This document shows positions 1-64,000 of a stretch of 64,000 bases of DNA, one piece after another. The stretch is from positions 62,001 through 126,000 of the forward strand of contig NZ_OBEJ01000003.1 in assembly GCF_900215575.1 (NCBI RefSeq), given 5' to 3'. This DNA is from Natronoarchaeum philippinense. Lineage in GTDB: Archaea > Halobacteriota > Halobacteria > Halobacteriales > Natronoarchaeaceae. The notes under the pieces were generated by a model. The model was not told where the DNA came from. It worked only from the letters and a program-made list of their open reading frames with translations, and made no database searches. Numbering within the stretch: the stretch's first letter is position 1; each line of letters starts with the position of its first letter. The translations under genes and the position numbers were made by a program.

Positions 1-1184
1 GCTTCGGCGTCCAGCAGCCGCGCGGGAAGCCGCGGCTCGGCGTAGAACGGCCGGGCCATCCCGACCAGATCGCAGGCCGGCTCCTCGCCCGTCGCGCCGA
101 GCAGGCGGTCCATTTGGCCGCGCTCGCGGACGCCGCCCTCCAGCATGACCGGCACGTCGACACGGCGGCGCACCCGCCGACAGAACGACTCGTTCCACGC
201 CGGTTCGAACTCGAATCGACGCGCTTGCAGTCGATTGAGCGCCGCCACCGCGCGGGCCCGATAGCGACTGCCGAAGGCGTCGGCGTAGCCGTCGGCGAAC
301 TCCTCGCGCTCCCACGCGCGGCCGGGATACTCGCCGCGCACGATGCTCATGTCCCACGTCACGTTCGCGCGGACCGGCGCCACGGCGTCGTAGCCGTAGT
401 CTGCGAGGTGTTCGGCAATCCAGACGCCGTCGTCGAGATCGAGATGCCGTTGCACCAGTCGCGGCGCCGCCGTTTCGGCTGGAACTTTCGTCAGCAGGGG
501 TACGTCGCCCGCCCGGGCGCGAATCTCGTCGTGGACGAGTTCGAGAAACCGCACGCGCTCGCGCCGGGAGCCGCCGAACTCGTCGTCCCGCCGATTGTAA
601 AACGGGGAGAGAAACTGCTGGACGACGCCCATGTTCGCGCCGGCGAGGTGGATCGCGTCGTAGCCCGCGTCGACCGCCCGGGCGGCGGCTTTGCCGAAGT
701 CGGCAGCCAGCCCGTACACCTCGGCGGTGTCGAGCACGTGCGGGTCGAACGAGACCAGTCCGAGCCGGTCGAGCGCTCGGAGTTGCCACGGCGGACGCGA
801 GACGGCCAACTGCTCTAGGCCGGAATGGGACTGTCGATAGCCGGCGTGCCAGACCTCCATGCTCCGCAGCCCGCCGTGTTCGAGCTGGATCGCTATCTTC
901 GCTCCGTGGTCGTGGACCCGCTCTGTGAGCCGCGCTAACTGCTCGACGAACTCGGGATCGTGGACGCGCGTCATCCCCGGGGCCGCACACCCGCCCTCGC
1001 CTCGGACGATCGTTGCGCCCTGACAGAGCAGCCCCGCGCCAGAAGCGGCCGCCGGCTCCAAGTCCTCGATCAGCGCGTCGACGGCCTCGGGCCCGTTGCC
1101 CGCACACTCCAGCAGCGGCGCCCGGTAGAGCCGATTTTGGAGCGTCCGATCGCCGATCCCGACTGGGGCTTCGAGCCGTGCCAT
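1..1184 (-). CDS. Old Yellow Enzyme-family NADH:flavin oxidoreductase (partial, C-terminus beyond window)
   Basis: Read on the minus strand from ATG 1184, the frame stays open to the window edge, so the C-terminal end is missing. The start (MARLEAPVGIGDRTLQNRL) is the FMN-barrel opening typical of the family. Further on come the substrate/flavin segment IQLEHGG, a conserved AAARAVDAGYDAIHLAGAN strand and the late barrel motif VGMARPFYAEPRLPARLL near residues 375 to 392. Members bind FMN and reduce activated alkenes or related substrates using NAD(P)H; the substrate here cannot be told from sequence. Roughly 394 residues are visible, close to the single-domain family length, so little is lost. 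It is divergent to the lipoprotein gene at 1247. Confidence 0.85.
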   Translation of the reverse strand, partial: MARLEAPVGIGDRTLQNRLYRAPLLECAGNGPEAVDALIEDLEPAAASGAGLLCQGATIVRGEGGCAAPGMTRVHDPEFVEQLARLTERVHDHGAKIAIQLEHGGLRSMEVWHAGYRQSHSGLEQLAVSRPPWQLRALDRLGLVSFDPHVLDTAEVYGLAADFGKAAARAVDAGYDAIHLAGANMGVVQQFLSPFYNRRDDEFGGSRRERVRFLELVHDEIRARAGDVPLLTKVPAETAAPRLVQRHLDLDDGVWIAEHLADYGYDAVAPVRANVTWDMSIVRGEYPGRAWEREEFADGYADAFGSRYRARAVAALNRLQARRFEFEPAWNESFCRRVRRRVDVPVMLEGGVRERGQMDRLLGATGEEPACDLVGMARPFYAEPRLPARLLDAE

Positions 1185-1246
1185 CGTCTCTCACTGCGTG
1201 CTATCGGCCCAAAAGCGTTTGTCGCGCCGGTACCCTTTTGTCGTCT

Positions 1247-1972
1247 ATGCGCCGTCACCTTGCGATCGTCGCGGTCGTCGTCCTCGTCGCGCTGGCGGGC
1301 TGTAGCGGCGCGATGCCGGGCGACGACAGTTCGACGAGCGACGATCCGAACGACGCCGAGCAGGCACCGACGCTCGAAACAGTCGCGTACCCCGACGGCT
1401 ACGCCCAGACCGGTCTCACCAACGCGAGCCAAGCGCTGGCGACCCACGACGCCGCGATCGCGGACGCCGCAGGCTACCAAGCGTCGGCGTCGATCCGGGT
1501 CGACGCCGGCGACGAAACCCAAGAACTCGTGTTGAACTCGACCGTCGACAACGACGCCGGCACCGAGTTCTCCAGACTCGAACTCGCGGGCTCGGTCGAG
1601 GTGTATCGCACCGCCAACGGCTCGACGTACACCCGGATCGACGACGGTTCGAACGTCCAGTACGTCGCCAGCCGTCCCGACGCGTACGCGCAGGTGTCGA
1701 TCGCGCAGTTCGAGTCGACGCTCTCGGCGACCAACCTCACCGCCACGTCGGTCTCGCAGGACGGGTCGGCGACGCTGCTGACCTACACGGGCGACGGCTC
1801 CATCGAGGGTAGCGGCGATGTCTCGATCGAACTGGTCGTCGATACGGAGGGCCGCATCCACTCGCTATCGATCGATCAGGGCGCCGATGTCTCGGCCGAC
1901 TTCGACTTCGAGTACGGCTCCGTGACGGTCGAACAGCCCACTTGGCTCGACGACGCCAAGGCGGCGACCTGA
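1247..1972 (+). CDS. haloarchaeal surface lipoprotein, DUF7537-like
   Basis: A 241-residue protein starting MRRHLAIVAVVVLVALAGC. The hydrophobic stretch ends in a lipobox (LAGC, Cys at residue 19), followed by an acidic Asp/Ser linker, so it is predicted to be exported and lipid-anchored on the outer face of the membrane. The rest is rich in beta-strand-like Thr/Val/Asp segments resembling the haloarchaeal DUF7537 lipoprotein group, whose function is not known. An upstream in-frame ATG at 1013 would add 78 basic residues overlapping the divergent oxidoreductase and destroy the signal, so 1247 is chosen. The assignment as a lipoprotein is firm; the family name is from memory of related sequences. 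Confidence 0.8.
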   Translation: MRRHLAIVAVVVLVALAGCSGAMPGDDSSTSDDPNDAEQAPTLETVAYPDGYAQTGLTNASQALATHDAAIADAAGYQASASIRVDAGDETQELVLNSTVDNDAGTEFSRLELAGSVEVYRTANGSTYTRIDDGSNVQYVASRPDAYAQVSIAQFESTLSATNLTATSVSQDGSATLLTYTGDGSIEGSGDVSIELVVDTEGRIHSLSIDQGADVSADFDFEYGSVTVEQPTWLDDAKAAT

Positions 1973-2001
1973 CTAGTTGACTGCCCCCAGCCACTGCCTG
2001 C

Positions 2002-2562
2002 TTATTTTTCGACATCGAGTAGCGCGACCCGCTCTCGAACCACATCGGCGAGGTCGGCACCGGTCGCCGACAGTTCGGCCTCGGTGATCTCGAAAAACTC
2101 CCGCACGAGCGCCTCGTCGGCGTGCTCGACGCCGATGGTCGAGTGCTCCTCGATCGCCAGTGTCTCGCGGACCGCCGCGGCGGCGTCGGCTTCGCGCGCC
2201 GTCGCGTCGGCGTCGTTCGCGCTGATCGTCCTGTCGTCGCGCTCGCCGTCCTCGGCGACGCCGTCGATCACTACCGCAACGTCGGTCTCGCCCGCGTCGA
2301 CGCCCATCGCCAGCGCGTCGTCGATCTGGCGTCGGCCCGCCGCGTACAGCAGGATCTCGACGCCTCGGTCCCGCGCGACGTTCTCGCCGCGCTCGATCGC
2401 CCGGTCGGCCAGTTCGACCGCGCGTTCGAGGTGCTCGCGTCCGGCGAGATAGCGCGCGTCGAACGCCTGTACCGTACAGTCGTGCTCGTCCCCGATAGCC
2501 GCTAATTCGGCAACGGTGTCGTCCACATCCTCGATCGTCGCCTGTCCTTCGAGCAGATACAT
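2002..2562 (-). CDS. cgi121: KEOPS complex subunit Cgi121
   Basis: Encodes 186 residues beginning MYLLEGQATIEDVDD. The middle segment VEILLYAAGRRQIDDAL is the signature of Cgi121, the KEOPS subunit that docks tRNA 3' ends and the Bud32 kinase during N6-threonylcarbamoyladenosine (t6A) synthesis in the cytoplasm. The start at 2562 is preferred because GGAGG lies about 10 bases upstream; an in-frame ATG at 2589 would overlap the end of the helicase gene. The gene follows the Hel308 gene on the same strand with the stop of hel308 (2579) just upstream, so the two are likely co-transcribed. Other KEOPS genes are not in this window. Confidence 0.85.
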   Translation of the reverse strand: MYLLEGQATIEDVDDTVAELAAIGDEHDCTVQAFDARYLAGREHLERAVELADRAIERGENVARDRGVEILLYAAGRRQIDDALAMGVDAGETDVAVVIDGVAEDGERDDRTISANDADATAREADAAAAVRETLAIEEHSTIGVEHADEALVREFFEITEAELSATGADLADVVRERVALLDVEK

Positions 2563-2578
2563 CAGTACGCTTCCTCCA

Positions 2579-4876
2579 TCAGAAATCACCCAAACTCGCT
2601 TGGTCGGCGTCCGCGCTCGCGTCGTCCTCGCCTGCTCCTGAGCCGCCGTCGTCGGAACGCTCCACCGCGGCCCGTGCGTCTTGATCGGCCGTTACGTCCT
2701 CCAGTGTGGGATCGCGCCGGCCGGCGTTTTCGAGGATCGTCTCGGCGGTCTTCCGACGGCCGCGCAACGCCCCGAGCACGACCGACTTGTCGGCCTCTCG
2801 CAGATCGGCGCGGGTCTCGATACCGGCGTCGAACAGCCTCCGAGCGCGCTTGCGGCCGACGTTTCGGACGCCGGCGAGTTCGAGCAGCTCCTCTTTGATG
2901 CCGTCCGCGACGCGCTTGCGCGCCTCGCGGATCGCCGGCGAGACGCCGAGATCGAGGTCGGCGGCGAGCTGCTCGGCCGCGTTGAGCAGCCACTCGGCGG
3001 TGTCGACCTTCCCGCGCACGTCGCCTGGGCCGATTCCGAACCGCTCGGTGATCCGATCCTCGTCGACCTCCTCGGCCCAGTCTTCGAGCATATCCGCGGT
3101 CTTGAGCGCGGCGAGCCAGTCCTCGAAGCGCACGTCCTCGAACTCGCTCGGCATCGCGCCGAGGAATTCGCTTTCGCGCTCGTAGGCCAGTTCGGTGTAC
3201 TCCTCGCGGTCGCCGGATTTGAGGTATAGCTCGTACATGTCCGGCGTCCGCGCAACGAGGTGATAGAGGCCCATCGGCGTCGGCGTCCGGTCGTTTTCGG
3301 CGGCGTCGCGCAGGCCGTCGACGATCTCGGCGGCGCTCATCGGATCGAGATACAGCCGCGAGACGGTGTGGCCGAGGCCGGTCGCGGAGAGTTCCACGTC
3401 CTCGCTCGCGCTCTCTCCGCGCTCGATGAACTCGTTGCGTTCGAGATACTCGATCACGCTGTCGGCGACCGCTTCCAACTGGTCGGCGTCGTCGGTCTGG
3501 CTGGCGTGGAGCGTCTCCGAGAGAAAGCCCAGTAGCGCGTCCCGAGAGCGTGCGAACCCGCTTGCTATCGTCGCCAGCACGTGGGTCCGAAGGGCGGGCT
3601 CGGCGGCGAGCTTCGAGCGCACTGGCTCGGGCTCGGCGTACACGTACCGGTCGAACAGCTCGTCGAGTTCGTCGTGGTTGCTGGCGAGCAGGACGGCCTC
3701 GCCGTAGGGATCCCGCCCCGGCCGGCCGGCCCGGCCCATCATCTGGTGGACTTCCAGCACGTCCAGCGGCTGCATCCCACCGGCGGTGCCGTCGTAGCGG
3801 CGCCAGTCCCGGACGATCACCCGACGGCTCGGGGTGTTGACGCCGGCCGCGAGCGTCGGCGTCGCGCTGACGACTTTCAGCAGTCGATCGCGGAAGGCGT
3901 CCTCGACGAGCGAGCGGTGTTCTGCCGCGAGACCGGCGTGGTGGAACGCGCCGCCGCGCTCGACGGCCGCCGCGAGGTCGTCGCTCGTCTCGGTGTCGGA
4001 CACGTCCCGGATCTCGGCGGCGACCGATTCGAGTTGCTCGCGCTCCTCGGGCGAGAGGCTCGGCTCGACGACATCGGAAAGCCGTCGGGCGGCGACCTCG
4101 GCGTTCCGCCGGGAGTTGACGAACACGAGCGAGGAGCCGCCGTCCTCTAAAGTGTCCCGGACGATAGCGGCGCTTTGCTTCTCGGACTTCCGGGTCGGCA
4201 GCTCGCGCTGGGTGCCGTCGTCGAGGTGGAGGGCGTTGCCGAAGTGGACGCCCTTTTTGAGGTCGATCGGGCGCCACGTCGAGTCGACCAGTTCGGCGTC
4301 GAGCCAGTCGGCGATCTCGTCGGCGTTGCCGACTGTCGCCGACAGCGCGACCGTCTGCAAATTCGGGTTGAGCTGGCGGAGTTTCGCCAGCGTCACCTCC
4401 AGCGTGGGCCCCCGTGAGGCGTCGTCGATCAGGTGGACCTCGTCGCTGACGACGCAGTCGATGTCCTCGATCCAGCCGGCACCGTTTCGCACCAGCGAGT
4501 CGACCTTCTCGCTGGTCGCCACGACGATGTCCTTCTCGGCGAGCCATTCGCCGGAGGCCTCGTAGTTGCCCGTCGAGACGCCGACCGAGACGCCGAAGTC
4601 CTCGAACGCCTCGAACTCGGCCTTCTTCTCGCTGGCCAGCGCGCGCAGCGGGACGATGTACAGGGCTCTGCCGCCCCGATCGATCGCCGAGAGCATCCCG
4701 AGCTGGGCGATCAGCGTCTTCCCGCTGGCGGTCGGCACGCTCGCCACGACGTTCTCGCCCGTCGTGACGCCCGCCTCGACGGCCTCGGCTTGGGGCGGGT
4801 ACAGCTCCTCGATCCCCTGGGCCTGCAGGTACTCGACGAAGCCCGGCGGGACGCGCTCTAGCTCCGCAGTCTCCAT
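2579..4876 (-). CDS. hel308: Hel308-type superfamily 2 DNA helicase
   Basis: A 765-residue Ski2-like helicase. Visible are the Q-type motif [10 protein letters not shown] (residues 27-36), Walker A PTASGKT (48-54), the DEVH box (145-148), motif [15 protein letters not shown], and motif [17 protein letters not shown] winged-helix/ratchet region and a C-terminal helix-hairpin-helix segment ([20 protein letters not shown]) follow. Hel308 unwinds lagging-strand forks with 3' to 5' polarity and acts in replication-linked repair and recombination control. The C-terminus after residue about 725 is an acidic Ser/Gly/Asp tail ending QASLGDF, which resembles a PIP-box-like PCNA-binding tail (Q-x-x-L-x-x-F). 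A TTTAAAC element about 25 bases upstream may be the promoter. Upstream partner of cgi121. Confidence 0.95.
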
Positions 4877-5048
4877 TACCCCTCCGTTGGCCCCTCCTGT
4901 GGTTTAAACTTCCGTCGTGGGGTCGGCTGGCGGCAGGCTGGCTTCGGCGTCACGACGGCACGGCGCCGATGGGTCGTCGGCGTCGCCGCCGACTGATCCC
5001 GTCTCGCGCTCCGTCATCCATTTGGTTCCCTCGCGCCAACCACGCGGT

Positions 5049-5294
5049 ATGAAAGTCGAGTTCGACCGCGACACCTGCATCGGGATGTTCCAGTGCGTCG
5101 CCGAATGGGACGCCTTCGAGAAAGACGAGGACGCCGGCAAGGCCAATCTCGCGGACAGCGAGGAGACCGACGACGACGTGTTCGTCCGCGAAGTGCCCGA
5201 CGACGCCGAACTCGACGCGAAGTTCGCCGCCCGCTCGTGTCCGGTCGACGCTATCGTCGTGTACGACGACGACGGCGAACAGCTGATTCCTTGA
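5049..5294 (+). CDS. small ferredoxin, single Fe-S cluster type
   Basis: An 81-residue acidic protein starting MKVEFDRDTCIGMFQC. The cysteine layout is C10-x5-C16 plus a late SCPVDAI motif. This is the pattern of short archaeal/actinobacterial ferredoxins in which the second cysteine of the usual CxxCxxC is replaced, so with three cysteines it probably holds a 3Fe-4S cluster or uses a non-Cys ligand. Members carry electrons to cytochromes P450 or oxidoreductases. It stands alone here, flanked by hel308 (divergent) and a small ORF; two P450 genes lie within 25 kb but are not linked to it. Confidence 0.85.
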   Translation: MKVEFDRDTCIGMFQCVAEWDAFEKDEDAGKANLADSEETDDDVFVREVPDDAELDAKFAARSCPVDAIVVYDDDGEQLIP

Positions 5295-5367
5295 GCACGC
5301 CAAATCATAGGAACACCGACAAAAAGATTATAACAAATCGTGTTGCACCCTCGCATAGGTGAAGCCC

Positions 5368-5478
5368 ATGAGCCGAAAGCGAACCCACGTCACCGAGTGG
5401 GCGGAGTTCGTCGACGCCGACGTGTCCGAGTCGACGCCGTCAGTCGATCGGGACCGCCCGCTCCGACGCGAACAGTGA
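5368..5478 (+). CDS. 36-residue hypothetical protein
   Basis: A short reading frame starting MSRKRTHVTEWAEFVDADV and ending in an Arg/Gln-rich tail. Support comes from position: an AGGTGA ribosome-binding-like stretch lies 7 bases before the ATG, and a GATTATAAC TATA-like element lies about 40 bases upstream, both in a stretch that is AT-rich compared with its surroundings. Amphipathic, no cysteines, no recognisable domain. Function unknown; it could be a spurious frame. Confidence 0.45.
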   Translation: MSRKRTHVTEWAEFVDADVSESTPSVDRDRPLRREQ

Positions 5479-5537
5479 TCTCGGTCCAGTAGTGCGCACC
5501 GCCGTTCCGAACTACGTCGAGAGCGCCGTGTGGCGTC

Positions 5538-6452
5538 TTACTCGATCTTCTCGTACTGCTCGGAGAGCTTGTCGGCGGCCTCGCCGAGCTGCTCGCGCTC
5601 GAAGCTGTCGAGGTCCCACTCGACGACCTCCTCGACGCCGTCGCTGCCGAGTTTGACGGGGACGCCCATCGCCACGTCCGAGTGGCCGAACTCGCCGTCG
5701 AGCGCGATCGATCCGGGCAGTACCTCGCCTGTGTCCCGAAGCACGGCCTCGACCATGTGGCCGACGCCGGTCGCCGGTCCCCACTCGGTCGCGCCTTTCT
5801 TCTCGATGACGTTCATCGCGCTCTCTTGGAGTTCCTCGAGAATCTCGTCTTTCTCCTCGTCGCTAAATTCGGGATCGGCGCCGTCGACGCGGACCTTCGA
5901 GAACACGGGGACCTGCGCGTCGCCGTGCTCGCCCAGAATCGTCGCCTCGACGTTCTGGACCGGCGTGTCGAAGCGCTCTGCGAGCACGTATCGGAAGCGC
6001 GCGGAGTCGAGCCGGCCGCCGAAGCCGATCACCTTCTCGCGGGCGCGCTCGCCCGTCTCGTAGAGGTGGCGGTTCAGCAGGTCGACCGGGTTCGAGGTCG
6101 TGATCGTCACGAAGTCGTCGTTGTGCTCGGCCAGCGACGAACCGATGTCCTCCATGATCGGCGCGTTGTCGCCCGCCAGATCGATTCGTGTCTGGCCGGG
6201 CTGGCGCGGGATTCCGGCCGTGATGACGACGACATCGGAGCCGGCGGTGTCCTCGTAGCCGCCCTGCCGGATCGTCGTGTTCGAGTCGTAGGCGACGCCG
6301 TGGTTCGCGTCGGCGGCCTGCCCGACGGTGTCGGCCTCCTTATCGGGGATGTCGACGAAGACGATTTCGTCGGCCACGTCCCGGAGCGCGATGTTGTACC
6401 CCGCCGCGGCGCCGACCGTTCCGGCCGCACCGACAACGCTAACTTTGGTCAT
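5538..6452 (-). CDS. mdh: malate dehydrogenase, LDH-like
   Basis: Encodes 304 residues, the length of the well-studied haloarchaeal enzyme. It interconverts malate and oxaloacetate with NAD(H) in the TCA cycle. Visible are the dinucleotide-binding GxxGxxG segment at the N-terminus ([11 protein letters not shown]), the [15 protein letters not shown] loop (substrate-specificity arginine region), [11 protein letters not shown], and the catalytic histidine motif GEHGDAQVP. An in-frame upstream extension to 6620 is Arg-rich and not family-like, so ATG 6452 is chosen. A TTTAAC box about 33 bases upstream fits a haloarchaeal promoter. Confidence 0.96.
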
Positions 6453-6626
6453 ACACCCTAAACTGGCCGCGCGACGCCGGTTAAAGCTTCGGACGGGGCG
6501 TGCTATCTTGCCGCATTCTGTCTCTCGACATTCGCCTCTCGACGATATAACTCTCTCCCTATCGTGTGACCAAGCCACACGACCGAGACGGGTTCTTGCG
6601 ACTCGACGGCGACTCTCCACGTAGGT

Positions 6627-7121
6627 ATGGCAACAGATACCACACCAACGATCGCACCGCTCCCGAACGTGACGACGACCCGGCTGGCCGCGGGTGCCGT
6701 CGGCGGGTTCGTCGGTAGCATCCTGTTCGGACTGATCATGCAGTACGTGATTCCGGATCCGATCCTAGCAATGGCGATCCCGGCGATGTACGGGTTCTCG
6801 GGGCCGGCTCCGGCGGTCGGCTGGGCGTTCCACCAGTTCCACGGCGTCGTCCTCGGCGTGGCGTTCGTCGTGCTCGTCGGCGCCGCCGGACTCGACGACT
6901 ACGCTCACACGCTGCGCGGCGCCGCATCGCTCGGCGTCGGCTACGGCGTCCTGACGACGCTGCTTCCGGTGATCGTGATGCCGCTATGGCTGCAGGCCGT
7001 CGGGTTCCCGATGGCGCCGCCGTTCCCGAACCTCGCAATTCCGGGGACGCTGATCACGCTCGTCGGTCACGTCGTCTACGCACTGCCGGTCGCGCTGGCG
7101 TACGCGCTCACCCGTGACTGA
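6627..7121 (+). CDS. four-helix integral membrane protein, unknown function
   Basis: A 164-residue hydrophobic protein with about four predicted membrane segments (near residues 20-42, 65-88, 95-118 and 135-160). A polar motif [11 protein letters not shown] in the second helix carries two histidines and could bind metal or haem, but this is speculation. I do not recognise the family beyond similarity to uncharacterised haloarchaeal membrane proteins. It is divergent from mdh and followed after about 50 bases by the zinc-ribbon gene. Confidence 0.75.
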
Positions 7122-7169
7122 CCTGCGAACTTGCTGGTTTTTTAGTCCGCGCGACCCCTCCTACCGGAT

Positions 7170-7931
7170 ATGAGCGAGTTCGACAAGGAAGCCGAGCGCG
7201 AGAAGCTCCGCGAGAAGTACGGCGAGGACGACGCCGACCGCGAGGACACCCAGCGCATGAGTCAGTTGCTCCTGCAGGGCGCGACGATGACGAACCAGCA
7301 CTGCGACCGCTGTGGCGACCCGATCTTCCGGCAGAACGGCCAAGAGTTCTGCCCGACCTGCAACGCGGCGGCCCAGCGCGAGGCGGAGGTGGGGAACGGG
7401 GCAGAGGCGGGGAACGGAGATGACGCCAACGCCGCCGACGCCGGTGCTGCTAACGCCAACGCTGCCACCACCGGTGCTGCCAACGGTTCGACTCTTGCTG
7501 CGGACGCACAGTCCGCTGGCGTAGACGCACAATCCGCCGATGCTGACGCCCAGCAATCGGCCGCCGACGCTCGGGCCGCTGACGCCCAGCCTACAGCAAC
7601 CGAGCGTCAGCCCACTGATGCCGACACCCAGCCCAACCGCGCCGCGGCGTCGGGACGCCGTGCGGTCGACGCCGGCCGACGTGAGGCCGACGCCAACACA
7701 GGATCGTCACCGGCCCCCGCGGATGCGTCGGACGGCTCGACGGCGGCGTCACGCGGCGCCGACCAGTCCCCGGCGTCGGCCGGCGACCTCGCCGACGCGG
7801 ACGCGGCGCTCGTCACTGCCTTGAACCGGTTCGCCGGCGCGGCGGCGACGACCGACGATCCGCGCCGCGCGAAAGAGCATCTCGAAGCCGCCCGCGAAGC
7901 TGCCGAAGCGCTCGACGCACTGCGGCGATAA
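7170..7931 (+). CDS. Sjogren/scleroderma autoantigen 1 (p27)-family zinc-ribbon protein
   Basis: 253 residues in three parts. Residues 1-75 hold a charged helix then a zinc ribbon with CDRCGDPIF and FCPTC, the arrangement of the archaeal SSSCA1/autoantigen p27 family. Residues about 76-205 are a low-complexity Ala/Asp/Gln linker. The last 50 residues form a predicted helical hairpin (DPRRAKEHLEAAREAAEALD). The biochemical role of the archaeal family is not established. The linker is unusually long and repetitive, typical of a disordered haloarchaeal spacer. It is convergent with msrA. Confidence 0.85.
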   Translation: MSEFDKEAEREKLREKYGEDDADREDTQRMSQLLLQGATMTNQHCDRCGDPIFRQNGQEFCPTCNAAAQREAEVGNGAEAGNGDDANAADAGAANANAATTGAANGSTLAADAQSAGVDAQSADADAQQSAADARAADAQPTATERQPTDADTQPNRAAASGRRAVDAGRREADANTGSSPAPADASDGSTAASRGADQSPASAGDLADADAALVTALNRFAGAAATTDDPRRAKEHLEAAREAAEALDALRR

Positions 7932-7953
7932 CCGGGCAGCGGCGACTGCTTGG

Positions 7954-8496
7954 CTACTTCGCTACTCGACCGGTGAACTGCTCGCGGACCTTCTCGACTT
8001 TCGGCGCGGCGTGCATCCGGCAGTAGGCGTCCTGTGGATTCTTCTCGAAGTAGTCCTGATGGTGCTCTTCGGCCTCGTAGAACGTCTCCAGTGGCTCGAT
8101 GTCGGTGACGATCGAGTCGTCGTAGGCGCCCGACTCTTCGAGTTCGACGACAAAGGTCTCGACGAGTTCACGCTGTTCGTCGTCGTGATAGAGGACGATC
8201 GACCGATACTGCGAGCCCACGTCGGGCCCCTCGCGGTCCTCGGTGGTCGGGTCGTGGATCGTGAAAAAGACCTCCAGCAGGTCCGGATAGCTGATTTCGT
8301 CGGGATCGTACGCGACCTGCACCACCTCGGCGTGGCCGGTCGTTCCCCGACAGACTTGCTTGTAGCTCGGATTATCCGCGTGGCCGCCGGCGTAGCCCGA
8401 CGTGACGGCCTCGACGCCGTCGAGCGGCTTCAGCGCGGCCTCGACACACCAGAAGCAGCCTCCGCCGAACGTCGCGTGTTCGAGTTGTTCGGTCAT
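7954..8496 (-). CDS. msrA: peptide-methionine (S)-S-oxide reductase MsrA
   Basis: 180 residues. The N-terminal GGGCFWCVEA motif places the catalytic Cys at residue 14 and a second Cys at 17. Conserved GYAGGHADNPSYKQVC, TGHAEVVQV and the C-terminal EAEEHHQDYFEKNPQDAYC segment follow, with a resolving Cys in DAYC. It repairs oxidised methionine in proteins (S-epimer), drawing reducing power from thioredoxin-like systems in the cytoplasm. Length and motifs are standard; no fused MsrB domain. Confidence 0.96.
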   Translation of the reverse strand: MTEQLEHATFGGGCFWCVEAALKPLDGVEAVTSGYAGGHADNPSYKQVCRGTTGHAEVVQVAYDPDEISYPDLLEVFFTIHDPTTEDREGPDVGSQYRSIVLYHDDEQRELVETFVVELEESGAYDDSIVTDIEPLETFYEAEEHHQDYFEKNPQDAYCRMHAAPKVEKVREQFTGRVAK

Positions 8497-8588
8497 GTCC
8501 TACGGTAGGCGCCCGACGGGTTTGAATGGCTGGGTCAGGACGGAATCAGCCGGTATCCGGCGTTGCTGGGTCGTCGCCGACGTGTCGT

Positions 8589-9923
8589 CTACCGTCGCTC
8601 GGGCACCATCTCGACCGGCCCGTCCGGCCGCAGCGTGATCGACGGCCTGAAGCCGAGATTTGCGACGGCCGATTCGACCGTCCACTCCTGACAGATCGTC
8701 GCCAGCACCAGCCGCGCCTCCAGCATCGCAAACCGGTCGCCGATGCAGCGCCGCGGCCCGCCGCCGAAGGGGAAGTACGCGAACGCCGGCAGGTCCTCGC
8801 GGAACTCGTCGGTCCAGCGCTCCGGGCGGAACTGCTCGGGGTCGTCGTAGAACCGAGGATCGCGGTGGAGCACCCACTGCTGGAACGTGACGGTCCGGCC
8901 CTCGGGGATCCGGTAGCCCGCCATCTCGATGTCCTCGGTCGCCTCGCGGAGGAGGTCGTAGACGGGCGGGTAGACCCGCATCGTTTCCTCGATGACGCGC
9001 TCGGTGTAGGGCAGGTCGTCGAGATCCTCGACCGTCGGCGGCCGGCCGCCGAGCACGTCGTCGAGTTCGGCCTGCAGTCGGTCGCGTGTTCCGGGATTCT
9101 CCGAGAGCAGGTGCAGGGCGTAGGTCAGCGCCAGCGCGGTCGTCTCGTGGCCCGCGAGCAGGATCGTGATCACTTCGTCGCGGATGCGCTCGCGCGGCAG
9201 GTCGTCGTCGCTGGCCAGCAGGAGCGAGACGACATCGCTCGCGTCGCCGCCAGCCCGTTCGTGCTTCTCGATGATGCGCTCGGCCACGGCGTGCAAGTCG
9301 TCCAGCGCCGCGTTGAACCGCCGGTTTCCGGGCGTCGGCACCCACCGCGGCACGTCGACCGGCCGCCGGATCGACGACGAGGCCCGGTCCATCACCGTCT
9401 CTAACGCCTCTCCGATCGCTTCTTCCTGTGCCCGGATGTCCACATCGAACAGCGCCTGCGCGGCGATCTCGACGGTGAGGCTCATCATGTCCTCGTGGAT
9501 ATCTCGCTGCTCGCCGGGCGTCCAGTCGGCCAGCGCGCGCTCGGTCGCATCGGTCATCTCAGTCGCGTACGACGCCAGCATCTCGGGGTAAAAGGACGGC
9601 TCGACGGTGTGGCGCTGCGAGCGCCAGAGCTCGCCCTCGCTGGTCAGGAGACCGTCGCCCAGCACCGGTTTGAGCGTCTCCATAAACTGCTCGCCCTTGA
9701 CGAACGCGTCGTTGTCGTCGACGAGCACGCGCCGGACCAGTTCGGGATCGCTCACCTGCACGAACTGCTCGCCGCCGATCTCGTACGCCGCAACCGGGCC
9801 GTACTCGCGGGCCAGATCCTCGAAAAAGGCCAGCGGGTCCTGTACGTACTCACGGGTGTTGCCCAGTAGCGGGATGCCGTCGGGACCGGGCGGGGCGCCG
9901 CGGCCGGACGCGGAGCGTTGCAT
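8589..9923 (-). CDS. cytochrome P450 (canonical active site)
   Basis: 444 residues, soluble type with no membrane anchor. Key P450 signatures are all present: proline-rich start [13 protein letters not shown]-helix AGHETT (257-262) with the acid-alcohol pair, K-helix ExxR (E313-R316), the PERW motif and the haem ligand loop [10 protein letters not shown] (Cys393). It should activate O2 with electrons from a ferredoxin and reductase. The sequence resembles bacterial CYP102-domain/CYP4-like fatty-acid-type P450s, but the substrate is unknown. Monocistronic; upstream 140 bases contain only promoter-like sequence. Confidence 0.93.
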
Positions 9924-10066
9924 GTTACCTTCACACTATGTCGTGCGGAGATAAGGGTGTTTGCCCCAGCGGTTACCAACGGTGCTGTCGCGTGTGATGA
10001 CGACCCGACTCTGCCCTTTTGAGCCTCGCTACATTTTTTGTGTGCTGCTGTGTTCGGCTCGAACAG

Positions 10067-10486
10067 ATGGATCGACGAGAACTCCTCGGCGTCGGAATCG
10101 GCCTCGTCACCGCCGGCTGTCTCTCGCCGGAGGCCGATGCCGAAGCCGAAGATCCGGTGACGATCGGTGCGATGCGGCTGCGAAACGGCCACGGTGAGTC
10201 CCACGAGATCGCAGTCGACCTGCAGGCAGACGGCGAGACGGTCTTCACCACCACCAGAACGCTCGACGGGGCGGACGACGAGGGGGCAACCGGCGTCGAT
10301 ATCGCCCGCGACTGGCCCGCCGAGGTCGACCAGTACACGGTCGAGGCGGCGATCGACGGCGGCGGCCCGGAGACGGTCGTGTTCGACGAACCGCATCCCG
10401 AGACCTGTCACTTAGTCACCGTCGCGGTCACGCCCGACGAGTTTCTCGAAATCCTGTACTCGGGCAACGGCGCCGAAACCTGCTGA
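10067..10486 (+). CDS. small haloarchaeal secreted/lipoprotein, unknown function
   Basis: 139 residues. Start MDRRELLGVGIGLVTAGC has a twin-arginine-like RR followed by a short hydrophobic core and a lipobox-like TAGC (Cys at residue 18), so a Tat-exported lipoprotein is likely. The mature part has one predicted beta-rich domain (DPVTIGAMRLRNGHGESHEI onward), similar in style to haloarchaeal DUFs with an immunoglobulin-like fold. The in-frame ATG at 10019 adds 16 residues that break the signal, so 10067 is used. Divergent to the P450 gene. Confidence 0.75.
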   Translation: MDRRELLGVGIGLVTAGCLSPEADAEAEDPVTIGAMRLRNGHGESHEIAVDLQADGETVFTTTRTLDGADDEGATGVDIARDWPAEVDQYTVEAAIDGGGPETVVFDEPHPETCHLVTVAVTPDEFLEILYSGNGAETC

Positions 10487-10506
10487 GTCGGGACGGAACG
10501 GTCCAG

Positions 10507-13023
10507 CTATCGCCCGTCGGGGACGTACTCGCTGCCGATCACGTCCCGAATCCGATCTGCTGTCACGTCCCCGACGCCTTCGGCTTCCAGCAGATCGTCT
10601 TTCCGGGCGGTCATCACCGCCTCGACGGTACCGAACTCCGAGAGCAAGGATCTGGCCGTCACCGGCCCAACGTCCGCGATCGACGCCACGACGTACTCTT
10701 GTTGCTCGGCCAGCGTCTTCGACTGCTTCTCGCCGTGGATCGACACCTCTCGGTCCTCGTTTTCCTGCTCGCGCCCGGCGATCACCGCCAACAGCTCGCG
10801 GGTGTCGTCCTCGTCTTCGGTTCGGAGTACGCTGACGCCGAAGTCGACGACGAGACTCGACAGCGCGCCCCGGATCGCGTTCGGGTGTACGTCCCGTTTC
10901 TCGTAGAGGCCCTCCCCCTCCAGCACGACGACCGGCCGGGAGTAGTGCCGGCTCATGTCCCCGACCTGCTCGAACAGCGACCGATCGCCGCCGGTGAGGG
11001 TATCGAGGAAGTCGTCGACGGCCTTGCGCTCGACGGCGACCCGATCGGAGAGCACGTAGTCCCCGACTTCCAGCGTCTCCAGTCTCGTCTGGACGTCCTC
11101 GCGCTTCGAGAGTTCGCGGGCGATGTTGGCGTCGAGTTCGCGCTGGTCGGCGACGATCTCGATCGTGCCGTCGTCGTCCGGTTCGGCAGTTGCGACTGTG
11201 GCGTCTTCGTCGGGTTCGGCCGCTTCGGCGTCGCCGCTGGACGCCGAACCGCTGCTGGACGCCGCTGTCGAATCGCTGTCGGACGCCGATGACGCCGCGG
11301 CGTCGTCGCCGCTCTCGTCGCTGTCCGAACTGCTGTCTGCACCCGTAAAGTCCGCCAGACCGGGCTGGTCGCTCCCGCCGTCGGCGGCTGATTCACCGGC
11401 GTTCGTCGATCCACCGCCTCCCGACTCGCCTGCGTAGTCGCCGAGCTGTTGCTGGCTGTCGTCGAGTTCCTCCTCGATATCGTCGGTGATCCCTTTGAGC
11501 TCGCGGAGTTCGTCTTCCATCTGTTGCTCGCGCCGGCGCGAGATCCAGAAGTACGCCTCGTCGCGGGTGTCCTCGGCCAGCAGGACGACGACGCGGCCCT
11601 CGTCCTGCCGGCCCGTTCGTCCTTTCCGCTGGATCGACCGGATCGCCGTCGGAACGGGTTCGTAGAACAGCACGAGGTCGACCTCCGGCACGTCCAACCC
11701 CTCCTCGGCGACCGACGTGGAGACGAGCACCTCGAACTCCCCGTTCCGGAACGCGTCGAGGGTTTCCTGTTGCTGTTTCTGTGTCATCCCGTCGCTGCCC
11801 TCGCGGTCGCCCTGCCCGACGAACCGCCGGGCGTCGAAGCTCTCCGAGAGAAACTCGGTGAGGATCTCGGCGGTGTCTCTCGACTCGGTGAACACGATCA
11901 CGCGCTCGCCGTCCTCGATGCCGAGCGTCTGAGCCAGCAGGACGCGGGTTCGGGAGAACTTCGGGTGCAGATCGTCGTAGGACGCGCAGTCTTGCATCGC
12001 CGTCCGGACTCGCGGATCGGAGACGAGACGCTGGTCGGCCTTCGACGCGCCCGAAGAACGGGCGGCGTTGCGCAGACGCTCGAAGTACCGCTCTAGGGCT
12101 TCGACGCTTTGAGTCTCGACGTAGGTGACGGCCGTCCGGAGCTTCCGGATCTCGGCGTGGACGGACATCCCCTTGTACCCCTCCGACTGGTCGTTGTTCA
12201 TCAGCTTCTGCAACTCGGCGCGCATCGACTGGAGGTCGTTCTCCGAGAGGTCGGCGCTGCGCTTGTTGGTCACGCCGAGTTCCTTGAGCTTCTCCAGCCT
12301 GTCTTCGATCACGTCGTTCAGCGCGTCCCGGATGTCGGTGATCGTCTCGGGCAGGTCGATGCGCTCCCACTCGACTTCGGTGTCGTGGGTGTACTCGGCC
12401 ACGTCGGCGTCCTCCTCGGTCATCACCTCCACGTCCTCGATGCCGAGATTTTCGCAGACTTCGAGAATCTCCTCCTCGTCGCCGCCGGGCGACGCCGACA
12501 TCCCCGTGACGAGGGGATCGGCGGCGTCGGCGTGGTACCGCTCGGCGATGTAGTTGTACGCGTAATCGCCGGTCGCGCGGTGGCACTCGTCGAAGGTGAG
12601 ATGCGTCACGTCCCGGAGACTCACGCGCCCGCCGACCAGATCGTTCTCGACGACCTGTGGCGTCGCAATGACGATCGTCGCCTCCTCCCAGAGCGCCGAA
12701 CGGTCGTCGGGACTGACCTCGCCGGTGAACACGACGATCTCCTCGTCTGGGATCTCCAGCGCTTCGCGGTAGAAGTCGGCGTGTTGCTGGACGAGCGGCT
12801 TCGTCGGCGCGAGAAACAGCGACTTGCCGCCGACGCTTTCCAGTCTGTTGGCGGTCACGAGCAGGCTTACCGTCGTCTTACCGAGTCCGGTCGGCAGGCA
12901 GACGAGCGTGTGATCGTCCGTCGCGGTCCCGGCGAGCTGGAGCTGGTAGAGGCGCCGTTCGAGAAACGCCGGCGCGAGCAGGGGGTGGTCCACGTGGGCG
13001 GGTTCGTCGTCCGTGGCGGCCAT
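10507..13023 (-). CDS. hef: Hef helicase/structure-specific nuclease (XPF-FANCM-like)
   Basis: 838 residues. The N-terminal SF2 helicase has Walker A CLPTGLGKTT (42-51), DECH (145-148) and the late motifs EEGLDVPEVDLV and QRKGRTGR. An acidic Ser/Ala/Asp linker spans about residues 530-620. The ERCC4-type nuclease domain follows (about 622-760) with its VERKAVDDF catalytic motif (ERK at 665-667), then tandem helix-hairpin-helix motifs at the C-terminus (IADVGPVTARSLL, AEGVGDVTADRI). Hef processes stalled forks and branched DNA. The fused helicase plus active nuclease is the euryarchaeal form. Confidence 0.96.
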   Translation of the reverse strand: MAATDDEPAHVDHPLLAPAFLERRLYQLQLAGTATDDHTLVCLPTGLGKTTVSLLVTANRLESVGGKSLFLAPTKPLVQQHADFYREALEIPDEEIVVFTGEVSPDDRSALWEEATIVIATPQVVENDLVGGRVSLRDVTHLTFDECHRATGDYAYNYIAERYHADAADPLVTGMSASPGGDEEEILEVCENLGIEDVEVMTEEDADVAEYTHDTEVEWERIDLPETITDIRDALNDVIEDRLEKLKELGVTNKRSADLSENDLQSMRAELQKLMNNDQSEGYKGMSVHAEIRKLRTAVTYVETQSVEALERYFERLRNAARSSGASKADQRLVSDPRVRTAMQDCASYDDLHPKFSRTRVLLAQTLGIEDGERVIVFTESRDTAEILTEFLSESFDARRFVGQGDREGSDGMTQKQQQETLDAFRNGEFEVLVSTSVAEEGLDVPEVDLVLFYEPVPTAIRSIQRKGRTGRQDEGRVVVLLAEDTRDEAYFWISRRREQQMEDELRELKGITDDIEEELDDSQQQLGDYAGESGGGGSTNAGESAADGGSDQPGLADFTGADSSSDSDESGDDAAASSASDSDSTAASSSGSASSGDAEAAEPDEDATVATAEPDDDGTIEIVADQRELDANIARELSKREDVQTRLETLEVGDYVLSDRVAVERKAVDDFLDTLTGGDRSLFEQVGDMSRHYSRPVVVLEGEGLYEKRDVHPNAIRGALSSLVVDFGVSVLRTEDEDDTRELLAVIAGREQENEDREVSIHGEKQSKTLAEQQEYVVASIADVGPVTARSLLSEFGTVEAVMTARKDDLLEAEGVGDVTADRIRDVIGSEYVPDGR

Positions 13024-13151
13024 TGGAGGCGGTTCGGGACCGGGCCGGTTAAGGATTCGCCCAGCGCGGTGAAAGTGGTCGCGGGGCCGGAACGGGCCCG
13101 ATCGTTGGCTGGTATGTCACCGGACCGGGACTGGTGAATTAGTACTCCAGC

Positions 13152-14288
13152 GTGGAAATACGGGACGTGCAATCGCCAGCCGCAATCGCCGCCGATACCG
13201 CCTTCGCGCTCGCGCTTCCCGAGGCCCTCGCAAGTCTGGGCTCAGTTCCACTGATACTGCTGGTCATTGCGGCCACGACTGCTGCGGCGATCGCGCTCAA
13301 ACTGCTCGCATCGGTCGTCGCTTGGTACGTCGACGAGACCGGCGCATCGCTCCCGGCGCTGCTGTTCGACGTGCTGTCGACGCCGATCGCGCGCACGCTC
13401 GTTCTCGGCGGCGTCTACGTCGCCGTCCGGATTGCGGAACTTCCGATGCTTGGCTTCTATCTCGAAGGCGCGTTGCTCTCCGCGCTCGTCGTCGTCTGGG
13501 GCGTCGCCGCGGTTCGGCTCGGTCACCGACTGCTCCATCGGCTGAGCGAGGATGCGCCCGGTTCGGAGGTCGCGCCCGTACTGTCGAACGTTTGGTCCGC
13601 GGTCGTCGTTCTTGTCGCCCTCTTCTCACTGCTTAACGTCTGGCGCGTCGACGTGACGCCCCTTCTGGCGTCGGCGAGCGTCGTCGGCATCGTCATCGGA
13701 CTGGCCGCTCAGGATGCCATCGCCAACTTCGTCGGCGGGCTCGCGCTCTTTGCCGACGACACGTACAAACCGGGCGACTTCGTCGTGCTCGACTCCGGCG
13801 AGAAAGGGACCGTCACAGACATCGGACTCAGGGCGACTACCATCGTGACGCTGGACCGGGTCGAGGTGACGATTCCCAACGCCGTGTTGAACTCGACCCA
13901 CGTCACCAACGAGTCGGCGCCCCAGCGCTACAAGCGCATCAGAGTGCCCGTCGGCGTCGCCTACGACAGCGATCTCGACCGCGTCGAGGCGGCACTGCTC
14001 GACGCGATGCGCTCGGAGGAGGAAGTGCTCGACAACCCCCGCCCGCGCGTTCACTTCCGCGAGTTCGGCGACTCGGCGCTGCAGTTCGAGTGCCGCGCCT
14101 TCATCCACCACCCGGCGCGCGAAGCGCCCGCCCGCGACGCACTCAACGAGCGCATCCATCGGACGCTCGCCGACGCCGACATCGAGATCCCGTTCCCCCA
14201 GCGGACGCTGACGTTCGGCGACGATCTATCTTCGTCCGAGTCCGACTCGACGAGCCGTGAGTCTCGCCCGCGCGACGGCGTCGAGTGA
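13152..14288 (+). CDS. small-conductance mechanosensitive channel (MscS family)
   Basis: 378 residues with about four N-terminal membrane segments, then the MscS pore helix and beta domain: LASASVVGIVIGLAAQDAIANFVGG followed by the family motif DDTYKPGDFVVL, and a C-terminal alpha/beta domain. It is predicted to open on membrane tension and release solutes on osmotic downshock, an obvious need for a halophile. The C-terminal 25 residues are an Asp/Ser-rich disordered tail. It is divergent to hef and lies 45 bases upstream of the antiporter operon. Confidence 0.92.
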   Translation: MEIRDVQSPAAIAADTAFALALPEALASLGSVPLILLVIAATTAAAIALKLLASVVAWYVDETGASLPALLFDVLSTPIARTLVLGGVYVAVRIAELPMLGFYLEGALLSALVVVWGVAAVRLGHRLLHRLSEDAPGSEVAPVLSNVWSAVVVLVALFSLLNVWRVDVTPLLASASVVGIVIGLAAQDAIANFVGGLALFADDTYKPGDFVVLDSGEKGTVTDIGLRATTIVTLDRVEVTIPNAVLNSTHVTNESAPQRYKRIRVPVGVAYDSDLDRVEAALLDAMRSEEEVLDNPRPRVHFREFGDSALQFECRAFIHHPAREAPARDALNERIHRTLADADIEIPFPQRTLTFGDDLSSSESDSTSRESRPRDGVE

Positions 14289-14333
14289 GCGCCGGACCAC
14301 GACTCTTTTGCCGAGTTACACCCATGTGCCGGT

Positions 14334-14885
14334 ATGGCAATCTACGAGAGCGACCTCCCTGGGGTCGGCAAGAAGTTCGAGGTCGACCTCGACGGGGAGG
14401 CACAGCTCGTGATCGTGATTCACAACACCGGCAAGCGCGAGCTGTTCGTCCGCGAGGCGCCCGACGCCGACTCGGAGAAGCTATTCGAGCTGTCGGACAA
14501 GCTCGCCAGGCAGGTCGGGACGATCATGGAGGGGGCGTACTTCCAGCCGATCCGGGACGACGAGATCAGCACCGTCCTCGACGACGACACGCTGATCGAG
14601 TGGGCGAAAGTCACCGACGAGTCCGATTTGGTCGGAGCGACGCTCGCCGAATCGGGCGTCCGCCAGCGCACTGGCGCCTCGATTATCGCCGTCCAGCGCG
14701 GCGACGAGACGATCCAGAACCCGCCGCCGGACGTGGAGTTCCGGGTCGACGACACGCTCGTCTCGATCGGCGACCGGGAGAGTCATACCGAACTCGAACG
14801 GCTCGCGGCCGGCGACGCGGCGCTCGACGATGCCGATGCCGGGATCGCGTCGGACGACGAGCGGTCTGACGCCGACGGAGCCTAA
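14334..14885 (+). CDS. RCK_C (TrkA-C) regulatory subunit of a cation/proton antiporter
   Basis: 183 residues. The first 70 residues form an alpha/beta domain (FEVDLDGEAQLVIVIHNTGK) seen in KhtT-like regulators. Residues about 75-165 are a TrkA-C/RCK_C ligand-binding domain (GATLAESGVRQRTGASIIAV and DTLVSIGDRE). Its stop codon shares one base with the antiporter start (TAATG), so the two are translationally coupled and very likely form one transporter, with this subunit sensing nucleotide or ions on the cytoplasmic face. No transmembrane segment. Confidence 0.9.
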   Translation: MAIYESDLPGVGKKFEVDLDGEAQLVIVIHNTGKRELFVREAPDADSEKLFELSDKLARQVGTIMEGAYFQPIRDDEISTVLDDDTLIEWAKVTDESDLVGATLAESGVRQRTGASIIAVQRGDETIQNPPPDVEFRVDDTLVSIGDRESHTELERLAAGDAALDDADAGIASDDERSDADGA

Positions 14886-16132
14886 TGGCGGCGACGCCGC
14901 TGATCGAGATCGGCGCGCTGTTCGTCACGCTCGCGCTCGCCGGGACGATCGCCGACCGGCTTGGCCAGTCGGTCATCCCCTTTTATATCGTCGGGGGGAT
15001 GCTCGTCGGCGAGCACGTCCTCGGGCGGCTCGCCCCGCTGACTCTCGCTGTCGGCGAGCGCTCGCTGACGATCGGCCAGCCCTACGTCGCCGAGAGCGTC
15101 TTCGTCGAACTCGGCGCCGAGCTCGGGATCGTCTTCTTGCTGTTTTTCCTCGGACTGGAGTTCAGCATCGACCGCCTGCTCGCCAGCCGCGAGCGGATCA
15201 GCACCGCCGGCGCGATCGACCTCGGGATCAACTTCCCCGTCGGCGTCCTCCTGGGGCTTGCGATCGGCTGGTCGCCCATCGAAGCCGTCCTGCTGGGCGG
15301 GATCGTCTACATCTCCTCCAGCGCGGTGATCACCAAATCGCTGATCGATCTGGGCTGGATCGCCAACGACGAGAGCAACCCGATCCTCGGAACGCTCGTC
15401 TTCGAGGACCTGTTTATCGCGCTGTATCTGGCGATCGTCTCGGCCATCGTGGTCGGGAGCGGCAGCGTCGCCGACGCGGCGATCGACATCGGCGTCGCCG
15501 TCGGCTTCCTCTGTGTGCTGCTGGGCGGCGTCTTCTACGGCTCGGACCTGTTCCAGCGCTTTCTGGCGGTCGACTCCCAAGAAGCGACGGTGCTTCGCAC
15601 CGTGGCGCTGGTCGTCTTCGTCGCCGGCCTCGCGCTCCTGTTGGATGTCAGCGAGGCCGTCGCGGCCTTCTTCGTCGGGATGGGCTTTTCCTCGACCGAT
15701 CACGTCCACGAGATCGAAGAGTTGTTGATGCCCGTCCGGGACCTCTTTGCGGCCGTCTTCTTCTTCTGGGTCGGCATCGGAACCGATCCGAGCGTCTTTG
15801 CCGATCCCATGCTGGTCGCCGTGCTCGTCCTCGCAGTCCTCGTGACGACGCCGACGAAACTCGTCAGCGGCTATCTCGGCGGTCGCGTCTACGACCTCGA
15901 CGAACGCCGGTCGCTCCGGGTCGGCGCCAGCATGGTCACTCGCGGGGAGTTCTCGCTGATCATCGCGGCGACGATCGCCGCCGCCGGCACCGGGACCGTG
16001 ATGACCGAGACGATCCCGGATCTCACGGTCGGCTACGTGCTCGTCATGAGCATTCTCGGCACCGTGCTGATGCAGTACGCCGATCGGCTCTGGTCGATCG
16101 CCGAGCCGTATCTCGCCGACGCCGCGGAGTGA
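14885..16132 (+). CDS. CPA2-family cation/proton antiporter membrane subunit
   Basis: 415 residues, about 12 membrane helices. Sequence features of KefB/KhtU-type antiporters are visible: LLFFLGLEFSIDRLLASRE, GGIVYISSSAVITKSLIDLG, and an ion-binding-type helix around VFEDLFIALYLAIV. It exchanges K+ (or Na+) for H+ across the cytoplasmic membrane. It lacks the fused RCK_N/RCK_C domains of long family members; that role is supplied in trans by the upstream coupled gene. Confidence 0.93.
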   Translation: MAATPLIEIGALFVTLALAGTIADRLGQSVIPFYIVGGMLVGEHVLGRLAPLTLAVGERSLTIGQPYVAESVFVELGAELGIVFLLFFLGLEFSIDRLLASRERISTAGAIDLGINFPVGVLLGLAIGWSPIEAVLLGGIVYISSSAVITKSLIDLGWIANDESNPILGTLVFEDLFIALYLAIVSAIVVGSGSVADAAIDIGVAVGFLCVLLGGVFYGSDLFQRFLAVDSQEATVLRTVALVVFVAGLALLLDVSEAVAAFFVGMGFSSTDHVHEIEELLMPVRDLFAAVFFFWVGIGTDPSVFADPMLVAVLVLAVLVTTPTKLVSGYLGGRVYDLDERRSLRVGASMVTRGEFSLIIAATIAAAGTGTVMTETIPDLTVGYVLVMSILGTVLMQYADRLWSIAEPYLADAAE

Positions 16133-16221
16133 GGGCTGGCGGTTGCGCTTGGGCTGCCGGATTTTCGGGTCGTTCTGACTGTCCAACTGATCAGTACACG
16201 TCCGTACTAAGCAAAAGAAAT

Positions 16222-16258
16222 AAGTTAAATATACAACTATTTTCGCGCGAGAATTGAA
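16222..16258 (+). promoter_or_regulatory. TATA-box promoter of a leaderless microprotein gene
   Basis: TTAAATATA at 16225-16233, preceded by purine-rich AAGAAATAAG, lies about 30 bases before ATG 16259. This is the spacing of a haloarchaeal core promoter driving a leaderless or near-leaderless transcript. The stretch is strikingly AT-rich in a GC-rich neighbourhood. Confidence 0.6.
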
Positions 16259-16411
16259 ATGTGGTTTTTCTTCCTCCTCCTCGTGATCGGTACCGTCCCT
16301 GTATTCCTCGGTCTCGTAGCCCTCATCAACCGCGATACGGGGGACGACACTGAAGAGCAGGTAGAGGAACTGAAACAGCGAGTAGAAGAACTCGAAGCAA
16401 AACAGGACTAA
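16259..16411 (+). CDS. 50-residue membrane-anchored coiled-coil microprotein
   Basis: Translates as MWFFFLLLVIGTVPVFLGLV followed by a charged tail. One N-terminal membrane helix (about residues 2-23) is followed by heptad-like EEQVEELKQRVEELEAKQD, a short acidic coiled coil that should lie in the cytoplasm. The layout (helix plus coiled coil) is that of small membrane-bound regulators or assembly factors, but I do not recognise a family. A clear TATA box upstream supports expression. Independent of the antiporter operon, 126 bases downstream of it. Confidence 0.65.
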   Translation: MWFFFLLLVIGTVPVFLGLVALINRDTGDDTEEQVEELKQRVEELEAKQD

Positions 16412-16484
16412 TTACGTCCGTTAGATTCTGGCAAGGCGCTTCTTAGATCCTACCACGTCTTATTAGCAGAGGGGAGGAGTGCCA

Positions 16485-16973
16485 ATGACCGCAGAACGGA
16501 CAGATACGATCGAAGAGCGCCGACGGCTTCCACAACGCTGGGCCGACGAGGTCCACGAAAAGCACAATCTCGCGTTCATCGACGACTACCACGCATCCGA
16601 CTGGGTCGGTCACTTTGACGGGACGGACCTGACGAACGCCGAGTACAAAGACATGCAACGGGAACTTATCAACGGCTTCCCGGACGCCGAATTCACCTTC
16701 GGACCGGTTATCGTCGAGGGAGATGCTGTCGCTGGTCACTGGGTGATGACCGGAACGCACACAGGGGAGTTCGTCGGGCTCAAGCCGACCGGCCGAACGG
16801 TGCGCGTGTCCGGAACCTTCCTCACCCGTTACGACGAGGACGGACGAGCAGTGGAAACGTGGGAGAACATCGACCAGTTCGGGATGCTCCAACAACTCGG
16901 CGTCGCGCCGGAGGAGTTCACGCTGGGCGGCCTTGCGCGTACGCTCGTCAACCTCGTAAAAAGTGGGCGATGA
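16485..16973 (+). CDS. SnoaL-like ester cyclase-family protein
   Basis: 162 residues with the SnoaL/NTF2-like fold signature: HASDWVGHFDGTDLTNAEYK, then GFPDAEFTFGPVIVEGD, then GTHTGEFVGLKPTGRTV and ENIDQFGMLQQLGV at the end. Proteins of this group are often annotated ester cyclase or polyketide cyclase-like and act on small lipophilic molecules; the actual reaction is unknown. ATG 16485 is preferred to an upstream GTG because GGGGAGGAG ends about 5 bases before it. Convergent with the acyl-CoA ligase gene. Confidence 0.85.
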   Translation: MTAERTDTIEERRRLPQRWADEVHEKHNLAFIDDYHASDWVGHFDGTDLTNAEYKDMQRELINGFPDAEFTFGPVIVEGDAVAGHWVMTGTHTGEFVGLKPTGRTVRVSGTFLTRYDEDGRAVETWENIDQFGMLQQLGVAPEEFTLGGLARTLVNLVKSGR

Positions 16974-17022
16974 GACGGGACACCCGTCACGTGCGTCTCA
17001 CTGAACGCTGCGCCCGGACTCG

Positions 17023-18636
17023 CTACCCTTTCCCGACCATCTGGTCCTCGTCGTCCCACTCGCGCTTTCGCAGTTCGTACTTCTGGATCTTCCCGGTCGC
17101 AGTCTTCGGGATTTCGTCGACGAACTCGATTCTGTGGACGATCTTGTAGTCGGCCAGTTGCTCGCGGGTGTACGCGGTCAACTCGTCGGCGGTCACGCCG
17201 GGATTTTCGGGATCGCCGTTGTCCGGGACGACGAACGCCTTCGGCGTCTCGCCCCACTTCTCGGACGGCGCGGGGATGACCGCCACGTCGCCGACGGCCT
17301 CGTGGTCGAACAGCGTGTCCTCCAATTCGACCGAGGAGATGTTCTCGCCGCCGGAGATGATGATGTCTTTCTTGCGGTCCTTGATCGAGATCATGCCGTC
17401 CTCGTTGACGACGGCGAGGTCGCCAGTGTGGTACCAGCCTTCGAGGCGGTCGTTGAACGCCGCGTGGGTCTCGTCGGGCTTCTCCCAATACTCTTCCATG
17501 ACCTGATTGCCCCGGACGACCACCTCGCCGATGGTGGTGTCGTCGCGTGGAACCCGCTCCCCGTCGTCGTCGACCACACGGAGTTCGGTTCCCAGTGGGG
17601 CGACGCCTTGGCGTTGTTTCAGCGAGAAGCGGAGCCCGCCCTCGTCGGGGATCAGCCGGTTGGCGTCGGAGGTGGCGATCAGCGGCCCGGTTTCGGTCGC
17701 GCCGTACAGTTGGGTGAACTCCCAGCCGAACTCGGTTTCGACCTCTCGGATCGTCGCGCTCGGCGGGGCGCTGCCGGCGGCGGTCACGCGGACCGGGTTG
17801 TCGCCGCTGAACGCCGGGTCGTGCTCGTCGGCGTACTCGCCGAGGATCGTCAGCACGGTCGGCGCACAACAGAGGAAGGACACGTCCTCGCCGTCGATCG
17901 CATCGAAGACGGCTTCGGCGTCGACGCCGCGCGTGCAGACGTGTTTCGCGCCGCGGCCGGTGACGGCGTAGATGTGGCCCCAGCCGTTGACGTGGAACAT
18001 CGGCAGCGTCCACAGGTACACGTCGTCGTCGGTGAGGTGGTGGTGGATCGTCACCAGCTGGGCGTGCAGCGACTCCGTTCGATGGGTCCGGCAGACGCCT
18101 TTCGGATCGCCGGTCGTTCCCGAGGTGTAGTTGATGGTGATGATCTCGTCCTCGGACATCTCCGGGCGCTCGTAACCGTCGGGGTCGTCCGCGAGGAACG
18201 ACTCGAAGTCGATCCAGTCGCCCTCGACCGGCGCCGGGTCGTTCGTCACGAAGACCTCGGCGGGAATCTCGTCGCGGATCGCCTCGATCTTGCTGGCGTA
18301 CTCGTAGTCGGCGTAGACGACGCTGGCCCCCGAGTCCGAGAGGAGGTACTCGTAGTCAGAGGGTTCGAGGCGGTAGTTCAGCGGGACGTGGACAGCGCCA
18401 CACTGCATCGCCCCGAACGCCGCTTCGAGGTGATAGTGCGTGTTCGGGTCCAGCACCGCGACGCGGTCGCCCTTCTCGACGCCGCGGGCCTGCAGCGCCG
18501 CCGAGAACCGGTCGACGCGCTCGCCGAACTCGTCGTACGTGAAGCGCTCGCCGTCGGTACCCACGACGGCCTCGTAATCGCCGTAGTACGTTCTGGCTCT
18601 GTCGAGGAAGTCGGTCACGAGTAATTGTTTTTTCAT
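17023..18636 (-). CDS. AMP-forming acyl-CoA synthetase
   Basis: 537 residues of the ANL adenylating superfamily. The phosphate-binding loop YTSGTTGDPKG lies at residues 170-180, followed by the adenylate motif YGATETGPL, the hinge YHTGDLAVVNEDGMISIKDR, and the C-terminal lysine region PKTATGKIQKYELR. It activates a carboxylic acid to acyl-AMP then acyl-CoA in the cytoplasm. The closest style is medium/long-chain fatty acyl-CoA ligases (FadD/AlkK-like); chain length cannot be read from sequence. Single gene, no linked beta-oxidation enzymes. Confidence 0.92.
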   Translation of the reverse strand: MKKQLLVTDFLDRARTYYGDYEAVVGTDGERFTYDEFGERVDRFSAALQARGVEKGDRVAVLDPNTHYHLEAAFGAMQCGAVHVPLNYRLEPSDYEYLLSDSGASVVYADYEYASKIEAIRDEIPAEVFVTNDPAPVEGDWIDFESFLADDPDGYERPEMSEDEIITINYTSGTTGDPKGVCRTHRTESLHAQLVTIHHHLTDDDVYLWTLPMFHVNGWGHIYAVTGRGAKHVCTRGVDAEAVFDAIDGEDVSFLCCAPTVLTILGEYADEHDPAFSGDNPVRVTAAGSAPPSATIREVETEFGWEFTQLYGATETGPLIATSDANRLIPDEGGLRFSLKQRQGVAPLGTELRVVDDDGERVPRDDTTIGEVVVRGNQVMEEYWEKPDETHAAFNDRLEGWYHTGDLAVVNEDGMISIKDRKKDIIISGGENISSVELEDTLFDHEAVGDVAVIPAPSEKWGETPKAFVVPDNGDPENPGVTADELTAYTREQLADYKIVHRIEFVDEIPKTATGKIQKYELRKREWDDEDQMVGKG

Positions 18637-18761
18637 TCATGAAGGATTCGACCGCCGAACGCACTAAACGTGCTATTCAAGGCAACAATTTCCGTTTCAG
18701 CGACAGAAGGTCGAACGGTCGGCAGTTACACCGCGTTTTCTTCCGAACCCTGTGCCCGGCG

Positions 18762-19337
18762 TCAGGCCAGCGCGGGCAGGAACGTCACGCCGAACCAGCC
18801 GACGAGTCCGGCCGCCAGCGGGATCGAGAGATTGTCGTCGATGACGAAGCCGGCGATGCGGGGCTTGACGCCGTCGGCCACCGTCGCCGCCGCGGCGGCC
18901 AACAGCGCCGCCGACAGCGTCAGGAACGGCAGCGCGACCAGTAGACAGATGCCGAACATCGTCACGAGCACGCGCGGGCGCTTGATCGCGCGGAGTTCGT
19001 CGCTGCCGAGCACGCCGCTGATCGGGTCGCCGAGCGTCAGCATCAACATCGCGGGGATGGCGATGTCGGGCTCTAACAGCATGACGACGACCGTCAGGCT
19101 GAACATGTACAGCGCGTAGCCCGCGGGGTTGTCCTGCTCGTACTCGCGGGTGAGCTTGTCGTATATCCACCAGTCCAGCCCGAACGAAAGGCGGATCACC
19201 TCCAGCACGGCGGCGACGCCGCTGCCGATCAGCAAGAACAACTGGAGGTCCTGCCAGCTGAAGATGCCGGCGAGGTAGAACGCGGGCATCCCCGTCCCGC
19301 TGATGTGTACGAGGCGTCGCTTGATCTCGTCGGCCAT
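18762..19337 (-). CDS. dolichol kinase-like / CTP-dependent polyprenol kinase family membrane protein
   Basis: 191 residues, about 5 to 6 membrane helices, beginning MADEIKRRLVHISGTGMPAF. The motif KRRLVHISG and the later LTLGDPISGVLG are signatures of the SEC59/VTE5/CDP-archaeol-related kinase family that phosphorylates polyprenols or phytol with CTP. In archaea, a role in dolichol salvage for glycosylation is plausible but untested. It lies 6 bases downstream of glyS on the same strand, probably in one transcript with glyS and the CBS gene. Confidence 0.85.
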   Translation of the reverse strand: MADEIKRRLVHISGTGMPAFYLAGIFSWQDLQLFLLIGSGVAAVLEVIRLSFGLDWWIYDKLTREYEQDNPAGYALYMFSLTVVVMLLEPDIAIPAMLMLTLGDPISGVLGSDELRAIKRPRVLVTMFGICLLVALPFLTLSAALLAAAAATVADGVKPRIAGFVIDDNLSIPLAAGLVGWFGVTFLPALA

Positions 19338-19343
19338 CGCTCG

Positions 19344-21110
19344 TTAGTCCTCCTCGACCGGCTCGCCGTCGACCTCGTCGAACGTTATGTCGCCGTCCTG
19401 CAGTGCGGTTAGCGTCTCGTCGAGATCGTCGACCGGCACTCGAAGCTGCTCGGTCGAGTCCCGCTCGCGCACCGTGACGGTGCCGTCTTCGAGGGTCTCG
19501 TAGTCGACGGTGACACAGAACGGCGTGCCGATCTCGTCCTGTCGGCGGTAGCGCCGGCCGATCGCGCCGGAGTCGTCGTAGTTGACCGACAGGCCGGCCG
19601 CGCGCAGGTCCGCCGCGAGGTCGCGGGCGCGCTCGCCGAGGCCTTCCTTGTCCATCAGGGGGAACACGCCGACGGTCGTCGGCGCGACTTCGGCGTCGAG
19701 CGCGAGGTAGGTGCGCTCCTCGCCGCCGACCTCGTCCTCGGCGTAGGCGTGATCGAGGACGGTGTACAGCAGCCGATCGACGCCGAACGAGGGCTCGACG
19801 ACGTGGGGCGTGACGTGCTCGCCCGACTCGGTCACTTCGTCGACCGAGAAGTTCGTCTTCTCGACGGGGACGGAGACCTCCTCGCCGTCGACCCTGACGG
19901 AAACCTCCTCGTCCTCGAACGCCGACCGATCGGCCTCGGCCAAATCGGCCAGCGCGTCGGCAACGTCCTGCGCTTGGCCGCCGAACTCGGGGCCGAGGTA
20001 GCTCATGTCCGGATCGACCGTCGCGCGCTCGACGGTGACCGGCTCGTCGTACTGCTGGAAGACGGTGAAGTCCTCGTCGGAGTGTTCGGCGTGTTTCGAG
20101 AGGTCGTAGTCGCCGCGGTAGGCGAAGCCGGCCAGCTCGATCCAGTCGCCGTCGAGTTCGGCTTCGGCGTCCCAGCAGTCGCTGGCGTAGTGGGCGCGCT
20201 CGCCCGCGAGGTGCTGACGGAACCGGAACCGATCGGCGTCGACGCCGACGCGCTCGTACCACTCCTGTGCGACGCCCAGATAGTAGGCGATCCACGGGCT
20301 GGCGAGCGTGCCGTCGTCGACGGCCTCGCCGATCGTCGTCTCGATCAGCTCGCCCCCCTCGTCTTCCTGCTCGCCGATCGGGTACAGGCGCACCTCGACG
20401 TCCTCGACGCGCGAGAGGTCGGGGCCCTCGCCCTCGGGGTCGACGAACAGTTCGAGTTCGGCCTGTGTGAACTCCCGGGTCCGGATGACGGACTTGCGCG
20501 GGCTGATCTCGTTTCGGTAGGCCTTACCGATCTGCGTGACGCCGAAGGGCAACTGGTTGCGGGCGTACTCCGACAGCAGCGGGAACTCGACGAAGATACC
20601 CTGTGCCGTCTCGGGACGCAGGTAGCCCGGCGACGACGAGCCCGGGCCGATGTTCGTGCCGAACATGAGGTTGAAGTCCTCGACCGGCTCGCCCGCCAGC
20701 TCGGCGCCGCAGGACGGACACACGAGATCGTGCTCCGCGATCAGGTCTTCGACCTCTTCGATCGGGACCGATTCGGCTTCCTCGATGTCGGTGTTGTCCT
20801 CGATGAGGTGGTCGGCGCGGTGGCTCTCGGCGCACTCGGCGCACTCGACGAGCATGTCGTCGAAGCCGTCGAGGTGGCCCGAGGCCTCGAAGACGGGCTC
20901 TGGCATCACCGTCGGCGCGTCGATCTCTTGGTGGCCCTCTCGGACCGCAAAGCGCTCGCGCCACGCGTCTTCGACGTTCTGCTTGAGCGCGGCGCCCTGC
21001 GGACCGAACGTGTAGAAGCCGGCGACGCCGCCGTACGCGCCGGCCGACGGGAAGAAATAGCCCCGTCGCTTGGCGAGTTCGACGAGCTTCTCGGCCGTGC
21101 TCTCACTCAT
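19344..21110 (-). CDS. glyS: glycyl-tRNA synthetase, archaeal/eukaryotic class II type
   Basis: 588 residues, starting MSESTAEKLVELAKRRGYFF. Class II core motifs are evident: the N-terminal GGVAGFYTFGPQGAALK, motif 2 region IGKAYRNEISPRKSVIRTREF, and the motif 3 region around EPSFGVDRLLY. Zinc-binding-type pairs VECAEC and VCPSC sit in the insertion. The C-terminal anticodon domain (FPLMDKEGLGERARDLAAD) follows. It charges tRNA-Gly as a homodimer. The coding region overlaps the CBS gene by 8 bases upstream, indicating an operon. Confidence 0.97.
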   Translation of the reverse strand: MSESTAEKLVELAKRRGYFFPSAGAYGGVAGFYTFGPQGAALKQNVEDAWRERFAVREGHQEIDAPTVMPEPVFEASGHLDGFDDMLVECAECAESHRADHLIEDNTDIEEAESVPIEEVEDLIAEHDLVCPSCGAELAGEPVEDFNLMFGTNIGPGSSSPGYLRPETAQGIFVEFPLLSEYARNQLPFGVTQIGKAYRNEISPRKSVIRTREFTQAELELFVDPEGEGPDLSRVEDVEVRLYPIGEQEDEGGELIETTIGEAVDDGTLASPWIAYYLGVAQEWYERVGVDADRFRFRQHLAGERAHYASDCWDAEAELDGDWIELAGFAYRGDYDLSKHAEHSDEDFTVFQQYDEPVTVERATVDPDMSYLGPEFGGQAQDVADALADLAEADRSAFEDEEVSVRVDGEEVSVPVEKTNFSVDEVTESGEHVTPHVVEPSFGVDRLLYTVLDHAYAEDEVGGEERTYLALDAEVAPTTVGVFPLMDKEGLGERARDLAADLRAAGLSVNYDDSGAIGRRYRRQDEIGTPFCVTVDYETLEDGTVTVRERDSTEQLRVPVDDLDETLTALQDGDITFDEVDGEPVEED

Positions 21111-21981
21111 ACAGCGCCTCCAGCAGATCCATGTCCCGGACGATGCCGACGAGGTCGCCGCCCGAGACCAGCGGGATCTGCTCGATGTCGTCGGTGATCA
21201 TCAGCTGGGCGGCGTCCTGCGCGGACTTGCCCTCCGAGACGGTCACGAGGTCCTCGGTCATGAACTCGGCAACCGTTCCCTCGGGTAGTTCGACGTTCCG
21301 GACGGTCATCGACCGGCTGCCCACGCCCTTGATGCCCTCCCACATCCAGTCGTCGTCCTGATCGGCGAAGCTGTTGCCGGTCTGCTCTTCGTCCTCGACG
21401 ATCTCGGCCACGTCGAGCACGTCGACCTCGGTCAGCATACCGGCCGGCTCGCCCTCCTCGTCGAGCGCGACAGCGTAGGGCACGCCGGCGTAGTAGAGCT
21501 CGCGCATGGCGACGACCAGCGGCGCGCCGGCGAAGGTCGTGTTGACGTCTCGAGTTGCAAGCGCCCCGACCTCGGCGTCGGTGTCGACATCGCCGGTTGC
21601 GATCGCTCGGATCACGTCGGTGATCGTGACGATCCCTTCGAGTTCGCCATCGACGACGGGGACGCGTCGAGCGCCTTCCTCGACCATCAGCGCGGCCAGC
21701 TCTTCGATGGCGGCGTCGCGGGTCACCGTCGGCACTTCGTCCATCAGCAGCGCGAGCTGGTCCTCGTCGGGCTGTTCGATCAGGCTCTCTCGGGAGATCA
21801 GTCCGCGGTACTCCTCGCCGTCGTCGCCGGGTTTGACGACCGGCACGGAGGAGAACTCGCGGTCCTGCAGGTACTCCAGGGCGTCGTCGCGGCTACCGGG
21901 CAGCTCGACCGTGACGAGCTCGGACCGCGGCGTCATCGCGTCGGACACATTCATACCACGCGGTACGTCCAAATCCGTCAT
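21103..21981 (-). CDS. four-CBS-domain protein
   Basis: 292 residues composed of four CBS motifs in tandem (two Bateman modules), for example MTPRSELVTVELPGSRDDAL, VPTVTRDAAIEELAALMVEE and MTEDLVTVSEGKSAQDAAQL. Such stand-alone proteins bind adenine nucleotides or S-adenosylmethionine and regulate partner enzymes or channels; the partner is unknown. Start ATG 21981 gives a standard N-terminus; ATG 21954 (MNVSDAMTPR) is a close alternative. It is the first gene of a likely CBS-glyS-dolichol-kinase-like operon. Confidence 0.9.
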   Translation of the reverse strand: MTDLDVPRGMNVSDAMTPRSELVTVELPGSRDDALEYLQDREFSSVPVVKPGDDGEEYRGLISRESLIEQPDEDQLALLMDEVPTVTRDAAIEELAALMVEEGARRVPVVDGELEGIVTITDVIRAIATGDVDTDAEVGALATRDVNTTFAGAPLVVAMRELYYAGVPYAVALDEEGEPAGMLTEVDVLDVAEIVEDEEQTGNSFADQDDDWMWEGIKGVGSRSMTVRNVELPEGTVAEFMTEDLVTVSEGKSAQDAAQLMITDDIEQIPLVSGGDLVGIVRDMDLLEALYE

Positions 21982-22160
21982 AAAGGCCGTGCTTCGTGGG
22001 TCGGGCTCACTCCCTGTGGCGTCGGCGTCTCGCGCCCGCTTCGTCACCGCTGACCGAGGCCGCTACACCGCTGTCGCTCTCGACGTGCTTGCGTCTGACG
22101 GCTGTTGCATGGGATCTACGGGCGATATCGGTCTATCTACAGGCACAATTGAATCCGACG

Positions 22161-22192
22161 GGTTTATACATGTGTGAAAGATAATTATGTAT
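22161..22192 (+). promoter_or_regulatory. TATA box of leaderless gene
   Basis: TTTATA at 22163-22168 lies 25 to 30 bases before ATG 22193, matching a haloarchaeal leaderless promoter. Confidence 0.55.
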
Positions 22193-22360
22193 ATGTCGAC
22201 GGCAGGTTACAGCGACACGTCGCACGGCGCGAGCGAAATCGTCGGCTCGGTCGACGGTGAGGGCGAGGACGAGCGGTTCGTCATCGCCGACATCACGGCC
22301 GACGGCGCTTGGATCTCGATGTCGGTAGACGACGCGCCGTCGCTTCCGTCCTCGCGGTAG
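22193..22360 (+). CDS. DUF7556-like haloarchaeal microprotein
   Basis: 55 residues: MSTAGYSDTSHGASEIVGSV at the start and FVIADITADGAWISMSVDDA in the centre. The core ADIT-x-DGAWISM with a following DDAPSL is a conserved pattern I associate with a Halobacteria-only small-protein family (DUF7556); its role is unknown. An in-frame ATG at 22187 is an alternative start. No membrane segment or cysteine. It ends 15 bases before the convergent membrane-protein gene. Confidence 0.65.
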   Translation: MSTAGYSDTSHGASEIVGSVDGEGEDERFVIADITADGAWISMSVDDAPSLPSSR

Positions 22361-22374
22361 CTGTTTCGACGCCG

Positions 22375-22626
22375 TCACTCCTCGTGGCTGTCCGTCTCTG
22401 CGTGGACTGTGTAGGTCCTCGCTTTCTCGTAGCGCTTGTAGAAGTAGACCATCGGCACCGGCACCAGCAGGAGCGTCAGGACGTAGCGCTCGTGCGCGTA
22501 GGTGTACCCCACCAGCGCGGTCGCCAGCAGGATCGACGCGTGCGCGTAGAGCCAGCCCCAGCGCGTCAGCGACTCCCAGTCACCGTACAGGTACTCGTAG
22601 AACACGCGCTCGATTGTCTCACGCAT
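22375..22626 (-). CDS. small two-helix membrane protein
   Basis: 83 residues starting MRETIERVFYEYLYGDWESL. Two membrane helices (about residues 25-45 and 48-63) are followed by a charged tail (KRYEKARTYTVHAETDSHEE). Not recognised beyond resemblance to uncharacterised haloarchaeal proteins. It sits on the same strand about 90 bases downstream of the polyprenyl synthase and may be the last gene of that transcript. Confidence 0.65.
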   Translation of the reverse strand: MRETIERVFYEYLYGDWESLTRWGWLYAHASILLATALVGYTYAHERYVLTLLLVPVPMVYFYKRYEKARTYTVHAETDSHEE

Positions 22627-22717
22627 GTGAACTCACGCGGACCTGCTGTCGCTGTCGGTTGTTGGGAGTCGGATCCCGCTGTTCGACGCCGCGGGTCGGC
22701 TCTCGATCTCCACCGCA

Positions 22718-23785
22718 CTACACCTCCCGCTCGACGGCGAACTCGGTGAACGCGGCCAGTTCGCGCGCGGCGTCGGCGTCGAGATCGACGGCGTCGAGAT
22801 GATCGAGTGCGCGATTTTTTAGTTCGCGGGCCCGCTGGCGAGCGTAGTCGATGCTCCCGGATTCGTCCAGAATGTCGATACACTCCTCGATTTCTCGGCG
22901 GTCGGTGTCCCCCGCGTCGAGAATCGCTTCCAGTCTCGCAACGTCTTCGGGGGGCGCGTGTTCGGCGGCGTGGATGACCAGCAACGTCTTCTTGCCTTCC
23001 CGGATGTCGTTGCCCGCCTCTTTGCCGAACCCCTCGACTGCCCCGCGCGTGCTCTCGATGTCGAGCACGTCGTCGCTGATCTGGAACGCCAGCGACAGGT
23101 CTCGTGCCCAGTTCGAGACGGCACGTTCGGCCGCCGGCGGCTGTTCGGTAAGGATCGCGGCGAGCCGGGCGGCGAGTCGGCCGAGGCTGCCCGTCTTGCA
23201 CGAACACATCTCCAGATACCGGGCTTCGTCGATCCGGATCTCCCGCTCGTTGTGCCAGTGGATGTCGAGGCTCTGGCCCAGATGCGCTCGGTTGAGCTCG
23301 TCGATGATCATCTCGTAGGCAGCCAGTCGAGTGTCGCCGTCCACGTCGCCGGGGTTCCGGCGCAGAATCGTCATCGGCAGGAAGTACAGGGCGTTGCCGG
23401 CGTTCAGCGCGATGTCGACTCCGTACTGCTCGTGGATCGCCGGTTCGCCGCGGCGCATCGACGCCCCGTCTTCGACGTCGTCGACGAGTAACGTTCCCGT
23501 GTGGAGCAGTTCCGGCACGGCGGCGTAGGGCGCGTACGGCTCGGGATCCGCTCTAAACCCTTCGACCAGCGTTCTGAACACCGTCGCGCGCCACCGCTTT
23601 CCGCCGCGGTCCAGTAGTTCCCAGACCGGGTCCGATAGCGATCGCTGGACGGCTTCCGTATCGTACTCGTACGTCGCCGCTCCGAACGTCTCTGCGAGGT
23701 ACTGCTCGTCGATCGTCGTCGGTAGGACGGCACCGATCGCCTCTGTGACACGCTCTTCTCCTGCCGTTCCCACGCCGTGGCTCAT
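22718..23785 (-). CDS. polyprenyl diphosphate synthase (trans-isoprenyl, GGPPS-like)
   Basis: 355 residues of the trans-prenyltransferase family, which adds isopentenyl diphosphate units to an allylic primer in the cytoplasm. GGKRWR (61-66), the first Asp-rich motif DDVED (102-106) with RRGEPAIHEQ, and the second Asp-rich motif DDVLD (238-242) are intact. The residue five positions before the first motif is Gly97 and the fourth is Thr98. Small residues there generally allow products longer than C20, so a C25 or longer product is possible (inference). The gene opens the terpenoid locus and is divergent to the membrane protein at 23922. A TATA-like CTATATT is close to the start (23795-23801), so a slightly later start is possible. 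Confidence 0.9.
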   Translation of the reverse strand: MSHGVGTAGEERVTEAIGAVLPTTIDEQYLAETFGAATYEYDTEAVQRSLSDPVWELLDRGGKRWRATVFRTLVEGFRADPEPYAPYAAVPELLHTGTLLVDDVEDGASMRRGEPAIHEQYGVDIALNAGNALYFLPMTILRRNPGDVDGDTRLAAYEMIIDELNRAHLGQSLDIHWHNEREIRIDEARYLEMCSCKTGSLGRLAARLAAILTEQPPAAERAVSNWARDLSLAFQISDDVLDIESTRGAVEGFGKEAGNDIREGKKTLLVIHAAEHAPPEDVARLEAILDAGDTDRREIEECIDILDESGSIDYARQRARELKNRALDHLDAVDLDADAARELAAFTEFAVEREV

Positions 23786-23921
23786 ATTTTCTTTCTATAT
23801 TCTCAGCAAGAAAGTGTTTCGATCCGTCGGCTCGGCGGACACCTGCGCATCTACATCTGTCTGTAAACCGCTTAAATTATAAGTTATCTACTCGGAATAT
23901 TCTTGCACGGTGTCCAAACCG

Positions 23922-24530
23922 ATGGTTACAGAAAACAGTTCTGCCGGCTCTCTCTCGGAGGTATCGCCACTCAAAGCACTCGACCTGATGACTCAGCCTC
24001 GCTTTCTTCTTCCGACGGCGTTTCCGTTCATCGTCTATCTCGGGTGGACGATGGACTCGTCGGCGTCGCTGTCGGCGCAGTTGCTCGCGGCGCTGGGCAT
24101 CGCACTCGGCGGGTGGTTCGGCGCGATGGCCGTGGAGTACCAGCCGTTCGTCCCGCTCGAAGACGGAACGATCAACGAGATTCAGGGCGGCCTGTTGTTC
24201 GTCGTCGCCGCGGTGATCTACGGCGTCTGGAGCTACAACGCTTGGCCGGCGGTCGTGCAAGGGTTCGGTCTCGTCTCCGGCGTCGCCGTGGCGCTGTGGC
24301 TCCCGGCGAGACGCGTCCTCAACCTCTCGGGTGGCGTCATCTTCCCGACGGCTCTGTTCGTGTTTCTGACGCTACAGGATCTCCGGCTCGCCCCGCTACT
24401 GGTGGTGCTTGCGATCCGCGTGCCCGTCGCGCTCACGATCGAAGATCTCTCGCCTCTCGAGACGACAGTCGGACTGACGCTGGGAAGCATCTCGGTGCTG
24501 ACCGTTCTCGCACTCACGCCGCTCGGGTGA
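23922..24530 (+). CDS. multi-pass membrane protein of the terpenoid locus, unknown function
   Basis: 202 residues from ATG 23922 (MVTENSSAGSL); a GTG at 23910 is an alternative start. About six membrane helices are predicted, with one conserved-looking polar loop (EYQPFVPLEDGTINEIQGG). No UbiA Asp-rich motif and no recognised family. An AT-rich TATA-like element (TTAAATTATAAG near 23872-23883) precedes it. It is placed between the polyprenyl synthase and the RND exporter, so a role in handling a hydrophobic intermediate is possible, but that rests only on context. Confidence 0.7.
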   Translation: MVTENSSAGSLSEVSPLKALDLMTQPRFLLPTAFPFIVYLGWTMDSSASLSAQLLAALGIALGGWFGAMAVEYQPFVPLEDGTINEIQGGLLFVVAAVIYGVWSYNAWPAVVQGFGLVSGVAVALWLPARRVLNLSGGVIFPTALFVFLTLQDLRLAPLLVVLAIRVPVALTIEDLSPLETTVGLTLGSISVLTVLALTPLG

Positions 24531-24813
24531 TCGACGCCGCGTTCGATTGCACCCGTACCGACTGTCTGCGTTCCTCGCGGAAGCTCGCCGCACGCATATT
24601 ATTTACTCACTTCAACTAATTATATTTGGAGAAGATACAACAGTTTTAACTCTTGTCTTGGAGATAGTTTCCTCCGATGATCGTTGTGACTGTGGCCGGT
24701 CCTCCCTGCCGCGCCTCCGCCTGCCGGCGGACCGATCGTCGCACTGAACCGCCCGCTCGAAACTCCTTCGTGGCTGTCCGTCGCCCTGACCCGGACGGGA
24801 CGGTGGCGGCCTG
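24531..24813. other. AT-rich intergenic region before the RND gene, with a possible 45-codon ORF
   Basis: No recognisable gene. TAATTATATTTGG around 24616-24628 looks like a promoter. A 45-codon frame (24677-24814, starting MIVVTVAGPPCRASACRRTD) ends in TGATG that overlaps the RND start, which would fit translational coupling, but its Arg/Pro/Cys-rich composition is not protein-like for this genome, so it is not called as a gene. Confidence 0.4.
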
Positions 24814-27438
24814 ATGTCGCGGATCGACCGCGTTACAGCGGCCGTTACGGAGCACAGTCGCGTACTCGTCCTCGCGCTGTTGCTCGTCACTGCCGCGCTG
24901 GCCCCGGGACTGGTCGGAATCGAGCAGGCCGGGGCGGTCTCGGGGCTCTCGGGCGATAGCGAGGCCGCCGAGGCCAACGCCGAGATCAGGGAACGATTCG
25001 ACGAACGGGACGTACCGTCGACGACGACCGTGATCGCAGTCCGCAACGAGGACGACAACGTCCTCTCGCGTGACTCGCTGTTGCGGACGCTGCGATACCA
25101 GCAAACGTTACACGACAATCGGACGGTCAACGCGACTCTCGTCGAGGACTCGCCCGTGGTCGGCATCGAAAATATCGTCGCCCGAGCCGCGATTCAGGCC
25201 GAGCGTCGGGGTACCGTCACGCAGACGGATCTTCAGGGCTGGAACGAGTCCGAGGGGCTGACCGCCGCGAACGGCTCCGACGACTGGCCTGACCCCACGA
25301 TCGACGACCAGATCGAGCAACTGGAGTCGATGAACGCGTCGGAGGTCTCCGCTGTCGTCGGGCGCATCCTCGACCCCGAGAGCTCCTCGGAAGCGACTCG
25401 CCGGGCGTACCAGTTGCTCCCCGAGAGCTACCGGGCCGGCGCGACCACGGCTGACGCCCGCATGATGGTGCTGACGCAGGCGACCGACGGGCAGGTCAGC
25501 TCGGCCGCGGGACTCTCAGGAGACATCTCCGAGGCGCTGGGCGTCGCTCGATCGCTGGCGACCGATCGAGCGGACGACGAGCGCTACTACTTCTACGGCG
25601 CCGGACTGGTGAACTACGAACAGGATACCGTCATTCAGGATAGCTTCGGCATCCTCGGTCCGTTGGCCGTGCTGTTCGTCCTCGTCGCGCTGTCGCTGGC
25701 CTACCGCGACCCGGTCGACGTGCTGCTCGGCGTCGTCGGCATCGCCGTGGCGCTGATCTGGACGATGGGAGCGATGGGCTGGCTCGGCATCATGTTCAAC
25801 CCGCTGATGATCGCCGCGCCGATCATCCTGATCGGCCTCTCGGTCGACTTCGCGCTCCACGTCACGATGCGCTACCGCGAGGTGCGCCACCGCTCGGACG
25901 CCGGCGTGCGCTCGGCGATGCGCGAAGCGCTCGCAGACCTCGGCCCCGCCCTCGCACTGATCACCGCGACGACGGTCATCGGCTTCCTGTCGAACTACAC
26001 CAGTCCGATGGCCGATCTCCGGACGTTCGGCCTCGTCACTGCAATCGGCATCACCGCGACGCTGGTCGTCTTCGGCGGGCTGATCCCCGCGCTCAAAGTC
26101 GAGATCACACCGCTACTCGCGCGCCGGGGCTGGGACCGGACGCCCTCGCTCCCGGGTACCGGTGGCCGGCTACGACGCCTGCTCGACACCGGCGCGACGA
26201 TCGCCACCCGCGCGCCGCTCGTCTTGCTGGTCGTGACTGGACTGTTCACCGGCGCCGCCGCCTACGGCGCGACCGGCCTCCAGATGTCCGCCCAGCAGGA
26301 CCTATTCATGGGCGACGATCCGCCGGAGTTCACCGAGAATCTCCCGGACGCCATCGAGCCGAGCGACTACTCGCTCAAAGAGGACCGCCAGTACATCTAC
26401 TCGACGTTCCAGTCGCCCGACCGGCAGGGGTACGTCTTCGTGACCGGAGACGTGACTACCCCGGAGACGCTCGAACGCGTCGCCGACGCCCACCACGCCG
26501 CGGTGGAGTCGGGAACGGTGTACGAAGCCCCGCGCGGCGGGCCGGCGATCCTCTCCCCGCTGTCGGAGATGCGTTCGGTCGCCCGGGAGAACCAGTCGTT
26601 CAACGCCACGTTCCAAGCCGCCGATAGCTCCGGGAACGGCGTCCCCGACCGGGATCTCGAATCGCTCTACGACGAGTTCCACGCCGCCGCGCCGGATCGC
26701 GCGGCCCGGACGCTCGACCGCGCCGACGACGGCAGCTACGCGGCCATGCAAGTTCGGATCAGCACGGACGGCAGCGTCGACCGGTCCGAAGCCGTCGCTG
26801 CGGTGTCGGATGCCGCTGCCGAGGTCGACGACAACGACGACTTGGAGGCCGTCGCCACCGGGAGCTTCGTCATCGAGCAACAGCTCAACGACCGGCTCTC
26901 GACGACGCTGATCGAGAGCCTGTCGCTGACGATCGTCGCCATTCTGCTGATCCTGATGGCCGTCTTCCGGCTGACGGCGGGATCGTTCTCACTCGGCGCG
27001 ATCACGCTCGTCCCGGTGATCCTCAGCGTCACGTGGTTGTTCGGCACGATGGCCACGCTCGGCATCCCCATCAGCCTCATCACGGCGATGGTCGGCAGCG
27101 TGACAGTGGGGATCGGCGTCGACTACGCCATCCACGTCAGCGAGCGCTACTGGCAGGAGCGGGCTGACGCCTCGCCGGCCGAGGCACTCGTCCGGACGGT
27201 CACTGGCAGTGGCAGCGCGCTGTTGAGCAGCGCCGTCACGACGGCGATCGGGTTCGGCGTCCTATCGTTCGCGCTGCTGCCCGCGCTCCGTCACTTTGGG
27301 TTCGTCCTCGCACTCGGCGTCGTCTACTCGTTCCTCGGCGCTCTGTACGTGCAGCCGAGCCTGCTGATGCTCTGGGATCGGTACGTTGCCGGCACCCACG
27401 ACGCGACGGCGTCGTCGATGCCCGTCGGGAACGACTGA
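24814..27438 (+). CDS. RND/MMPL-superfamily exporter
   Basis: 874 residues with the classic duplicated RND plan: an N-terminal helix, a large extracytoplasmic domain, a six-helix bundle, a second large domain and a second six-helix bundle. The membrane signatures GLSVDFALHVTMRY and GVGVDYAIHVSERY-like (observed: VGIGVDYAIHVSERY) carry the Asp used in proton relay in MMPL/HpnN-type transporters. MMPL and HpnN proteins move lipids, including hopanoids, out of the membrane using the proton gradient. Here it lies beside polyprenyl synthase, cyclase and P450 genes, which suggests export or membrane placement of an isoprenoid lipid. Convergent with the P450 gene. Confidence 0.92.
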   Translation: MSRIDRVTAAVTEHSRVLVLALLLVTAALAPGLVGIEQAGAVSGLSGDSEAAEANAEIRERFDERDVPSTTTVIAVRNEDDNVLSRDSLLRTLRYQQTLHDNRTVNATLVEDSPVVGIENIVARAAIQAERRGTVTQTDLQGWNESEGLTAANGSDDWPDPTIDDQIEQLESMNASEVSAVVGRILDPESSSEATRRAYQLLPESYRAGATTADARMMVLTQATDGQVSSAAGLSGDISEALGVARSLATDRADDERYYFYGAGLVNYEQDTVIQDSFGILGPLAVLFVLVALSLAYRDPVDVLLGVVGIAVALIWTMGAMGWLGIMFNPLMIAAPIILIGLSVDFALHVTMRYREVRHRSDAGVRSAMREALADLGPALALITATTVIGFLSNYTSPMADLRTFGLVTAIGITATLVVFGGLIPALKVEITPLLARRGWDRTPSLPGTGGRLRRLLDTGATIATRAPLVLLVVTGLFTGAAAYGATGLQMSAQQDLFMGDDPPEFTENLPDAIEPSDYSLKEDRQYIYSTFQSPDRQGYVFVTGDVTTPETLERVADAHHAAVESGTVYEAPRGGPAILSPLSEMRSVARENQSFNATFQAADSSGNGVPDRDLESLYDEFHAAAPDRAARTLDRADDGSYAAMQVRISTDGSVDRSEAVAAVSDAAAEVDDNDDLEAVATGSFVIEQQLNDRLSTTLIESLSLTIVAILLILMAVFRLTAGSFSLGAITLVPVILSVTWLFGTMATLGIPISLITAMVGSVTVGIGVDYAIHVSERYWQERADASPAEALVRTVTGSGSALLSSAVTTAIGFGVLSFALLPALRHFGFVLALGVVYSFLGALYVQPSLLMLWDRYVAGTHDATASSMPVGND

Positions 27439-27444
27439 TCTGCG

Positions 27445-27465
27445 GCGACGCCGTCGCGGCGTCGC
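27445..27465. terminator. hairpin between convergent RND and P450 genes
   Basis: GCGACGCC (27445-27452) pairs with GGCGTCGC (27458-27465) around a 5-base loop. It lies between the two stop codons at 27438 and 27511. There is no long T-run immediately after, so termination strength is uncertain. Confidence 0.4.
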
Positions 27466-27510
27466 TGTGCTGTCAGCGTTCGGACGACAAAAATAGGCGA
27501 CTCGTTCGAT

Positions 27511-28824
27511 CTACCGTCGAACGGTCGCGCGGTGTTTCGTCTTCGGGCGGAGCGTCATCGACGGCGTGAACTCGATCTCGCCGTCGACCTCGACGTCGAG
27601 GGTGACGTTGCCGACCATCTCGGCCAGCGCGATGATCATCTCCTGTCGAGCGACTTTCTTTCCGGGGCAGAACCGCGGCCCGCCGCTGAAGGGGAAGTAC
27701 GCGAACTGCGGCCTGTCGGCGTCGCGCTCCCACCGACCGGGATCGAACGCCTCGGGGTCGTCCCAGAACCGCTCGTCGCGCTGGGGCACCCACTGTGGCA
27801 TGATGAACTGCGTTCCCTCGGGGAACTCGTACCCGCCGATGGTGACCGGCTCCGTGGCCTCTCGATTGACGCCGACCGTCGGCGGGTATAGCCTGAGCGT
27901 CTCTGTGATCACGTTTCGCGTTTGGACCAGTTCGTCGATGTCTTCGGGATCGAGCCCGTCATCGCCGGCGACCGCCTCGTACTCGGCTTCGAGCGACCGG
28001 CGAACCGACGGATGCTCGTCCAGCAGGCGCCAAGCATGGGTGAGCGACCCGCCCGGCGACGAGGTGCCCGCGAGTAACAACCCGACCAGATTGTGCCTGA
28101 CTTCTTGCTCCGAGAGCACGCCCTTGTCGCTGGCCTCCAGCAGGAGCGAACACACGTCCTCGCCGGACTCGCCTTGGCGTCGCTTCTCGATGCACTCGCC
28201 GACGTAGTCGTTCAGCGCCCGCACCTTTTTCTCGAAGCGCCGGTCCGTCGGCGTCGGGATCCAGTCGGGGAGATATCGACCAAGGCGGCGGAAGTTCGCG
28301 CGATCGATGAGCGAATCCGAGGCGGCGATGATCACGTCCTCGTCGCCGCGCACGTCGATTCCGAGGAGCGTGTCGGCGAGCATCCGCATCGTCGAGACGC
28401 GCATCTCTTTGTGTAGGTCGAACTGCTCGCCGTCGTCCCAAGCGTCGATGGACGCGGTTACTTCCGCGATCATCCGCTCTCGATACGCTTCGACGGTGTC
28501 GCCGGTGAACGCCGGGTTGATCGCTCTCCGGCGTCGCTGCCAGTCGTCGCCGGTCGACATGTTCACCGCGTGGTCGGTGATCCCCTGAAAACTCGCGCGC
28601 TGGGCGGGGCCGATCGTGAACTGCCCGTGTTTTTTCACCAGTATCTCCTGTATCTGGGCCGGTCCGGTGACGAGATAGAACGATTGGCCGGGGTACTCCA
28701 ACCTGACGATGTCGTCCTGCTGTCCCCACTTTTCGATCGCGCTGATCGGGTCGCGCGCGTACTCGATCCCGTGGCCGAACACCGGTGTTCGTGCCGGCGT
28801 ATGGACTGATTTTGCATCCGACAT
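27511..28824 (-). CDS. cytochrome P450 with altered I-helix, terpenoid locus
   Basis: 437 residues. The K-helix ETLR (308-311) and haem-ligand loop FSGGPRFCPG (Cys386) are intact, so it should bind haem. The I-helix motif, AGxET in most P450s and intact in the other P450 of this window, reads AGTSSP (252-257): the acid and the threonine used for O2 proton delivery are both missing. P450s lacking this pair often rely on substrate groups, peroxide, or catalyse rearrangements. The N-terminus has no anchor. It sits between the RND exporter (convergent) and the class II cyclase (divergent), pointing to tailoring of a cyclic isoprenoid (inference). Leaderless promoter upstream. Confidence 0.92.
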   Translation of the reverse strand: MSDAKSVHTPARTPVFGHGIEYARDPISAIEKWGQQDDIVRLEYPGQSFYLVTGPAQIQEILVKKHGQFTIGPAQRASFQGITDHAVNMSTGDDWQRRRRAINPAFTGDTVEAYRERMIAEVTASIDAWDDGEQFDLHKEMRVSTMRMLADTLLGIDVRGDEDVIIAASDSLIDRANFRRLGRYLPDWIPTPTDRRFEKKVRALNDYVGECIEKRRQGESGEDVCSLLLEASDKGVLSEQEVRHNLVGLLLAGTSSPGGSLTHAWRLLDEHPSVRRSLEAEYEAVAGDDGLDPEDIDELVQTRNVITETLRLYPPTVGVNREATEPVTIGGYEFPEGTQFIMPQWVPQRDERFWDDPEAFDPGRWERDADRPQFAYFPFSGGPRFCPGKKVARQEMIIALAEMVGNVTLDVEVDGEIEFTPSMTLRPKTKHRATVRR

Positions 28825-28835
28825 GAGGTTTTATT

Positions 28836-28860
28836 TTGCTATTATTCTATTTAATCTTAT
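28836..28860 (-). promoter_or_regulatory. TATA-box promoter of the P450 gene
   Basis: Read on the minus strand, AAGATTAAATAGAATAAT gives a TTAAATAG box centred about 26 bases before ATG 28824, the spacing for a leaderless haloarchaeal transcript. The whole 28825-28870 stretch is AT-rich. Confidence 0.6.
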
Positions 28861-28983
28861 GATGGAGAATAAATAACTGGATGCTCAGATGCGGTCCCTT
28901 CAGCACTTCCAGCGTCTCTGGCACGACTGTGACTCCGGGCAGTTTCGATAGGTCTATTTGTTGCAGAGATATTTGCACGCATC

Positions 28984-30924
28984 ATGGACTGGAATCATGG
29001 CCGGAGATCGTTTCTCGGTAGCTTGACCGCCGCACCGTTCGTAACGACACCCGCGGCCGGACAACAGTCGGCGGTCGACGACGCCGTTCGGCAGGCCATC
29101 GAACGCTCCCGGTCGTATCTCCGCGACGCCGCGACCGACGGCGATTTTGCCCACTGGGATACGACGGTCGGCTACGGCGAGTACGGCGACCTGCGATACA
29201 CGGCCTACTACGCCCTCTTGCTGGAACGAGTCGGCGCGCGCGAGGCGATCAGGGACCGGTGTATCGGCCATCTGCTCGACCGCCGCTCCGCGGACGGCGG
29301 TTGGGGCGACGCCGTAACCAACTTCAGCGCGCTCTTGCTCTTCGAACTGATCGACGACGCCGACCACGCCGCTGTGATCGAGGACATCCAAGACGAAATC
29401 GACCGGCTGGGCCACTCGCTGCTTCCGTCCGACGACCGAGACGACGCCGGCGTGCGGGTGTCAGAGCGGTTCCGCGTCCGCCTCTGCTACGCGCTGTTGT
29501 CCGATCGCTACGCCTACGACGAGCTGTTCCCGGCCGACCGGCCGGTCGAAATCGGTCGCCTGCTGTCGCTGACCCCGGCGTTCGACGGGACGGCGATTTC
29601 GGCTCGGGAGAACATGAGCCGGCCCATCCACATCGGCCCGCTCTCGGCGTACTTCCTGCTCGGCGCCGCGGCGCGGGACGACCCGCTCGGGGAAGACGAG
29701 CAGGTGCTCGCAGACGCGTTCGAGAACGTGCTTCGGAGCCGCCGACTGCCCAACGGCGCTTGGAACACGTCGCCGACGACGATCTTCGGCGCTCTGGCCC
29801 TCGCCGAACGCGGATTCGATCTCTCGGACGACGAGGTCCGGCTTCCCGTCGATTGGCTCGCCGACAACCGCGTGACTGAGGCCGGACGCGTCGAGATCTG
29901 GCGTCTGCCCGTCTGGGACACCGGCCTCGTGATCGAGGCGCTGCTCGAATCGGGGCTGTCGCCGTCGGATCCCCTCCTTCGGGACGCAGCCCGGTGGCTC
30001 TACCGGGCGCGCACGCCGCAGGTGGACGTGAATCCGGTCGACGCCGAACTGGATCGCTCGCCCGCGCCGTTCCGGCGTCACCACGGCGACGGATGGGGCT
30101 ACATGCCACACGCCTTTTCGGACTGGGACGACACCGGCCTCGCCATCAGTGCGCTGTCGGCGTTCGCCGGTCCGGCGCTGGACGAACAGACGGCGTTCCT
30201 GCTCGACGTACAGAACCGGGATGGAAGCTGGTCGGCGTACACGACCGACTACGAGCCGTTCGACGACGCCGCTGCCGAGACGATCCGCTCGCGGGTCGGA
30301 GATGGGCTCTACCGAGTCTTTTTCGGGTACGTTCCCTCGCCCGACGTGACCGGCGGTGCGCTCGCCGCGCTCGGTAAACGCGGGCACACGGTTCGCGACA
30401 GCGAGGCGGTGCGTGATGCCGTCGATTATCTCACGGACGCCACCGCGGACAACGACCTGTGGCTCGGCGTCTGGGCGCAGGGGTTCACCTACGGGACGGC
30501 CCGCGTGCTCGGTGGCCTGCGACGCGTCGGCGTCGATCCGAGCCGGGAGTACGTCCAAGCGGCAGCCCAGTCGCTGATCGAGCAGCAAAACGACGACGGC
30601 GGCTGGGGAGAAGCCACCAGATACGACCCCGCCAGATCGACGCCGGGGAACGTTCCGTACCAGTCTGCCGACTCGACGCCGACCCAGACCGGCTGGGCGC
30701 TGCAGGCGTTGCTGTACGCCGGCATTTCGCCGGACAATCCCGCGATTCAGGACGGGATCGACTATCTGCTTCGGATGCAAGACTCGACCGGCGCGTGGAC
30801 GCCGGACCGCGTGATGTACAACTTCGGTGGCCCCGGCTACAGCACCGACGCGACCACGCAGGCGGCCGCGCTCGCGGCGCTTGGCTCGTACGCATCGGCT
30901 CGCGCGGCATCGACCGACGACTGA
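28984..30924 (+). CDS. squalene-hopene-cyclase-like class II terpene cyclase with Tat signal
   Basis: 646 residues, full SHC length. The N-terminus (GRRSFLGSLTAAPFVTTPAA, residues 6-25) is a twin-arginine export signal. SHC landmarks then appear in order: PVWDTGL (309-315), the protonating-acid motif DWDDT (380-384; canonical DxDDT), DGSWSAYTTDYEPFDD (413-428), WAQGFTYGTARVL (497-509), NDDGGWGE (536-543), STPTQTGWALQAL (564-576) and a last QW repeat with GAW and GGPGYS. These alpha-barrel cyclases protonate a terminal alkene or epoxide and cyclise linear isoprenoids at the membrane face. An intact acid triad suggests activity; the substrate (squalene, a longer polyprene or a prenylated acceptor) is unknown. 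The Tat signal would place catalysis outside the cytoplasm, unusual for the family. Confidence 0.92.
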   Translation: MDWNHGRRSFLGSLTAAPFVTTPAAGQQSAVDDAVRQAIERSRSYLRDAATDGDFAHWDTTVGYGEYGDLRYTAYYALLLERVGAREAIRDRCIGHLLDRRSADGGWGDAVTNFSALLLFELIDDADHAAVIEDIQDEIDRLGHSLLPSDDRDDAGVRVSERFRVRLCYALLSDRYAYDELFPADRPVEIGRLLSLTPAFDGTAISARENMSRPIHIGPLSAYFLLGAAARDDPLGEDEQVLADAFENVLRSRRLPNGAWNTSPTTIFGALALAERGFDLSDDEVRLPVDWLADNRVTEAGRVEIWRLPVWDTGLVIEALLESGLSPSDPLLRDAARWLYRARTPQVDVNPVDAELDRSPAPFRRHHGDGWGYMPHAFSDWDDTGLAISALSAFAGPALDEQTAFLLDVQNRDGSWSAYTTDYEPFDDAAAETIRSRVGDGLYRVFFGYVPSPDVTGGALAALGKRGHTVRDSEAVRDAVDYLTDATADNDLWLGVWAQGFTYGTARVLGGLRRVGVDPSREYVQAAAQSLIEQQNDDGGWGEATRYDPARSTPGNVPYQSADSTPTQTGWALQALLYAGISPDNPAIQDGIDYLLRMQDSTGAWTPDRVMYNFGGPGYSTDATTQAAALAALGSYASARAASTDD

Positions 30925-30971
30925 CCTCGTCACCGCCCTCGCCGGGACGTTCGTCTGCCCTCGGCGGTGGA

Positions 30972-31784
30972 CTATCCGGCGCTCACGTCGCCGCTTCTCG
31001 ACCGAAAATCCGTCTCCAGCGTCCCGTAGAACTGCAGCGACGCCAGATGAGCCAGCAGCAGCGCCACGACCAGTAGGCTCCCCGAGACGGCGGCGAGCAC
31101 GAGAGCGCCGAGCGCTTTCAGCGTGATGCCGAGGCGCTTCGTCGACCGCTTCCCGACGAGACAGGCGAGCGTCTGCTTGCCCGCCTCCCGGTCGCCTTCG
31201 ATGTCTTTCGCGTTTCGCATCTCCAGTCCCGCGAAGACGATCAGGAACCAGCAGCAAAACAGCACTGCGCCCTCTCGGCGTCCGAGCGGGTACGACGCGA
31301 TCCGACCGAAGATAAACACGATCTGGTACGCCCACGCGAACGCGACCGCACACGAGTCCAGCGGCACCGAGACCGTCTTGATCTCGTCGTAGAGAGCCAG
31401 TACGGCCAGCGGGACGTGGCCGAGTAAGACGGTCGCCAACCTGGCAGCGTCGACCGGCGGCGCCGCGACGAACAGCGAGAGCTCGAACAGGAGCAACGCC
31501 GCCGCCGCGGCGCCCAGCAACTCTCGCTCGTACGCTTCGACCAGCGCGGTCCTGTCGGGGTTGTTGATCCGGTCCTCGTCCGTAATGAGCAGCCGGTCGA
31601 CGATGTACACGAACGCGGTCAGCGCCCCCATCGTCACGAACCCCACGCCCGCCGCTGTCGGGGGCTCCCCCAGTGCGATGGCCGAAATAGCCAGAATGAG
31701 CGCCGAGTTGACGACTAGGTACAGGCTGCAACTGACGAACAGGTTGTAGCAGTCGTGCAGAAGCTGCCCGTTCCGGTTCAGCAT
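30972..31784 (-). CDS. divergent UbiA-superfamily prenyltransferase-like membrane protein
   Basis: 270 residues with seven to eight membrane helices. The second UbiA Asp-rich motif is clear: NAKDIEGDREAG (D194, D198), normally binding Mg-diphosphate. The first motif, usually NDxxDxxxD, is degenerate: VDRLLITDEDRINNPDR (D63, D69, D71). Family members transfer prenyl groups to aromatic or glycerol acceptors, and a few act as membrane terpene cyclases. Placed at the end of the terpenoid locus, convergent with the class II cyclase, it is a candidate to join the prenyl chain to an acceptor or carry out a first cyclisation. A GGTTATAAGC TATA-like element (minus strand, about 31855-31863) lies 75 bases upstream. 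Confidence 0.82.
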   Translation of the reverse strand: MLNRNGQLLHDCYNLFVSCSLYLVVNSALILAISAIALGEPPTAAGVGFVTMGALTAFVYIVDRLLITDEDRINNPDRTALVEAYERELLGAAAAALLLFELSLFVAAPPVDAARLATVLLGHVPLAVLALYDEIKTVSVPLDSCAVAFAWAYQIVFIFGRIASYPLGRREGAVLFCCWFLIVFAGLEMRNAKDIEGDREAGKQTLACLVGKRSTKRLGITLKALGALVLAAVSGSLLVVALLLAHLASLQFYGTLETDFRSRSGDVSAG

Positions 31785-34253
<2,469 letters not shown>

Positions 34254-34287
34254 CGGCGTCACCGGACTGTCCAGCTGCTCGGCGCCC

Positions 34288-35130
34288 CTACAGATCGACG
34301 GCGTCGAACCGCCAGAGCCCGATCGTCAGCGGCGCGACGGTCCACAGCGCCAGCACGATCGCGCCGGTCCACGCGGTCATGTACGGCTCGGCGTACCAGA
34401 CCGGCGGATACTCGGTCAGCACGAGGTCACGGAGCACGAGCTGGTAGGCGTTGTGCGGGCTGAGCATGAACAGAATGTTGACCCACTCCGGAAACCCGCC
34501 GACCTGAAGCACCCACTCGCCGGTCGTCAGCCGATTTGCGATCGCGTTCGACGCCAGCACGAGCGCCCCCCACAGCAGTTTGAACACCAGATAGTACGCC
34601 AGCACGCCGACGGCCGCCCACGTCGGCGACGCGGTCGCGGCCGACACGGCGACGGCGACGCTGACGTAGGCGATCCCGACGAGCAACAGCGCGCCCAGAA
34701 AGCCCAGATAGCCGACGATGGAGTAGGCGTCGAACGCGACCACGACGACGCCGAACCCGGCGGCGAAGGCCAGCACGACCGGTACTGCGAGCACGACCGT
34801 CCGGCCGACGAACTTGCCGACGACCACGTCGTCCCGGCTGTGGGGCTGGGAGAGCAACAGCGCGAGGCTCCCGCTCGCGCGCTCGCCGGCGATCGATTTG
34901 TAGCCGAGCATCGCGGCGATGATCGGCACGAACGCCGACGCCGGGCCGAGCACGGCGACGAAGGTCTGGAACGACGCACTGCCGGCCGGCGCGCCGAGCA
35001 GCCGCGGCGCCGCGATGTAGACACCCATCAGCGCGAGCGCGATCAGCGCCATCGCGCCCGAGAGCCCCTGCAGAACGCGTGATCGCGCGGCGTCTTTGAC
35101 CTCCTTGCGTGCGACGACGCGCCAGCTCAC
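34288..35130 (-). CDS. ABC-2-type transporter permease
   Basis: 280 residues, six predicted membrane helices, with the start VARKEVKDAARSRVLQGLSG and the cytoplasmic ERASGSLALLLSQPHSRDDV segment seen in NosY/ABC-2 permeases. Its start overlaps the stop of the upstream ATPase gene (ATGA-type), so the two form one exporter. Substrate unknown; related haloarchaeal pairs are annotated for copper or drug export, without proof. Confidence 0.9.
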   Translation of the reverse strand: MSWRVVARKEVKDAARSRVLQGLSGAMALIALALMGVYIAAPRLLGAPAGSASFQTFVAVLGPASAFVPIIAAMLGYKSIAGERASGSLALLLSQPHSRDDVVVGKFVGRTVVLAVPVVLAFAAGFGVVVVAFDAYSIVGYLGFLGALLLVGIAYVSVAVAVSAATASPTWAAVGVLAYYLVFKLLWGALVLASNAIANRLTTGEWVLQVGGFPEWVNILFMLSPHNAYQLVLRDLVLTEYPPVWYAEPYMTAWTGAIVLALWTVAPLTIGLWRFDAVDL

Positions 35131-36035
35131 GCCTCGCCCTCCGTGTACTGTCGGAACAGCGCTTCGAGCGATGCTTCTTCGGTCCGAAAGTCTGCCACTG
35201 CGACGCCGTGGTCTTCGAGCGTCCGTATCACGGCCTGTTTCGCATCGGCGTCACAGCGCACCACGAGCGCGTCGCCGTCGCGGTCGACCGCGGCGACGCC
35301 GTCGACCGATTCGACGGCTGTCACCGCGTCGTCGTCGGCTCGATCGACCGTGACTCGGAGTCGAGCGCCCCGGCCGGCGGCGTCGCCCAGCCCTTCGACC
35401 GTGTCCTCGGCGACGAGCTCGCCGCCGTGCAGGATGGCGACCCGGTCGCAGATCGCTTCGACCTGCCCGAGGTCGTGGCTCGAAAAGAAGATCGTCGCGC
35501 CCCGATCGCGCTCCTCCCGGAGCACCTCGCGCAGTCGACGCGCGCCGTTGGGATCGAGCCCGGTCGTCGGTTCGTCGAGGATCAGTAGGTCGGGCTCGCC
35601 GACCAGCGCCATCCCGAGCGCGAGGCGCTGGGCCATCCCTTTCGAGTAGTCGCCGGCCGGCCGGTCGGCGGCATCAGCGAGGCCGACCCGCTCTAAGATC
35701 GCGCCCGGGTCGGCGTCGCTCTCGCGGGACTCGCAGGCGAACGCGACGTGCTGACGGCCGGTGAGCCGGTCCCACACGCTGAGGCCGTCGGGCAGGACGC
35801 CGACGCGCTCGCGGACGGCCACCGGCTCGGCCTGACAGTCGCGCCCGAACACTCGCGCGACGCCCTCGGTCGGGCGCGCGAAGTCGAGTAACACGTTGAT
35901 CGTCGTCGACTTTCCGGCGCCGTTGGGCCCGAGAAAGCCGAAGATCTCGCCCTCCTCGACGGCGAGATCGAGCCCCGACAGCGCCGTGACGGCGCCGTAG
36001 CGCTTGGTCACGCCGTCCAGTTCGATCGCTGCCAT
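35127..36035 (-). CDS. ABC transporter ATP-binding protein
   Basis: 302 residues. Walker A GPNGAGKSTT, Q-loop region, ABC signature YSKGMAQRLALG, Walker B LLILDEPTTGLDP and the switch His in FFSSHDLGQVEAI are all intact. A C-terminal extension of about 80 residues (VDRADDDAVTAVESVDGVAA) matches DrrA/NosF-type ATPases. It powers the coupled ABC-2 permease encoded immediately downstream. Promoter sequence lies in the short gap to the gene at 36081. Confidence 0.94.
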   Translation of the reverse strand: MAAIELDGVTKRYGAVTALSGLDLAVEEGEIFGFLGPNGAGKSTTINVLLDFARPTEGVARVFGRDCQAEPVAVRERVGVLPDGLSVWDRLTGRQHVAFACESRESDADPGAILERVGLADAADRPAGDYSKGMAQRLALGMALVGEPDLLILDEPTTGLDPNGARRLREVLREERDRGATIFFSSHDLGQVEAICDRVAILHGGELVAEDTVEGLGDAAGRGARLRVTVDRADDDAVTAVESVDGVAAVDRDGDALVVRCDADAKQAVIRTLEDHGVAVADFRTEEASLEALFRQYTEGEA

Positions 36036-36080
36036 GGCTTCGGGTTCAGGGCATCGACGCTTATGTCCTTCGTCGGCCGA

Positions 36081-36371
36081 TCACAGCTCTTCGTCCGGTT
36101 CGTGCTCCTCGGCCATCGTGGCGACCTCGGCGGCGTAGCGCTCGCGTTGGTCGTCGTCCTCCACGGATTCGAGGTCGCCCTCTGGCACCGCTTTGGCGGC
36201 GGTCACGTCGATCTGGGAGAGTGCGTGGGCCGATAGCTCGCGCTGCTGGTAGCGCTCGCCGTCGGGCGTCGCGTACACCAGCGTGACGAGGTTTCGCTGG
36301 TCGAACGAGCGCTCGACCAGCCAGCATCGAACCGTCGATTCGGCGTCGTCGTCGGTCTGCTCGTCGGTCAT
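36081..36371 (-). CDS. conserved haloarchaeal hypothetical protein
   Basis: 96 acidic residues, starting MTDEQTDDDAESTVRCWLVE. A compact beta-strand core (VERSFDQRNLVTLVYATPDG) precedes a charged helix. No cysteine pair, membrane helix or catalytic motif. I recognise the style as a Halobacteria-specific small protein but not its function. It lies upstream of the ABC exporter on the same strand and could share its transcript. Confidence 0.65.
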   Translation of the reverse strand: MTDEQTDDDAESTVRCWLVERSFDQRNLVTLVYATPDGERYQQRELSAHALSQIDVTAAKAVPEGDLESVEDDDQRERYAAEVATMAEEHEPDEEL

Positions 36372-36545
36372 GGGTCCGGGTTCGGGCCCGACCCACCTAT
36401 GTTCCCCGGACGCGTCTCGACGCTGTCTCCGTTCCTGTCTCGCCGCCGTCGTCCGGTAGCGACGCCGATCCCATTGGAATCTGTCTAAAATTAGAAGAAA
36501 TAATACTTCGTGAATGTTTTATACTCAGATAGGTGGTGTGAGGAC

Positions 36546-38642
36546 ATGAGACGTAGTACGCACGTCGCCACGCTCGACTCGCTCGTCGACGTGCCGATCG
36601 CCGACGGTGGTCGGCGGCGTCCCGACGCCGACGAGGCGACCGTCGACGACGCAACGCCGTCCTCACATCCCGGACCGCCGCAGTTCGTGGCCGTCAACGA
36701 GACGATCGAGGATCCCAACGGCAACGATCAGGAAGACCGCGACGCGCTGGCGCCGCGGAACCCTGTCGCCGACGCGACCTACTCGTGGTCCGTCGTCGAC
36801 GCGCCCGCCGACAGCGAGGCGACCGTCGGTGACGACCCGATCGTCGGCTTCGATCCCGACGTTCCCGGCGAGTACACGCTCGCGCTGGACGCCGACGACG
36901 GGCGCCACGAACTGACCGTCCGGGTGTTTCCCCCCGAAAATGAGGACGACCCGCGACCTCGCGTCGAACTTGACGCCGACGTGGTCGGCGAGCAGGTCGT
37001 GCTCACTGCCACCGCAACGACGCCGCCGGCCAACTCCCAGCTCGATCCCGACATCGACGTGGAGCTGTACGTCGACGACCGCGACCGGGACGCGCTGACC
37101 GACGCCGGCAGCGTCCTCTCGGCCGCCGAGATCGACGAGCCGGTTCGGATCCACGCCGTCGCCGCCGGCCGCCGGTACAGCGTCGCCGACTCGATCCGGC
37201 TGGTTCCCGACGGCGACTCGGTGTCAGTCGAACGTCCCTACGACCCGCCGTCGTGGCTCGACGACGCCGTCTTCTACGAGATCTTCACCCGCCGGTTCCC
37301 CGATCAGGACGATCCGACGTTCGACCAGATGGCCGAGCATCTCGATCACCTCGACGAACTGGGCGTCGACGCGCTCTGGCTGACGCCCTTCGTCGACGCC
37401 TACAGCAGTTTCGGCACCGACGACGACATGGGCGGCCCCCACGGGTACGACGCGCTCGATTACTTCTCGGTCGATCCCGAACTCGGGACGATGGCCGACT
37501 TCGAGGCCTTCGTCGACGCCTGCCACGAACGCGACATCAAGGTCGTGTTCGATCTCGTGGTCAACCACACGTCGATCCGCCACGAGTTCTTCCAAGCCGC
37601 TTCTGACCCCGACCACGAGGACCACGAGCGCTACCGCGACTGGTACCGCTGGGAAGACGAGGACGAACTCGTTCCGGACACGTACTTCGGCTGGAGCAAC
37701 ATCCCGAACCTCAACTACGAGAATCCCGAGGTCCGGGAGTTCGTCCTGTCGATCGTCGACTTCTGGGTCGACAAGGTCGACGGGTTCCGCTGCGACGTGG
37801 CGTGGGGCGTCCAGCACTCGTTCTGGAAGGAAGTGTACGATCGCGTCCAGTCGGTCGACGAGGACTTCCTGATGCTCGACGAGTCGGTGCCGTACTTCGC
37901 GGACTTCTCGGAAGGCGAGTTCCACATCCATCACGACGACCGCCTCCACGAGGCGCTCGGCATGGCTGCCGATGGCGACGCCGACGCCGTGCTCGACGCC
38001 GTCGAACGCCGCGCGAACGTCGGCGTCCCCTCGTATCGACCCTTCCTCCAGTACGCCGAGAACCACGACCTCGATCGCTTCCTCGCCGAGCACGGCCGGG
38101 CAGCCCAGATGGCCGCCGGCGCCGCGACGTTCACGCTCCCCGGCAACCCGATGCTGTACTACGGGCAGGAAACCGGTCTGGAGGGCTACCGCGATCCGAT
38201 GAACTGGGGCGAGTTCGACGAGGAGCTGTACGACTTCTACCGCTCGCTCGTCGACGCACGCAAGTCGATTCCGGCGCTTGGCAGTGACGCCGGCATCGAG
38301 CGCGTCCCGTTTTACTCCGAGTCCGATCGCGTGCTCGCGTTCTCGCGGGTCGCCGACGATCAGCGCGTCGTCGTCGTCCTCAACTTCGCGGAGGGCTCTC
38401 GCACCGTGCGCCTCGGCTCGTACGTCGAGACGACCGATCTGCTGACCGACGCCGAGCTCTCGCCGACCGAACGCGACGACGGACTGATCGAGTTCGAGGT
38501 CGAAACGGTGGCCGTTCTCGAAGCCGACGAGCCGCCCGCAACCGGTCCCGAACTTGACGCCGGCGACTCCGACGACGCCCGCGAGTTCGACGCCGAGGAC
38601 GGCCTCGCTGCCGTCACCGGCGACGACAGCACCGAGTCCTGA
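36546..38642 (+). CDS. GH13 alpha-amylase-family glycosidase, cytoplasmic
   Basis: 698 residues with no signal peptide. Residues about 30-220 form an N-terminal beta-sandwich (PKD/Ig-like, with SWSVVDAPADSEATVG and GEYTLALDADDGRHELTV). The GH13 barrel begins at about residue 230 (YEIFTRRFPDQDDPTFDQMA). Conserved region I is DLVVNHTS, II is GFRCDVAW with nucleophile D417, III holds acid/base E446 (LDESVP), and IV is ENHD with D508. It should hydrolyse or rearrange alpha-1,4-glucans, maltodextrin being the likely intracellular substrate. A TTTTATAC box (36517-36524) indicates a leaderless transcript. The next gene is an exported glucan-related protein. Confidence 0.93.
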   Translation: MRRSTHVATLDSLVDVPIADGGRRRPDADEATVDDATPSSHPGPPQFVAVNETIEDPNGNDQEDRDALAPRNPVADATYSWSVVDAPADSEATVGDDPIVGFDPDVPGEYTLALDADDGRHELTVRVFPPENEDDPRPRVELDADVVGEQVVLTATATTPPANSQLDPDIDVELYVDDRDRDALTDAGSVLSAAEIDEPVRIHAVAAGRRYSVADSIRLVPDGDSVSVERPYDPPSWLDDAVFYEIFTRRFPDQDDPTFDQMAEHLDHLDELGVDALWLTPFVDAYSSFGTDDDMGGPHGYDALDYFSVDPELGTMADFEAFVDACHERDIKVVFDLVVNHTSIRHEFFQAASDPDHEDHERYRDWYRWEDEDELVPDTYFGWSNIPNLNYENPEVREFVLSIVDFWVDKVDGFRCDVAWGVQHSFWKEVYDRVQSVDEDFLMLDESVPYFADFSEGEFHIHHDDRLHEALGMAADGDADAVLDAVERRANVGVPSYRPFLQYAENHDLDRFLAEHGRAAQMAAGAATFTLPGNPMLYYGQETGLEGYRDPMNWGEFDEELYDFYRSLVDARKSIPALGSDAGIERVPFYSESDRVLAFSRVADDQRVVVVLNFAEGSRTVRLGSYVETTDLLTDAELSPTERDDGLIEFEVETVAVLEADEPPATGPELDAGDSDDAREFDAEDGLAAVTGDDSTES

Positions 38643-38736
38643 CCCGCACCTGTCTTCCGTGCTCACCGGCGTTGCTGCTGCATCTGTGTCGAAATAATTC
38701 ATAATATTTTTATGCTCATCTTGGGAGTGTGGTATC

Positions 38737-39831
38737 ATGGACCGAAGACAGTACCTGAGCGGGCTGGTTGCAGCGGGCGGACTGGCGGTTACGGGCGTCT
38801 CCACGACGGCCGCACAGTCGAGTGCGATCGCGTCTTGGGAAGATCCCCAGGGCGACGACGCCGGACCCGGGAACTACACGTACCCGACGAGCAGCGAGAT
38901 TCCCGAAGGCGAACTCGACTTGGCGTCGTTCACCATCGGCACCGACGGCGACCGATACACGTTCGACTTCTCGTTCCACAGCGAACTCACGAACAACTGG
39001 GACGGCGCGAACGGGTTCTCTCACCAAGTGCTCCAAGTGTACTTCAAGAACCCAGACGGCAGCGGCGGTTCGACCGAGATGCGGAAGGGCATCAACGCGA
39101 CGCTCGAGTCCAACTACCACCACCGCTTGATGGTGACGCCGTTCCCGAGCGAGGTTCCTGCCGTCGTCGAGGATGCAAGCGGCAACGTCGTCAGCGAGGA
39201 CGTGTCCATCTCGACGACCGACGCCAGTACGATCCGGGTGTCGATTCCCCAGTCCGTGATCGGCTATCTCGAGAGTGCTAGCCTCGTCCCGATCGTCGCC
39301 GGCTGGGACGGCTACGGCACCGGCGGTATCCGCGCGCTCAAGGAGAGCGCTGGCGAGTGGTCGTTCGGCGGCGCCAAAAACGACAACGCGCCCGTAATTA
39401 TCGACCTCGTCACGCCCGAAGGCACCAGCCAGAGCGACGCGCTGTCGTACTCCAGCGACGCCAAAGCGTCCGTCCCGTACCTCTCGATCGGCGGGAGTTC
39501 CGACGGGGGTAGCTCCGATGGCGGCTCGGATGACGGCAGCTCCGACGGCGGCAGTTCGGACGACGGCGGTTCTGACGACGGTAGCTCCGATGATGGCAGT
39601 GGCTCGGATGACGGAGGATCCAGTGACGACGGCAGTTCCGACGACGGCGGTTCGGATGACGGCAGCTCCGACGACAGCGGCTCCGAAAGCAGCTCGGACA
39701 ACGACGGGAGCTCCGACGACGGGAGTTCCGATAGCGGCCTCCCCGGCTTCGGTCTCGGCGTCGGTCTCGTCGGTGCGGCCGGCGGTGCGCTCGCGGCGCG
39801 GCGTCGCGGTGAGGACGAAGACGACGCCTAG
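38737..39831 (+). CDS. Tat-exported, PGF-CTERM surface protein with glucodextranase-C-like domain
   Basis: 364 residues in four parts. A Tat signal (MDRRQYLSGLVAAGGLAVTG) is followed by a beta-rich domain (residues about 28-255; WEDPQGDDAGPGNYTYPTS, FSHQVLQVYFKNPDG) that resembles the C-terminal module of glucodextranase/pullulanase proteins. Then comes a low-complexity Ser-Asp-Gly linker (about 256-335) and a PGF-CTERM sorting tail (GLPGFGLGVGLVGAAGGALA plus RRR). The tail is the substrate signal of archaeosortase A, which cleaves and lipid-anchors the protein, so it ends on the cell surface. A likely glucan-binding partner for the neighbouring amylase. Confidence 0.88.
   Translation: MDRRQYLSGLVAAGGLAVTGVSTTAAQSSAIASWEDPQGDDAGPGNYTYPTSSEIPEGELDLASFTIGTDGDRYTFDFSFHSELTNNWDGANGFSHQVLQVYFKNPDGSGGSTEMRKGINATLESNYHHRLMVTPFPSEVPAVVEDASGNVVSEDVSISTTDASTIRVSIPQSVIGYLESASLVPIVAGWDGYGTGGIRALKESAGEWSFGGAKNDNAPVIIDLVTPEGTSQSDALSYSSDAKASVPYLSIGGSSDGGSSDGGSDDGSSDGGSSDDGGSDDGSSDDGSGSDDGGSSDDGSSDDGGSDDGSSDDSGSESSSDNDGSSDDGSSDSGLPGFGLGVGLVGAAGGALAARRRGEDEDDA
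39500..39736 (+). repeat. degenerate SDDGSS-type coding repeat
   Basis: About 25 tandem imperfect 9- to 12-base units encoding Ser-Asp-Asp-Gly-Ser variants form the linker of the surface protein. This is coding low complexity, not a DNA array such as CRISPR. Confidence 0.8.
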
Positions 39832-39853
39832 CTGAACTTTCTACTCTTCTCGG

Positions 39854-39887
39854 GAGCCATTTTCGCAATGGCTCTGCCGCCTTTTTT
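39854..39887 (+). terminator. hairpin plus T-run after the surface-protein gene
   Basis: GAGCCATT (39854-39861) pairs with AATGGCTC (39867-39874) around TTCGC, followed within 10 bases by TTTTTT. A clean intrinsic-terminator-like structure 23 bases after the stop. Confidence 0.7.
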
Positions 39888-40075
39888 CGACCGTAGCACG
39901 CGCCGTCGCCGGTTTTCGGACTAGGTCAGACTGTACTGTCCTCCATCGTTGTGTATCGCATATTGCTATACAGAATCCCGGTCCCCGGTCGCTGAGACTG
40001 ATTGCCCCACCGCGTGTTACGGCAAGTTCCTTAGGGTTGTTTAGCGCTACACTGCACCGCCCTCTCGATCTCGGT

Positions 40076-40109
40076 ACAGTTATATGAACGATTGCTCAAT
40101 CAATCATCT
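40076..40109 (+). promoter_or_regulatory. ars promoter with candidate ArsR operator
   Basis: GTTATATGA (around 40079-40087) is a TATA box about 27 bases before ATG 40110, so the transcript is leaderless. Just downstream, GATTG (40090-40094) and CAATC (40101-40105) form an inverted repeat with a 6-base spacer. Its position between box and start is where an ArsR dimer would block transcription. Confidence 0.6.
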
Positions 40110-40508
40110 ATGGGATCGCAAACGGACCGACTCGAACGGCTCATCTCCGAGGAAAGCGGCGACTGCTGCGAAGCCGACTTAGAGCAACGGCTCGATTCGT
40201 TACGCTCGTATCAATCGGAGGCACACACCGACCCCGACGCCGACCTCACCGCACTCAAGACATTGGGGAACGATACACGATACAATATCGTCCGATTGCT
40301 GAAGGCCGCAGATCGGGAGCTGTGCGTCTGCGAGATCAACCCGATCGTCGATGTCAGTGACAGTGCGATCAGTCACGCCCTTTCGGACCTCTACGACGCC
40401 GGGCTCGTCACGCGACGAAAAGACGGTACTTGGCGATACTACGAGACGACCGGCCGGGCCGAAGCGCTTCTGACTGCTCTCGACGAGACGCGAGAGGGTG
40501 ATCGATGA
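40110..40508 (+). CDS. arsR: ArsR-family arsenic-responsive repressor
   Basis: 132 residues. The winged-helix core spans about residues 45-125 (ALKTLGNDTRYNIVRLLKAA, DSAISHALSDLYDAGLVTRR). The alpha-3 metal site reads ELCVCE with C72 and C74, the ArsR signature for As(III), and a second pair C19-C20 lies near the N-terminus and could be a further ligand. It should release its operator when As(III) binds. First gene of arsR-arsC-acr3; its stop overlaps the arsC start (ATGA). Confidence 0.94.
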   Translation: MGSQTDRLERLISEESGDCCEADLEQRLDSLRSYQSEAHTDPDADLTALKTLGNDTRYNIVRLLKAADRELCVCEINPIVDVSDSAISHALSDLYDAGLVTRRKDGTWRYYETTGRAEALLTALDETREGDR

Positions 40509-40948
40509 CTGAAACACCGGTTCGTGTCGCGTTCATATGCGTCCAGAACGCCGGGCGATCACAGATGTCGACCGCATTCGCCGAACGCGAGCGGGGGCGT
40601 CGCGGTCTCGATGACGCCATCGAAATTCTCACCGGCGGCACCCATCCTGCTGAGCACGTGCACGAAGCCGTCGTCGAGGTGATGCGTGAGGAGGGGTTCG
40701 ATCTCTCTGATCGGACGCCGCGACGGATTTCCACCGACGAACTCGAGTCGTGTGACTACGTCGCTACGATGGGCTGTTCGACACTCGAACTCGATGCGGA
40801 CGACTCCGAGGTCGATATCCGAGATTGGGCGCTGGACGATCCCGACGGGAAAGAACCCGCCCGGGTTCGAGAAATCGGCGATGAGATCCGAGATCGTGTG
40901 AGTGCGCTTTTCGACGACATCGAACAAGCGGTGACCACGAGTGATTAA
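40505..40948 (+). CDS. arsC: arsenate reductase, low-molecular-weight phosphatase type
   Basis: 147 residues. The phosphate/arsenate loop is CVQNAGRS (C12 to R18, CX5R), followed by the acidic general-acid region in VDIRDWALDDPDGK. Such enzymes reduce As(V) to As(III) with thioredoxin-type reductants. In context (between arsR and acr3) arsenate reduction is more likely than tyrosine phosphatase activity. The reducing cysteine pair of the thioredoxin-coupled enzyme is not obvious, though single cysteines occur (SCDYVATMGCS). Confidence 0.9.
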   Translation: MTETPVRVAFICVQNAGRSQMSTAFAERERGRRGLDDAIEILTGGTHPAEHVHEAVVEVMREEGFDLSDRTPRRISTDELESCDYVATMGCSTLELDADDSEVDIRDWALDDPDGKEPARVREIGDEIRDRVSALFDDIEQAVTTSD

Positions 40949-41007
40949 AACGAGCGACTCCTCGACGGAGTCTGTTCTCCTTGCTGCTCGAAAACCGAGG
41001 GTCGCCG

Positions 41008-42174
41008 ATGAGTAACGTCGACGCCCACGACCACGGCCCCGACTGTGGCTGCGAGAGTTGTGGTGACCCGCGGTCGATGGACTTCCTCGACAAGTATCTC
41101 ACTGTCTGGATCCTCGGTGCGATGGCTGTCGGTGTGGGACTCGGGTTCGTTGCTCCGTCGGTAACCCAACCGATTCAGGACTTCCATCTCGTCGAAATCG
41201 GCCTCGTCGCAATGATGTATCCTCCGCTGGCGAAAGCTGATTACTCACAGCTTCGCGCGGTGTTCAGCAACTGGCGTGTCCTCGGAGTGAGCCTCATTCA
41301 GAACTGGTTGATCGGCCCGACGCTCATGTTCGGGCTCGCTGTGATCTTCTTCAGCGGGCTCGTGCCCGGACTGCCTGCCCGCCCTGAGTTTTTCCTTGGT
41401 CTCGTGTTCATCGGGATGGCCCGGTGTGTCGCGATGGTCCTCGTCTGGAACGAACTCGCGGAAGGATCGACCGAGTACGTCACCGGCTTGGTCGCGTTCA
41501 ACAGTCTCTTTCAGATCATCACCTACGGGGTGTACGTCTGGTTCTTCGGGCTATTCCTCCCGCCGCTGCTCGGTATGGAGACGCTCGTCGCCGGCATCGA
41601 GACATTCGACGTGACGCCGATGCAGGTGTTCCAAGCGATCGTTATCTTCCTTGGGATCCCCTTTGCCGGCGGGTTCCTGACCCGGTACGTCGGCACGCGA
41701 GCCAAGAGCGAGGAATGGTATGACGAGAAGTTGGTCCCAAAGATCGACCCACTCACGCTCGTCGCGTTACTGTTTACGGTCGTCGTGATGTTCGCCACGC
41801 AAGGCGAGAATATCGTCGCCTCGCCCGGTGACGTGCTCCTGATCGCCGTTCCGCTGACGATCTACTTCGTCGTGATGTTCCTCGTGAGCTTCGGGATGGG
41901 CAAAGGTATCGGCGCGGACTACTCGACGACGACGGCCATCGGCTTCACCGCCGCCTCGAACAACTTCGAACTCGCAATCGCGGTCGCTGTTGCGGTGTTC
42001 GGCGTCGGTTCCGGCGTCGCGTTCACAACCGTCGTCGGCCCGCTTATCGAAGTACCGGTGCTTCTTGCGCTGGTCAATGTCGCCCTGTACTTCCAGCGCG
42101 AGTTCGACTGGACTGGTGCTACAACCGGGAAGCTCGGCACCGCGCCCGCCAACACGCCCGCTGAAGACGACTGA
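41008..42174 (+). CDS. acr3: ACR3-family arsenite efflux transporter
   Basis: 388 residues, ten membrane helices. The permease core is plain: the substrate-site motif GMARCVAMVLVWNELA has the conserved Cys (C140), and FNSLFQIITYGVY and GFTAASNNFELAIAVAVA match ACR3. It extrudes As(III)OH3 by proton antiport. An extra N-terminal tail carries DCGCESCGD (C13, C15, C18), a possible metal relay not found in most family members. ATG 41008 is preferred to the in-frame 40981. It closes the ars operon. Confidence 0.95.
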   Translation: MSNVDAHDHGPDCGCESCGDPRSMDFLDKYLTVWILGAMAVGVGLGFVAPSVTQPIQDFHLVEIGLVAMMYPPLAKADYSQLRAVFSNWRVLGVSLIQNWLIGPTLMFGLAVIFFSGLVPGLPARPEFFLGLVFIGMARCVAMVLVWNELAEGSTEYVTGLVAFNSLFQIITYGVYVWFFGLFLPPLLGMETLVAGIETFDVTPMQVFQAIVIFLGIPFAGGFLTRYVGTRAKSEEWYDEKLVPKIDPLTLVALLFTVVVMFATQGENIVASPGDVLLIAVPLTIYFVVMFLVSFGMGKGIGADYSTTTAIGFTAASNNFELAIAVAVAVFGVGSGVAFTTVVGPLIEVPVLLALVNVALYFQREFDWTGATTGKLGTAPANTPAEDD

Positions 42175-42459
42175 CGATAGGACTTCCCGAAGTCATCATC
42201 TCTCGAATTCTCGACCACCTTCGCCTTGAGTTCGTCTGCGTCGAAAACGCAGGTCAGAGTCTTATTTGTCCGAACTACACATCACAGCCCCGCTGCACTC
42301 GTTGTAGTCCCAACCCTACTTGGCACAGTTTTATATCGCGCTATGTGATTTATTACTTGTCTGCACCCGTTTGTCCCGACAGATGCAGTTCCTGACTGGA
42401 CGCCGTTGTCACGATCGCTATTCGGCTGACTTTTGTGTGTCTCTCCCGTTCGGCCGACC

Positions 42460-42780
42460 ATGACCGAGTTCGACGCCGAGCAGTTCGAGGACAAGTACGC
42501 GAACTACTTCCCCGAACTCCAGCGCGCCTACAAGAACGCGTTCGAGACGATGAACGACGAGTACGACTCCCAGTTGATTCACGGCATCGACCAGCAGGTG
42601 CTCAACGAGAGCGAGCCGTTCTACGAAGGGGACGGCCAGTTTCGGATCGAACTCCCCGAGGACCCCTACGACCGGCTGACCGCGGTTCTGGTCGACCGCG
42701 AGAAGTTCGAGGCGACGATGGATCGGTACGTCGACGAGATCGAGGCCGAACTCCAGCGCGTCTTCGAGTTCGAGGACTGA
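42460..42780 (+). CDS. DUF5783-like haloarchaeal protein
   Basis: 106 acidic residues, starting MTEFDAEQFEDKYANYFPEL. Helix-rich with the repeated theme YKNAFETMNDEYDSQLIHGI and FRIELPEDPYDRLTAVLVD. It matches in style the Halobacteria-specific DUF5783 family; function unknown. An in-frame ATG at 42433 precedes it, but the methionine at 42460 gives the usual N-terminus. Transcribed alone, followed by the IS element. Confidence 0.75.
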   Translation: MTEFDAEQFEDKYANYFPELQRAYKNAFETMNDEYDSQLIHGIDQQVLNESEPFYEGDGQFRIELPEDPYDRLTAVLVDREKFEATMDRYVDEIEAELQRVFEFED

Positions 42781-43004
42781 CGTCCCGCCGACCGTCGGTA
42801 GCCTAGCACTGTTCCAGCAAGCGACAGCCGAGATGCAGCTAGAATCACCGACGTTTCTCCGAATGCGTTCGCCGAGGGCGAGCTTTCGCAGCAATCCGGC
42901 TGTAGATCGATGTCCGCACCGAATCGCCGAGTGCCCAGCGAGTGGTGACTCCTGCGACCGGGGCAGTGGCCGAGTCGCGGTCTACAGATAAACAAGGCGA
43001 GTGC

Positions 43005-43022
43005 CTCGGGGCTTGACCCCGA
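43005..43022. repeat. left-end palindrome of the IS element
   Basis: CTCGGGGCTTGACCCCGA forms a 6- to 7-bp stem (TCGGGG/CCCCGA) with a CTTGA loop. It lies 17 bases beyond the tnpA stop codon and is identical to the right-end copy. Confidence 0.65.
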
Positions 43023-43038
43023 AGGGTGAAGCCGACAC

Positions 43039-43437
43039 TTAGACGTGTTCTGTTCGTTCGATATACCGTTCAATCGTTTCGCTTGATACCTGTCCTGCCG
43101 TTCCGATGTAGTACGATTGCTCCCAGAATCCACCACCCCACAGATATTCTTCTCAGTACGATTCGTGCTGGCCCCACATCTCTCGCGCCGTAATGCTCTT
43201 GACAGTCCGTGCAATCTCGCTTGGCGCGTGTTTCGGGTGGGCAGAAAGGAACAGATGTACGTGGTCGGGGGAGATGTGCAACGACAGTATCTCGTAGCCG
43301 TACTTGTCGCACACGTCGCGGAAACTCGCTTCCAACGAGTTCTCGATTGGTTCGAGGATGCCGTGTCGGTACTTGGGACACCACACGAAGTGGTAGTTGA
43401 CGTTGTACACCGTGTGGTTCGACCGCTTCTCGCCCAT
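43039..43437 (-). pseudogene. tnpA: tnpA, IS200-like Y1 transposase with premature stop
   Basis: The frame from ATG 43437 gives 94 residues (MGEKRSNHTVYNVNYHFVWC on) with the metal-binding HUH motif PDHVHLF (H59, H61), then a TGA at 43153-43155. After the stop the same frame continues to a TAA at 43039-43041 with family sequence: LWGGGFWEQSYYIGT and the catalytic-tyrosine helix SSETIERYIERTE (Y125 of a 132-residue protein). The broken product therefore lacks the nucleophile. The TGA is one base from TGG, so a single G to A change is the simplest cause. Readthrough cannot be excluded. Confidence 0.85.
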
Positions 43438-43464
43438 ATCGTACCCACTCCACCAGCACAGTTA

Positions 43465-43485
43465 AGTATATCCAAAGGATATACT
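43465..43485. promoter_or_regulatory. perfect 9-bp inverted repeat between tnpA and tnpB operon
   Basis: AGTATATCC, AAA, GGATATACT: a perfect 9-base palindrome with a 3-base spacer. It contains TATA-like sequence in both orientations and sits 28 bases from the tnpA start and 6 bases from the DUF2080 gene start. It may be a shared promoter/operator or a transcript-leader hairpin. Confidence 0.55.
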
Positions 43486-43490
43486 CAGAT

Positions 43491-43646
43491 ATGGCGAATC
43501 GCTTTGAAATCGACGGCGAGGAAGTTCTCGACGGTGAAGTCAAACCGTTCGGGAACAGTGCCCACGTCACCGTCCCCAAACGCTGGCGTGGAGCCGACGT
43601 GAAAGTCGTCCGAACCACAGAACCCACCGAACAAGACGAAGAATGA
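43491..43646 (+). CDS. DUF2080-type transposon-associated small protein
   Basis: 51 residues starting MANRFEIDGEEVLDGEVKPF, with GNSAHVTVPKRWRGADVKVV in the middle. The pattern G-N-S-A-x-V-x-V-P-K is that of an AbrB/SpoVT-like half-fold, as in the DUF2080 proteins found next to archaeal tnpB genes. It could bind DNA, perhaps the palindrome just upstream. Its stop overlaps the tnpB start by 4 bases (ATGA), so the two are co-translated. Confidence 0.85.
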   Translation: MANRFEIDGEEVLDGEVKPFGNSAHVTVPKRWRGADVKVVRTTEPTEQDEE

Positions 43647-44920
43647 CCGACGCACAGGCTCTCGTCAAGACGCTGGACTTCCAACTCAATATCCAGAGTG
43701 ACAACGAGAGCCTGTTGTACGACGCCACGCTCGAAGCCCGCCGAGTGTACAACGAAACCATCCGTCTCGCCAAAGAAGGCGTGGACTGGAACGCGATTCC
43801 TGACCGCGTGGCCGACGACGCCCACCTCGTGAAGAACACGACTCAGCGCATCGTTGCGAAGGCTCTCGGCGCGATGGAGAACTACTACGAGTACGACGAC
43901 TTCGGACTGCCGAGCCACACCAAAGACGGCGCGTACCCGCTCCGAGCGAACTACAAGGAGGGGTACAATCTGTCGCTCACCGACGATGGCGACGTGGCGT
44001 TCCGAATCAGCGCGAAACCGTACAACCACGTCAAGGGCGTCCTCGAAGGGAGTGACGTTCACCTCGATATTCTCAAGAGCGCACTCGAAAGCGACGGGTG
44101 GAAGATTGGGACGGCAGAAGCCTTGTTCCACAACGACAACGCCGAGTTGCACGTCAACGTCACCAACACCGAGCAGACCGTTCGAGGCAAGCTGGACTCA
44201 CGAACGGTCGTCGGCGTGGACGTGAACGAGGACAACGTGGCTCTCACTGCACTCTCTGAGGATGGTGTCGAGGACACATTAGTTATTGGCTTCCCTGAAA
44301 TCAAGTTCGAGCGCCACCGCTACTTCACGATGCGGAAGCGCGTCCAGAACGCGGGGAAAGACAGTACCCACGACACGCTCGAAGGGCACAAAGAACGGTT
44401 TGTCCGTGACAGACTCCACAAGGTATCTCGGCACATCGTGGAGTGGAGCCAGCAGTTCGAGAAGCCGTGCATCGTCTTTGAAGACCTCAAAGAGATGCGC
44501 GACAGTATCGACTACGGCACTCGGATGAACCGACGCTTGCATCACCTCCCGTTCCGCGCCCTTCAGTTCTGTACGTCGTACAAAGCATCGTTCGAGGGCA
44601 TTCCGACAGGATGGATTAATCCTGAGTACACGAGTCAGCGGTGTCCGATATGTGGGCATACGGAACGGGCGAATCGGAACAAGAAGCGGTTCAAGTGCAA
44701 GGACTGTTCCCATCAAGGCCACAGCGACCGTGGTGCAAGCGTCAACATCGCCGTGAAAAGCATCAAGAAGCATCAGAAGTGGAATGTGCCCGCTCTCAAC
44801 AGCCTTCCTCAAGTTCAGAAGGTGCGACGGCGGGCATCGGGGGCCGTGGACGCCCCGACCGTGACCCACCCGACCGCCCGAGGCTATCAGGCCGATGGTC
44901 GGATGGGAGTGTCCGACTAA
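43643..44920 (+). CDS. tnpB: TnpB, RNA-guided nuclease family
   Basis: 425 residues, complete. The split RuvC site is intact: VVGVDVNED (D193), CIVFEDLKEMRD (E280) and SDRGASVNIA (D362). A four-cysteine zinc ribbon, CPIC (334-337) with CKDC (352-355), lies between the last two. TnpB proteins use an RNA made from the element's right end to cut the empty donor site and preserve the element. With tnpA inactive, this TnpB could still act in cis. An expected right-end RNA scaffold overlaps its 3' end. Length and motifs are standard for haloarchaeal IS605/IS1341 TnpB. Confidence 0.93.
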   Translation: MTDAQALVKTLDFQLNIQSDNESLLYDATLEARRVYNETIRLAKEGVDWNAIPDRVADDAHLVKNTTQRIVAKALGAMENYYEYDDFGLPSHTKDGAYPLRANYKEGYNLSLTDDGDVAFRISAKPYNHVKGVLEGSDVHLDILKSALESDGWKIGTAEALFHNDNAELHVNVTNTEQTVRGKLDSRTVVGVDVNEDNVALTALSEDGVEDTLVIGFPEIKFERHRYFTMRKRVQNAGKDSTHDTLEGHKERFVRDRLHKVSRHIVEWSQQFEKPCIVFEDLKEMRDSIDYGTRMNRRLHHLPFRALQFCTSYKASFEGIPTGWINPEYTSQRCPICGHTERANRNKKRFKCKDCSHQGHSDRGASVNIAVKSIKKHQKWNVPALNSLPQVQKVRRRASGAVDAPTVTHPTARGYQADGRMGVSD

Positions 44921-44955
44921 ACCACGGGAAGTCTCGGGGCTTGACCCCGAGGCGG
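44800..44955 (+). ncRNA. candidate right-end RNA (reRNA/omegaRNA) of TnpB
   Basis: By analogy with studied TnpB systems the guide scaffold spans the tnpB 3' end and the right element end, with the guide taken from flanking DNA beyond. Here that region includes the CTCGGGGCTTGACCCCGAG hairpin (44933-44951). The 5' limit is a guess and no promoter is visible. Confidence 0.35.
44933..44950. repeat. right-end palindrome of the IS element
   Basis: Identical to the left-end segment, 12 bases after the tnpB stop. The stem extends by one pair to CTCGGGG/CCCCGAG (to 44951), so this copy is the better hairpin. Confidence 0.65.
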
Positions 44956-45053
44956 TTCACAGCTTGTTCGTCGCCCGAACTGTCGCCGTCCACGGGGCTT
45001 CGACGGATGCCGTGCCATGCATACTTTTTAGCATTTCGTGCATAATCCGACGT

Positions 45054-45257
45054 ATGAACACGGATACCGCCTGTCTCGGCTGTGGCGAGCCCTTCGACTG
45101 GGACGACGGCACGTGCCCCGACTGTGGCTGGTGCTGCGACGAGTGGGCGGATCGTGGTCGCCACGGATTAGAGAAAGAAGGCCACGGCGAACCGCCCGAA
45201 GACGGAACGACAGGCGCTATCGGTGGCGGACTACGCGGTCTTGGGCCTCTCCAGTAG
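45054..45257 (+). CDS. small double-CxxC zinc-ribbon protein
   Basis: 67 residues. Two pairs CLGCGEPFDWDDGTCPDCG give a zinc ribbon at residues 8-26, followed by a further CC pair and a Gly-rich acidic tail. Methionine 45054 is chosen over an open frame running back to 44895 within IS end sequence. A TATA-like CTTTTTAGC lies about 30 bases before the start. Haloarchaea carry many such small zinc finger proteins, some regulating motility or biofilm, but this one is not recognised. Confidence 0.65.
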   Translation: MNTDTACLGCGEPFDWDDGTCPDCGWCCDEWADRGRHGLEKEGHGEPPEDGTTGAIGGGLRGLGPLQ

Positions 45258-45299
45258 ATTCGTTCCTCGGTCGCCGTAGAAAGGATGCCGCCGCCGCGC

Positions 45300-46109
45300 T
45301 TATTCCGGCCCGTCCGCACCGTGACGAGCACGGTTGAGCGCGTCGCACACTGCTCCCTGCCCGTCCATGTTCACGTCGGCGAGCCGTGAGCGCTTCTGGA
45401 CCACGTCGAGCCGGTCGGCAGCGATCGGGTCGCCCTCCGGCGTCAGGAACAGCGTGTCGTCGACAGCCGTCACGTGGCCGCTATCGCGGGCACGTCGCAA
45501 GTAGGCCGCAATCGGCTCCCGATCGGTGACGACCGATAACCCGCCGAGATCGACGTGGGCCTCTTCGCCTGTCAATGCCACATCACACCGCTCGAGTGCA
45601 ACGATCTGCTCGACGGTGAGTCCCGCCTCCAACAACGTCTTGATCGCATCACGCTGGCGTGCCATCCGGGCTTTGTCGGCGATCGCTGTTCGGACCGCTT
45701 CGACGCCGCCGTCAGCATCCGGAAACGTCTCGTCGAACGTGTCGCGGTCGTTCACGCCCGTGGTGATCTCTTCGCCGTGCATGTGGTCGCATAGTTCGAT
45801 GTGGCTCTCCCCGACCCATTCGAGGGCCTCGACCTCGTCGCGGGCGTCCGCTGCCATCATCCACGCGAACGCCGGCGAGCACCACGCGGTCGGTAGTGTG
45901 AACCGGACGTGGACCCGATCGTCGTCGATCCCGATCGAGTCGATGTAATCGAGTTCGACGATCGACCGTGCCAACTCCGGGTCCTCGACGCGGTCGAGTC
46001 GGCGTCTCACCGCCGAGACTCGCGCCGAACCGTCAGCCGGATCGCTGACGCCGTTGGCGGTCGAACCGGCCGCCAAATCGCTGGTGTCGTCGGTTCGTCC
46101 ACCGGACAT
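45300..46109 (-). CDS. MIP18/DUF59-family metal-sulfur-assembly-like protein
   Basis: 269 residues. The DUF59 core lies at residues about 30-120: RLDRVEDPELARSIVELDYI, then VRFTLPTAWCSPAFAWMMAA with a conserved Cys. A C-terminal region of about 140 residues is specific to a longer subgroup. DUF59 proteins help assemble Fe-S or other metal centres. Its ATG overlaps the amidohydrolase stop (TGATG), giving tight coupling. The same partnership is known beside bacterial binuclear-iron propane/phenol-type monooxygenases, where both are accessory factors. Confidence 0.85.
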   Translation of the reverse strand: MSGGRTDDTSDLAAGSTANGVSDPADGSARVSAVRRRLDRVEDPELARSIVELDYIDSIGIDDDRVHVRFTLPTAWCSPAFAWMMAADARDEVEALEWVGESHIELCDHMHGEEITTGVNDRDTFDETFPDADGGVEAVRTAIADKARMARQRDAIKTLLEAGLTVEQIVALERCDVALTGEEAHVDLGGLSVVTDREPIAAYLRRARDSGHVTAVDDTLFLTPEGDPIAADRLDVVQKRSRLADVNMDGQGAVCDALNRARHGADGPE

Positions 46110-47167
46110 CAATCGGCTGCCCCCGCGCTGCCAGCGTAGTGGTCGGCCAGATCGAATCGTTCGGTCATCGCATCGTCACGGAACTGTCGTTTCTTCTCTT
46201 CGATATCGATGTCGTAGAGCCGTGCGGCGTTCTCGCCCATGACCTTCTTCATCACGTCGGCGTCGAGTTCGACGCCGTACTCGTCTTTCTGCTCGTCGGT
46301 GAGTTCGGCGTTCATCACTGTCTCGACGAGCCAGTCGGGATTCCACAGCGCGTAGTCGGAGCCGAACAGGATGCGATCTTCCCCGAGCCAGTACAGCAGT
46401 TCGCCCATGATCTCACCGAACTTCCGCGGGCGATTCGTCGACATCGCTGAGGCGACCGCGAGTCCGCCGTAGACGTTGGGCTCCTGTGCGGCGATCCAGC
46501 AAAAGTCATCGAGACGCGGCAATCCGACGTGATTGACGATGAAGTTGAGCTCGGGGAACGACGACGCCGCATCGTCGACGTCTTTGACGTCGAATGCGTC
46601 GCGGTTCAGCGGCCGGATGGTCGGCCCTTTGTGCGCGTTGATGTTCTCGATCCCGAGCTCCGCGCACTTTTCTAAGAACTCGAAGGCCTCGTCGCTGTCG
46701 AGACGCCATCCCTTGGAGTCGCCGCGCCACTCTGCGGTGTATAGCTTCACGCCCGGAATATCGTACTCCTCGCTGAGGTGTTCGAGGTACTCCAGTCCCT
46801 CGTCACCGTCACGTGGATCGAAACTCCCGTTGAGCACGAACCGCTCGGGATATTTCTCGGCCAGCTCCGCGTTCTGCTCGGTCGTGTTGAACCCCTCGTC
46901 GTAGAACTCGGAGAGATACGTCGGCTGGAAGATCGCCATATCGGCCGCGGCGTTCCCGAAGAGATCTCGGGTCATCCGGTCGGCGCCGTAATGGCGGTAC
47001 TCCTCCATCTCCCATTGCTCCTCCTCCGGTGTGAATCCAGTGTGATAGTCGTGGAAGCACTGGATGAACTGCTCTCCCCCTTCGTGAATGATGTTCTCCG
47101 TCCGGGCGTCCCACAGATGGACGTGCCCATCGATGACGAAGATCTCCTCCCCGTTCATCTCGTACAT
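46109..47167 (-). CDS. amidohydrolase-family protein (ACMSD-like), DUF59 partner
   Basis: About 352 residues from ATG 47167 (MYEMNGEEIFVIDGHVHLWD). The metal-binding HVHLW, the mid-barrel VKLYTAEW, NAHKGPT, NFIVNHVGLP and late GSDYALWNPDW strands are those of amidohydrolase_2 (aminocarboxymuconate-semialdehyde-decarboxylase-like) enzymes. ATG 47158 or 47179 are other possible starts. It is translationally coupled to the downstream DUF59 gene, recalling the bacterial monooxygenase-maturation pair, yet no monooxygenase lies in this window. Substrate unknown. Confidence 0.85.
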   Translation of the reverse strand: MYEMNGEEIFVIDGHVHLWDARTENIIHEGGEQFIQCFHDYHTGFTPEEEQWEMEEYRHYGADRMTRDLFGNAAADMAIFQPTYLSEFYDEGFNTTEQNAELAEKYPERFVLNGSFDPRDGDEGLEYLEHLSEEYDIPGVKLYTAEWRGDSKGWRLDSDEAFEFLEKCAELGIENINAHKGPTIRPLNRDAFDVKDVDDAASSFPELNFIVNHVGLPRLDDFCWIAAQEPNVYGGLAVASAMSTNRPRKFGEIMGELLYWLGEDRILFGSDYALWNPDWLVETVMNAELTDEQKDEYGVELDADVMKKVMGENAARLYDIDIEEKKRQFRDDAMTERFDLADHYAGSAGAAD

Positions 47168-47473
47168 ACATGTTACCATACCGAAGATCCACACATAATC
47201 ATTAAGCGTTATTAATTTATGATTTTTATCTTTCACTAGTGTGAGCGAAAACCCCGCTGCCGCGTATGCGACTCAGCCGTTTCCCATGCTGCCCACCGGG
47301 AGAACGCAGGACCAGTCGTAGCGACGAACCACGAGGTGAGGCGACGTAGAGCCGGATGAGCGCGTATATTCTGCATTGTCTCTAAGCGTGGCCCTCGTGA
47401 CTCTCGATGGCTTGCTCGCACTACCAACACCGGAGACCAAAGGCCTAAGACCGGTCGCCACCAACCTCCGGGC
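47168..47473. other. 306-base intergenic region
   Basis: No gene found. The left 60 bases are AT-rich (TTATTAATTTATGATTTTTATC, minus-strand TATA for the amidohydrolase). The right part precedes the NifU-like gene and has no strong motif. Confidence 0.45.
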
Positions 47474-47836
47474 ATGAGCACGGACACGTCCGACGACGGC
47501 GACGACCTCGAAGATCGCGTCGCGAACTTCCTGCGCCGGAACTTCCCCCAGATCCAGATGCACGGCGGCAACGCGGCGATTCAGGATCTCGACCGCGAGA
47601 CCGGCGAAGTCTCGATCCAGCTGGGCGGCGCTTGCAGCGGCTGTGGCATCTCCCCGATGACGATTCAGGCTATCAAGAGCCGCATGGTCAAGGAGATCCC
47701 CGAGATCGAGCAGGTCCACGCCAACACCGGCGAGTCCGGTGGAATGGGCGGTGGCGGCGGCATGAGTCCGTCGTTCCCCGGTGAATCTTCCGAGGACGAC
47801 GCCGACTCCGACGAAGGCCCGCAGGCCCCGTTCTGA
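47474..47836 (+). CDS. NifU C-terminal-domain (NFU) iron-sulfur scaffold protein
   Basis: 120 residues: a short acidic N-terminus, then the NFU fold with FLRRNFPQIQMHGGNAAIQD and the cluster-binding GGACSGCGISP (C54, C57). It binds a labile Fe-S cluster, probably as a dimer, and passes it to target proteins in the cytoplasm. The C-terminal 30 residues are Gly/Met/Ser-rich and disordered (MGGGGGMSPSF). Monocistronic, convergent with the ketopantoate reductase gene. Confidence 0.92.
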   Translation: MSTDTSDDGDDLEDRVANFLRRNFPQIQMHGGNAAIQDLDRETGEVSIQLGGACSGCGISPMTIQAIKSRMVKEIPEIEQVHANTGESGGMGGGGGMSPSFPGESSEDDADSDEGPQAPF

Positions 47837-47840
47837 TCGG

Positions 47841-47859
47841 CGCCGCGTCGGCGTTTTCT
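47841..47859. terminator. hairpin plus T-run between convergent NFU and panE genes
   Basis: CGCCG (47841-47845) pairs with CGGCG (47849-47853), followed by TTTTC and a pyrimidine-rich stretch. It lies 5 bases after the NFU stop. Confidence 0.55.
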
Positions 47860-47899
47860 CCCCTCTCTCTTCGATGCCAGTGGCGCAGCACCTGCTTGA

Positions 47900-48814
47900 T
47901 TATTGGTAACTCTCCTCTCGGAGCCCTTGGCTTCGCTCCCACCCTCGCACCAGCCCCGCGAGCGTCTCGTTGGTCGGCACGTCCAGTCCGTGATCGGCCG
48001 CGCGGTCGACGACAGCCCCGCTGACGGCGTCGACCTCGGTACGGCGTCCCGTCTCGATGTCCTGTCGCATCGACGATCGGTTCTCGGCGGTCGTTTCGAT
48101 CACTGTTTCGAGCGCTTCGAGCGCGGCGTCGTCCGACAACTCCACGCCCTCGGCACGGGCGGTTCGCGCCGTTTCCCGAGCAGCGCTCCGAGCGACGCCG
48201 CCGATCGGGCCGCCGTCGAGCGCACCGTTTCGAACGCGAGCGAGTGCGGTGACGGGGTTGATGCCGGCGTTGACGGCCAACTTTTCCCAGAGCCGTCGGG
48301 GCATATCTCCGGCTACGCGCGTCCGGATGCCGGCGTCATCGAACGCTTCGGCGACGTGGTCGGCCAGCGTCGACGCGCCGCCTTCTGTCGGTCCGAGCAC
48401 GATCTCACCGACGCCGGTACACTCCACGTGTCCCGGATCGACCAACCGTGCCCCGTAGGTCGCTGTCCCCGCGAGCACCGGACAGTCGAGATGGGCTGCA
48501 AGGCGTTCTTCGTTGCCCAGTCCGTTCTGCAGTGATAGCACGGCGTCGAACGATCCCGTTTCGAGCGTTCTGGCCGCCTGCTCGGTGTCATAGGATTTGA
48601 CCGTTACCACGGCGACATCGGCGTCGAGCCCCCGTCCGTCGGTCGTGGCGTCCGGGTTGACGCTGTCCGCCACGCGGTTCGACAGCACCAGCCCTGACTC
48701 GGCGACTGTCCGGACGTGCGGATCGCGCCCGACTAGCGTCACTTCGTGTTCGCGCGCGAGAAGCCCGCCGAGCAGGCTACCCAGACTTCCCGCCCCGAAG
48801 ACGACGATCTCCAT
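47900..48814 (-). CDS. panE: ketopantoate reductase (ApbA/PanE family)
   Basis: 304 residues. The NADP-binding start MEIVVFGAGSLGSLLGGLLA, the SLQNGLGNEERLA loop, WEKLAVNAGINPVTALARV with the catalytic Lys/Asn region, and the C-terminal SSMRQDIETGRRTEVDAVSG are all characteristic. It reduces 2-dehydropantoate to pantoate, which haloarchaea need for CoA synthesis. Other pantoate genes are not nearby. An in-frame ATG at 48823 adds three residues. Confidence 0.93.
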   Translation of the reverse strand: MEIVVFGAGSLGSLLGGLLAREHEVTLVGRDPHVRTVAESGLVLSNRVADSVNPDATTDGRGLDADVAVVTVKSYDTEQAARTLETGSFDAVLSLQNGLGNEERLAAHLDCPVLAGTATYGARLVDPGHVECTGVGEIVLGPTEGGASTLADHVAEAFDDAGIRTRVAGDMPRRLWEKLAVNAGINPVTALARVRNGALDGGPIGGVARSAARETARTARAEGVELSDDAALEALETVIETTAENRSSMRQDIETGRRTEVDAVSGAVVDRAADHGLDVPTNETLAGLVRGWERSQGLREESYQ

Positions 48815-48850
48815 GCCCGTCAACTGGCGTCCGGCGGCAAAATGGCTGCG

Positions 48851-49171
48851 CTAATCCTCGGTCCAGTAGTAGATGTCCTCTTTCGGGGCGTCGCAGTTCG
48901 GACACTGCTCCGGGAACGTGTCGTCGAGTTTGCCCATCTCGCCACAGACCGTACAGCGCCACATCAACTCCGCCTCGCCGAAGCTCTGGCCCGATCTGGC
49001 GTGTTCGACCGACAGCGCCTCGTACCCCTCCCGCATCGTGACGTAGAAGCCGTCCTCGTCGAATCCACGGATGGTGCCGAGGCGTTCGCCCTCCTCGTCG
49101 TACACTGCTCTCCCAAGGGTCGGTCGCTTGTTCCGGTCGGCGTCGCCCGGCCGCTCGTTGGAGTCGACCAT
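48851..49171 (-). CDS. rubredoxin-like zinc/iron-ribbon protein, DUF7130-like (copy 1)
   Basis: 106 residues from ATG 49171. A PRC-barrel-like N-terminal part (GRAVYDEEGERLGTIRGFDE) precedes a four-cysteine ribbon CTVCGEMGKLDDTFPEQCPNC, then the fixed tail APKEDIYYWTED. CxxC-x12-CxxC ribbons of this kind occur in rubredoxin-like and zinc proteins; whether iron is bound is unknown. It is a paralogue of the next gene upstream, sharing GFDEDGFYVT and the same tail. Confidence 0.8.
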   Translation of the reverse strand: MVDSNERPGDADRNKRPTLGRAVYDEEGERLGTIRGFDEDGFYVTMREGYEALSVEHARSGQSFGEAELMWRCTVCGEMGKLDDTFPEQCPNCDAPKEDIYYWTED

Positions 49172-49208
49172 ACGCGTGGCTACCACGAACTCCGGTATAA
49201 ACGTCGGT

Positions 49209-49502
49209 TCAGTCTTCGGTCCAGTAGTAGATGTCCTCTTTCGGGGCACCACAGGACGGACAGCCATCCGGAATTTCGGCGATCCGGCCGACTTCGCCGC
49301 ACTGCCAGCAGCGCCACATCAAGTCTCGCTCGCCGGCGAGCCCCCCGGACCGCAACTGCTCGCTCTCCTCGGCGACGGCGTCGTCGGCCAAGGTGACGTA
49401 GAATCCGTCCTCGTCGAACCCTCGGACGGTGCCGAGTTTCGTCCCGTCGTCGTTGTAGATCGGCACCCCCAGACTCACGTCGGCGTGCTCGCTCCGTGCC
49501 AT
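49209..49502 (-). CDS. rubredoxin-like zinc/iron-ribbon protein, DUF7130-like (copy 2)
   Basis: 97 residues from ATG 49502 (MARSEHADVSLGVPIYNDDG). Same layout as copy 1: PRC-like LGTVRGFDEDGFYVTLADD, a ribbon with CWQCGEVGRIAEIPDGCPSC and the tail APKEDIYYWTED. The two genes are 37 bases apart, a clear tandem duplication that has since diverged outside the ribbon. Function unknown; an electron carrier or small adaptor is possible. Confidence 0.8.
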   Translation of the reverse strand: MARSEHADVSLGVPIYNDDGTKLGTVRGFDEDGFYVTLADDAVAEESEQLRSGGLAGERDLMWRCWQCGEVGRIAEIPDGCPSCGAPKEDIYYWTED

Positions 49503-49725
49503 GTGTTGCTCTCTAGCAGGCGGCGATATAAATTCGATTGCGGGTTTGTTTCGCCGCAGATCGACGCCGCAGGCGCGTTTTTCGGACGATCTGGGCGCTC
49601 GATTCACAACCGGACGCAGCTTGCAACTACTTGGGATACACTACTATATGCTATATCAATTCCCGTCGGTCGTTCCTCGTGGCAGGAGGACCACCTTCAA
49701 ATCCGATGGCGCCGTAGCGCCGTGC

Positions 49726-50148
49726 GTGCCAGACAGCTTCGACGAGGACGAGTTCGACCCGCTCGACACCGACGAACAGAGCTCGTCGAGCCCCGACTCG
49801 GCTTCGCCTCATCGGGATCCGGACGCCGAAATCGACGACACGCCCACAATCGCCTGTACGCGGTGCGGGCGGGAGTGGGATCTGGGCTACGAACTCGACG
49901 ATCTCGGCATCGGCAATCAGGCGATCGAGCAGTTCGCGCTGGATCACAAGCGCCACACCGGCCATTACCCCGACGGCGTCGCGCCGTGGCTCGCGGACTG
50001 CCGGCACTGCCCCGAGGGGGTCGAACGACTCTCCGAGGAGGCGGCCCGGCGCTGGGCCCAGACCCACGCCCGCCATACGCGCCACGCGGTCGACATCGGC
50101 CGGGCCAACGACGACGAATCGTCGATCGTCGACGCCCCCGACGAGTAA
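49726..50148 (+). CDS. zinc-binding conserved haloarchaeal protein
   Basis: About 140 residues from a GTG at 49726 (VPDSFDEDEFDPLDTDEQ); an ATG at 49648 is an alternative giving a longer N-terminus. An acidic Ser/Asp-rich lead is followed by a C-terminal domain with CTRCGREWDLGYELDD, a His-rich DHKRHTGHYPD segment and CRHCPEGVERL, a plausible Cys/His zinc site. I do not recognise the family by function. A TATATGCTATATC stretch (49645-49657) could be the promoter. Confidence 0.65.
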   Translation: MPDSFDEDEFDPLDTDEQSSSSPDSASPHRDPDAEIDDTPTIACTRCGREWDLGYELDDLGIGNQAIEQFALDHKRHTGHYPDGVAPWLADCRHCPEGVERLSEEAARRWAQTHARHTRHAVDIGRANDDESSIVDAPDE

Positions 50149-50227
50149 GCGTACAGACCACTCAGACGGCCTGATACTCCGGATCAGGACCGAAAGATTG
50201 GCAATGCCGTTCGTTGGACACTCGCCT

Positions 50228-50572
50228 ATGGTCCGCGACGTGATCGCCATTCCAGCGGCGGCAGCGCGGGAACTGGACCGAGAGGTCGAAGGCGGTCTAA
50301 GCGACCGGGACGACCTGTTCGCACACCGCACTCAGGAGGAGGTCGAGCGCCTACGCGAGCGCGCCGAGACCTCGCCCGGGCCGGTGCGCCTGCTCGTCGA
50401 CCTCGATCCCGCCGAAAAGCGCGCGATCCGCGAGGCACTCGGTTACGACGAAAAACGCCACGAGTGGCTCCAACGCGCGGTGAGTCGGACGTTCAGCGGG
50501 TCGCGCGTGAATCGGCTCCCACCGCTCGATCAGATGGTCGAGCGCGCGATCAGAGAGTGCGCGCGAGTCTGA
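50228..50572 (+). CDS. hypothetical haloarchaeal protein
   Basis: 114 residues from ATG 50228 (MVRDVIAIPAAAARELDREV). Helix-rich, basic C-terminal end (HEWLQRAVSRTFSGSRVNRL). No cysteine, membrane helix or recognised motif. Convergent with the polymerase gene, with a strong hairpin between the two. Confidence 0.65.
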   Translation: MVRDVIAIPAAAARELDREVEGGLSDRDDLFAHRTQEEVERLRERAETSPGPVRLLVDLDPAEKRAIREALGYDEKRHEWLQRAVSRTFSGSRVNRLPPLDQMVERAIRECARV

Positions 50573-50587
50573 GGCGGGCTGACGGCG

Positions 50588-50605
50588 GGGACGCTACGGC
50601 GTCCC
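50588..50605. terminator. hairpin between convergent genes
   Basis: GGGACGC (50588-50594) pairs with GCGTCCC (50599-50605) around a TACG loop, followed by GTTTCC. It lies between the stops at 50572 and 50611. Confidence 0.55.
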
Positions 50606-50610
50606 GTTTC

Positions 50611-53600
50611 CTACATGAAGTCCGCGATACCGGTCTGCTTGTTCTTGTCGTTCTCGAAGATGCTCTCCAAGGACTTTTCGAGCACTTCGAGGCGCTGTTT
50701 CGTGTAATCCCGGGCGCCGAACTCCTCGGCGACGCGGATCGCGGTCTCCATGTACTTGTTGACCGATCCTTGGTGGACGGTGAGGTTCACCCGACCGCCA
50801 CACTCCCGGCACTCGCCGGTCAGGGGCATCCGGCGGTACTTCTCGCCGCAGTCGAGACAGCGCGTCTCCTGCCGCGAAAAGGCCCGAAGGTTCCCGATCA
50901 GGTCCGGCAGGAAGTGGTACTCGATGACGCGCTCGGCCACGTCGGTCTCGTCGACCGCCCGGAGCTTCCGGGAGATTTCGAGCTGGGCGTCCATCTTGTC
51001 CATCATCGACCCGAGCGTCTTGTACGCCGAGAGGTCCGGCCCCAGCGCGATATTGCTGGTGTCGTGGGTGTGCCGGAAGCCGGTGTACTCCAGATCCGTC
51101 CCGAGGGTGTCCTCGGCGATCTCGACGTCGACCTCGCCCGGATCCGCGAGTTCCCGAGTCGCCTCGTAGAACTCCAAGGGATATCGGTCGACGACGTCCA
51201 TGTTGTGGGCCTCGTCGTCGATCTCGGAGGGGTCGATCCGCGAGGACATCACCAGCGGGGCGTCCATGCGGCCGCCGCGCTGGTCGGGGAGGTAGGATTT
51301 GCTGAAGTTCAGCAGGCCGTCAAGCAGGAGCATCACGCAATCCTCGTCGCCGTCGCACTGACCTGTCAGGATTCCATTAGAACAGACCGTGTTGGTATCC
51401 TCGACTGTGAGGCAGTAGACGTAGTCCACATCTGAACCGACGATCTCGACGCTTTCGATCGTATCCCAGTCCGTGACCGCTGGTGGGTGATCGTTCTTGT
51501 CCTTGACGGGACTGAACAGGAAGTCGTCGATTGACCCGTCCTCTGGTGGCGAAGGGACGGGCACGTCGTCGCCGACGGATAGTTCTTGAGCCGAAACTTT
51601 CTCTGCTTTCCAGTAGTTCTGGTGGAGTTCCTCTGACGCGTCCTGGTCGTACCGGAGCATCGTATGGTCCGGCGTGACTCGAAGTCGTCGACCGCCTCTG
51701 GTCCGGATGTCGAGAAGGTGATCCGGTGCAGGATGTTTCGAGACTGTGTCGACGCGCTTTGGCTGACAGACGCCGCTGTACGACAGCGTCCAGACGTCTT
51801 CGTCGAGTTCTTGGTACTGTGTGCCGAAATCGTCCGTTTCCGGGTCATCGAGCCGATTCTCGACAAACGTTCGTATCGTCGCCGTTCGGGGTTGTTCTTC
51901 GGCCGGTAGTTCGTCTTCTGCGAGCTGATCTCTCTCGTAAATCGATCGCCTCCCACCTTCCCGGTATCTGATCTCGGTCTCCGGATGGAAGCAGTTCCGC
52001 CGTTTCGAAGCGTGGAAGAACGGATGCGCGTAGCCGACGGCTGCACTCGTAAACCCGACCACTCGCCCCACGACCGCCGCGCTCGTGTGGGGTGCCATCC
52101 CGAACACCAATTTCCCCACCAGATCGTCGCGTTCCTCGACCTCGTAGTACCGGTCGAGCCCGTAGTACTGATCGAGGAGGTCGTCGACGAAGTCGGCGGT
52201 CTGGAGCATGTGCTCGGCGGCGCCGTCCGAGAGGACGATGTCTTGGACTTTCAGCTCGACGAGCTGATCGTCGTGCTGGAGCGGGTCGCCGTGGATGTCC
52301 TCCTCGTAGCCCAGTTGGCGGAACTGGTCGGCCGTCACGTCGAGTTCGGACGGCCGGACCGACGTGACGGGGAGGTCGGTCATGTCGTAGCGGACGGTGC
52401 CGTCCTTGAACGCCGACACGTCGTGTTTCGCCCGGAGAATGCCCTTCTCGATCGGTTCGGGCGTCTTGGTCGCCGAGGTGAGCCCCTTGACGCCTTTGAG
52501 CATCTCGAAGGCGTTCTCGCGTTCGCCGACGCTCCCGAGCGCGTCGCGGTACTCCTCGTTGATGTCGATCACGCGCTGTTCGACGCAGGTGCCCTCGACC
52601 TCGCAGCGCTCGCAGTAGACTCGACCGGACTCGTCGGGTTCGAGGCGCGTCTCGCAGTCGGGACACTGGTAGTGCGGTTCGGTCTGGCTGTCACACTCCG
52701 GGCAGGCCGCCTTGAACGTCTCGGCGCCGCAGCTCGTACACTCGCGGCGGGCGACTTCCACCTCGATCATGCCGGGGGTGTCTTCCATCGTGTCGGCGTG
52801 CTTGCCCGCGGCGGCGACGTCGCGCTGGCTGCCGCCGGCCTCGCCGATCGGGAACAGCGTGTGGACGGCCGGGCTCAACTCTCGCTCCTCGGATTTCTCG
52901 GGCCGACCCATCCGGTTGCCGACGCGGGTCGGCGCCCGCTCGCGGACCTCGAAGGGGGCGACCTCGCGGATCGCCTCCATCGCGTTGGGCCACGCGCGGG
53001 CGTCCTCCGAGAGGTCGTCCCACGTTCGTTCGAGCGTCGGCGAATCGGCCGATACCGTTCCGCCGTCGGCCTTTGCGACTTCTCCGTCGATCGCCGGGTC
53101 GGCTGCCGCCTCGATCTCGAAGCCGAGCGTCAGCGCGAGCGGGCGCCACACCGGGATTCGGAGGTGGTCGTCGGTCTGGGTGTGTCCGACCAGCAGCGCC
53201 TCGATCGCCTCGCGGACGGTCTCGTCGCGGTCGAGCACGAGGTGGTCGTCGGTGTCGGCGTCGGCGGTGGCGTGGTCGATCGACTCGGTTTCGACCGCAC
53301 CGGCGGCGACGGCGTCGGCCAGCGCAGCGAACTGCTCGGCGTCGATGTCGTGCCAGAGGTAGGTGTAGTCGGGATGGAGCGGGGCGTCGTACTCGCGGGC
53401 CCACTCGATCGCTTCGCTGGGGTCGGGGTTCGAGAGATCGACGCGCACCGAGTCCTCCATCGCCTGCACGTCGGCGTCGGTCTCGGCGAACTCTTGGACC
53501 CACCACTCGACGGTGTAGGAGGCCGGCGCGAGCGGGTGGTTGTTCTCGACGAACTCGCCGTAGTTGACGAGGTACTCGCCCAGATCGAGGATCTTCTCGA

Positions 53601-54900
53601 CGCCGTTGCGCAGTTCCAGCGCGGTTTCGGGATCGTCGATCCGACGGACTTCGCCGTTGGCGAGTCGGACCGTCGGCCCCTCGATGGTGTCGACCGGGAC
53701 GACGCCAGCGGCCTTGCCGGGCATCTCGGTCTTGATCTGCGTTCCCGTCGCGAGGAAGTCGTCGACCAGATGCATCGTCGCGGGGTGGACCCCCGCCGTC
53801 GCAAAGCCGTGGTTGCGCGAGCGCCCGTAGCGAAGCCGGAACCCGCCGCTCTCGCTGGGATGGGAAAAGACGGGGCGGCCGGCGATCAGGTCGCGGAGGA
53901 ACTTCTTGCTCGGGTCGACTCGCGGTGGGCCCGCGGGTTCGGCGTCCTCCTCGTCAGCGTCCGCACCGGCGTCGTCGGCGTCCTCCGGGGCGGCCTCGCC
54001 GTCGTCGGCACTCGCCTCCTCCTCGGCGTCTGCATCGTCGGCATCCTCGCCGTCGTCTTTCCCGATGGTGCCCTCCATCAGGTCGGTGAGCCACGGCCAC
54101 TCGACCTCGTCTAGCTGGGAGGTGTAGCGCTTGATCTTCGGCGCCTTGAGCGCGATCCCCTCCGCGAGCACGAGACACATTCCGCCGCGGGCGCTGTTGG
54201 TGTCGATCCGCTCTAAGTCACGGAAGCCAGAGACCTCCTCGTCGCCGGTGGCCTCCCCGTCGAGCATGATGGGGCAGTTCTTCGTGATGAACTTCGTCTC
54301 CTTGTCCTTCGGCGAGTACTGGAGGCCCGTCTCCTTGTCGTAGAGGCCCACCTCCTCGGCGTAGCGCTCGATCTCGTCGTCGCGGGCTTTGAACTCGTCG
54401 ACGCCGAGCAGCGACCGGGCGTAGTCGGCGACGAGGACGGAGAGCGCCTGCGCGGTCCCGCCCGCAGAGCGGATCGGCCCGGCGTAGTAGACGGCGACGA
54501 ACTCGGTGCCGTCGTCGTTCTCGTTGATCTCGACGCGGTCGATCCCCTCGATCGGCGCCGCGACGACGCCCTCGGTCAGCAGCGCGACCGCCGTCCGAAC
54601 CGCGCCCTCGACTTTCCCCTCGCGGCTCTCGTAGTCGCCGACCTCGCCGTCGACGAAGTCGGTCACGAGTTCGAGCGCGGCCTCCTCGCGGCTCATCTCG
54701 CCTTCGAGGTCGCGGACGCGCTCGGCGACGCCGTCGATCCCGAGGATGTTCTCGACCCGATCGGCCATGTCGCGCGCGGTCGGAATCTCGACTTCCGGCT
54801 CGGGGTCGCCGCCGCGGCGCTTTGCCTCGCGGGCCACCTCGAAGGCGTCTTCGAGGGGATTTTCGAGTCGCTCGAAGTACCGCTCGTCTGCCTCGCGCAT
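50611..54900 (-). CDS. polC: DNA polymerase D large subunit DP2, with mini-intein
   Basis: 1429 residues before splicing, 1217 after. PolD is the replicative euryarchaeal polymerase; DP2 holds the polymerase site. Visible are the start region RYFERLENPLEDAFEVAREA, an acidic linker at about residues 275-320, zinc-ribbon clusters CTSCGAETFKAACPECDSQ and CPDCETRL, and the active-site segment CDGDEDCVMLLLDGLLNFS, whose Asp residues bind Mg. A C-terminal zinc module (CLDCGEKYRRMPLTGECREC) follows. The gene is interrupted in-frame by an intein just before CDGDEDC. Its start abuts the stop of the PPC gene. Confidence 0.97.
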   Translation of the reverse strand: MREADERYFERLENPLEDAFEVAREAKRRGGDPEPEVEIPTARDMADRVENILGIDGVAERVRDLEGEMSREEAALELVTDFVDGEVGDYESREGKVEGAVRTAVALLTEGVVAAPIEGIDRVEINENDDGTEFVAVYYAGPIRSAGGTAQALSVLVADYARSLLGVDEFKARDDEIERYAEEVGLYDKETGLQYSPKDKETKFITKNCPIMLDGEATGDEEVSGFRDLERIDTNSARGGMCLVLAEGIALKAPKIKRYTSQLDEVEWPWLTDLMEGTIGKDDGEDADDADAEEEASADDGEAAPEDADDAGADADEEDAEPAGPPRVDPSKKFLRDLIAGRPVFSHPSESGGFRLRYGRSRNHGFATAGVHPATMHLVDDFLATGTQIKTEMPGKAAGVVPVDTIEGPTVRLANGEVRRIDDPETALELRNGVEKILDLGEYLVNYGEFVENNHPLAPASYTVEWWVQEFAETDADVQAMEDSVRVDLSNPDPSEAIEWAREYDAPLHPDYTYLWHDIDAEQFAALADAVAAGAVETESIDHATADADTDDHLVLDRDETVREAIEALLVGHTQTDDHLRIPVWRPLALTLGFEIEAAADPAIDGEVAKADGGTVSADSPTLERTWDDLSEDARAWPNAMEAIREVAPFEVRERAPTRVGNRMGRPEKSEERELSPAVHTLFPIGEAGGSQRDVAAAGKHADTMEDTPGMIEVEVARRECTSCGAETFKAACPECDSQTEPHYQCPDCETRLEPDESGRVYCERCEVEGTCVEQRVIDINEEYRDALGSVGERENAFEMLKGVKGLTSATKTPEPIEKGILRAKHDVSAFKDGTVRYDMTDLPVTSVRPSELDVTADQFRQLGYEEDIHGDPLQHDDQLVELKVQDIVLSDGAAEHMLQTADFVDDLLDQYYGLDRYYEVEERDDLVGKLVFGMAPHTSAAVVGRVVGFTSAAVGYAHPFFHASKRRNCFHPETEIRYREGGRRSIYERDQLAEDELPAEEQPRTATIRTFVENRLDDPETDDFGTQYQELDEDVWTLSYSGVCQPKRVDTVSKHPAPDHLLDIRTRGGRRLRVTPDHTMLRYDQDASEELHQNYWKAEKVSAQELSVGDDVPVPSPPEDGSIDDFLFSPVKDKNDHPPAVTDWDTIESVEIVGSDVDYVYCLTVEDTNTVCSNGILTGQCDGDEDCVMLLLDGLLNFSKSYLPDQRGGRMDAPLVMSSRIDPSEIDDEAHNMDVVDRYPLEFYEATRELADPGEVDVEIAEDTLGTDLEYTGFRHTHDTSNIALGPDLSAYKTLGSMMDKMDAQLEISRKLRAVDETDVAERVIEYHFLPDLIGNLRAFSRQETRCLDCGEKYRRMPLTGECRECGGRVNLTVHQGSVNKYMETAIRVAEEFGARDYTKQRLEVLEKSLESIFENDKNKQTGIADFM
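51358..51993 (-). other. 212-residue mini-intein in PolD DP2, catalytic-site insertion
   Basis: Encoded within the polymerase gene. It starts at the Cys after extein residues KRRN (CFHPETEIRYREGG) and ends CSNGILTGQ before extein CDGDEDC. Block B LRVTPDHTML with its TxxH and block F VYCLTVEDTNTVCSNG are clear. No LAGLIDADG homing-endonuclease domain is present. The last residue is Gln, not Asn, and the penultimate Gly replaces His, as known for some archaeal PolII inteins, whose splicing still works. The insertion site is the polymerase active centre, so splicing is needed for function. Confidence 0.9.
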
Positions 54901-55320
54901 CTATAACCAGAGGTCCAGTTCGGTGGTCTCGTCGTACTCCCGGTCCAGTTCGTCCTCGAACGCGCGCAGGTACACTTCGCCGGCCCACACGGTCCCGGAG
55001 TCGAGATGGCCCGCGAGCGCCTGCCCGCTCGGCCGCGAGAGCACGGCGTGGGTGTGGGCGAACCGTTCTCCGTCGAGATAGGCGACGTTCCCGACGCAGC
55101 TGGCGACCTCCAGCGGTTCGTCGAAGGTCATCGACTGGTACTCGCAACTGTCCTGATCGTAGAACCAGAGTTCGGCGTCCTGCACGGCCCCCATCGCGGC
55201 GAACCACGCCGCGTCGGCGTCGACCTCGGCGGCGAGTGCCTCGATCTCGGCGCGCCAATCTGCGCCGGTGTCGAGGCGAGCGAGATACTCGCCCGTGGTC
55301 GTGACCTCCCGATAGTTCAT
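54901..55320 (-). CDS. PPC (DUF296) domain protein
   Basis: 139 residues from ATG 55320 (MNYREVTTTGEYLARLDTGA). The plant-and-prokaryote-conserved fold is visible: WFAAMGAVQDAELWFYDQ, EVASCVGNVAYLDGERFAHT, HTHAVLSRPSGQALAGHLDS and WAGEVYLRAFEDELDRE. The conserved HTH triad and Gly-His near residues 94-108 resemble a metal-binding trimer site. Archaeal PPC proteins are suggested to bind DNA or metals, not proven. It directly precedes the polymerase gene on the same strand with no gap. Confidence 0.88.
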   Translation of the reverse strand: MNYREVTTTGEYLARLDTGADWRAEIEALAAEVDADAAWFAAMGAVQDAELWFYDQDSCEYQSMTFDEPLEVASCVGNVAYLDGERFAHTHAVLSRPSGQALAGHLDSGTVWAGEVYLRAFEDELDREYDETTELDLWL

Positions 55321-55401
55321 ATGCTCTCTGGTGAGGCCGGCGGACAATAAAACGTGAGCCTTCCGTCCCGGACGCCGCGACAGATCCTCCATGGCCGCGA
55401 G

Positions 55402-56376
55402 CTACACCCGATCGAACGCCCGGTACTGCTTGCGGTAGCGAACGCGGTCGGGCAGGGCCCACAGCGGCATCGACCGGAACAGGCGGCCGACGGCGTCGAA
55501 CCGCCGCTGTCTGGACGGGCCCCACTCGAAGCCGAACAGCTCCCGCGCCGACGCGGGCAGCCACGCGGCGCCGAGAAACTCCGCGACCGGGCGCGCGCGG
55601 CCGAACTGGTCGAGAAAGCCCGCCGTCACGGCCCGTCCGGTCTCGCCCAGCACGAGGTCGTCGTCGATGGTCGACGCGTATCGCTCCTCGAACGCCCCGA
55701 GCGTGTCGGGAAGTGCTGCTTCCGGAAGCCCCATCAGGCGCTGGAAGATCGTGTGCTCGCGGTAGTACCGACGCTTTTCGGCGCGCGACAGCGGCTCGAC
55801 CAGCGTCTCGTAGGCCCGCGTCGAGAGGTCGAACAGCGTCGCCGCGACCCACCAGAGCAACTCCGGATCGTTGGCGTAGTACGTCCCGTCGTCGACGCCG
55901 CTGTCGTCGACCCGCCCGGCGACGCCCTCGTGGAGTCGACGGACGATCACCGCGCCGGTTATCGCCGATTCCACGTCGCCGAAAAACAGCGTATCGACGA
56001 TGTCGAACGTGTGCGTGAGGCGGGTCCGGTAGTCGCTCTGGAGCGTGCTGTGGTCCCGGAGGCCGGCGGCGACGCTGGGGTGGGCGATCTGGAGCAAGAT
56101 CGGCGTCACGCCGGCGACGTACAGCACGTTCTCGCGGTTGATTCGCCAGGCCAGCGAGTCCGGCCCGAAGAATCCCTCGCCGGGATCGTCGACCTCCGAC
56201 GCCGCGAGCGCGGCGATGTCCTCGGGAATCTCCTCGGCGCGCACGGCGTCGCCGAGATGCGAGAGCGGGCCGTCGGCGTCGGCCGCTCCAGCCAGTGCGC
56301 CCTCGTCGGGGAGTACGTCGATGTCGGTGGTATCAGCGGTCGAGAGTACGTCGTCGCGGCGGTCGATATCGCTCAT
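55402..56376 (-). CDS. MpaB/latex-clearing-like (DUF2236) oxygenase family protein
   Basis: 324 residues. An acidic lead of about 60 residues precedes the DUF2236 core: FFGPDSLAWRINRENVLYVA, ILLQIAHPSVAAGLRDHS, RRLHEGVAGRV and WWVAATLFDLSTRAYETLVE. Several conserved His/Arg residues (IAHP, RRLH) are of the type that ligate haem b in latex-clearing and MpaB proteins. It is therefore a candidate haem oxygenase or peroxidase acting on a hydrophobic or isoprenoid substrate, but family activities vary. Confidence 0.85.
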   Translation of the reverse strand: MSDIDRRDDVLSTADTTDIDVLPDEGALAGAADADGPLSHLGDAVRAEEIPEDIAALAASEVDDPGEGFFGPDSLAWRINRENVLYVAGVTPILLQIAHPSVAAGLRDHSTLQSDYRTRLTHTFDIVDTLFFGDVESAITGAVIVRRLHEGVAGRVDDSGVDDGTYYANDPELLWWVAATLFDLSTRAYETLVEPLSRAEKRRYYREHTIFQRLMGLPEAALPDTLGAFEERYASTIDDDLVLGETGRAVTAGFLDQFGRARPVAEFLGAAWLPASARELFGFEWGPSRQRRFDAVGRLFRSMPLWALPDRVRYRKQYRAFDRV

Positions 56377-56497
56377 CGTCCTCGCCCCCGCGGTGTCGAC
56401 AGCGGCTGCGATCGGGATCGGCGTCTGTTCGCCGTCGCAGCCGATCGGCTTCGGCGTCTGCTCGCTATCACAACTAATCGGCGACGGCGACGACGGC

Positions 56498-57346
56498 TCA
56501 CACGACCACCGCCACGTCCGCGACGATTGCGAGTGTCGTCAGCGCCGTCCCGACGAGCAACAGCGGGTGGCCGCGTTCGGCGGCATCGACGACTCTGACG
56601 GCCGCCCAGAGCCACGCCGCGTCGGCGGCGACCATCGCCAGCAGGTAGACCGCGCCGAGCGTGCCGGTCAAGTACGGTACGGGACTCACCAGCACCGCCA
56701 GCAGGAGCGTCGCGGCCGCGACCAGCAGCGCGCTTCGCTCGCCGAGGCAGACGGGGAGCGTCGTCAGTCCTGCCGCCCGGTCGCCGCGCACGTCCCTCAC
56801 GTCGAGGAGAATCTCCCGGGCCAGCGCGGGCAGCGTGGCGAGCGTCGCGAGTCCGGCGGTCGCGCTCGCATCGCCGGCGGCGGCGCCGCCGAACAGGAGC
56901 GTGCTCCCGCTGAGCAGCGCCACGAGAACGTTTCCAGCGCCCGCTCGCCCTTTCAGTCCGGACGTGTAGGCGGCGACGGCCAGCACGTTGACCGCCGCGA
57001 TGGCGATCGCCGGCGCCGGCAGGACGGCTGCCACCGCCAGCGCGCCGGCGAGGAGCGCTGTCCCCAGTGCAAGTGCTGTCCCGGCGTCGACCGCGCCGCT
57101 GGGAATCGGCCGGTCGGGGCTGTCGACCACGTCGAGGTCCCGGTCGACGTAGTCGTTGATCGCGTTGCCGCCCGCGGTCGCCAGCATCGCCACGAGCGCC
57201 GCCGCGGCGACGCCCGGCCCGACGGCCCGTGTCCCCGCCGCGACGAACGCGCCCACGAGCGTGAGCGTCCCGGCGCCGGCGACAGGGAGCGGCCGCGCAA
57301 GCTCGACCAGTCCCCGGAGCTGTCGATTCGGGATGGTCGGGTTCAT
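56498..57346 (-). CDS. UbiA prenyltransferase, digeranylgeranylglyceryl-phosphate synthase-like
   Basis: 282 residues, eight membrane helices. Both Asp-rich motifs are intact: NAINDYVDRDLDVVDSPDRP (N64, D65, D68, D72) and LLDVRDVRGDRAAGLTTLP. The SPDRPIPSG loop is typical of archaeal DGGGP synthase, which adds the second geranylgeranyl chain to form the archaeal membrane lipid core. Compared with the degenerate UbiA-like protein at 30972 this is the canonical enzyme. A TATA box upstream points to a leaderless mRNA. A short direct repeat (GATCGGCGTCTGTTCGCC type, about 56410-56470) lies between it and the MpaB gene. Confidence 0.88.
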   Translation of the reverse strand: MNPTIPNRQLRGLVELARPLPVAGAGTLTLVGAFVAAGTRAVGPGVAAAALVAMLATAGGNAINDYVDRDLDVVDSPDRPIPSGAVDAGTALALGTALLAGALAVAAVLPAPAIAIAAVNVLAVAAYTSGLKGRAGAGNVLVALLSGSTLLFGGAAAGDASATAGLATLATLPALAREILLDVRDVRGDRAAGLTTLPVCLGERSALLVAAATLLLAVLVSPVPYLTGTLGAVYLLAMVAADAAWLWAAVRVVDAAERGHPLLLVGTALTTLAIVADVAVVV

Positions 57347-57380
57347 TCAAACTACAAATTTCACTACTGCAGTATAAAAT
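57347..57380 (-). promoter_or_regulatory. TATA promoter of the UbiA gene
   Basis: On the minus strand TTTATA (57378-57373) is centred 30 bases before ATG 57346, so the transcript is near-leaderless. Confidence 0.55.
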
Positions 57381-57464
57381 GAACGATAGAATAGACGATT
57401 TGATGGTGCAGGCGTCGGTTTCTAATCGACCCACGGTGTCGATCTCAGCGTGTCGTTCCACGCG

Positions 57465-58214
57465 TCAGTCCCCTCCGAGCGGTTCGGGCGGCGCGATCCG
57501 GAACTCGCCCTCGAACGCGATCCGAGCCAGCGCCCGTGAGCCCAGATCGAGCGCGCGTAGCCGGTCGGCCTGCGGATGGTCGCCGAGCGAGAGCGCGACG
57601 CGACTGCTCAGCGGTGCGGCCCCGAAATCACCTCGAAGTGTCAGCGGCTCCCGGACTACGCCGTCGTCGCCCGCCGTGTAACTGCGCGTGGTGACGCCGC
57701 TGCTGAGCGTTCGCGGACGCCGAATCTCGACCGAGAGGAGTCGTTCGCCGTCGATATCGACCGTCGTGCGCCGGGTGGCACCTTCGTCCTCGAACTCGAT
57801 GCCGGCGACGATCTTCGGATACGACCAGATCTCACCGAGCGCGCGGGCCGGCTCGGTCGTCACGGGGAGCGTCCAGACGTAGCCTCCGCCCTCGCCGGTG
57901 AGCAGCGAGAGCGGCGACGCGGTCCGAGCGTCTGGCGGGGCGGTCCCGTCGTCGGGCGCGGCGGCGAACAGGACGCCGAACTCGGCGTAGGGCTCGATCT
58001 CGCCGCGGCCGATCCGGTCGTACTCGACGCACATGAGCGTCGCCGCGGCCCGGGACGGCGTCACGCGGATCGGCGCGAGCTCCTCGGGAAGCAACGTCCG
58101 GACGCCGTCGAGCGACGCCCCGAATGTCGCGGCGACGATGCTCGCGTCGGTCGACAGCGGGAGCGCGACCTCGTGGCCGGTCGACAGCACGGCGGTCCGC
58201 TCGTCCTCGGTCAC
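57465..58214 (-). CDS. acetoacetate-decarboxylase-family protein
   Basis: 249 residues from GTG 58214 (VTEDERTAVLSTGHEVALPL). ADC-fold strands are visible, including CVEYDRIGRGEIEPYAEFGV and EIWSYPKIVAGIEFEDEG with Lys134 at the position of the Schiff-base lysine (Tyr-Pro-Lys). Family members decarboxylate acetoacetate or act on other 1,3-dicarbonyl-like compounds; substrate unknown. Start and stop of the upstream SDR gene overlap by four bases (GTGA), so it is translated by coupling, and the two enzymes likely share a pathway. Confidence 0.85.
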   Translation of the reverse strand: MTEDERTAVLSTGHEVALPLSTDASIVAATFGASLDGVRTLLPEELAPIRVTPSRAAATLMCVEYDRIGRGEIEPYAEFGVLFAAAPDDGTAPPDARTASPLSLLTGEGGGYVWTLPVTTEPARALGEIWSYPKIVAGIEFEDEGATRRTTVDIDGERLLSVEIRRPRTLSSGVTTRSYTAGDDGVVREPLTLRGDFGAAPLSSRVALSLGDHPQADRLRALDLGSRALARIAFEGEFRIAPPEPLGGD

Positions 58215-59113
58215 GGCAACCCTCCGAGACGCTGGTAGAGCCGATTCGCCGTGATGCTGACCCGCCCGAACCACCGCTGGATCGGGTCCTGCAACCGGGC
58301 TGGAAGTATGTGGGTCCACCGGACGAAGTGGGCGAACGTGCCGACGGGATACCGGGCTCGCGGGGACGCCGTGGTCGCCGCGGCGACGATCCGCTCCGCG
58401 ACGGCCTCGGGATCGGCCGCTAACGGACCGCCTTCCAGCACCCACCCGCGGTCGAGCGCCGCGTAGGTGTCCCCGTAGGCGTCGGTTCGGTCGCCGTCGA
58501 GGCGCTCGCGGGCGCCGTCGGCGAAGCCGGTGTCGACCCACGCCGGTTCGACGAGGCTCACGTCGACGCCGGTGTCGCGGAGTTCGATCCGCAGCGCATC
58601 GGTCAGCGATTCCAGCGCCGCTTTTCCGGCGCAGTAGGTGCCGACGCCGGGGACCGTCGACATCCCGAGCACGCTGGAGACGTTGACGATGCGGCCGTGC
58701 CCAGCGGCCCGCATCTCGGGTAGCACCGCCCGACAGAGCGTCCCGACGCCGTGGACGAGCACGTCGAACTGGCGCCGGGCGTCCTCGGGGTCGACATCTT
58801 CGATCGGTCCCGGAACGGCGTAGCCGGCGTTGTTCACGAGCGCGTCGATGCGGCCCGTTTCGTCGACGATCTCCTCGACGACGCGCTCGCACTGCTCGGC
58901 GTCGGTCACGTCGAGTTCCCGGCAGGTACAGCGCTCGCGTAACTCCTCGGGCAACGGCATCTCGATGTCAGTCGCGTACACCCGCCAGCCCCGATCGGCG
59001 AGCGCCGTCGCCGTCGCGGCGCCGATGCCCGAGGCCGCGCCGGTGATCAGCGCGACCGGCGTCTCGTCGCCGTGTGCGTCGCCGCCAGCGCCCGCGCGGT
59101 TGCCGTCGCTCAC
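58211..59113 (-). CDS. short-chain dehydrogenase/reductase (SDR)
   Basis: 300 residues. The cofactor loop TGAASGIG (24-31), NNAG (94-97), SSVLG region with Ser146 and YCAGK (Y160, K164) form a complete classical SDR active site. An acidic residue (TDIE) at the end of the second strand hints at NAD preference. The C-terminal region (WTHILPARLQDPIQRWFGRV) suggests a hydrophobic or membrane-near substrate. It is upstream and translationally coupled to the ADC-like gene. Confidence 0.93.
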   Translation of the reverse strand: MSDGNRAGAGGDAHGDETPVALITGAASGIGAATATALADRGWRVYATDIEMPLPEELRERCTCRELDVTDAEQCERVVEEIVDETGRIDALVNNAGYAVPGPIEDVDPEDARRQFDVLVHGVGTLCRAVLPEMRAAGHGRIVNVSSVLGMSTVPGVGTYCAGKAALESLTDALRIELRDTGVDVSLVEPAWVDTGFADGARERLDGDRTDAYGDTYAALDRGWVLEGGPLAADPEAVAERIVAAATTASPRARYPVGTFAHFVRWTHILPARLQDPIQRWFGRVSITANRLYQRLGGLP

Positions 59114-59187
59114 TGTTGGTCGACCGTTGGAAACAAAGGGTTATATCGTTGGCTATCGGCGCGAAACGAACGCGTCGGGACGCCGCG

Positions 59188-60309
59188 TTACAGCCCGGCG
59201 ACCTCTTCGATGGCGTCGGTCAGCTCCTTGATGCTCTCGACGTCGTGCTCGCCCATGTGGCCGATTCGGAACGTCGTCTCGCCCAGCGTCGAGCCGTAGC
59301 CGTTCGAGAACGCCATGTCGTACTCTTCGTTGATCGTCTCGATCGTCCCGGCCACGTCGATGTCTTGGGTGTTCTCGATGCAGGCGACCGTCTGGGATTC
59401 GTAGCCCTCCTCGGGGAACATGGCGAAGTGCTCTTCGGCCCACTCGCGGGTGTACTCGGCCATTTCGCGGTGGCGCTGGTCGCGGGCCTCGTGGCCCTCT
59501 TCGAGCATGTGTTTCATCTGCTTGCGGTAGGCCAGCATGATCGGGATCGCCGGCGTCGAGTGGGTCTGGCCCTTCCGGTCGTAGTAATCGAGCGTGCGCT
59601 GGAAGCCGCCGTACCACGAGGCGGAGTCTTTCTCCAGTTCGCGCTCGTAGGCCTCGTCGCTGACGACACAGATCGCCAGCCCCGGCGGCATGGCGAAGGC
59701 CTTCTGGCTCGACGCGAAGATCACGTCGATGTTGTGCTCGTCGATGTCGACGTAGTCCCCACCCAGCGCGGAGACCGCGTCGACGACAAAGTACGTGTCG
59801 GGGTACTCCGCGACCACGTCGCCGATCTCCTCGATCGGATTGCGCACGCCCGTCGAGGACTCGTTCATCACCGTTGCGACCACGTCGTAGTGTTTGTCGC
59901 TTGCTTCGAGTTCGGCGCGGATGTCCTCGGGCTTGATCGCCTCGCCCCACTCGTACTCCAGCCGGTCGACGTTCTTGCCCAGTCGCTCGGCGACGTTGGC
60001 GTGGCGTTCGCTGAAGCTCCCGCAGGTCGGCACGAGGATGTTCTCGTCGACGAGGTTGAGCGTCGAGGCCTCCCAGAACTCGGTGCCAGAGCCCGTCAGG
60101 ATGATGACTTCGTTGTCCGTGCCGAGGAACTCCTTGGTGTCCTCGACGATGGTCGTGTAGAGGTCGGTCATCCGGTCCATGCGGTGGCCGAACATCGGCT
60201 CGCACATCGACTCGATGACGTCCTCGCGGACTTCGGTCGGGCCGGGGATGTACAGCGTCTTGTCGTCGTAGTCGTCGCGGTATTCGCGTTTCTCGGTCAC
60301 GGGTGTCAC
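59188..60309 (-). CDS. class V PLP aminotransferase, alanine-glyoxylate/serine-pyruvate type
   Basis: 373 residues. Start LYIPGPTEVREDVIESM, glycine-rich TGSGTEFWEAST, VDAVSALGGDYVDID and the PLP lysine in FASSQKAFAMPPG (K203) match SPT/AGT-type enzymes. It likely exchanges amino groups between alanine or serine and glyoxylate or pyruvate. Haloarchaeal members are also discussed for phosphonate or serine metabolism. No linked pathway genes. Same strand as SDR, 75 bases upstream of it, so a shared transcript is possible but not evident. Confidence 0.92.
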   Translation of the reverse strand: MTPVTEKREYRDDYDDKTLYIPGPTEVREDVIESMCEPMFGHRMDRMTDLYTTIVEDTKEFLGTDNEVIILTGSGTEFWEASTLNLVDENILVPTCGSFSERHANVAERLGKNVDRLEYEWGEAIKPEDIRAELEASDKHYDVVATVMNESSTGVRNPIEEIGDVVAEYPDTYFVVDAVSALGGDYVDIDEHNIDVIFASSQKAFAMPPGLAICVVSDEAYERELEKDSASWYGGFQRTLDYYDRKGQTHSTPAIPIMLAYRKQMKHMLEEGHEARDQRHREMAEYTREWAEEHFAMFPEEGYESQTVACIENTQDIDVAGTIETINEEYDMAFSNGYGSTLGETTFRIGHMGEHDVESIKELTDAIEEVAGL

Positions 60310-60424
60310 CTGATACTGCCTCCTGCGTCGCGCGGCGGTATGGTACTTTTGATGGCGCTCTGGTGGTAGAATAACTCGGCGCCGAGTACCGACGGGACGG
60401 CGTCTCCGCGTCGGCGTCGATCGG

Positions 60425-60640
60425 TTACTGCTGCTCTTGGGCTTCCTGCATCACCAGCAGGGAAAGCGGTAGACTGGCGGCGACCAGTCCGCCAACGCCG
60501 CCGTACAGCGGATCGACGCCGACCAGCGGCCCGACCAGATAGCCTGTGAGAAACCCGATCGGGTCGAGCACGAGCGCCGAGATGAGGACCTGCTGTTCGA
60601 AGGGCTTCTCTTCTAGCCAGCCGGGGAAGATTCCGAGCAT
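60425..60640 (-). CDS. small two-helix membrane protein
   Basis: 71 residues starting MLGIFPGWLEEKPFEQQVLI. Two membrane segments (about 16-38 and 44-65) with a short Gly-rich turn and polar tail. Unrecognised; similar small proteins occur across Halobacteria. Near-convergent context gives no function. Confidence 0.65.
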   Translation of the reverse strand: MLGIFPGWLEEKPFEQQVLISALVLDPIGFLTGYLVGPLVGVDPLYGGVGGLVAASLPLSLLVMQEAQEQQ

Positions 60641-60731
60641 CGCGTGCTCGATTGAATTTTCCCGCAGGTGATAATTGTTACGTCGTGTGGTTTGTGTCCC
60701 AAACTGATGTGTGCGCCGCGTCGTTCCGGCG

Positions 60732-61271
60732 CTACTCGTCGTTTGGCTCGTCGCTCGGCTCGATGTCGGAGTCGTCCTGACGGCTGTCGGCCGACTCGCC
60801 GTCGGCGTCGATCTCGATCTCGACCGTGTCGACGCCGTCGTCGCCGCGGCGCCCTCCGGGGAGCAGCCCGCGAACGTCCGACAGCACCTGCGAGCCGGAG
60901 TTGGTCGAGCGCAGTTCGGCGTTTCGGGCGGCGTCCCGGAGCGCCCGCTCGATCTGGCTTCGGTCGAGCTGTTGGCCCACGCGCTTGCCGACGACGCCGC
61001 CGACCGCGTAGCCGACGAACTGCTCGACGGTCTGGCCCGGCGTGTACTTCCCGACGGAGTTCTGGACGGCGAGACGACCCGCAGAGCGCCCGACGATCTC
61101 GCCCAATTTCTCGTATTCGGGCGGCTCTTCTAGCCCCTCGCCCGACAGCAACGCCTCCACGTCGACAGCTTCCAGCACGTCCTTGATCGTGTCGGTGGCG
61201 AAGTAGGCTTCGAGCCCCGTTTCGAGGCCGCGCTGTACGTGGTTCGTGAGATCCGGTGGGTCTGGCGGCAT
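60732..61271 (-). CDS. conserved haloarchaeal protein, acidic C-terminus
   Basis: 179 residues from ATG 61271 (MPPDPPDLTNHVQRGLETGL). A Gly-rich helix pair (SVGKYTPGQTVEQFVGYAVG) in the middle looks membrane-associated or amphipathic; the C-terminal 50 residues are Asp/Glu/Ser-rich and disordered. No catalytic motif. Function unknown; divergent to the acetamidase gene. Confidence 0.65.
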   Translation of the reverse strand: MPPDPPDLTNHVQRGLETGLEAYFATDTIKDVLEAVDVEALLSGEGLEEPPEYEKLGEIVGRSAGRLAVQNSVGKYTPGQTVEQFVGYAVGGVVGKRVGQQLDRSQIERALRDAARNAELRSTNSGSQVLSDVRGLLPGGRRGDDGVDTVEIEIDADGESADSRQDDSDIEPSDEPNDE

Positions 61272-61398
61272 CGATGTGTTCCTCACGCGTGATACAGTCC
61301 CGACGACTGAAAGGCTCGTGCCTGCTGGCGCCGGTTCCGACACCTCGGTCGCCGACCACGTCGTCTTTATCATTATCGATTGCGTAGGTTGTGATGTT

Positions 61399-62706
61399 AT
61401 GGCACAGCAAGAAGTACGCGACGTACTGGAGGTCGACCGGTACACGCTCGGACTGGTCGGCCCCGACCAGGAGTGGGCCGGCACGGTCGCCGACGGGGGG
61501 ACGATCAAGACTCACACGCCGCCGGCGTGTTGGGGACCGATGATCACGCCCGAGTTCCGCGGGGGTCACGAGGTCACTCGCCCGATCCGGGTCGAAAACG
61601 CCGAGGTCGGCGATGCCGTCGCGCTGAAAATCCGGGACATCGAGGTGACAAGCGTCGCAACCAGCACGGGGTCGATGCGCGAGCGCGAGGGGGCGTTCGA
61701 CAGCGACCCCTTCGTCGACCATCGGTGTCCGAACTGCGGCACCGAGTGGCCCGAGAGCGTCGTCGAGGGGACGGGCGAGGACGCCATCAAGTGCGCCGAG
61801 TGCGGCGAAAACGCCTCCTCGTTTGGCTTCGAGTTCGGCTACACTGTCGCGTTCGACGACGACCGCTCCGTGGGCATCACCGTCGGCGAGGACGGCGCGC
61901 ACGATCTGGCCGAGCGCGCCGAGGAGGCGATGGCGATCCCCGAGCACTCCCGCCAGCACCCGATCTTGCTGTACGAACCCGACGAGATGCCGGGGACGCT
62001 CGGGCGCCTGCGCCCCTTCGCCGGCAACATCGGCACGACGCCGCCGGTCGAACTGCCGGACTCGCACAACGCCGGCGACTTCGGCCAGTTCCTGATCGGC
62101 GCCGACCACGAGTGGGGACTCGAAGACGAGGATGAACTGGCGGCACGCACCGACGGTCACATGGACATCTCCGAAGTCCGGGCCGGCGCGACGCTGCTCT
62201 GTCCCGTCGCGGTCGACGGCGCCGGCGTCTACGTCGGCGACCTCCACGCGAATCAGGGCGACGGCGAACTCTCCTTGCACACGACCGACGTGAGCGGGCG
62301 CACCGAGGTCGACGTGGAGGTGATCAAAGGCCTCGATATCGACGGCCCGATCCTGCTCCCCAACGAGGAGGATCTGCCCTTCATCAGCGCGCCCTACAGC
62401 GACGAGGAACTCGACGACGGCCGCGAACTGGCCGAGCAGTACGACACCGACCTGACCGAGGAGATGGGACCGATCCAGGTGATCGGCTCGGGGGCGACAA
62501 TCAACGACGCCACCGAGAACGCGTTCGACCGGGCCGGCAAACTGCTGGACATGACCGAGGGCGAGGTCCGGGGCCGATGCACGTTCACCGGCGGCGTCCA
62601 GATCGGCCGGCTCCCCGGCGTCGTCCAGCTCGATATGTTGGCGCCGATGGAGAAGTTGGAGGAGCGCGGAATGGACCACCTCGTGCGCGATCAGTACGGG
62701 CTCTGA
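61399..62706 (+). CDS. acetamidase/formamidase family protein with zinc-ribbon insertion
   Basis: 435 residues. The family signatures are clear: GTIKTHTPPACWGPMITPEF, VGDAVALKIRDIEVTS, FAGNIGTTPPVELPDSHNAG and VYVGDLHANQGDGELS. An extra segment at residues 110-135 holds CPNCG and CAECG (C110, C113, C132, C135), a zinc ribbon not found in the classical enzyme. It hydrolyses short aliphatic amides to acid plus ammonia, providing nitrogen. ATG 61399 is used; a TTTATC element about 30 bases earlier serves as the likely promoter. Confidence 0.9.
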   Translation: MAQQEVRDVLEVDRYTLGLVGPDQEWAGTVADGGTIKTHTPPACWGPMITPEFRGGHEVTRPIRVENAEVGDAVALKIRDIEVTSVATSTGSMREREGAFDSDPFVDHRCPNCGTEWPESVVEGTGEDAIKCAECGENASSFGFEFGYTVAFDDDRSVGITVGEDGAHDLAERAEEAMAIPEHSRQHPILLYEPDEMPGTLGRLRPFAGNIGTTPPVELPDSHNAGDFGQFLIGADHEWGLEDEDELAARTDGHMDISEVRAGATLLCPVAVDGAGVYVGDLHANQGDGELSLHTTDVSGRTEVDVEVIKGLDIDGPILLPNEEDLPFISAPYSDEELDDGRELAEQYDTDLTEEMGPIQVIGSGATINDATENAFDRAGKLLDMTEGEVRGRCTFTGGVQIGRLPGVVQLDMLAPMEKLEERGMDHLVRDQYGL

Positions 62707-62725
62707 GGCGCCCAGTCCGTCCGCC

Positions 62726-63967
62726 TCAGTCGGCCTCGCTCGCCCGCTCGCCGAGGGTCGGGACGCCGCCGATGTCCAGTCGCAAGAACGCCGGAATCGT
62801 CACGAGCGCGATCAGTATTTCCATGCCGCCCGCGACGAAGAAGGCGGTCAGATAGCCGTACGCGTCGGCGACGGTGCCGCCGACGAGAAAGCCGAGCAGG
62901 AAGCCGACGCTCCCGAACATGTTGAACCCGCCCATGGCGACGCCGCGGTCGCCGTCGCGTGCGATGTCGGTCACGAGCGCCATCGTCGCCGGCGAGACGA
63001 GCGCGCCGAGCACGCCGACGGCCACCATCCCGACGCCCGCCAGCCGCAGCGTCGGCGCCAGTCCGACGCTGATCACGCCCAGCCCGTACAGCGCCGACCC
63101 GGCGACGATCGGGAGCGTCCGACCGATCCGATCCGAAAGCGCTCCCATCGGGTACTGCAACAGCGCGAACGGGGCGAAAAACAGCATCAGCACCAGCCCC
63201 GTCTCGCCGGGACCGATGCCGAACGCGTCCTGAAAGTACAGCGTCCCGACGAGCGCGAAAAAGCCCGCAGTCATCCGGTCGATCAGGCCGAAGGCGTAGG
63301 GGATCGAGAGCGTCGGCGTCGCGCGGATCGACGCCAGCGCGGCCCGGGCGCTGCGCCCGCCCGAGGGAGCGCGGTCCTCGACGAACCAGACCAGCACGCC
63401 CGCGACGACCAGCAGGGCGCAGGCGAGATACAGCGGCGCGAGCGCGTCGACCTCCGAGAGCTGGCCGCCAAGCGGCGCCCCGACGGCGGTCCCCGAACCG
63501 ATGGCGATGCCGGCGGCGCCCATGTTCTTGCCGTGCCCGCCGTCCAGATCCATCAGCATCGTCATCGCCAGCGAGAACGCGCCGATCGTCGCGGCGCCCT
63601 GCACGACCCGCAGTGCGAGCACGACGCCGAACGACACGTCGGTGATCGCGGGTAGGACGCCGAGGACGCCGTAGCCCGCTGCGCCCCCGAGCGCGCCGAC
63701 GGCGATGAAGGGCACGCGCTTGCCGGCGGCGTCGCTCAGCGCGCCCCAGACGCCGACGAAGGTGACGAACGCCCCGAACTCGGCGGCGAGAAACCACATG
63801 CCGGCGTCGAGCTCGGTTGTCGCACCGAGCGCCTGCACGAGCCCGCCGATTCCCGGGTAGAGGAGGACCTGTGCGAGCAGGACCGCGGCGACGACGGCGG
63901 CGAGTGCGAGCCGGTCGCGGTGGGTACTCACAGTTACTGGTCCTTCGGCATCGAGCGTGTTAACCAC
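62726..63967 (-). CDS. major facilitator superfamily transporter
   Basis: 413 residues, 12 predicted membrane helices, with the between-helix loop GVWGALSDAAGKRVPFIAVG and the second-half copy PMGALSDRIGRTLPIVAGSA (motif A). Helix-five drug-antiporter motif is not obvious. Substrate cannot be told; the group is mostly drug or metabolite exporters. Convergent with the acetamidase, 20 bases apart. The start at 63967 is near the window end. Confidence 0.9.
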   Translation of the reverse strand: MVNTLDAEGPVTVSTHRDRLALAAVVAAVLLAQVLLYPGIGGLVQALGATTELDAGMWFLAAEFGAFVTFVGVWGALSDAAGKRVPFIAVGALGGAAGYGVLGVLPAITDVSFGVVLALRVVQGAATIGAFSLAMTMLMDLDGGHGKNMGAAGIAIGSGTAVGAPLGGQLSEVDALAPLYLACALLVVAGVLVWFVEDRAPSGGRSARAALASIRATPTLSIPYAFGLIDRMTAGFFALVGTLYFQDAFGIGPGETGLVLMLFFAPFALLQYPMGALSDRIGRTLPIVAGSALYGLGVISVGLAPTLRLAGVGMVAVGVLGALVSPATMALVTDIARDGDRGVAMGGFNMFGSVGFLLGFLVGGTVADAYGYLTAFFVAGGMEILIALVTIPAFLRLDIGGVPTLGERASEAD

Positions 63968-64000
63968 TGCTGAATCGGCTGGTCAGGTCGCGTTTCGTGC

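Follow-up and report, generated by a model that had tools for sequence, protein, structure and literature searches.

Does a P450 whose I-helix has lost the acid of the canonical acid-alcohol pair still perform ordinary O2-driven hydroxylation? The question is raised by P0001, a P450 encoded in a 64,000-nt stretch of the Natronoarchaeum philippinense genome (the window), whose I-helix motif reads AGTSSP, whereas the second P450 of the window has AGHETT. A sequence-only reading of this DNA had claimed that the pair is missing while the haem-ligand Cys and the ExxR motif are intact, and that P450s of this kind often do not carry out ordinary O2-driven hydroxylation. The function of the pair has mostly been inferred from engineered mutants, and P0001 represents a natural acid-to-Ser change that is fixed in two genomes and marks a rare, apparently terpenoid, haloarchaeal gene cluster (Table 1).

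Table 1. Features of the P450 locus and the comparison P450, in window coordinates
Feature	Position	Strand	Remarks
P0001, P450, 437 aa	27511..28824	(-)	Pfam p450 1.7e-64; AGTSSP 252-257, E308-x-x-R311, haem Cys386
AGTSSP codons (residues 252-257: GCG GGC ACC TCG TCG CCG)	28054..28071	(-)	Position computed from ORF coordinates
Second P450 of the window, I-helix AGHETT	8589..9923	(-)	Comparison only; outside the cluster
Squalene-hopene-cyclase-like protein, 646 aa	28984..30924	(+)	SQHop_cyclase_C 6.4e-44; DWDDT 380-384; twin-Arg N terminus
UbiA-family prenyltransferase, 270 aa	30972..31784	(-)	Pfam 2e-13; 66% identical in G344 cluster
MMPL/RND transporter, 874 aa, distantly HpnN-like	24814..27438	(+)	66% identical in G344 cluster
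Small membrane protein, 206 aa	23910..24530	(+)	No Pfam/NCBIfam match; 63% identical in G344 cluster
Polyprenyl synthetase, 355 aa	22718..23785	(-)	8.7e-60
Small hydrophobic protein, 83 aa	22375..22626	(-)	In G344 cluster too, 66% identity over 80 aa

The I-helix motif and fold of P0001

P0001 belongs to the P450 superfamily, with a Pfam p450 score of 218.7 bits against a cut-off of 22.8. The ORF translations bear out the two I-helix motifs as first read, as well as the integrity of the haem-binding elements: Cys386 lies in the loop FSGGPRFCPG, which fits FxxGxRxCxG, the ExxR motif is ETLR at residues 308-311, and W95 and R99 are also kept. The CPG of the haem loop was considered as an oddity and dropped, since it is common among other P450s. 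The two remaining P450s of the N. philippinense genome carry AGHDTT and AGHETT. A scan of genome contigs with the single P0001 protein gave two matches only, both at 26% identity. An Rfam search of the entire 64,000-nt window returned nothing.

To place the motif column by column, P0001 was aligned with 22 relatives of 43-79% identity (one of these rows, L067, is identical to another, L012). Against the canonical pattern (A/G)Gx(D/E)T(T/S), the acid column of P0001 (residue 255) holds Ser, and the alcohol column (residue 256) holds Ser in place of Thr, which is still an alcohol. AGTSSP recurs in a single relative, L006 of genome G344 (79% identity to P0001), with the others showing AGHESP (8), AGHDSP (3), AGHDSS (2), AGHDTT (2), AGHDTS (2), AGSDTS (3), and AGTDTS (1). 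The acid column is thus D/E in 21 of the 22 relatives, and it is likewise D/E in all 15 more distant rows serving as the outgroup of the same alignment and in all 42 further haloarchaeal background P450s, a nonrandom set composed of 40 proteins hand-picked from a similarity list plus 2 of this genome. Besides P0001 itself, 14 of the 22 relatives have Ser in the alcohol column, and 13 of these 14 retain the acid. Hence, of the pair claimed to be missing, the acid is indeed absent, but the alcohol is present as Ser256, in the form found in those 13 acid-keeping members. Two other haloarchaeal P450s (L103 and L105) have AGHEAT, with the acid kept and the alcohol lost, the mirror image of P0001.

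The sequence-only reading had itself pointed to a pair at a shifted position as the outcome that would overturn it. The alignment reveals no such pair, there is no Asp or Glu at residues 243-268 of P0001, and the I-helix is single and unbroken (residues 239-270) in an AlphaFold2 model; we therefore reject a shifted pair. A class-wide search for P450s covered 391 genomes, with up to 4 candidates per genome scored. In the families f1, f4, f5, and f3 (9, 125, 170, and 146 genomes, respectively), with up to 10-13 candidates each, no further AGTSSP gene was found.

The AlphaFold2 model was built from a ten-sequence alignment (pLDDT 85.9, pTM 0.88) that took in eight of the nine P450-bearing related loci (L035, L036, and L121-L127), with L127 left out because of its short match; a single-sequence model (pLDDT 36.4) was useless. 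The model adopts the P450 fold, and its best match is CYP184A1 (7wzl; Z 44.4, rmsd 2.4 over 426 residues), with BM3, CYP175A1, CYP46A1, CYP97A3, and CYP170A1 following within about 2.3 Z in the fold comparison (Foldseek was also run); CYP97A3/C1 are also among its closest solved structures. To our knowledge, none of CYP184A1, CYP97A3/C1, CYP46A1, BM3, CYP175A1, and CYP170A1 is a peroxide-using or rearranging P450. Structures of CYP152, CYP74, CYP5, and CYP8 do not occur among the fold matches listed, which does not by itself exclude them. The model contains neither haem nor water, and a proton relay is not visible in it.

Origin of the motif and its gene cluster

The G344 homologue is identical to P0001 at residues 245-268 except for position 260, and it encodes AGTSSP with partly different codons. 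The presence of the same motif in a second, independent genome led us to reject a sequencing or frame artefact. Between the two proteins (79% identity), dN is 0.129 and dS 0.877, giving a dN/dS of about 0.15, and the cluster neighbors are less conserved between the same genomes (the cyclase at 65%, the UbiA, RND, and small membrane proteins at 63 to 66%; Table 1). With the P450 as the best-conserved protein of the cluster and dN far below dS, the gene is not decaying, and we reject a pseudogene. A separate relative at 52% identity, L013 of G273, has one in-frame TGA and may for that reason be a pseudogene.

In a maximum-likelihood tree of 37 proteins (L067 was omitted as identical to L012), P0001 and L006 are joined (100/100) on a stem of 0.47, within a clade whose motif ends in SP (99/97). 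Judged from this tree and the alignment, H254T and D/E255S are the novelties of the P0001 lineage, and Ser256 and Pro257 are its inheritance from AGHESP/AGHDSP-type relatives. The notion that AGTSSP as a whole is an ancestral feature of the subfamily is accordingly rejected for Ser255 and accepted for Ser256 and Pro257. Thirteen residues otherwise constant across the subfamily are altered in both P0001 and L006, and changes at otherwise conserved positions of the B-C region and the I-helix include E83T, T88N, R94D, L98R, H254T, and D/E255S. The same count is 0 to 3 in each of the other clades with at least two members and reaches 15 in L021, a single branch of length 0.40; given this other long branch, the 13 changes by themselves prove no functional shift.

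In G344, counterparts of four window proteins (the cyclase, the UbiA protein, the RND transporter, and the small membrane protein) are lined up with the P450; the polyprenyl synthetase has no match within the 20-kb region there, and its homologues at L061 and L072 adjoin the cyclase. The regions around the other 21 P450 relatives (15, plus 3 including L078, which repeats a gene already seen, plus 3 smaller annotated regions) yielded no homologues of the cyclase, UbiA, RND, or small membrane proteins, only the P450 itself being matched. The AGTSSP proteins P0001 and L006 are thus the only two of the P450 set that adjoin the cluster genes. As they represent one evolutionary event, the link between motif and cluster may be coincidence. 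The cluster (22375-31784) shares 63-79% identity with its counterpart in L037, across two haloarchaeal families (f1 and f4), and is absent from most relatives, a distribution that suggests horizontal transfer. Two squalene/phytoene synthase-type genes elsewhere in the N. philippinense genome make polyprenoid substrates plausible for P0001. Judging by titles and abstracts, we found no literature on a haloarchaeal terpenoid gene cluster of this kind.

Homologues of the cyclase are rare, occurring in 5 of the 391 genomes of the class, and in 3 of 146, 2 of 170, and 1 of 28 genomes in three families that overlap these 391. They define seven distinct loci, in G000, G344, G065, G427, G298, G276 (= G459), and Halorussus caseinilyticus (NZ_CP119811). 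A P0001-type P450 stands beside the cyclase in G000 and G344 and at none of the other five loci, which indicates that the P450 is optional to the cluster; at G427, the contig ends within the cyclase gene, and a neighboring P450 could therefore be missed there. In H. caseinilyticus, genes for an MMPL transporter, a polyprenyl synthetase, and a UbiA protein accompany the cyclase gene. The G298 homologue (L057/L060) has one TAG inside the match, and the 20-kb region covered there gave no match to MMPL, UbiA, or polyprenyl synthetase.

The window's cyclase falls short of the squalene-hopene cyclase family proper, scoring 123.9 with the NCBIfam hopene_cyclase model against a cut-off of 431.1, and its DWDDT aligns with the DxDD catalytic acid motif of squalene-hopene cyclases (SHCs). 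DWDDT is a squalene-type acid motif, for which no epoxide is needed. The G065 cyclase (L059) has NWDDT, whereas the five cyclases aligned with it all have DWDDT. A twin-arginine N terminus is seen in the window (GRRSFL), in G344 (TRRTVL; L037:11124-13094), and in G065 (TRRRFL), and the homologues in L061 and L072, read by eye, begin with a hydrophobic stretch and end in a membrane anchor. The cyclase is apparently exported, and a class II cyclase acting outside the membrane would be unusual.

Proton delivery and rival accounts

The intact ligand loop, ExxR motif, W95, and R99, together with purifying selection, make P0001 almost certainly a working P450. We favor an account, whose chances we put as even, in which a functional haem-thiolate P450 was recruited once to the terpenoid cluster and is still O2-driven by way of a Ser/water relay. 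Its ancestor would have had AGH(E/D)SP, with an ordinary acid and Ser as the alcohol; on the single stem branch, entry of the gene into the cluster would have coincided with the changes of the acid to Ser and of His254 to Thr, after which purifying selection would have held the acid-free state. The soluble P450 would tailor a product or precursor of the cluster with its cyclase, UbiA protein, MMPL exporter, and polyprenyl synthase, and synteny points to a cluster terpenoid as its substrate. O2 and ferredoxin electrons would be retained, with Ser256 (and Thr254/Ser255) and ordered water replacing the Asp/Glu relay; proton delivery might be slower or leakier, yet suited to a large hydrophobic substrate. 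The motif, its place in the tree, the synteny, and the constraint are observed, and by analogy with its relatives and CYP51, P0001 is probably still O2-driven. CYP51s are O2 monooxygenases, and a CYP51-type P450 has His in the acid column, from which it follows that lack of the acid does not force loss of O2 hydroxylation. Two results in the literature count against this account. PMC9366932 gives aromatase D309N a coupling of 2.0%, versus 52.2% for the wild type, making the acid close to essential in that enzyme, and PMC12979805 describes DoxA Thr265Ser as highly detrimental.

Were acid loss instead to divert the cycle to Compound 0 or H2O2-derived chemistry, P0001 would be a prenyl double-bond epoxidase or a peroxygenase, which we think unlikely. 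The review PMC9112060 provides the precedent, in that an interrupted acid-alcohol relay blocks the passage from Compound 0 to Compound I and favors epoxidation, as in P450cam T252A; however, T252A removes the alcohol, whereas P0001 keeps it. The match of P0001 to NCBIfam CypC is 37 bits against a cut-off of 600 and spans residues 302-412 only, so that its likeness to CYP152 is negligible. The adjoining cyclase-like protein would take polyprenoid alkenes or epoxides as substrates, but with its squalene-type acid motif it has no need of the latter. An elaboration of this chemistry, in which an acid-free, alcohol-retaining lineage arose once upon recruitment, Compound 0 or peroxide oxidizes a polyprenoid (e.g., by epoxidation), the MMPL pump exports it, and the Tat-exported class II cyclase cyclizes it outside the membrane, appears improbable. 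Decidedly unlikely, too, is substrate-assisted proton delivery, in which the terpenoid itself, through a polar group or through water that it holds, would replace the acid, as proposed for P450eryF and P450cin. These two P450s and the peroxygenases are named as exceptions to the pair in PMC9366932. The changes at otherwise conserved B-C and I-helix positions in P0001 and L006 would suit such an adaptation. Against this, P450eryF keeps Glu without Thr, the reverse of P0001.

Loss of the acid would also fit an enzyme with no need to split O2, namely, an isomerase, dehydratase, or rearranging enzyme with the P450 fold (CYP74/CYP5/CYP8-like) that draws on oxygen already carried by its substrate, and the cluster may supply rearrangement-prone polyprenoids. 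Yet sequence and fold comparisons place other P450s nearest among the solved structures, with none from CYP74, CYP5, or CYP8 among the matches listed, and no hydroperoxide-forming enzyme is seen among the identified cluster genes, leaving this account very improbable. A decaying or noncatalytic P450 is the most doubtful of all: the 13 altered residues and the long stem speak for it, but these changes are no more than the branch length gives, as the L021 branch illustrates, and the low dN/dS, the standing of P0001 as the most conserved cluster protein, and the retained Cys, ExxR, W95, and R99 speak against it. The AGTSSP finding is real by all sequence comparisons made here and conserved in two genomes, with half of the claimed missing pair present after all. 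The further claim, that P450s without the pair often forgo ordinary O2 hydroxylation, is sustained insofar as the acid is absent, Ser is conserved in the one relative that is close, and losing the acid can have severe effects, as in aromatase; it is weakened by the retained alcohol and by the His-bearing CYP51-type enzyme, which shows that the step is not forced. Loss of the acid in P0001 is no proof of unusual chemistry, and the chemistry first proposed is possible.

Relation to known systems

Bacterial hopanoid loci, with SHC and HpnN, resemble the window in placing a cyclase-like protein near an MMPL/RND transporter. The window proteins, however, score well short of the NCBIfam cut-offs (123.9 of 431.1 for hopene cyclase and 109.2 of 751.85 for HpnN), the gene content differs, and the window cyclase is apparently exported.

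As a rule, members of one P450 family share about 40% identity or more. P0001 is 31-35% identical to plasmid-record P450s that, taking the matched place to be the named gene, appear as CYP174A39, CYP1002B4, CYP1014C9, and CYP109G under CYP174, CYP1002, CYP1014, and CYP109 in Table 2 of PMC9962201. A literature search for an AGTSSP-like motif or for P450s without the conserved residue, judged by listings, found none, which is weak evidence of absence.

By fold or sequence, the best solved relatives are the Streptomyces enzymes CYP184A1 (7wzl; Z 44.4, E 4.6e-42) and CYP170A1 (3dbg/3el3; Z 42.2, E 9.9e-49). The latter acts in terpene metabolism, as proposed for P0001; unlike P0001, both have acid and alcohol (GHETT and GSETI, respectively), and their identity to it is only 27-29%. 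Among CYP51 sterol 14-demethylases, a solved CYP51-type P450 has AGQHTS, in which a nonacid, His, occupies the acid column adjacent to the alcohol, as the nonacid Ser does in P0001. It is a distant relative (E 4.5e-31) and, unlike P0001, keeps Thr; moreover, His can carry protons, and Ser hardly so. The pair is also broken or altered in P450cam T252A, P450cin, P450eryF, and the CYP152 peroxygenases, as in P0001, but elsewhere, either by loss of Thr or by lack of a pair coupled with an I-helix Arg, and we know of none of these with acid replaced by Ser and Ser kept as the alcohol. In CYP152 peroxygenases, an I-helix Arg-Pro replaces the pair; P0001 has no Arg at residues 246-265, and with its CypC score below the cut-off, it falls outside that family.

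The haloarchaeal AGHESP/AGHDSP clade, some of whose members reside on plasmids (e.g., those of Halostella pelagica and Natrinema sp. SYSU A 869) and others in further genomes, is also close in design: at about 51-55% identity, it shares with P0001 the alcohol-column Ser followed by Pro and the intact haem loop. Unlike P0001, its members keep Asp/Glu and have no cyclase, UbiA, or MMPL neighbors. With the AGHESP relatives as ready controls, P0001 would offer a direct way of testing how oxygen is handled by a P450 that lacks the acid.

Follow-up and report, generated by a model that had tools for sequence, protein, structure and literature searches.

Class II terpene cyclases are taken to be intracellular, and the characterised squalene-hopene cyclases (SHCs) act at the cytoplasmic face of the membrane. 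A gene of Natronoarchaeum philippinense raises the question of whether this chemistry can also take place on the other side of the membrane, as it predicts a class II cyclase that begins with a Tat export signal and is encoded close to a lipid exporter. If such a cyclase is exported alongside a lipid exporter, formation of a terpenoid skeleton outside the cell becomes possible. We analysed the gene in its setting, a window of 64,000 nucleotides (contig NZ_OBEJ01000003.1, positions 62,001 to 126,000) from a 3.16-Mb draft genome, the sampled relatives of which belong to Halobacteria. The features of the window that bear on this question are collected in Table 1.

Table 1. Coordinates of the predicted exported cyclase, its sequence features, and neighbouring genes in the window.
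Feature	Position	Strand	Basis
Polyprenyl diphosphate synthase (three such genes genome-wide)	22718..23785	-	Profile match
206-aa membrane protein, no Pfam/NCBIfam family	23910..24530	+	64% ortholog adjoins Natronoglomus MMPL
MMPL/RND exporter (HAE3/HpnN-like), 874 aa	24814..27438	+	Pfam MMPL 1.5e-36, Patched, sterol-sensing
Cytochrome P450, divergent from cyclase gene	27511..28824	-	Profile match; 79% ortholog adjoins Natronoglomus cyclase
Class II terpene cyclase (SHC fold), predicted exported	28984..30924	+	PF13243 E=6e-44; AlphaFold pTM 0.83; Foldseek top match 2sqc, TM 0.71
Tat signal peptide MDWNHGRRSFLGSLTAAPFVTTPAAGQ	28984..29064	+	Sequence, Tat pattern; twin Arg codons 29002-29007; cut likely near AAG/QQ
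Catalytic DWDD (D380, D382, D383 = AaSHC D374, D376, D377)	30121..30132	+	Sequence alignment
G458, at AaSHC H451 position (second shell of catalytic acid)	30355..30357	+	R or H in 28/30 homologs
UbiA-family prenyltransferase (motif KDIEGDREAG), convergent with cyclase gene	30972..31784	-	67% ortholog adjoins Natronoglomus cyclase

The open reading frame starts with ATG, encodes 646 amino acids, and is present in a single copy in the genome. Pfam recognises the SQHop_cyclase_C domain (PF13243), and the sequence relatives in the PDB are SHCs and oxidosqualene cyclases only. In the AlphaFold model (30-row alignment, mean pLDDT 78.7), residues 1–21 are of low confidence and unstructured. A Foldseek search with this model ranked the SHC of A. 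acidocaldarius (AaSHC) first (E=2e-20), followed by human oxidosqualene cyclase, drimenyl diphosphate synthase, Rv3377c, ent-CPS, Tpn2, and MstE. With its DxDD motif in a two-domain alpha-alpha barrel, the protein belongs to the class II superfamily (SHC fold); as modelled, it is a full-length class II cyclase and more than a mere toroid fold. Repeats of the QW type (QxxDGGW) are present at residues 100–107 (RRSADGGW), 410–416 (QNRDGSW), 535–541 (QNDDGGW), and 599–605 (QDSTGAW).

A sequence-only reading of the locus had described the protein as following SHCs landmark by landmark. The landmarks themselves were located exactly, with PVWDTG at residues 309–314, DWDDT at 380–384, NDDGGWGE at 536–543, and QTGWAL at 568–573. 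The description holds for the C-terminal half and was overstated for the N-terminal half, for which Pfam gives no match at the proper place. The name squalene-hopene cyclase is not justified either: the score against the SHC equivalog model TIGR01507 is 123.9 bits, far under the curated cut-off of 431 bits, the equivalent of AaSHC H451 is Gly, and an ortholog in another haloarchaeal genome (G065) carries NWDD in place of DWDD. Its fold is nevertheless that of an SHC, and it probably works in the same way.

Residues 1–28 of the cyclase read MDWNHGRRSFLGSLTAAPFVTTPAAGQQ, in which twin arginines at residues 7–8 (GRRSFL) are followed by 22 uncharged residues with a peak hydropathy of 1.24. The N-terminus matches our own simplified Tat pattern, used in place of TatFind, of twin Arg, hydrophobic residues at +3/+4, and then an uncharged, mildly hydrophobic stretch. 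The same pattern matches 8 of 145 gene models in the haloarchaeal loci analysed, one of them certainly falsely (a glycyl-tRNA synthetase); a chance match is of the order of 1%. A stop codon lies 54 bases upstream of the start, and no ATG or GTG downstream in frame removes the signal yet keeps the fold. The only candidates downstream in frame are two TTG codons, one within the signal (residue 14) and one within the fold (residue 79). The earlier claim that an intact DxDD cyclase carries the Tat signal GRRSFLGSL is thus borne out by the reading frame, the motif, and the twin arginines with their uncharged run, and the concern that the signal might lie upstream of the true start is answered by the lack of any alternative start that would yield the complete fold minus the signal.

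The signal pattern is retained in the orthologs from Natronoglomus (TRRTVLGGA) and G065 (TRRRFLAGS), whose N-termini are otherwise unalike; with the window protein, this makes three Tat-signal cyclases from three families. The H. pellucida ortholog lacks a signal, and its chain starts at the start of the fold, which identifies the additional N-terminal residues of the other orthologs as the signal. Given that 39–55% of haloarchaeal secreted proteins are exported by Tat (PMC2945643), the route is ordinary and the cargo is the unusual part. Elsewhere in the window (36510-39831), a gene for a MalA-type alpha-amylase is followed by one beginning MDRRQYLSGLVAAGGLAVTGVSTTAAQ, another clear Tat signal.

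The cyclase gene was found in 5 of 391 haloarchaeal genomes, and repeating the class-wide search with the protein of genome G276 as query gave the same sample. Including Halorussus caseinilyticus, found later, six haloarchaeal carriers were seen in all, among draft genomes. In the cyclase tree, the five haloarchaeal cyclases form one deep clade (100/100), the Halorussus protein being outside the sample. The clade is deeply divergent (34–65% identity); G276 branches off on one side, followed by the signal-less protein of H. pellucida and lastly the Tat trio. Since the H. pellucida cyclase has no signal, export is not a property of the whole branch. Closely similar DxDD cyclases with a DNDD motif and no signal are encoded in a Thermococcus MAG (L013) and an Archaeoglobus MAG (L014), a similarity that reflects either recent transfer or a binning error.

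The cyclases of G276 and of a Halorussus plasmid (NZ_CP119811), which are 75% identical to each other, have 692–693 residues and no twin arginines. Both begin with a strong hydrophobic stretch unrelated to the Tat signals and end with a transmembrane (TM) segment and a basic tail, RRYWR or RRWRK. By the positive-inside rule, a basic tail after a C-terminal TM segment places the body of the protein outside. The N-terminus would serve as a signal or an anchor, and we are unsure of the exact anchor. A lipoprotein reading of the G276 protein, with AAGC as the lipobox, was rejected, as the Cys is Ile in the Halorussus protein. Each of the two cyclases has 18 N-X-S/T sequons (5.9 expected for G276 from shuffling), an excess that in G276 extends beyond exported proteins, since its polyprenyl synthase also has some. 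Two non-homologous export devices within one cyclase family cannot be explained by chance resemblance to a signal. Among 48 scanned relatives, a clear N-terminal export signal was present in two, the Natronoglomus record (L011) and a protein of Kineothrix (L061). Taken together, these sequence comparisons make it very probable that the window cyclase is exported.

We then considered whether the exported protein would be an enzyme. All 30 homologs of the window cyclase keep the Asp residues of the DWDD motif; within the haloarchaeal clade, only D382 and D383 are invariant, as D380 is Asn in the G065 ortholog. D454, W311, Y419, and W497 map onto AaSHC D447, W312, Y420, and W489, respectively. 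A basic partner (His or Arg) for the catalytic Asp was not found in the window cyclase, which has G458 at the H451 position, where the Natronoglomus cyclase also has Gly, and Val at the position of AaSHC R488. The G065 ortholog has Asn at the H451 position and Arg in place of two active-site Trp residues, W311 is lost in both G276 and G065, and G276 lacks an equivalent of D454. The loss of the H451 equivalent, of the first Asp in G065, and of W311 in G276 and G065 may point to a weak acid or an altered enzyme. A weaker acid would suit a substrate already activated as an epoxide, like that of oxidosqualene cyclases, and the adjacent P450 could supply the epoxide.

The same substitutions, namely Gly at the H451 position, NWDD and the Trp-to-Arg changes in G065, and the absence of W311 and D454 in G276, also lend weight to a different reading, in which the protein is an exported pseudoenzyme of SHC fold that is no longer a cyclase and binds lipid received from the MMPL exporter. 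However, D382 and D383 have stayed invariant across the haloarchaeal clade despite its divergence, and the window protein retains D380, D454, W311, W497, and Y503. We consider a pseudoenzyme unlikely, and the window protein is likely to be a catalytically active class II cyclase.

What such an enzyme might act on is suggested by its neighbours. In Natronoglomus, a member of another family, the cyclase is surrounded by orthologs of the window's MMPL (66%), P450 (79%), UbiA (67%), and 206-aa protein (64%) in a changed order; P450 and UbiA orthologs of similar closeness were found in none of the other carrier genomes searched. The window MMPL has MMPL and sterol-sensing domains and scores below the HpnN and BstA equivalog cut-offs. 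The polyprenyl diphosphate synthase of the window may be housekeeping, and its membership of the cluster is unsure; the polyprenyl synthase in the G276 operon is only 32% identical to it, and the UbiA proteins of the window and G276 are not orthologs. A second cytochrome P450 of the window (8589-9923) is ~36% identical to the cyclase-adjacent one, and the genome has four P450 matches.

An MMPL gene adjoins all five exported cyclases (5/5) and is not found beside the signal-less H. pellucida cyclase. In G065, the two genes share a strand, and ~90 bases separate the end of the MMPL gene from the start of the cyclase gene. The MMPLs of the Tat trio form one clade of the MMPL tree (SH-aLRT 100), and that of G276 lies elsewhere, so the pairing of cyclase and MMPL arose at least twice. 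Since MMPL is near-universal (386 of 391 genomes, with about two strong matches per genome), co-occurrence across whole genomes is uninformative, and only neighbourhood and tree inform. The nearest cyclase-less MMPLs (L125–L128) have no matching terpenoid neighbours at those loci. These MMPLs, the closest to the cyclase-linked clade, adjoin a conserved, divergently transcribed gene of 224–228 aa (MKR..VTVDPDAAP...), possibly a regulator.

Halorussus (L161:6351-18989) and G276 (L009:3254-16088), from two families, have in common a block of at least nine genes on one strand that are 71–83% identical. The order is amidohydrolase, methanogenesis-marker-12 homolog, hypothetical protein, ABC ATPase and permease(s), cyclase, MMPL, polyprenyl synthase, and UbiA, and the first 4 bases of the Halorussus cyclase gene lie within the gene before it. 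That both share this block, in one case on a plasmid, points to lateral transfer of the pathway as a whole. The marker-12 homolog and its partner gene adjoin the cyclase in three haloarchaea (L009:12701-14303, L008:11284-12821, and L161:8009-9617), among them H. pellucida (L008), where the signal-less cyclase is without MMPL and UbiA.

Exporters of this type could act before or after cyclisation. HpnN-type RND exporters are believed to pick lipids from the outer leaflet, and the window genome has two squalene/phytoene synthase homologs; both points would suit an active exported cyclase whose substrate, for example squalene free in the bilayer, needs no exporter, with the MMPL removing the cyclised product from the outer leaflet. 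The sister-branch operon, with its polyprenyl synthase and UbiA, argues instead for a dedicated prenylated substrate and not bulk squalene, and we regard product removal as improbable. We consider it fairly likely that the substrate is a lipid handled by the adjacent UbiA and MMPL.

A parallel arrangement is found in Bacillota. Kineothrix alysoides encodes a single 1177-residue chain (L061:9311-12844) that combines a cyclase with a permease: a Sec-type signal and a complete SHC domain with DNDDT (PF13243 E=4e-88) are followed by a linker, a TM segment, a MacB core, and an FtsX permease. The predicted TM count puts the cyclase outside. Around the fusion are genes for UbiA, two B12-radical SAM enzymes, a radical SAM enzyme, methyltransferases, and a LolD/MacB-type ABC ATPase. 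The fusion is present in 2 of 299 genomes of Kineothrix's family, and the L147 protein (genome G493) is 85% identical to that of L061 over the cyclase part. In the cyclase tree, the L061 protein is not part of the haloarchaeal clade; its branch is long, and its exact place is unsure. We found no description of the Kineothrix SHC-MacB fusion in the open-licence PMC papers searched, and a terpenoid cluster of this type in Lachnospiraceae is apparently undescribed. With the haloarchaea, Kineothrix indicates that UbiA, an exporter, and an exported cyclase recur together in unrelated lineages.

It is very improbable that the RR stretch is no working signal, or that the chain is kept inside as an ordinary cytoplasmic-face cyclase and the MMPL exports what it makes, in the manner of HpnN and hopanoids: the cytoplasmic-face location of characterised SHCs, the signal-less H. 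pellucida ortholog, and the suitability of an MMPL for exporting a cyclised product would fit, but the Tat pattern in three divergent N-termini, the non-homologous signal and C-tail of the sister branch, the signal and permease fusion in Kineothrix, and the lack of an alternative start codon all speak against it.

On balance, we lean towards an extracytoplasmic class II cyclase that is exported by Tat and would cyclise a prenyl lipid on the outer side of the membrane. Inside the cell, a linear prenyl lipid would be made by a polyprenyl diphosphate synthase together with UbiA; in the window genome, the P450 possibly oxidises it as well. The cyclase would fold in the cytoplasm without a cofactor and then be exported in folded form by Tat. 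The MMPL (or MacB) would bring the prenyl lipid to the outer leaflet, or take it from there or hand it on. At the outer face, D382 could serve as the general acid that protonates the far end of the lipid, starting a proton-initiated polyene (or epoxide) cyclisation cascade. The suggestion of the sequence-only reading that polycyclisation is moved to the cell exterior is therefore sustained in part: export is supported by Tat signals in three families, the unrelated signal and C-tail, and the co-located exporters, and exterior cyclisation would further require both an active enzyme and a substrate that gets to the outer face.

More tentatively, and as something possible that falls somewhat short of probable, extracytoplasmic polycyclisation may be a distinct, convergent route in haloarchaea (by Tat, or by a Sec-type signal with C-tail) and Bacillota (by a MacB-type fusion), in which a UbiA-made prenyl lipid is exported and then cyclised outside. 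If true, the skeleton-forming step would proceed in near-saturated salt without a cofactor, by a cyclase tolerant of extreme salt, and haloarchaea would have a means, not known from the group, of making cyclic surface lipids. Bulky, rigid polycycles are a problem to carry across a membrane, and whether forming the rings outside solves it could then be tested simply.

A search of the open-licence PMC literature found no paper on an exported SHC-type or DxDD cyclase, or on a haloarchaeal one, and comparison with known systems is thus with parts of the proposed arrangement. The window cyclase resembles AaSHC (PDB 1sqc/2sqc) in its whole fold, the DxDD motif, residues W312, D313, Y420, D447, and W489, and the QW repeats. 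It differs in its signal peptide, in its low identity (20% in the structural alignment), in a divergent N-terminal half, in its TIGR01507 score, and in the replacement of H451 by Gly and R488 by Val. MstE (PDB 6sbb-6sbg), which like other enzymes of its type cyclises prenylated aromatics, is also a class II cyclase and a Foldseek match to the window cyclase; its chains as solved have ~350 residues, and export is not known for it. MstE acts on a UbiA-type prenylated substrate, the substrate being named in PDB titles. The combination of a class II cyclase with UbiA prenylation is known for meroterpenoids (MstE), with cyclisation inside as far as is known. The bacterial hopanoid system (shc + hpnN) likewise pairs a cyclase with an HpnN/MMPL-type RND exporter; its cyclase has no export signal, and cyclisation again takes place inside as far as is known. 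The HpnN exporter of that system moves finished hopanoids to the outer membrane (PMC12583986).

Two systems share predicted export. A Streptomyces protein of cyclase-type toroid family (candidate 8) has a Tat signal and a C-tail, as reported in PMC10924467; it is on record by the family name 'terpene cyclase/mutase family' only and does not belong to the six Tat C-tail proteins confirmed in that study. The SCO2321 family (NCBIfam), with which the candidate is to be compared, has a model of 405 positions, which is not a full two-domain cyclase. The Kineothrix SHC-MacB fusion is alike in that an exported DxDD cyclase is coupled to an exporter near a UbiA gene. Unlike the haloarchaeal cyclases, it has a Sec signal and forms one chain with its MacB/FtsX permease.

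What the first reader, a model, noticed from the sequence alone, without database searches (positions are those of the whole stretch)
43039..43437. tnpA killed by a single nonsense codon while tnpB is intact
The TGA at 43153-43155 removes the catalytic Tyr (Y125), but the downstream frame is still perfect, so the event is recent. TnpB with all RuvC residues (D193, E280, D362) remains, giving a stranded nuclease that may now only defend its own locus or be on the way to a host role.
Basis: seen in the sequence. Interest (0 to 1): 0.6.

Follow-up and report, generated by a model that had tools for sequence, protein, structure and literature searches.

The report
Jumping gene with a dead transposase
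A transposon in a salt-loving archaeon has recently lost its transposase to one stop codon while its RNA-guided nuclease stays whole, a state that is common in this transposon family and already described for related species.

Summary
The minus-strand tnpA at 43437-43039 has one in-frame TGA at 43155-43153 (codon 95 of 132), ahead of the tyrosine Y125; the remaining 37 codons are open. TnpB beside it (43643-44920) is open and keeps D193/E280/D362, its zinc cysteines and an overlapping guide-RNA gene. This is the assembly's only IS200-type TnpA; the assembly has four open TnpB genes. The element is an ordinary haloarchaeal IS200/IS605 transposon, stranded unless a TnpA arrives from outside. The break is young: no amino-acid change downstream against the sister copy, and at most about 0.4 of the terminal branch. 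It is not special: 40 of 86 alignable tnpA copies, this one included, cannot be read through, nearly all by independent tip events, and wholesale tnpA decay is in print for Haloquadratum (2011). Nothing supports a host role. More unusual is a by-product: 45-58 bp double-hairpin inserts that repeatedly enter the same few positions of tnpA, tnpB and the right-end palindrome in relatives. The window's element has none.

The parts
42981..42985 (+). TCTAC at the left boundary, the probable target and TAM
   Evidence: Conserved at the left boundary of about 50 printed relatives with variable flank outside; no empty site found, so the exact cut is inferred
43005..43022 (+). Left-end palindrome (CTCGGGG-CTTGA-CCCCGA)
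   Evidence: Read; shared with relatives
43039..43437 (-). tnpA, IS200-type (Y1) transposase gene, broken
   Evidence: Y1_Tnp PF01797 and NF033573; solved-structure match
43153..43155 (-). In-frame TGA, codon 95
43061..43063 (-). Codon of tyrosine Y125, downstream of the stop
   Evidence: Position from the frame; alignment to 2xm3
43491..43646 (+). DUF2080 transposon-associated small protein (51 aa)
   Evidence: PF09853 and NF033496; 95% mean column identity in 25 sequences
43643..44920 (+). tnpB, RNA-guided endonuclease gene, open, 425 aa
   Evidence: NF040570 127.7 bits against cut-off 100; PF07282; RuvC and zinc residues conserved
44784..44906 (+). Guide-RNA (omega/reRNA) gene body, sense overlapping transcript
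   Evidence: Rfam RF02657 sot2652, E 1.4e-8, 47.7 bits, below gathering score 61
44933..44951 (+). Right-end palindrome (CTCGGGG-CTTGA-CCCCGAG)
   Evidence: Read; shared with relatives
44955..44960 (+). Right end of the element (GTTCAC)
   Evidence: Sharp boundary in relatives
44961..44980 (+). Right flank that would form the guide
   Evidence: Inferred from the boundary; first 16 bases occur exactly only here in the assembly

Best explanation
This is one copy (about 42981-44960) of a widespread haloarchaeal IS200/IS605 transposon with divergent tnpA and DUF2080-tnpB. A recent nonsense mutation truncated TnpA after 94 residues. The fragment keeps the HUH motif but lacks the tyrosine that cuts and joins DNA, so the copy should not excise or insert itself, and no other IS200-type TnpA in the assembly could help. 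TnpB and its overlapping guide RNA remain intact. By published TnpB biology, an RNA ending in the right flank would direct cutting of chromosome copies that lack the element, so the stranded copy could still keep itself fixed by homing. The break, the intact TnpB and the lack of another TnpA are shown by sequence; the loss of mobility and the homing are inferred. It is on the ordinary path of decay that many relatives show.
For: One TGA before Y125; only Y1_Tnp place in the genome; TnpB domains, RuvC residues and guide-RNA match; element ends as in relatives; downstream frame with 0 nonsynonymous and 5 silent differences to the sister; 40 of 86 tnpA copies unreadable by mostly independent events; same state reported for other haloarchaea (PMC3119063, passages).
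Against: The assembly is 95.7% complete, so a TnpA could be missing from it. No reads, RNA or protein data. The TAM and cutting were not tested. The dating bound is loose.
Confidence: 0.9

Rival explanations
1. The stop is a sequencing or assembly error and tnpA is functional.
For: The downstream frame is perfect and codons 96-132 show no amino-acid change against L038.
Against: Two of three codon positions differ from the sister copy, so a single miscalled base from that state does not suffice; real breaks are common in this family. A one-base error from another leucine codon is not excluded.
Confidence: 0.05
2. The TGA is read through or bypassed and full-length TnpA is still made.
For: Open frame after the stop; thirteen relatives have a TGA inside an insert with an otherwise conserved frame.
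Against: No relative among 85 has a stop at codon 95; the TGA-bearing inserts in relatives are independent recent events, not inherited recoding signals; no ATG, GTG or TTG restart in frame after the stop. Youth alone explains the open frame.
Confidence: 0.02
3. TnpB is being kept for a host function such as defence or gene regulation, with tnpA loss as the first step.
For: TnpB is under purifying selection against its nearest relatives (dN/dS 0.10-0.15 in the core); in tnpB-anchored data tnpA is dead with tnpB intact in 34 cases against 5 for the reverse.
Against: That asymmetry shrinks to 6 against 3 in a tnpA-anchored sample of 80; the insertion was not seen in the congener; tnpA-dead copies form no clades; selection on TnpB is also expected from its role in the transposon.
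Confidence: 0.03

Closest known systems
Haloarchaeal IS200/IS605 (IS605-type, ISH12-like) transposons
   Same: Gene content, divergent tnpA and tnpB, near-terminal palindromes, ends; up to about 91% DNA identity
   Different: tnpA broken by its own nonsense codon; no near-identical copy known in the collections searched
Disrupted tnpA and tnpA-less tnpB of Haloquadratum and Natronomonas (PMC3119063)
   Same: TnpB elements without working TnpA: disrupted tnpA 15 of 15 and 16 of 17; 35 of 38 Natronomonas tnpB unlinked to tnpA
   Different: There most tnpB of Haloquadratum are broken too; here TnpB is intact
ISDra2 TnpA/TnpB
   Same: HUH plus Tyr transposase fold; TnpB with RuvC residues and guide RNA at the right end (PMC8612924, passages)
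   Different: TAM there is TTGAT; here TCTAC is inferred and untested; the ISDra2 TnpA is whole

Membership tests
IS200/IS605 transposon | Y1 (HUH) TnpA gene | tested here: met
   PF01797 and NF033573; gene present but truncated by a stop
IS200/IS605 transposon | Functional TnpA with catalytic tyrosine | tested here: not met
   TGA at codon 95, before Y125
IS200/IS605 transposon | Near-terminal palindromes and defined ends without inverted repeats | tested here: met
IS200/IS605 transposon | Insertion next to a fixed target motif, empty site restored | tested here: inconclusive
   TCTAC conserved at the left boundary; no empty site found
TnpB RNA-guided endonuclease | RuvC triad and zinc ribbon | tested here: met
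   D193, E280, D362 and C334/C337/C352/C355
TnpB RNA-guided endonuclease | Guide RNA overlapping the 3' end of tnpB | tested here: met
   sot2652 match E 1.4e-8, though under Rfam's gathering score; depressed dS in the tail
TnpB RNA-guided endonuclease | TAM-dependent guided DNA cutting | not testable with these tools
   Needs an assay
Domesticated TnpB | Same locus kept across species | tested here: not met
   One congener only: left-flank match stops within DUF5783, no right-flank match there, only short element matches

The most novel reading that the evidence does not exclude
In haloarchaea the IS605 module drifts repeatedly from transposon to self-fixing nuclease: TnpA is lost again and again (stops, frameshifts, and mobile double-hairpin inserts that hit the same sites), while TnpB and its guide RNA persist by homing within polyploid genomes. 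Loss of tnpA would then be tolerated or favoured rather than terminal, and this copy is a fresh example.
Probability: 0.15. Interest if true: 0.5.

Novelty: new member of a known kind. Interest (0 to 1): 0.15.

Why it matters
By itself it matters little: it is one more broken tnpA beside an intact tnpB. It shows how such a break can be dated against a sister copy, and the census puts a number on how many copies in this family have a tnpA that cannot be read through (40 of 86 alignable). If stranded TnpB copies persist by homing in polyploid archaea, elements like this one are natural test material, because transposition is already off.

Tried and rejected
Rejected: double-hairpin inserts as introns or bypassed segments. 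Thirteen tnpA copies carry an insert with a TGA and low dN/dS downstream (0.093), which first looked like recoding. The tree spoke against it: insert presence at base 157 changes 14 times for 17 rows, TGA-bearing inserts 12 times for 13 rows, and L087 sits about 1% from L179 and L180 (without). They look like recent, independent insertions.

Rejected: selective loss of tnpA as a firm result. The tnpB-anchored sample gave 34 to 5; a tnpA-anchored sample of 80 gave 6 to 3, with 2 short and 2 cut tnpB. That sample was taken mostly down the E-value list (which favours intact tnpA), skipping identical copies. A first pass called 37 tnpB 'broken' through a coverage threshold; most of these were an artefact of local alignment length, redone. 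One row (L358) counted as tnpB intact had been marked cut.

Led nowhere: empty-site test of the TAM in the genus of L070's species; structure of DUF2080 (mean pLDDT 54; no fold search run); Rfam on four double-hairpin loci (no match); tRNA scan of the window (none). Paper searches that showed nothing on 45-58 bp double hairpins in haloarchaeal IS605 genes: (listings and starts of abstracts; two papers searched for passages); supplements were not readable.

Rows dropped: 15 of 101 distinct tnpA regions (identity under 70% or more than 3 indel events); 39 duplicates and 5 loci with too little upstream sequence in the gene-content count. Start codons were not scored; tnpB was scored over codons 1-380 only.

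Full report
What was checked. The minus-strand frame 43437-43039 is an IS200-type transposase gene with one in-frame TGA at 43155-43153, codon 95. The genome search for Y1_Tnp finds this single place in the 3.16-Mb assembly (11 contigs, 95.7% complete), with one TGA inside. With X at the stop the protein matches solved TnpA structures across residues 4-128, and Y125 aligns with the tyrosine near the C terminus of ISDra2 TnpA. H59 and H61 form the HUH motif; H59, H61 and Y125 are conserved in 84, 86 and 83 of 86 rows. The truncated product of 94 residues lacks the tyrosine helix. The ORF list shows no ATG, GTG or TTG restart in that frame after the stop at its 50-residue limit, and none is visible in the frame as read.

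The rest of the element. DUF2080 (43491-43646) and TnpB (43643-44920) follow on the plus strand, with stop and start overlapping. TnpB scores above the NCBIfam guided_TnpB cut-off and keeps D193, E280, D362 and four zinc cysteines. Rfam's sot2652 family, a sense overlapping transcript, matches 44784-44906 at E 1.4e-8 but below its gathering score. Against the nearest rows (eight listed, five distinct) the tnpB tail, codons 371-425, has lower dS (0.13-0.22) and higher dN (0.10-0.12) than the core (dS 0.28-0.37, dN about 0.04), as expected where the DNA also encodes a structured RNA (inference). Element ends: relatives share GTTCAC at the right and TCTACAG at the left, with variable flanks outside. 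The right flank would be the guide; its first 16 bases occur exactly only here, with six 2-mismatch places against three matches for the reversed-pattern control.

How old is the stop. The nearest tnpA is L038 (same element as L108, Haloferax larsenii), 94% identical. After codon 95 the two differ at five silent sites and no amino acid. Polarised with nine near rows, the window branch has 15 base changes: two in codon 95, four nonsynonymous (three residues) and nine silent; a simple likelihood bound gives at most about 0.4 of the branch spent without selection.

How unusual is it. 133 loci with a tnpA match gave 101 distinct regions, of which 86 were alignable. Of these, 40 are open without inserts, 6 are open with an in-frame insert, 16 are closed only by an insert, and 24, the window included, are broken by a stop or frameshift. 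On the maximum-likelihood tree the 24 broken rows need 22 changes: breaks are tip events and do not found clades. In this largely tnpB-anchored sample tnpA is dead with tnpB intact in 34, the reverse in 5, both broken in 3, both sound in 39, tnpB partial in 5. A tnpA-anchored sample of 80 gave 6, 3, 2 and 65, plus 2 short and 2 cut, so preferential tnpA loss is not established. Of 127 distinct tnpB loci with enough upstream sequence, 33 have no tnpA nearby. The 2011 comparison of two Haloquadratum strains already reports disrupted tnpA in 15 of 15 and 16 of 17, and 35 of 38 Natronomonas tnpB not linked to a tnpA (PMC3119063, passages read).

Mechanism. TnpA is essential and TnpB dispensable for movement, and TnpB with its guide cuts the joined donor site so that repair can restore the element (PMC8612924, passages). 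IS200/605 TnpB can act as a gene drive in multicopy plasmids (PMC11870625, preprint, abstract and outline). Haloarchaea are polyploid (recalled). Hence a stranded copy may still be kept by homing; that step is inferred. A host role has no support: the congener's match to the left flank ends within the DUF5783 gene, it has no match to the right flank there and only short matches to the element, and its own single TnpA is open beside a fragmented TnpB (L335).

By-product. While counting stops I found short inserts at exact, recurrent positions in relatives: 45-mers at tnpA base 57 (5 rows), 50-51-mers at 64 (9), 53-54-mers at 157 (17) and 54-55-mers at 206 (3), out of 86 rows; and 54-56-mers at tnpB base 1182/1183 (12) and 53-58-mers inside the right-end palindrome at 1296/1297 (16), out of 137 distinct tnpB rows. 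By eye each consists of two hairpins. For 24 representatives of the 54-58 bp kind 99.0% of pair cells are paired, with 65 double-change cells against 19.3 in shuffles. The 54-58 bp kind sits in one orientation relative to the element (read). A covariance model finds matches in 35 of 40 haloarchaeal genomes, but both strands are counted and some matches look like native terminal hairpins of other TnpB families. These look like tiny mobile palindromes with strong site preference that often disable tnpA. The window's element has none; the sister L038 has one in tnpA, one in tnpB and, from its right-end alignment, one in the palindrome.

Noticed in passing
L038, L047, L054, L061, L096, L182 and others (window-equivalent 43231, 43278, 43370, 43376, 44824 and the right-end palindrome near 44940): 45-58 bp double-hairpin inserts at exact recurrent positions of tnpA, tnpB and the right-end palindrome; strongly covarying stems, mostly independent gains on the tnpA tree, no Rfam match. 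Possibly a site-preferring mobile palindrome that disables IS605 transposases; no description found in the paper searches run.
   Followed up: partly
G000:C1:839591-839648 (L230): A short relic in the window's own genome: left and right ends of the same transposon family fused, with a double hairpin inside the palindrome, like the terminal-only elements described for Haloquadratum.
   Followed up: partly
G000:C2:355943-356536, C3:251969-252547, C3:455753-456208: Three further, diverged open TnpB genes (29-34% identity) in a genome without an intact IS200-type TnpA.
   Followed up: no
43491-43646: DUF2080 is the most conserved gene of the element (95% mean column identity in 25 sequences) and persists in 5 tnpB loci without tnpA. 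Its sequence recalls AbrB-type DNA-binding proteins (recalled); the predicted model was too poor to test this.
   Followed up: partly
L087 (Haloarcula amylolytica contig), tnpB region: Two 90-base duplications each ending in N inside tnpB, probably assembly joins rather than biology.
   Followed up: no
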